From NCBI GenBank assembly GCA_016928525.1, contig JAFGKO010000072.1:1-7160 (forward strand): 7,160 nt of DNA, in the 5' to 3' direction. The DNA is from Anaerolineales bacterium. GTDB lineage: Bacteria > Chloroflexota > Anaerolineae > Anaerolineales > Villigracilaceae. A program made the position numbers and the translations under genes. The notes under the pieces were generated by a model that ran no database searches, was not told the DNA's origin, and saw only the letters and a list, made by a program, of their open reading frames with translations. Numbering within the stretch: position 1 is the stretch's first letter; each line of letters opens with the position of its first letter. This document shows, one piece after another, positions 1 through 7,160 of this stretch.

Positions 1-1544
1 CGACTGGAAATTCCGATCTTGTCGTAAATATGTTCCAGGTGGTGCGCAACAGTCCGTTCACTGATGACCAGGGCTTGAGCAATCTGGCGGTTGGTGTCGC
101 CTTTGGCGACGTGTTGCAAGACTTCTACTTCGCGATTAGTGAGACCCGCGGGCCGATCACGCCGCGGACGCGGTTGGGGTGCTGTACCGCCCAACTCCTC
201 TGCCAGCGCTGCGTAACAGTCCGGCGAGAATAACGGTCCGATGTCTGGCTGCATCGATTTCAGAACATCTTGAGGATCAGGAGTGGTATGGTGCCGACTT
301 GCCTGCAAACGCTCCTGAAAATCGTCTGCTAGCGCCAGAATGCAAGCACTTACGGGCAGTTCGTCGCCTGAAAGCCCACGGTAGTAGCCCGTTCCGTTCA
401 GCCGTTCATGGTGCATCCCGGCAATGGCGGCAATCGATGCGAGGACTGGCATACGGGAAAGGACGCGCTCTGTGTAATACGGGTGCAGGCGCAGCTTCTC
501 TTTGTCGACTTCGCTTAACTGGTCCTGATTGAGCAAAATGTGGCTGGGTAGCGCGAGATGTCCCAGATCGTGAACCAGTGCAGCCCGGTGGATCGTGGTG
601 ATCTCGGATTCAGGCAAGCCCAACCGGCGCGCGATGCACTCCGCGAAGTAGGCGGTCTCTCGTGAATGGGTAACGGTAGCAGGCGATTTCAGGTCAACAA
701 AATCCGCGGCGGCCAGCGCCACATCGTCCAATCTCGTCTCTTCGATGGTCCGATAAGGCGAATCAGGCTCCAGTTCAAGCACAACTTCCCATAAGTCTTG
801 CTTTGCCAGTATTTCCCACAAATTGGATTCCCTGGCAACTGAGAGAAAAACGTCAACAACATGGGGATCAAAAAGTTTGCCTTTTCGCTCAAGGGCGATG
901 GTCTCCGCCGCATCACGCCCATGCACCGTATTGCAGGCATCGGCCTTCAACGCCATGTGAAGCAAGCGGGCGCTTAGGGGAATCTCATCCCCTCGTAAGC
1001 CAAACGGCCCCTTGCCATCCCAGCGCTCCAGATAGTACCGAACGGCATTCTGTACTCCTGGGGGCATGTCGAGCCGCTGAGCCACACGAACGGCTACTTC
1101 ACAAACACCTCGAACATCACCTTCATCAGGGTTATGGAGCAGCGCCCGCACGAGATTGAGAATCCTCGTGGGCAGTGGCGCATCGGGCGATACATTGGCT
1201 CTCATCCAGCCGAGCATCTCCCGCAGACTCGAATCGTCGCGGAGCGTAATATCGCCGATGGCCGCCAATTCATCACCCTGGATGATGGGAGCCATTGCCA
1301 AGGATAGCGCTGCACAGCCTGAATGCATGAGGAGAAAGCTGTAATAGAGTTCAACCTGCTCCGAATCCGACAGACGCAGCTCACGCGCCATCGCCATGCC
1401 GAGATAACAGGCGCGAAGAGCGTGGCCCATGGATTTCCCCGTTCCCAGGTCAGTGGCAAAAGAGAAGGCTGCCAGAACCTCCGCCATTCGCATCGGGTTG
1501 TGAGGCGTCTCAGAAGGAGCGCGATTGATCGTGGGCATGTCCAT
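1..1544 (-). CDS. Tandem HD-GYP-type domain protein with C-terminal LuxR-type DNA-binding domain (3' end outside the window)
   Basis: The frame is open from ATG at 1544 to the left edge, giving 514 complete codons; an in-frame TAA lies about ten codons upstream, so this is the first possible ATG (a second is at 1538). No Shine-Dalgarno is visible. Residues about 25-200 look like a worn HD-GYP domain: the HD pair is H74-S75, and ERWDGKGPFGLRGDEIPL (173-190) replaces the usual HHE..DGxGYPxGL. Residues about 285-420 form a second HD-GYP-like domain that keeps the likely metal ligands: H293, H325-D326 (VHDLGHLALP), H354 (LHP), H378-H379 and D407; its GYP motif reads GYY (387-389). Residues about 467-515 are a LuxR/GerE HTH (LTNREVEVLQ, then VISERTVAHHLEHIYDKIG), probably lacking only its last 10-20 residues. 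The family knowledge supports cyclic-di-nucleotide or other phosphohydrolase activity; coupling to transcription is inferred. It is divergent from the heliorhodopsin gene. Confidence 0.88.
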   Translation of the reverse strand, partial: MDMPTINRAPSETPHNPMRMAEVLAAFSFATDLGTGKSMGHALRACYLGMAMARELRLSDSEQVELYYSFLLMHSGCAALSLAMAPIIQGDELAAIGDITLRDDSSLREMLGWMRANVSPDAPLPTRILNLVRALLHNPDEGDVRGVCEVAVRVAQRLDMPPGVQNAVRYYLERWDGKGPFGLRGDEIPLSARLLHMALKADACNTVHGRDAAETIALERKGKLFDPHVVDVFLSVARESNLWEILAKQDLWEVVLELEPDSPYRTIEETRLDDVALAAADFVDLKSPATVTHSRETAYFAECIARRLGLPESEITTIHRAALVHDLGHLALPSHILLNQDQLSEVDKEKLRLHPYYTERVLSRMPVLASIAAIAGMHHERLNGTGYYRGLSGDELPVSACILALADDFQERLQASRHHTTPDPQDVLKSMQPDIGPLFSPDCYAALAEELGGTAPQPRPRRDRPAGLTNREVEVLQHVAKGDTNRQIAQALVISERTVAHHLEHIYDKIGISS

Positions 1545-1569
1545 CAGTGCAACGTTATTCTGATTGTTA

Positions 1570-1610
1570 TTTTATTTATAATAACATGTCTGGATTCTGT
1601 TGACACGTCA
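1570..1610 (-). promoter_or_regulatory. Possible core promoter and inverted repeat upstream of the HD/LuxR gene
   Basis: This is the most AT-rich stretch of the 239-bp divergent spacer. On the minus strand TATTAT (1583-1578) would be a -10 box placing a start site near 1571, about 27 nt before the ATG. The matching -35 (TGTCAA, 1605-1600, spacing 16) is poor. That position overlaps the short inverted repeat TGAC-AC-GTCA at 1601-1610, which could be an operator. The same AT core contains TATAAT on the plus strand (1577-1582), without a convincing -35. The call rests on sequence resemblance only. Confidence 0.3.
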
Positions 1611-1734
1611 GCACATCCAAAGACAAGTTTGTTCAAAAAAACCTGCCGGCACAAAGTCGCCAGAAGCTGTCGCGTAGGCCATCGTCGTACACTCGCACCC
1701 TACTACCACACTGGCGAAAATACCGATCTCAATC

Positions 1735-1774
1735 TATAACGACCTTACACGCTGATTTTGCACCTTGAAGGGGG
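1735..1774 (+). promoter_or_regulatory. Ribosome binding site and possible -10 of the heliorhodopsin gene
   Basis: GAAGGGGG at 1767-1774 is a plausible purine-rich Shine-Dalgarno, nine bases before the ATG at 1784, and supports that start. TATAAC at 1735-1740 could be a -10 box giving a leader of about 35-40 nt, but no good -35 is found 16-18 bases upstream, so the promoter part is weak. Confidence 0.45.
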
Positions 1775-1783
1775 CCTATCACG

Positions 1784-2563
1784 ATGGCTACAACCGGTGA
1801 AGGACAATTCCGCAATTTGCGCCGCTTCAATCTTTTCATGGGGATGTTTCATTTCGTCCAGGGACTGCTGATGCTAGCCCTGAGTGATCTGGACTTCAAA
1901 CTTCCTGTCACGACCTCGTTCCTGAAGTATGACGAGGTGACCGAAAAGCTTGTCACCAATCTGGAGACCGCTTTCAATGTTCCGCTGGCCCTGCTTGTCG
2001 CGGCCTTTCTGTTTATGTCCGCCCTGGCGCATTTTCTGATCTCAACGCCGGGCATCTACGGCTGGTATGTTCGCAATCTGAAAAAGGGCGTCAACTACGC
2101 GCGGTGGATCGAATACAGCGTTAGCTCCTCCGTCATGATCGTGGCGATCGCGATGCTGTTCGGTATGTACGATATCGCAACGCTGCTGCTGATCTTTGCG
2201 CTGAACGCCATGATGATCCTGTTTGGCTGGATGATGGAACTGCACAATCAGACCACTAAAAAGACAGATTGGACCGCCTTCATTTTCGGCTCTATCGCGG
2301 GGATCGTGCCCTGGATCGCGATTGGCATCTACTTCGTTGGTTCGGTCACCAGCGGCGAACAGGTTCCCAATTTTGTCTACGCGATCTATGTCTCGCTGTT
2401 CCTATTCTTCAACGTGTTCGCAATCAACATGATTCTGCAATACAAGAAGATCGGGCGTTGGCAGGACTATCTCTACGGCGAAAAGGCTTACATCGTGCTG
2501 TCGCTGGTGGCAAAGTCGCTGTTGGCCTGGCAGGTGTTCTTCGGCACGCTGCAACCCAATTAG
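1784..2563 (+). CDS. Heliorhodopsin (retinal-binding seven-helix membrane photoreceptor)
   Basis: This is a complete 259-aa protein, close to the usual heliorhodopsin size of about 250-260 aa. Seven hydrophobic segments lie at roughly 14-34, 66-88, 107-127, 129-151, 163-187, 196-219 and 234-256. TM7 carries YIVLSLVAKSLLAWQVF with K244 as the retinal Schiff-base lysine. TM3 carries ARWIEYSVSSS with E110 as counterion. H23, H83 and S240 match the heliorhodopsin residues H23, H80 and S237 of the reference protein 48C12; E110 and K244 match its E107 and K241, with a constant +3 offset after TM1. The long segment between TM1 and TM2 (about 35-63) is also typical. Family knowledge: heliorhodopsins sit inverted in the membrane (N-terminus inside), have slow photocycles, and are generally not ion pumps; regulatory interactions with soluble enzymes have been reported. 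The start is supported by GAAGGGGG nine bases upstream. The gene stands alone on its strand, divergent from an HD/LuxR regulator. No retinal-synthesis gene is in the window. Confidence 0.96.
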   Translation: MATTGEGQFRNLRRFNLFMGMFHFVQGLLMLALSDLDFKLPVTTSFLKYDEVTEKLVTNLETAFNVPLALLVAAFLFMSALAHFLISTPGIYGWYVRNLKKGVNYARWIEYSVSSSVMIVAIAMLFGMYDIATLLLIFALNAMMILFGWMMELHNQTTKKTDWTAFIFGSIAGIVPWIAIGIYFVGSVTSGEQVPNFVYAIYVSLFLFFNVFAINMILQYKKIGRWQDYLYGEKAYIVLSLVAKSLLAWQVFFGTLQPN

Positions 2564-2643
2564 GCATTTGCCTGGGGTATAAGGGGGCGTTACGGTTGCA
2601 CAGATCGCCTTACAAAAGCGTTAAATTCTGGTCACAGGCTTCA

Positions 2644-2675
2644 CGGGCTACATCAAAGCCCGGCATAATCGCCGG
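2644..2675 (+). other. Two overlapping hairpins downstream of heliorhodopsin
   Basis: CGGGCT (2644-2649) pairs perfectly with AGCCCG (2657-2662) around a 7-nt loop. CCGGC (2660-2664) pairs perfectly with GCCGG (2671-2675) around a 6-nt loop. They share bases 2660-2662, so both cannot form fully at once. No T-run follows, so neither is a standard intrinsic terminator. They may protect the 3' end of the heliorhodopsin transcript. The rest of 2564-2701 holds nothing recognisable. Confidence 0.35.
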
Positions 2676-2701
2676 AGCCTCAAGGGACTCGGAAAAGCGG
2701 T

Positions 2702-2745
2702 AAAAAAAAAGGGGCCTGGAAGCACTCCTGCCACTACCAGGCCCT
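2702..2745 (-). terminator. Rho-independent terminator of the DUF4242 operon
   Basis: GGGCCTGG (2712-2719) and CCAGGCCC (2737-2744) form a perfect 8-bp GC-rich stem with a 17-nt loop. Read on the minus strand the stem is followed at once by nine T residues (the A-run at 2702-2710). It lies 22 bases past the stop of the DUF4242 gene. On the plus strand there is no T-run after the stem, so termination of the convergent heliorhodopsin transcript here would be weaker. Confidence 0.85.
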
Positions 2746-2766
2746 GGTACTTAGAAACCTCGAACC

Positions 2767-3042
2767 CTACGCTTCAGCAGTGGTCGGATCGATGATCTCT
2801 TGAATTTCCGATATCCGGTCCGCCGGGAATCCACCCCGGCGCGCGTGTTCAAGGATCATTTGCTTATCCGGTGAAATATAGGTGCAGTACAGGCGGTCGG
2901 CGGTCACAAAGCTTTGGAGCCATTGCACACTCGGCCCCAGGTCGTGCAAAACGCTGCATGACTTGTCCGCGATGGCTTGCAGATCGGCGGAGGAAAGTTT
3001 GCCAGCATCAGGGATAATACGTTCGATGATGTACTTAGGCAT
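2767..3042 (-). CDS. DUF4242 family small protein (possible nickel-binding SCO4226-like)
   Basis: This is a 91-aa soluble protein, MPKYIIERIIPDAGKLSSAD at the N-terminus and a C-terminal half with the family-typical EHARRGGFPADRISE and the ending IDPTTAE. These are recognisable hallmarks of the DUF4242 family, small ferredoxin-like-fold proteins. One Streptomyces member, SCO4226, was described as nickel binding; whether this one binds metal is unknown. Candidate ligands are C29, H33, C53 and H65. The start is well supported: AAAGGAG (3058-3052) lies nine bases before the ATG. The gene begins 34 bp after the stop of the secreted-protein gene, so the two are probably one transcript ending at the terminator at 2702-2745. 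The role is unknown. Confidence 0.85.
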   Translation of the reverse strand: MPKYIIERIIPDAGKLSSADLQAIADKSCSVLHDLGPSVQWLQSFVTADRLYCTYISPDKQMILEHARRGGFPADRISEIQEIIDPTTAEA

Positions 3043-3076
3043 TGGTATATTCTCCTTTTAGTCAGATTGCTTGCGG

Positions 3077-3652
3077 TCAGGATACCGACATATCAACAAC
3101 CGGCGCGTCCGCTGGGCAGACGATGATCGGATTGTAGTCTGCAAAGAGGCCTTCGGGATTATGCGACCACAACCAGATATGTAAGGCCCAGACCGGAGGC
3201 GTATCGGGAATGGTGGTCTTGAGTACAAAGTCCTGACCGAACAGGCTGGGCGGTTCCCGGCCTTCCTCGTTGGGGTCCCACACATCAGCGAAAACAAGGT
3301 ACTCGTATGCCACCAAAACCTGCCTGCCATCACCCAGCGGTTCGTAAACCAGTGCTTCGGGCTGCATTGCGTCGAGGATATCGTCACCTACCAAGTCGCC
3401 ATGCACGTAGTGCTGCCCCATTCCCCGGTCTTCGCCGTGCGTGAAGCAGTCCAGGAATTTGCCATAACCGGCATCCAGCGCCGTATCGAGATCGTGATAC
3501 TGAGTCGTGGCGACCCGTACCTCATGGATCAGATCGACGGTCTCCTGAGGCAGCTCGCTGTCGCCGCCCTGCGCATGAGCAGACAGCAACATAGGCGCCA
3601 CCAAGAACAAGAACAGCAAACCCACACTTAACCGTACAACTCGCTCTTTCAT
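3077..3652 (-). CDS. Secreted protein of unknown function with signal peptide
   Basis: This 191-aa protein has a clear Sec signal peptide: basic start (MKERVVR), hydrophobic core at about 8-23, and a likely signal peptidase I site after SAHA (AHA|Q, around residue 27). The mature part is about 164 aa and acidic. Visible conserved-looking blocks are RVATTQYHDLDTALDAGYGKF (46-66), MGQHYVHGDL (78-87), QPEALVYEP (97-105) and WALHIWLWSHNPEGLFADYN (155-174). It has two cysteines, C69 and C179, which could form a disulfide outside the cell, and histidines H81, H85, H158 and H164 that could bind metal. I recognise the pattern from many hypothetical secreted proteins of Chloroflexota and Actinobacteria but cannot name a function. 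The start has a strong Shine-Dalgarno, AAGGAGG (3665-3659), six bases upstream. It is first in a likely operon with the DUF4242 gene. Confidence 0.83.
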   Translation of the reverse strand: MKERVVRLSVGLLFLFLVAPMLLSAHAQGGDSELPQETVDLIHEVRVATTQYHDLDTALDAGYGKFLDCFTHGEDRGMGQHYVHGDLVGDDILDAMQPEALVYEPLGDGRQVLVAYEYLVFADVWDPNEEGREPPSLFGQDFVLKTTIPDTPPVWALHIWLWSHNPEGLFADYNPIIVCPADAPVVDMSVS

Positions 3653-3700
3653 GCTATTCCTCCTTGCTTTGTTGTGATTGAAGGTAGTCTCAGCCTATTG

Positions 3701-3728
3701 ATTTTGGGACGGGACTGTCACCTGTCGA
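3701..3728 (-). promoter_or_regulatory. Putative promoter of the secreted protein-DUF4242 operon
   Basis: On the minus strand TCGACA (3728-3723, five of six consensus bases) is separated by 16 bp from CAAAAT (3706-3701, four of six). A start site near 3694 would leave a leader of about 41 nt containing the AAGGAGG ribosome binding site. No better candidate was seen in the spacer. Confidence 0.35.
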
Positions 3729-3748
3729 AAGAAAGGAATATGGACAGG
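3721..3748. promoter_or_regulatory. Inverted repeat between the divergent promoters
   Basis: CCTGTC (3721-3726) and GACAGG (3743-3748) are perfect 6-bp inverted arms with a 16-bp spacer, a size suited to a dimeric regulator. A further TGTC at 3716-3719 makes a direct repeat with the left arm. The left arm overlaps the proposed -35 of the leftward promoter, so binding could control that operon. No known regulator site is recognised. Confidence 0.25.
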
Positions 3749-3769
3749 CGCTATTGTGGCGGCGCAGCG

Positions 3770-3800
3770 TTGATCGAAGGAATACGAATTTTGTTATAAT
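3770..3800 (+). promoter_or_regulatory. Extended -10 promoter of the HTH-ATPase-TPR gene
   Basis: TGTTATAAT at 3792-3800 is a perfect TATAAT with the extended -10 TGn element. TTGATC (3770-3775) is a partial -35 at a long spacing of 19, which an extended -10 can tolerate. The start site would be near 3807, about 25-34 nt before the candidate start codons. GAATT (3786-3790) and AATTC (3798-3802) form an inverted repeat across the -10, a possible repressor site. Confidence 0.6.
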
Positions 3801-3840
3801 TCATCTGAATTAATGTCCAGTTGCACAGAAAGTGCCTCGC

Positions 3841-6282
3841 ATGAAATCGTCCCCTTCACACCTGCCGGTTGCTCCACTCACCGACCGCGAACGCGAAATT
3901 CTCCGGCTTCTGGCGCAAGGACTCAGTGATCGCGAAATTGCTGAGGAAACGATCCTGACAGTCGGCACCATCAAATGGTACAACCGCCAGATTTACAGCA
4001 AACTGGGGGTTCGGAACCGTACTCAGGCAACAGCCAGAGCTGAGGAATGGGGATTGCTAAGGCGCTCCACCGATTCTGCGCAAACAACACCATTGGAAAT
4101 CATCAAACATAATCTACCCGCGCAGTTGACGTCCTTCATCGGACGCAAGGCCGAAACGGCGCAGCTTCGAATACTGCTTGGAGAATCTCGCCTGGTAACG
4201 CTGACCGGCCCACCCGGAACGGGCAAAACGCGCCTCGCTCTTGAAGTGGCCTCCGTTATGCTTCCCTACTACCGGGATGGCGTTTTCTGGGTTCCACTCG
4301 CGCCGGTGAACGATCCCCGGCTTGTGCTCAACAGCATTGCGCAACACGTCGGAGAGATGACGGAATCGAGTGGTAAATCTCTCCTGGAAACCGTACAAGA
4401 CAAGCTACGGGATAAATCACTGCTGCTGATTCTGGACAATTTTGAACACCTGCTGAGCGCCGCGCCACTGGTTTCCGAGTTGCTTTTGGCGGCTCCTCAC
4501 CTGACCGTATTCGTTACCAGTCGTGAAGCGTTGCGCTTGTATGGTGAACACGAGTTTCCTGTCGACCCACTCCAACTTCCTGAACGCGATCACGCGAGAT
4601 CGCCAGAGGATCTGCAAGCATACGAAGCCATCGATTTGTTTGTCCAGCGCGCCCGCGCTGTTGAACCCGACTTCGCACTTGATAACGCTAATGCAGCTTC
4701 CGTGGTCGCCATCTGCGCTCATCTGGATGGCTTGCCGCTCGCAGTCGAACTGGCGGCAGCACGCATTCGGTATTATGCGCCGCAGAACCTCTTGATCCGC
4801 CTGTCGAGCCGTCTTGAAGCGTTGTCAGGTGGGCCGCGCGATCTGCCTGCTCGCCAGCGAACATTACGTGCAACGCTCGCCTGGAGTTATGACTTACTCG
4901 ATGATGGTGAAAAACGCCTGTTTGCTCGGTTAGGAATATTTGTCAACGGATGTTCTCGCGCAGCTGCGCAGGCTATATGCAGTCAAGACCTGGAAATCGA
5001 TCTCCTGATTGGGCTGGAGTCGCTGCTTGCCAAAAGCCTGCTACAAAAGGAACAGATGGGAACTGGTGATGCACGGCTGGTGATGCTCGAAACGATGCGT
5101 GAATACGCACTGGAAAAACTCACCGAAAACGGAGAACTTGACGCAATTCGAGCTTTACACGCTCGCTATTTCATTACGCTACTGGAAAGCGCGGCTAACG
5201 AATTTTATGGACCGAATGAACCAGATTGGCTGGCAAAATTTGAAGCCGAACACGACAATCTTCGCGCTGCGCTTCAGTGGACGCTTAGCGCGGATGATAC
5301 CGCCCAGATGAGTTTGTCGCTGATTGCTCATTTAGCGCGCTTTTGGGAACTGAAGGGCTATTTTAGCGAGGCACGTAACTGGTTGGCTGAAGCGTTCCGG
5401 CTGCCCGGCGCTGCGCAGCCGACTAAAGCGCGCGCCGACGCACTCTATGGGGTGGGTCAGAATGCGTATTACCAGTGTGATTATGTGGCATCCCAGGCCC
5501 TCTTTGAGGAAGCACTCAATATCTACCAAAACCTCGATGACCAACGCGCGGTTGCCAATACGTTGATCAGTATTGGCGAAGTAGCGACCGAAATAGGGGA
5601 TTATAACCGCGCCCCGATGCTGTTTGAACGAGCCTATGACATTGTGCACCAAATGGACGATGTGTCTGGCAATGCGTGGGCGCTGACCCAGCTTGGCTTT
5701 GGCGCGCTGCGTGTAGGCAATCTTTCTCAGGCGCAGCAATGGTTAGAAGAAGGGTTGGCCCTTTATCGCAGGGCGGATGATACAGTCGGTGAAGCGCTTG
5801 CCCTTTCCGGCCTGGGAGAAATTGCAGTTCGCAAGGATGAGCTGGAACAAGCCACGGATTTTCTAGAACACAGTCTCACGTTACGGCAGGGGATTGGTCA
5901 GAAGTGGGGCATCGCGGCGACGCTCGGCAGTCTGGCCTGGGCAGCATTACGCCAGGGGAAATTTGCACGCGCCACCCAGATCCTTAACGAAAGCCTGCAT
6001 ATTCGTATGGAAATTGATGATAGGGGCGGCATAGCCTGGTGCCTGGAGAAATTGGCCGAGGTTGCCCAACAGCGCGGTGAAACGGGACAAGCTGTACGCC
6101 TTTATGGGGCAGCCGCCGCGATCCGTGCTCGCATCAATTCAGTTATTGACCCTGTCGATGAAGCCGCTTATGCCGAGCGCATAAAACACCTGCAAGACGG
6201 ATTGCCCCCGGACATATACGAAGCGGTTTGGGCTGAAGGTCAAACCATGACCATGGAGCAAATCCGTGACATTCTTGACTAA
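3841..6282 (+). CDS. LuxR-type HTH, NB-ARC-like ATPase and TPR regulator
   Basis: This large signalling regulator is complete; numbering below counts from an alternative in-frame GTG at 3832 (816 aa). From the ATG at 3841 it is 813 aa; neither start has a strong Shine-Dalgarno, and ATG is preferred because GAAAG lies eight bases upstream. Residues 15-75 are a LuxR/GerE-like HTH (LTDREREILRLLAQG, then VGTIKWYNRQIYSKLGVRNR). Residues about 100-360 are a STAND/NB-ARC-like ATPase: Walker A GPPGTGKT (126-133), Walker B LLLILDN (197-203, D202), TSRE (229-232) and GLPLA (300-304). A winged-helix-like part follows to about 430. Residues about 535-760 hold at least five TPR-like repeats for protein contacts. 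Family knowledge: such proteins act as ATP-gated transcription switches; the input signal is unknown. The HTH is N-terminal, unlike the C-terminal HTH of MalT. Neighbours give no target. It is transcribed alone from the 3792-3800 promoter. Confidence 0.92.
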   Translation: MKSSPSHLPVAPLTDREREILRLLAQGLSDREIAEETILTVGTIKWYNRQIYSKLGVRNRTQATARAEEWGLLRRSTDSAQTTPLEIIKHNLPAQLTSFIGRKAETAQLRILLGESRLVTLTGPPGTGKTRLALEVASVMLPYYRDGVFWVPLAPVNDPRLVLNSIAQHVGEMTESSGKSLLETVQDKLRDKSLLLILDNFEHLLSAAPLVSELLLAAPHLTVFVTSREALRLYGEHEFPVDPLQLPERDHARSPEDLQAYEAIDLFVQRARAVEPDFALDNANAASVVAICAHLDGLPLAVELAAARIRYYAPQNLLIRLSSRLEALSGGPRDLPARQRTLRATLAWSYDLLDDGEKRLFARLGIFVNGCSRAAAQAICSQDLEIDLLIGLESLLAKSLLQKEQMGTGDARLVMLETMREYALEKLTENGELDAIRALHARYFITLLESAANEFYGPNEPDWLAKFEAEHDNLRAALQWTLSADDTAQMSLSLIAHLARFWELKGYFSEARNWLAEAFRLPGAAQPTKARADALYGVGQNAYYQCDYVASQALFEEALNIYQNLDDQRAVANTLISIGEVATEIGDYNRAPMLFERAYDIVHQMDDVSGNAWALTQLGFGALRVGNLSQAQQWLEEGLALYRRADDTVGEALALSGLGEIAVRKDELEQATDFLEHSLTLRQGIGQKWGIAATLGSLAWAALRQGKFARATQILNESLHIRMEIDDRGGIAWCLEKLAEVAQQRGETGQAVRLYGAAAAIRARINSVIDPVDEAAYAERIKHLQDGLPPDIYEAVWAEGQTMTMEQIRDILD

Positions 6283-6317
6283 GACGAATACGAAGCCCTA
6301 CTTTAGAAAATTGATGA

Positions 6318-6389
6318 TATAAGTGGAGGGAGAAGTTCCTCACATCCCGCATCTTCATCAGCTACCGCCACAGTGCGTTTTTCATCTGA
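6318..6389 (+). pseudogene. Remnant of the start of a TIR-domain gene
   Basis: The frame at 6345-6377 reads SRIFISYRHSA, closely matching the first strand and box 1 of bacterial TIR domains (R/K-(V/I)-FISYR-R/H), then stops at TGA 6387-6389. A Shine-Dalgarno-like GGAGG lies at 6325-6329, but no in-frame ATG, GTG or TTG precedes the motif: an in-frame TGA is at 6315-6317. CTCACATCC at the expected start looks like a site that lost its ATG. The rest of a TIR domain is not found in the next bases. TIR domains mostly act as NAD+-cleaving or assembly modules; this copy cannot function. The match is short, so chance is possible. Confidence 0.4.
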
Positions 6390-6449
6390 AGCTGCAAGTC
6401 AATTCGGAGGTGTGTCGCGGCGCGCACCCGATACGACTTTGATGCCCTC

Positions 6450-6467
6450 GCGCCGTCTCTTAGGCGC
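6450..6467. other. Short GC-rich hairpin
   Basis: GCGCC (6450-6454) pairs perfectly with GGCGC (6463-6467) around an 8-nt loop. Only two T residues follow on the plus strand, and the minus side has no T-run, so it is at best a weak terminator for either convergent transcript. Confidence 0.2.
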
Positions 6468-6526
6468 TTAACGAGGTAAATCCAGGGGGTATTTCGCCCG
6501 TTGGAGTACTCTCTTTCGCCCAAATT

Positions 6527-6622
6527 TCACACCTCAACCACCTTCTCGCTCACCCGCGTTGGCCGCAGCACCTGTATCACCAATATCGGCACCGCCACAC
6601 CTTCAAGGGAGTACCGGCTCAT
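6527..6622 (-). CDS. Doubtful 31-codon ORF just after the CBS gene
   Basis: After the CBS gene's TAA (6628-6626) one codon (TCG) separates an in-frame ATG at 6622 that opens 31 codons, starting MSRYSLEGVAVPILVIQVL and ending VSEKVVEV before TGA (6529-6527). The middle is hydrophobic. No Shine-Dalgarno is present, so only translational coupling could serve it. It could also be a former C-terminal extension cut off by the TAA. An open frame this short is readily produced by chance, and I recognise no family. Confidence 0.15.
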   Translation of the reverse strand: MSRYSLEGVAVPILVIQVLRPTRVSEKVVEV

Positions 6623-6625
6623 CGA

Positions 6626-7160
6626 TTATTCGCCCAAACTGGCGGCTAACAAGGTCTGACGATCAACGAGTCCGATAGGATGTTGTTCCGCATCGACGAT
6701 CACAATACGCTTACGTCCTTCTCGCAGCATCAGGGTAATAGCATCGGGAATGGTGGTTTCCGGCGGTGCGGACAACACCTGCCCTGACATGATGTCGCGC
6801 GCCACCACATCCCCGCGCCGGATATTCTTGCCCAACATGCGCGCAGCCAGTGCCTGCAAAATACCACGCCGCACCGGCGGCGCAACCCGCGCCACCAGGT
6901 CGCTCTCCGTAATAATACCGGCAGCGCGTTCTTGTTCGTCCAGCACCACGACATACGTGACATCCGCCCGCAGCATCTGCTGCAAGACATCCACCAGATC
7001 GTCGTTGATATGAACAACTGGCAGGTCGCCGGTCCGCATCACCTCACCCAGCGTCTTACCGGCGCATGGTATGGGAGCTTGCTCCTGCTCATGCGCGCCA
7101 TTGCCACCGGCAGCACGCAGCACATCCAGGCGGCTCACCATCCCCACCAGTTCGCCCGCC
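6626..7160 (-). CDS. Multi-CBS-domain protein (5' end outside the window)
   Basis: The frame is open to the right edge, so the N-terminus lies beyond 7160; 177 residues are visible. A GTG at 7147 is not the likely start, because AGELVGMVSRLDVL (from 7159) is the typical end of a preceding CBS motif. Counting from 7147, residues about 31-90 form a complete CBS motif (LGEVMRTGDLPVVHINDDLV ... TYVVVLDEQERAAGIITESDLVARV), 91-112 a linker, and 113-171 a second (VVARDIMSGQVLSAPPETTI ... KRIVIVDAEQHPIGLVDRQTLL). With the cut one, there are at least three. Paired CBS motifs bind adenosine nucleotides and regulate attached channels, enzymes or nucleic-acid domains. Related Chloroflexota proteins can carry DUF190 or other N-terminal domains; which one is present here cannot be seen. 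It converges on the HTH-ATPase-TPR gene. Confidence 0.88.
   Translation of the reverse strand, partial: AGELVGMVSRLDVLRAAGGNGAHEQEQAPIPCAGKTLGEVMRTGDLPVVHINDDLVDVLQQMLRADVTYVVVLDEQERAAGIITESDLVARVAPPVRRGILQALAARMLGKNIRRGDVVARDIMSGQVLSAPPETTIPDAITLMLREGRKRIVIVDAEQHPIGLVDRQTLLAASLGE

Follow-up and report, generated by a model that had tools for sequence, protein, structure and literature searches.

A typical heliorhodopsin of an Anaerolineales bacterium among unconserved neighbours, and the folate-operon setting of some of its relatives

The 7,160-nucleotide stretch of Anaerolineales DNA that we analysed, hereafter the window, encodes a protein that is, by sequence and predicted structure, a typical and complete heliorhodopsin (HeR) and one more member of a known family of light-sensing proteins of the membrane. 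The account that we consider likely is that of a bona fide heliorhodopsin whose gene, helR, forms a single-gene unit with incidental neighbours and whose partner acts in trans. The one lead worth pursuing is the placement of helR within a folate operon in a sister lineage. The features discussed below are collected in Table 1.

Table 1. Positions of features in the window and at loci of relatives (L numbers)
Feature	Position	Strand	Remarks
HD/LuxR protein	3-1544	-	two HD_5 domains and GerE HTH; runs off the left edge of the window; divergent from helR
Intergenic region between HD/LuxR gene and helR	1545-1783	.	divergent; 239 bases
Promoter-like site	1606-1578	-	promoter scan
Probable ribosome-binding site GAAGGGGG	1767-1774	+	9 bases ahead of the helR ATG; predicted from sequence
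helR, heliorhodopsin gene	1784-2563	+	open from ATG to TAG; 259 aa
helR product, key residues			S240-x-x-x-K244 in TM7; E110 and R107 in TM3; H23 in TM1; H83 in TM2
DUF4242 protein (PF14026, now SCO4226-like)	2767-3042	-	Pfam; convergent to helR
191-aa secreted-like protein	3077-3652	-	signal-peptide-like start by eye; no Pfam or NCBIfam match
helR in folate operon	L004 8083-11903; L005 8301-12893; L006 8296-12857; L127 4503-12780; L128 6748-10179
Other insertions at SDR-folB junction	L206 2016-2897; L207 2032-6097; L208 2167-6488		G512; G509; G508

According to profile searches, the helR product belongs to the heliorhodopsin family. It matched the Pfam family Heliorhodopsin (PF18761) with an E-value of 4e-106 and 354.2 bits, where the cut-off is 26.7, over positions 1-242 of the 242-position model. 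It also matched the NCBIfam equivalog for HeR (NF038020) with an E-value of 6e-109 and 363.2 bits, against a cut-off of 100, over positions 1-244 of 244. Each was the sole match in its collection (for Pfam, at E ≤ 0.001), and no type-1 rhodopsin family of Pfam was matched. Among PDB sequences, heliorhodopsins took the top places, with six distinct sequences between E 2.5e-79 and E 1.6e-49, and a xenorhodopsin came next at E 0.015. An earlier note on this DNA had called the protein a complete heliorhodopsin and not a type-1 pump. With an intact reading frame, two profile scores far above their cut-offs and a predicted fold with a TM score of 0.93 to the solved heliorhodopsin TaHeR, that assignment stands, and within the limits of sequence evidence the family is established.

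The structure was predicted with AlphaFold2 from an alignment of 38 sequences, comprising the window HeR and 37 relatives chosen from the best 120 of 7,652 matches. The model had a mean pLDDT of 87.3 and seven helices. K244 lies in the predicted TM7 helix (229-256) and E110 in the predicted TM3 helix (105-125), where E110 aligns with the TM3 glutamate of solved HeRs; both placements agree with the earlier note. H23, H83, R107, E110, M118, S240 and K244 were invariant in all 38 sequences, including the five residues that had been singled out at these positions before (K244, E110, H23, H83 and S240). The long TM1-TM2 loop that had also been remarked on spans residues 34-67 and is modelled with a two-strand beta hairpin (39-50 and 55-67; extracellular loop 1). 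In the model, the loops that would be inner carry nine K+R and three D+E residues, and those that would be outer three and eight, respectively, a charge pattern in agreement with the predicted N-terminus-in orientation. In a Foldseek search with the model, ten heliorhodopsin chains ranked at the top with TMq values of 0.86-0.93, and the matched structures included those of both TaHeR (6is6, 7u55) and 48C12 (6su3, 6uh3). By contrast, the top-ranked type-1 rhodopsin structure reached a TMq of 0.56 at 13% identity, and no type-1 structure exceeded 0.62 among the 50 matches listed. The SxxxK motif has been used for HeRs in the accessible part of PMC8612252, and a TM3 glutamate serves as the HeR counter-ion in that of PMC7807009.

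The closest homologues of the window HeR are metagenomic, at up to 91% identity, and the first named ones among the best 120 of 7,652 matches are from Anaerolineae or Chloroflexota. The best homologue from a genome, at 89% identity, is from an Anaerolineae MAG (genome G001, locus L001). By these homologues, the window HeR apparently comes from Chloroflexota, probably from an Aggregatilineales-like member of Anaerolineae. Of the 154 genomes in the order to which G001 belongs, 12 carry a HeR, eight of them at 74-89% identity to the window HeR (G001-G006, G402 and G404; the close-HeR genomes). We calculated a HeR tree of 170 rows, made up of 48 database proteins and 122 of 123 loci, L068 having been removed by a filter on length and stop codons. 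In this tree the window HeR fell in a 27-row clade (support 98) together with G001 and G002. One genome held two HeR matches (G386:C31 and G386:C288), the second with an internal TAG. Neighbouring genes of the relatives were called by tblastn mapping together with a gene caller based on amino-acid composition.

As for other members of the family, retinal would be bound at K244 with E110 as counter-ion, and the protein would be oriented with its N-terminus inside. Illumination would then change the cytoplasmic face and so modulate a cytosolic partner, with no ion pumping. One reading dispenses with the chromophore: the host would make no retinal, and HeR would work, if at all, as an apo-protein or with scavenged retinal. 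The distribution of retinal-forming oxygenases is in its favour, as BCD/Blh occurred in one of the 154 genomes of the order and in none of its 12 HeR carriers, RPE65 occurred in two of 23 genomes examined, and neither enzyme was recognised in the eight close-HeR genomes. We nevertheless hold this reading to be extremely improbable. The lysine, the counter-ion and the SxxxK motif are invariant in the 38 sequences, and a phytoene/squalene-synthase domain is present in six of the eight close-HeR genomes. Moreover, the two RPE65 genomes (G435 and G450) belong to the same order and themselves carry HeRs, though more distant ones, and the MAGs are incomplete.

In the window, helR is flanked on either side by genes of the opposite strand. 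The HD/LuxR protein has HDLG at 325 and HHERLNG at 378 and lacks GYP, which makes its HD-GYP-like motif a degenerate one. Further right lie genes for a LuxR-ATPase-TPR protein and then a CBS protein. The window takes in about 1.8 kb ahead of helR and 4.6 kb beyond it, so a partner may lie just past its edges. Its six annotated open reading frames included no photolyase, glutamine synthetase, ABC transporter or histidine kinase family in Pfam or NCBIfam. The earlier note was thus correct that the reported HeR partners are not adjacent, and that the flanks are an HD/LuxR regulator on one side and the secreted protein with DUF4242 on the other.

To what extent these neighbours belong to helR was assessed at 123 HeR loci including the window, with one genome place represented twice (L125 and L130) and the closest metagenomic HeRs (P0001-P0022) left out. 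The HD/LuxR, DUF4242, secreted and LuxR-ATPase genes had no full-length homologue at the 122 other loci, and the DUF4242 and secreted proteins had no match there of any kind. The HD/LuxR protein was matched in part at four of the 122 (L013, L164, L130 and L052; 52-148 residues per piece) and the LuxR-ATPase protein in part at three (L019, L164 and L130), the match at L019 covering 417 of 816 residues at 33% identity. The CBS gene had no match among the 80 loci tested. In G001-G006, matches to the HD/LuxR protein were restricted to its C-terminal HTH region; LuxR-type HTHs are common, with 2-15 matches per genome in these six relatives. Across the class, a homologue of the HD/LuxR protein (35-40% identity at E ≤ 1e-60, with three candidates scored in each genome) occurred in nine of 396 genomes and HeR in 48. 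The two sets did not overlap, which is weak evidence because only about one shared genome is expected by chance. The window context is therefore descriptive and not evidential. The earlier description of the neighbourhood as regulator-rich is fair, while the weight placed on that context finds no support at the other loci.

The HD/LuxR and DUF4242 neighbours are most likely incidental to helR, because the location of helR differs even where two HeRs share 89% identity: at L001, its neighbours encode a histidine kinase and, in addition, a DUF11 protein. A context that can change completely between such similar proteins means that a single neighbourhood tells little about function. The kinase gene of L001 (7675-9690), of CHASE4-PAS-HisKA-HATPase architecture, is divergent from helR and unrelated to the window's regulator.

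Alternatively, the HD/LuxR gene and helR could form one unit, in which HeR signals to the regulator or the regulator controls helR from the 239-base region between them. The two genes are head-to-head with a palindrome in the shared region, the kinase gene at L001 is likewise a divergent signalling gene, and the accessible part of PMC8612252 reports that signalling genes, namely two-component domains within 10 kb, are over-represented near HeRs. However, the window's regulator is not orthologous to the L001 kinase, its matches at other HeR loci are few and partial, those in the six relatives are confined to the HTH, and its homologues were absent from the 48 HeR genomes of the class, where about one was expected. 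The palindrome and the promoter-like site also sit at the regulator's end of the region. We judge a joint unit to be very unlikely, and prefer helR as a single-gene unit that would have its own upstream region.

That upstream region holds few recognisable elements. The probable ribosome-binding site of helR has a similar counterpart, AAAGGGGGCC, ahead of helR at L001. The promoter scan of 1545-1783 gave no site on the + strand, and an Rfam search of the window returned nothing at gathering thresholds. A conserved upstream motif shared with five relatives was considered and dropped, since no match between the upstream regions was longer than 8-18 bases or better than E 2.6, which is chance size. 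The palindrome, an inverted repeat at 1565-1586 (TGTTATTTTA / TATAATAACA), lies just upstream of the HD/LuxR gene and overlaps its promoter-like site; it is a possible operator candidate. Behind the DUF4242 gene, a terminator-like hairpin at 2702-2744 (GGGGCCUGG...CCAGGCCCC, - strand) is followed by nine U. It was rejected as a terminator, with a folding-energy z of -1.1, 27 of 200 shuffles folding as well, and no match in a consensus scan.

If the partner of HeR acts in trans, it would not be readable from the window; the synteny of sister HeRs suggests a pterin/folate enzyme as the first candidate. In five of the eight close-HeR genomes (G004, G005, G006, G402 and G404), helR lies in the order folE-SDR-helR-folB-folK on a single strand. 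G004 has an additional cupin-like gene between folE and SDR, and G005, G006 and G402 have an epimerase-like gene between helR and folB. FolE, the FolB domain and FolK scored above the NCBIfam cut-offs for the operon proteins scanned. For the SDRs, which are pteridine-reductase-like, the best-scoring models were pteridine reductase or a sister SDR model, in either case below the cut-offs, so that a pteridine is a putative substrate. In G402, an intact SDR gene lies about 3.3-3.5 kb upstream of helR. Just upstream of helR in the same genome (L127 9357-9515) is a 53-residue C-terminal SDR remnant of 70% identity, taken as a trace of an earlier SDR-helR adjacency.

The remaining close relatives differ. 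In G001 (L180) and G003 (L132), folE-SDR-folB-folK is complete without helR, which is on a separate contig. In G002 (L002 1091-2682), helR follows thyX on the same strand by 41-56 bases, depending on the choice of start codon; the thyX product is of the flavin-dependent thymidylate synthase family. In G182 (L148 3217-5023), the sole HeR carrier among 20 genomes of another order, the gene of a more distant HeR (57% identity) is followed by folB-folK after 27 bases. The FolB-FolK of G182 is sister to that of G005 and G006 (support 100/99), while its HeR is in a different clade. Its FolK is 78% identical to that of G006 and at most 57% to the FolKs listed from its own order. As FolK is nearer to G006 and the HeR is unique in the order, the contig could stem from transfer or from misbinning. 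The options for L148 are transfer, an in-place swap of HeR and a misbinned contig.

In the HeR tree, the five folate-operon HeRs fell into a single clade (support 94), which also takes in 11 database rows. Supported branches force two changes of the folate link among the grouped rows, and the examined loci between the two folate-linked clades have no such link. On this tree, the link of HeR to folB would have arisen at least two times. Two origins are weak statistics, because by a hand estimate about 60 independent HeR contexts predict one or two coincidental repeats. Among same-strand neighbours within 150 bases, we used 85 of 88 automatic picks (L042:3411-7022, L151:5329-8010 and L174:5807-5989 were left out) and included three further SDRs chosen manually (L005, L006 and L127). 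SDR accounted for 5 of 88, a count inflated by the three added by hand, and FolB for 3 of 88, which is not inflated. In the examined flanks of the remaining HeR loci, FolE, FolB and ThyX had no match; FolK was matched once more, about 8 kb off at L015, and the other SDR matches were of 28-33% identity.

These observations bear on the reading that the HeRs of this order modulate pterin/folate synthesis in response to light. Such a modulator would bind the SDR or FolB/FolK at the membrane, the window copy doing so in trans. The shared operon of the five genomes, the position directly behind thyX in G002, the folB-folK link of a different HeR lineage in G182 and the two or more origins of that link all argue for it. 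On the other side, the G001 HeR, 89% identical to that of the window, and the G003 HeR lie apart from an intact folate operon, the five carriers are close kin, the G182 contig is of doubtful origin, the examined flanks of other HeR loci gave no match to FolE, FolB or ThyX, and the window helR is not at the folate junction. The junction between SDR and folB moreover accepts other genes. Among the matches listed, 17 genomes of the order have SDR and folK within 7 kb; helR lies between them in five, no more than 537 bases separate them in nine, and other genes intervene in three, these being a 293-aa gene in G512 and 1010-aa plus 304-309-aa genes in G508 and G509. This marks the junction as permissive for insertions, and a helR that merely hitchhikes in a housekeeping operon therefore fits the data as well. 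On balance, we regard the modulator as unlikely. The fuller proposal, that in Aggregatilineales HeR switches pterin/folate biosynthesis by light, having been recruited two or more times to folB-folK and once to thyX and acting in trans in the window lineage, we regard as decidedly unlikely. A single-gene helR with incidental neighbours remains the preferred account. The folate-operon helR of the sister lineage offers a way to test what HeR does, since the candidate partners there are soluble and form a defined set.

Folate supplies the MTHF antenna of photolyase. We rejected this supply as a general reason for the folate link, as no DNA_photolyase match occurred in the five folate-operon genomes, which leaves no antenna-cofactor explanation there, and matches occurred in G001 and G002, where helR is elsewhere; G182 also has one. 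In a SAR202 isolate, two HeR copies lie one gene downstream of photolyase, according to the accessible part of PMC10444878.

Of solved heliorhodopsins, TaHeR from Thermoplasmatales archaeon SG8-52-1 is the closest, with a full-length sequence match at E 2.5e-79 and, for 6is6 against the model, a TMq of 0.93, an rmsd of 1.4 and 55% identity. The two share the Schiff-base lysine, the counter-ion, the SxxxK motif and the loop hairpin, and differ in source organism and gene context. Their alignment differs in length by one residue at the end of TM1 and by about four in the TM5-TM6 loop, the window HeR being longer. The match to 48C12 (E 4e-67, 48-49% identity) shows slightly different loop lengths; H23 aligns with H23 of 48C12, and E110, S240 and K244 align with residues three earlier, which we take to be E107, S237 and K241. 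The conserved histidines of 48C12 towards the N-terminal side, H23 and H80, have their counterparts in H23 and H83. H80, Arg104 and Met115 are named for 48C12 in the accessible part of PMC7807009.

With respect to gene context, the window resembles the two-component-linked HeRs in the accessible part of PMC8612252 in having regulators within a few kb. Unlike those, it has regulators of the LuxR type, joined to HD or ATPase-TPR parts, and no histidine kinase. The accessible text of PMC11109279 describes ten HeR operon classes, including glutamine synthetase, photolyase, ABC transporter and SDR, none of which is a same-strand neighbour of the window helR. That text does not name pterin or folate genes, and its SDR-group operons hold no other grouped gene. 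In the open-licence literature, taken without supplements, no description of folate or pterin genes next to HeR came up; if the light-switch proposal were true, pterin/folate enzymes would be a new class of HeR partner alongside glutamine synthetase, photolyase and ABC transporters. The SDR class of PMC11109279, as far as its accessible text goes, resembles G404, G004, G005 and G006, in which the SDR gene is directly upstream of helR.
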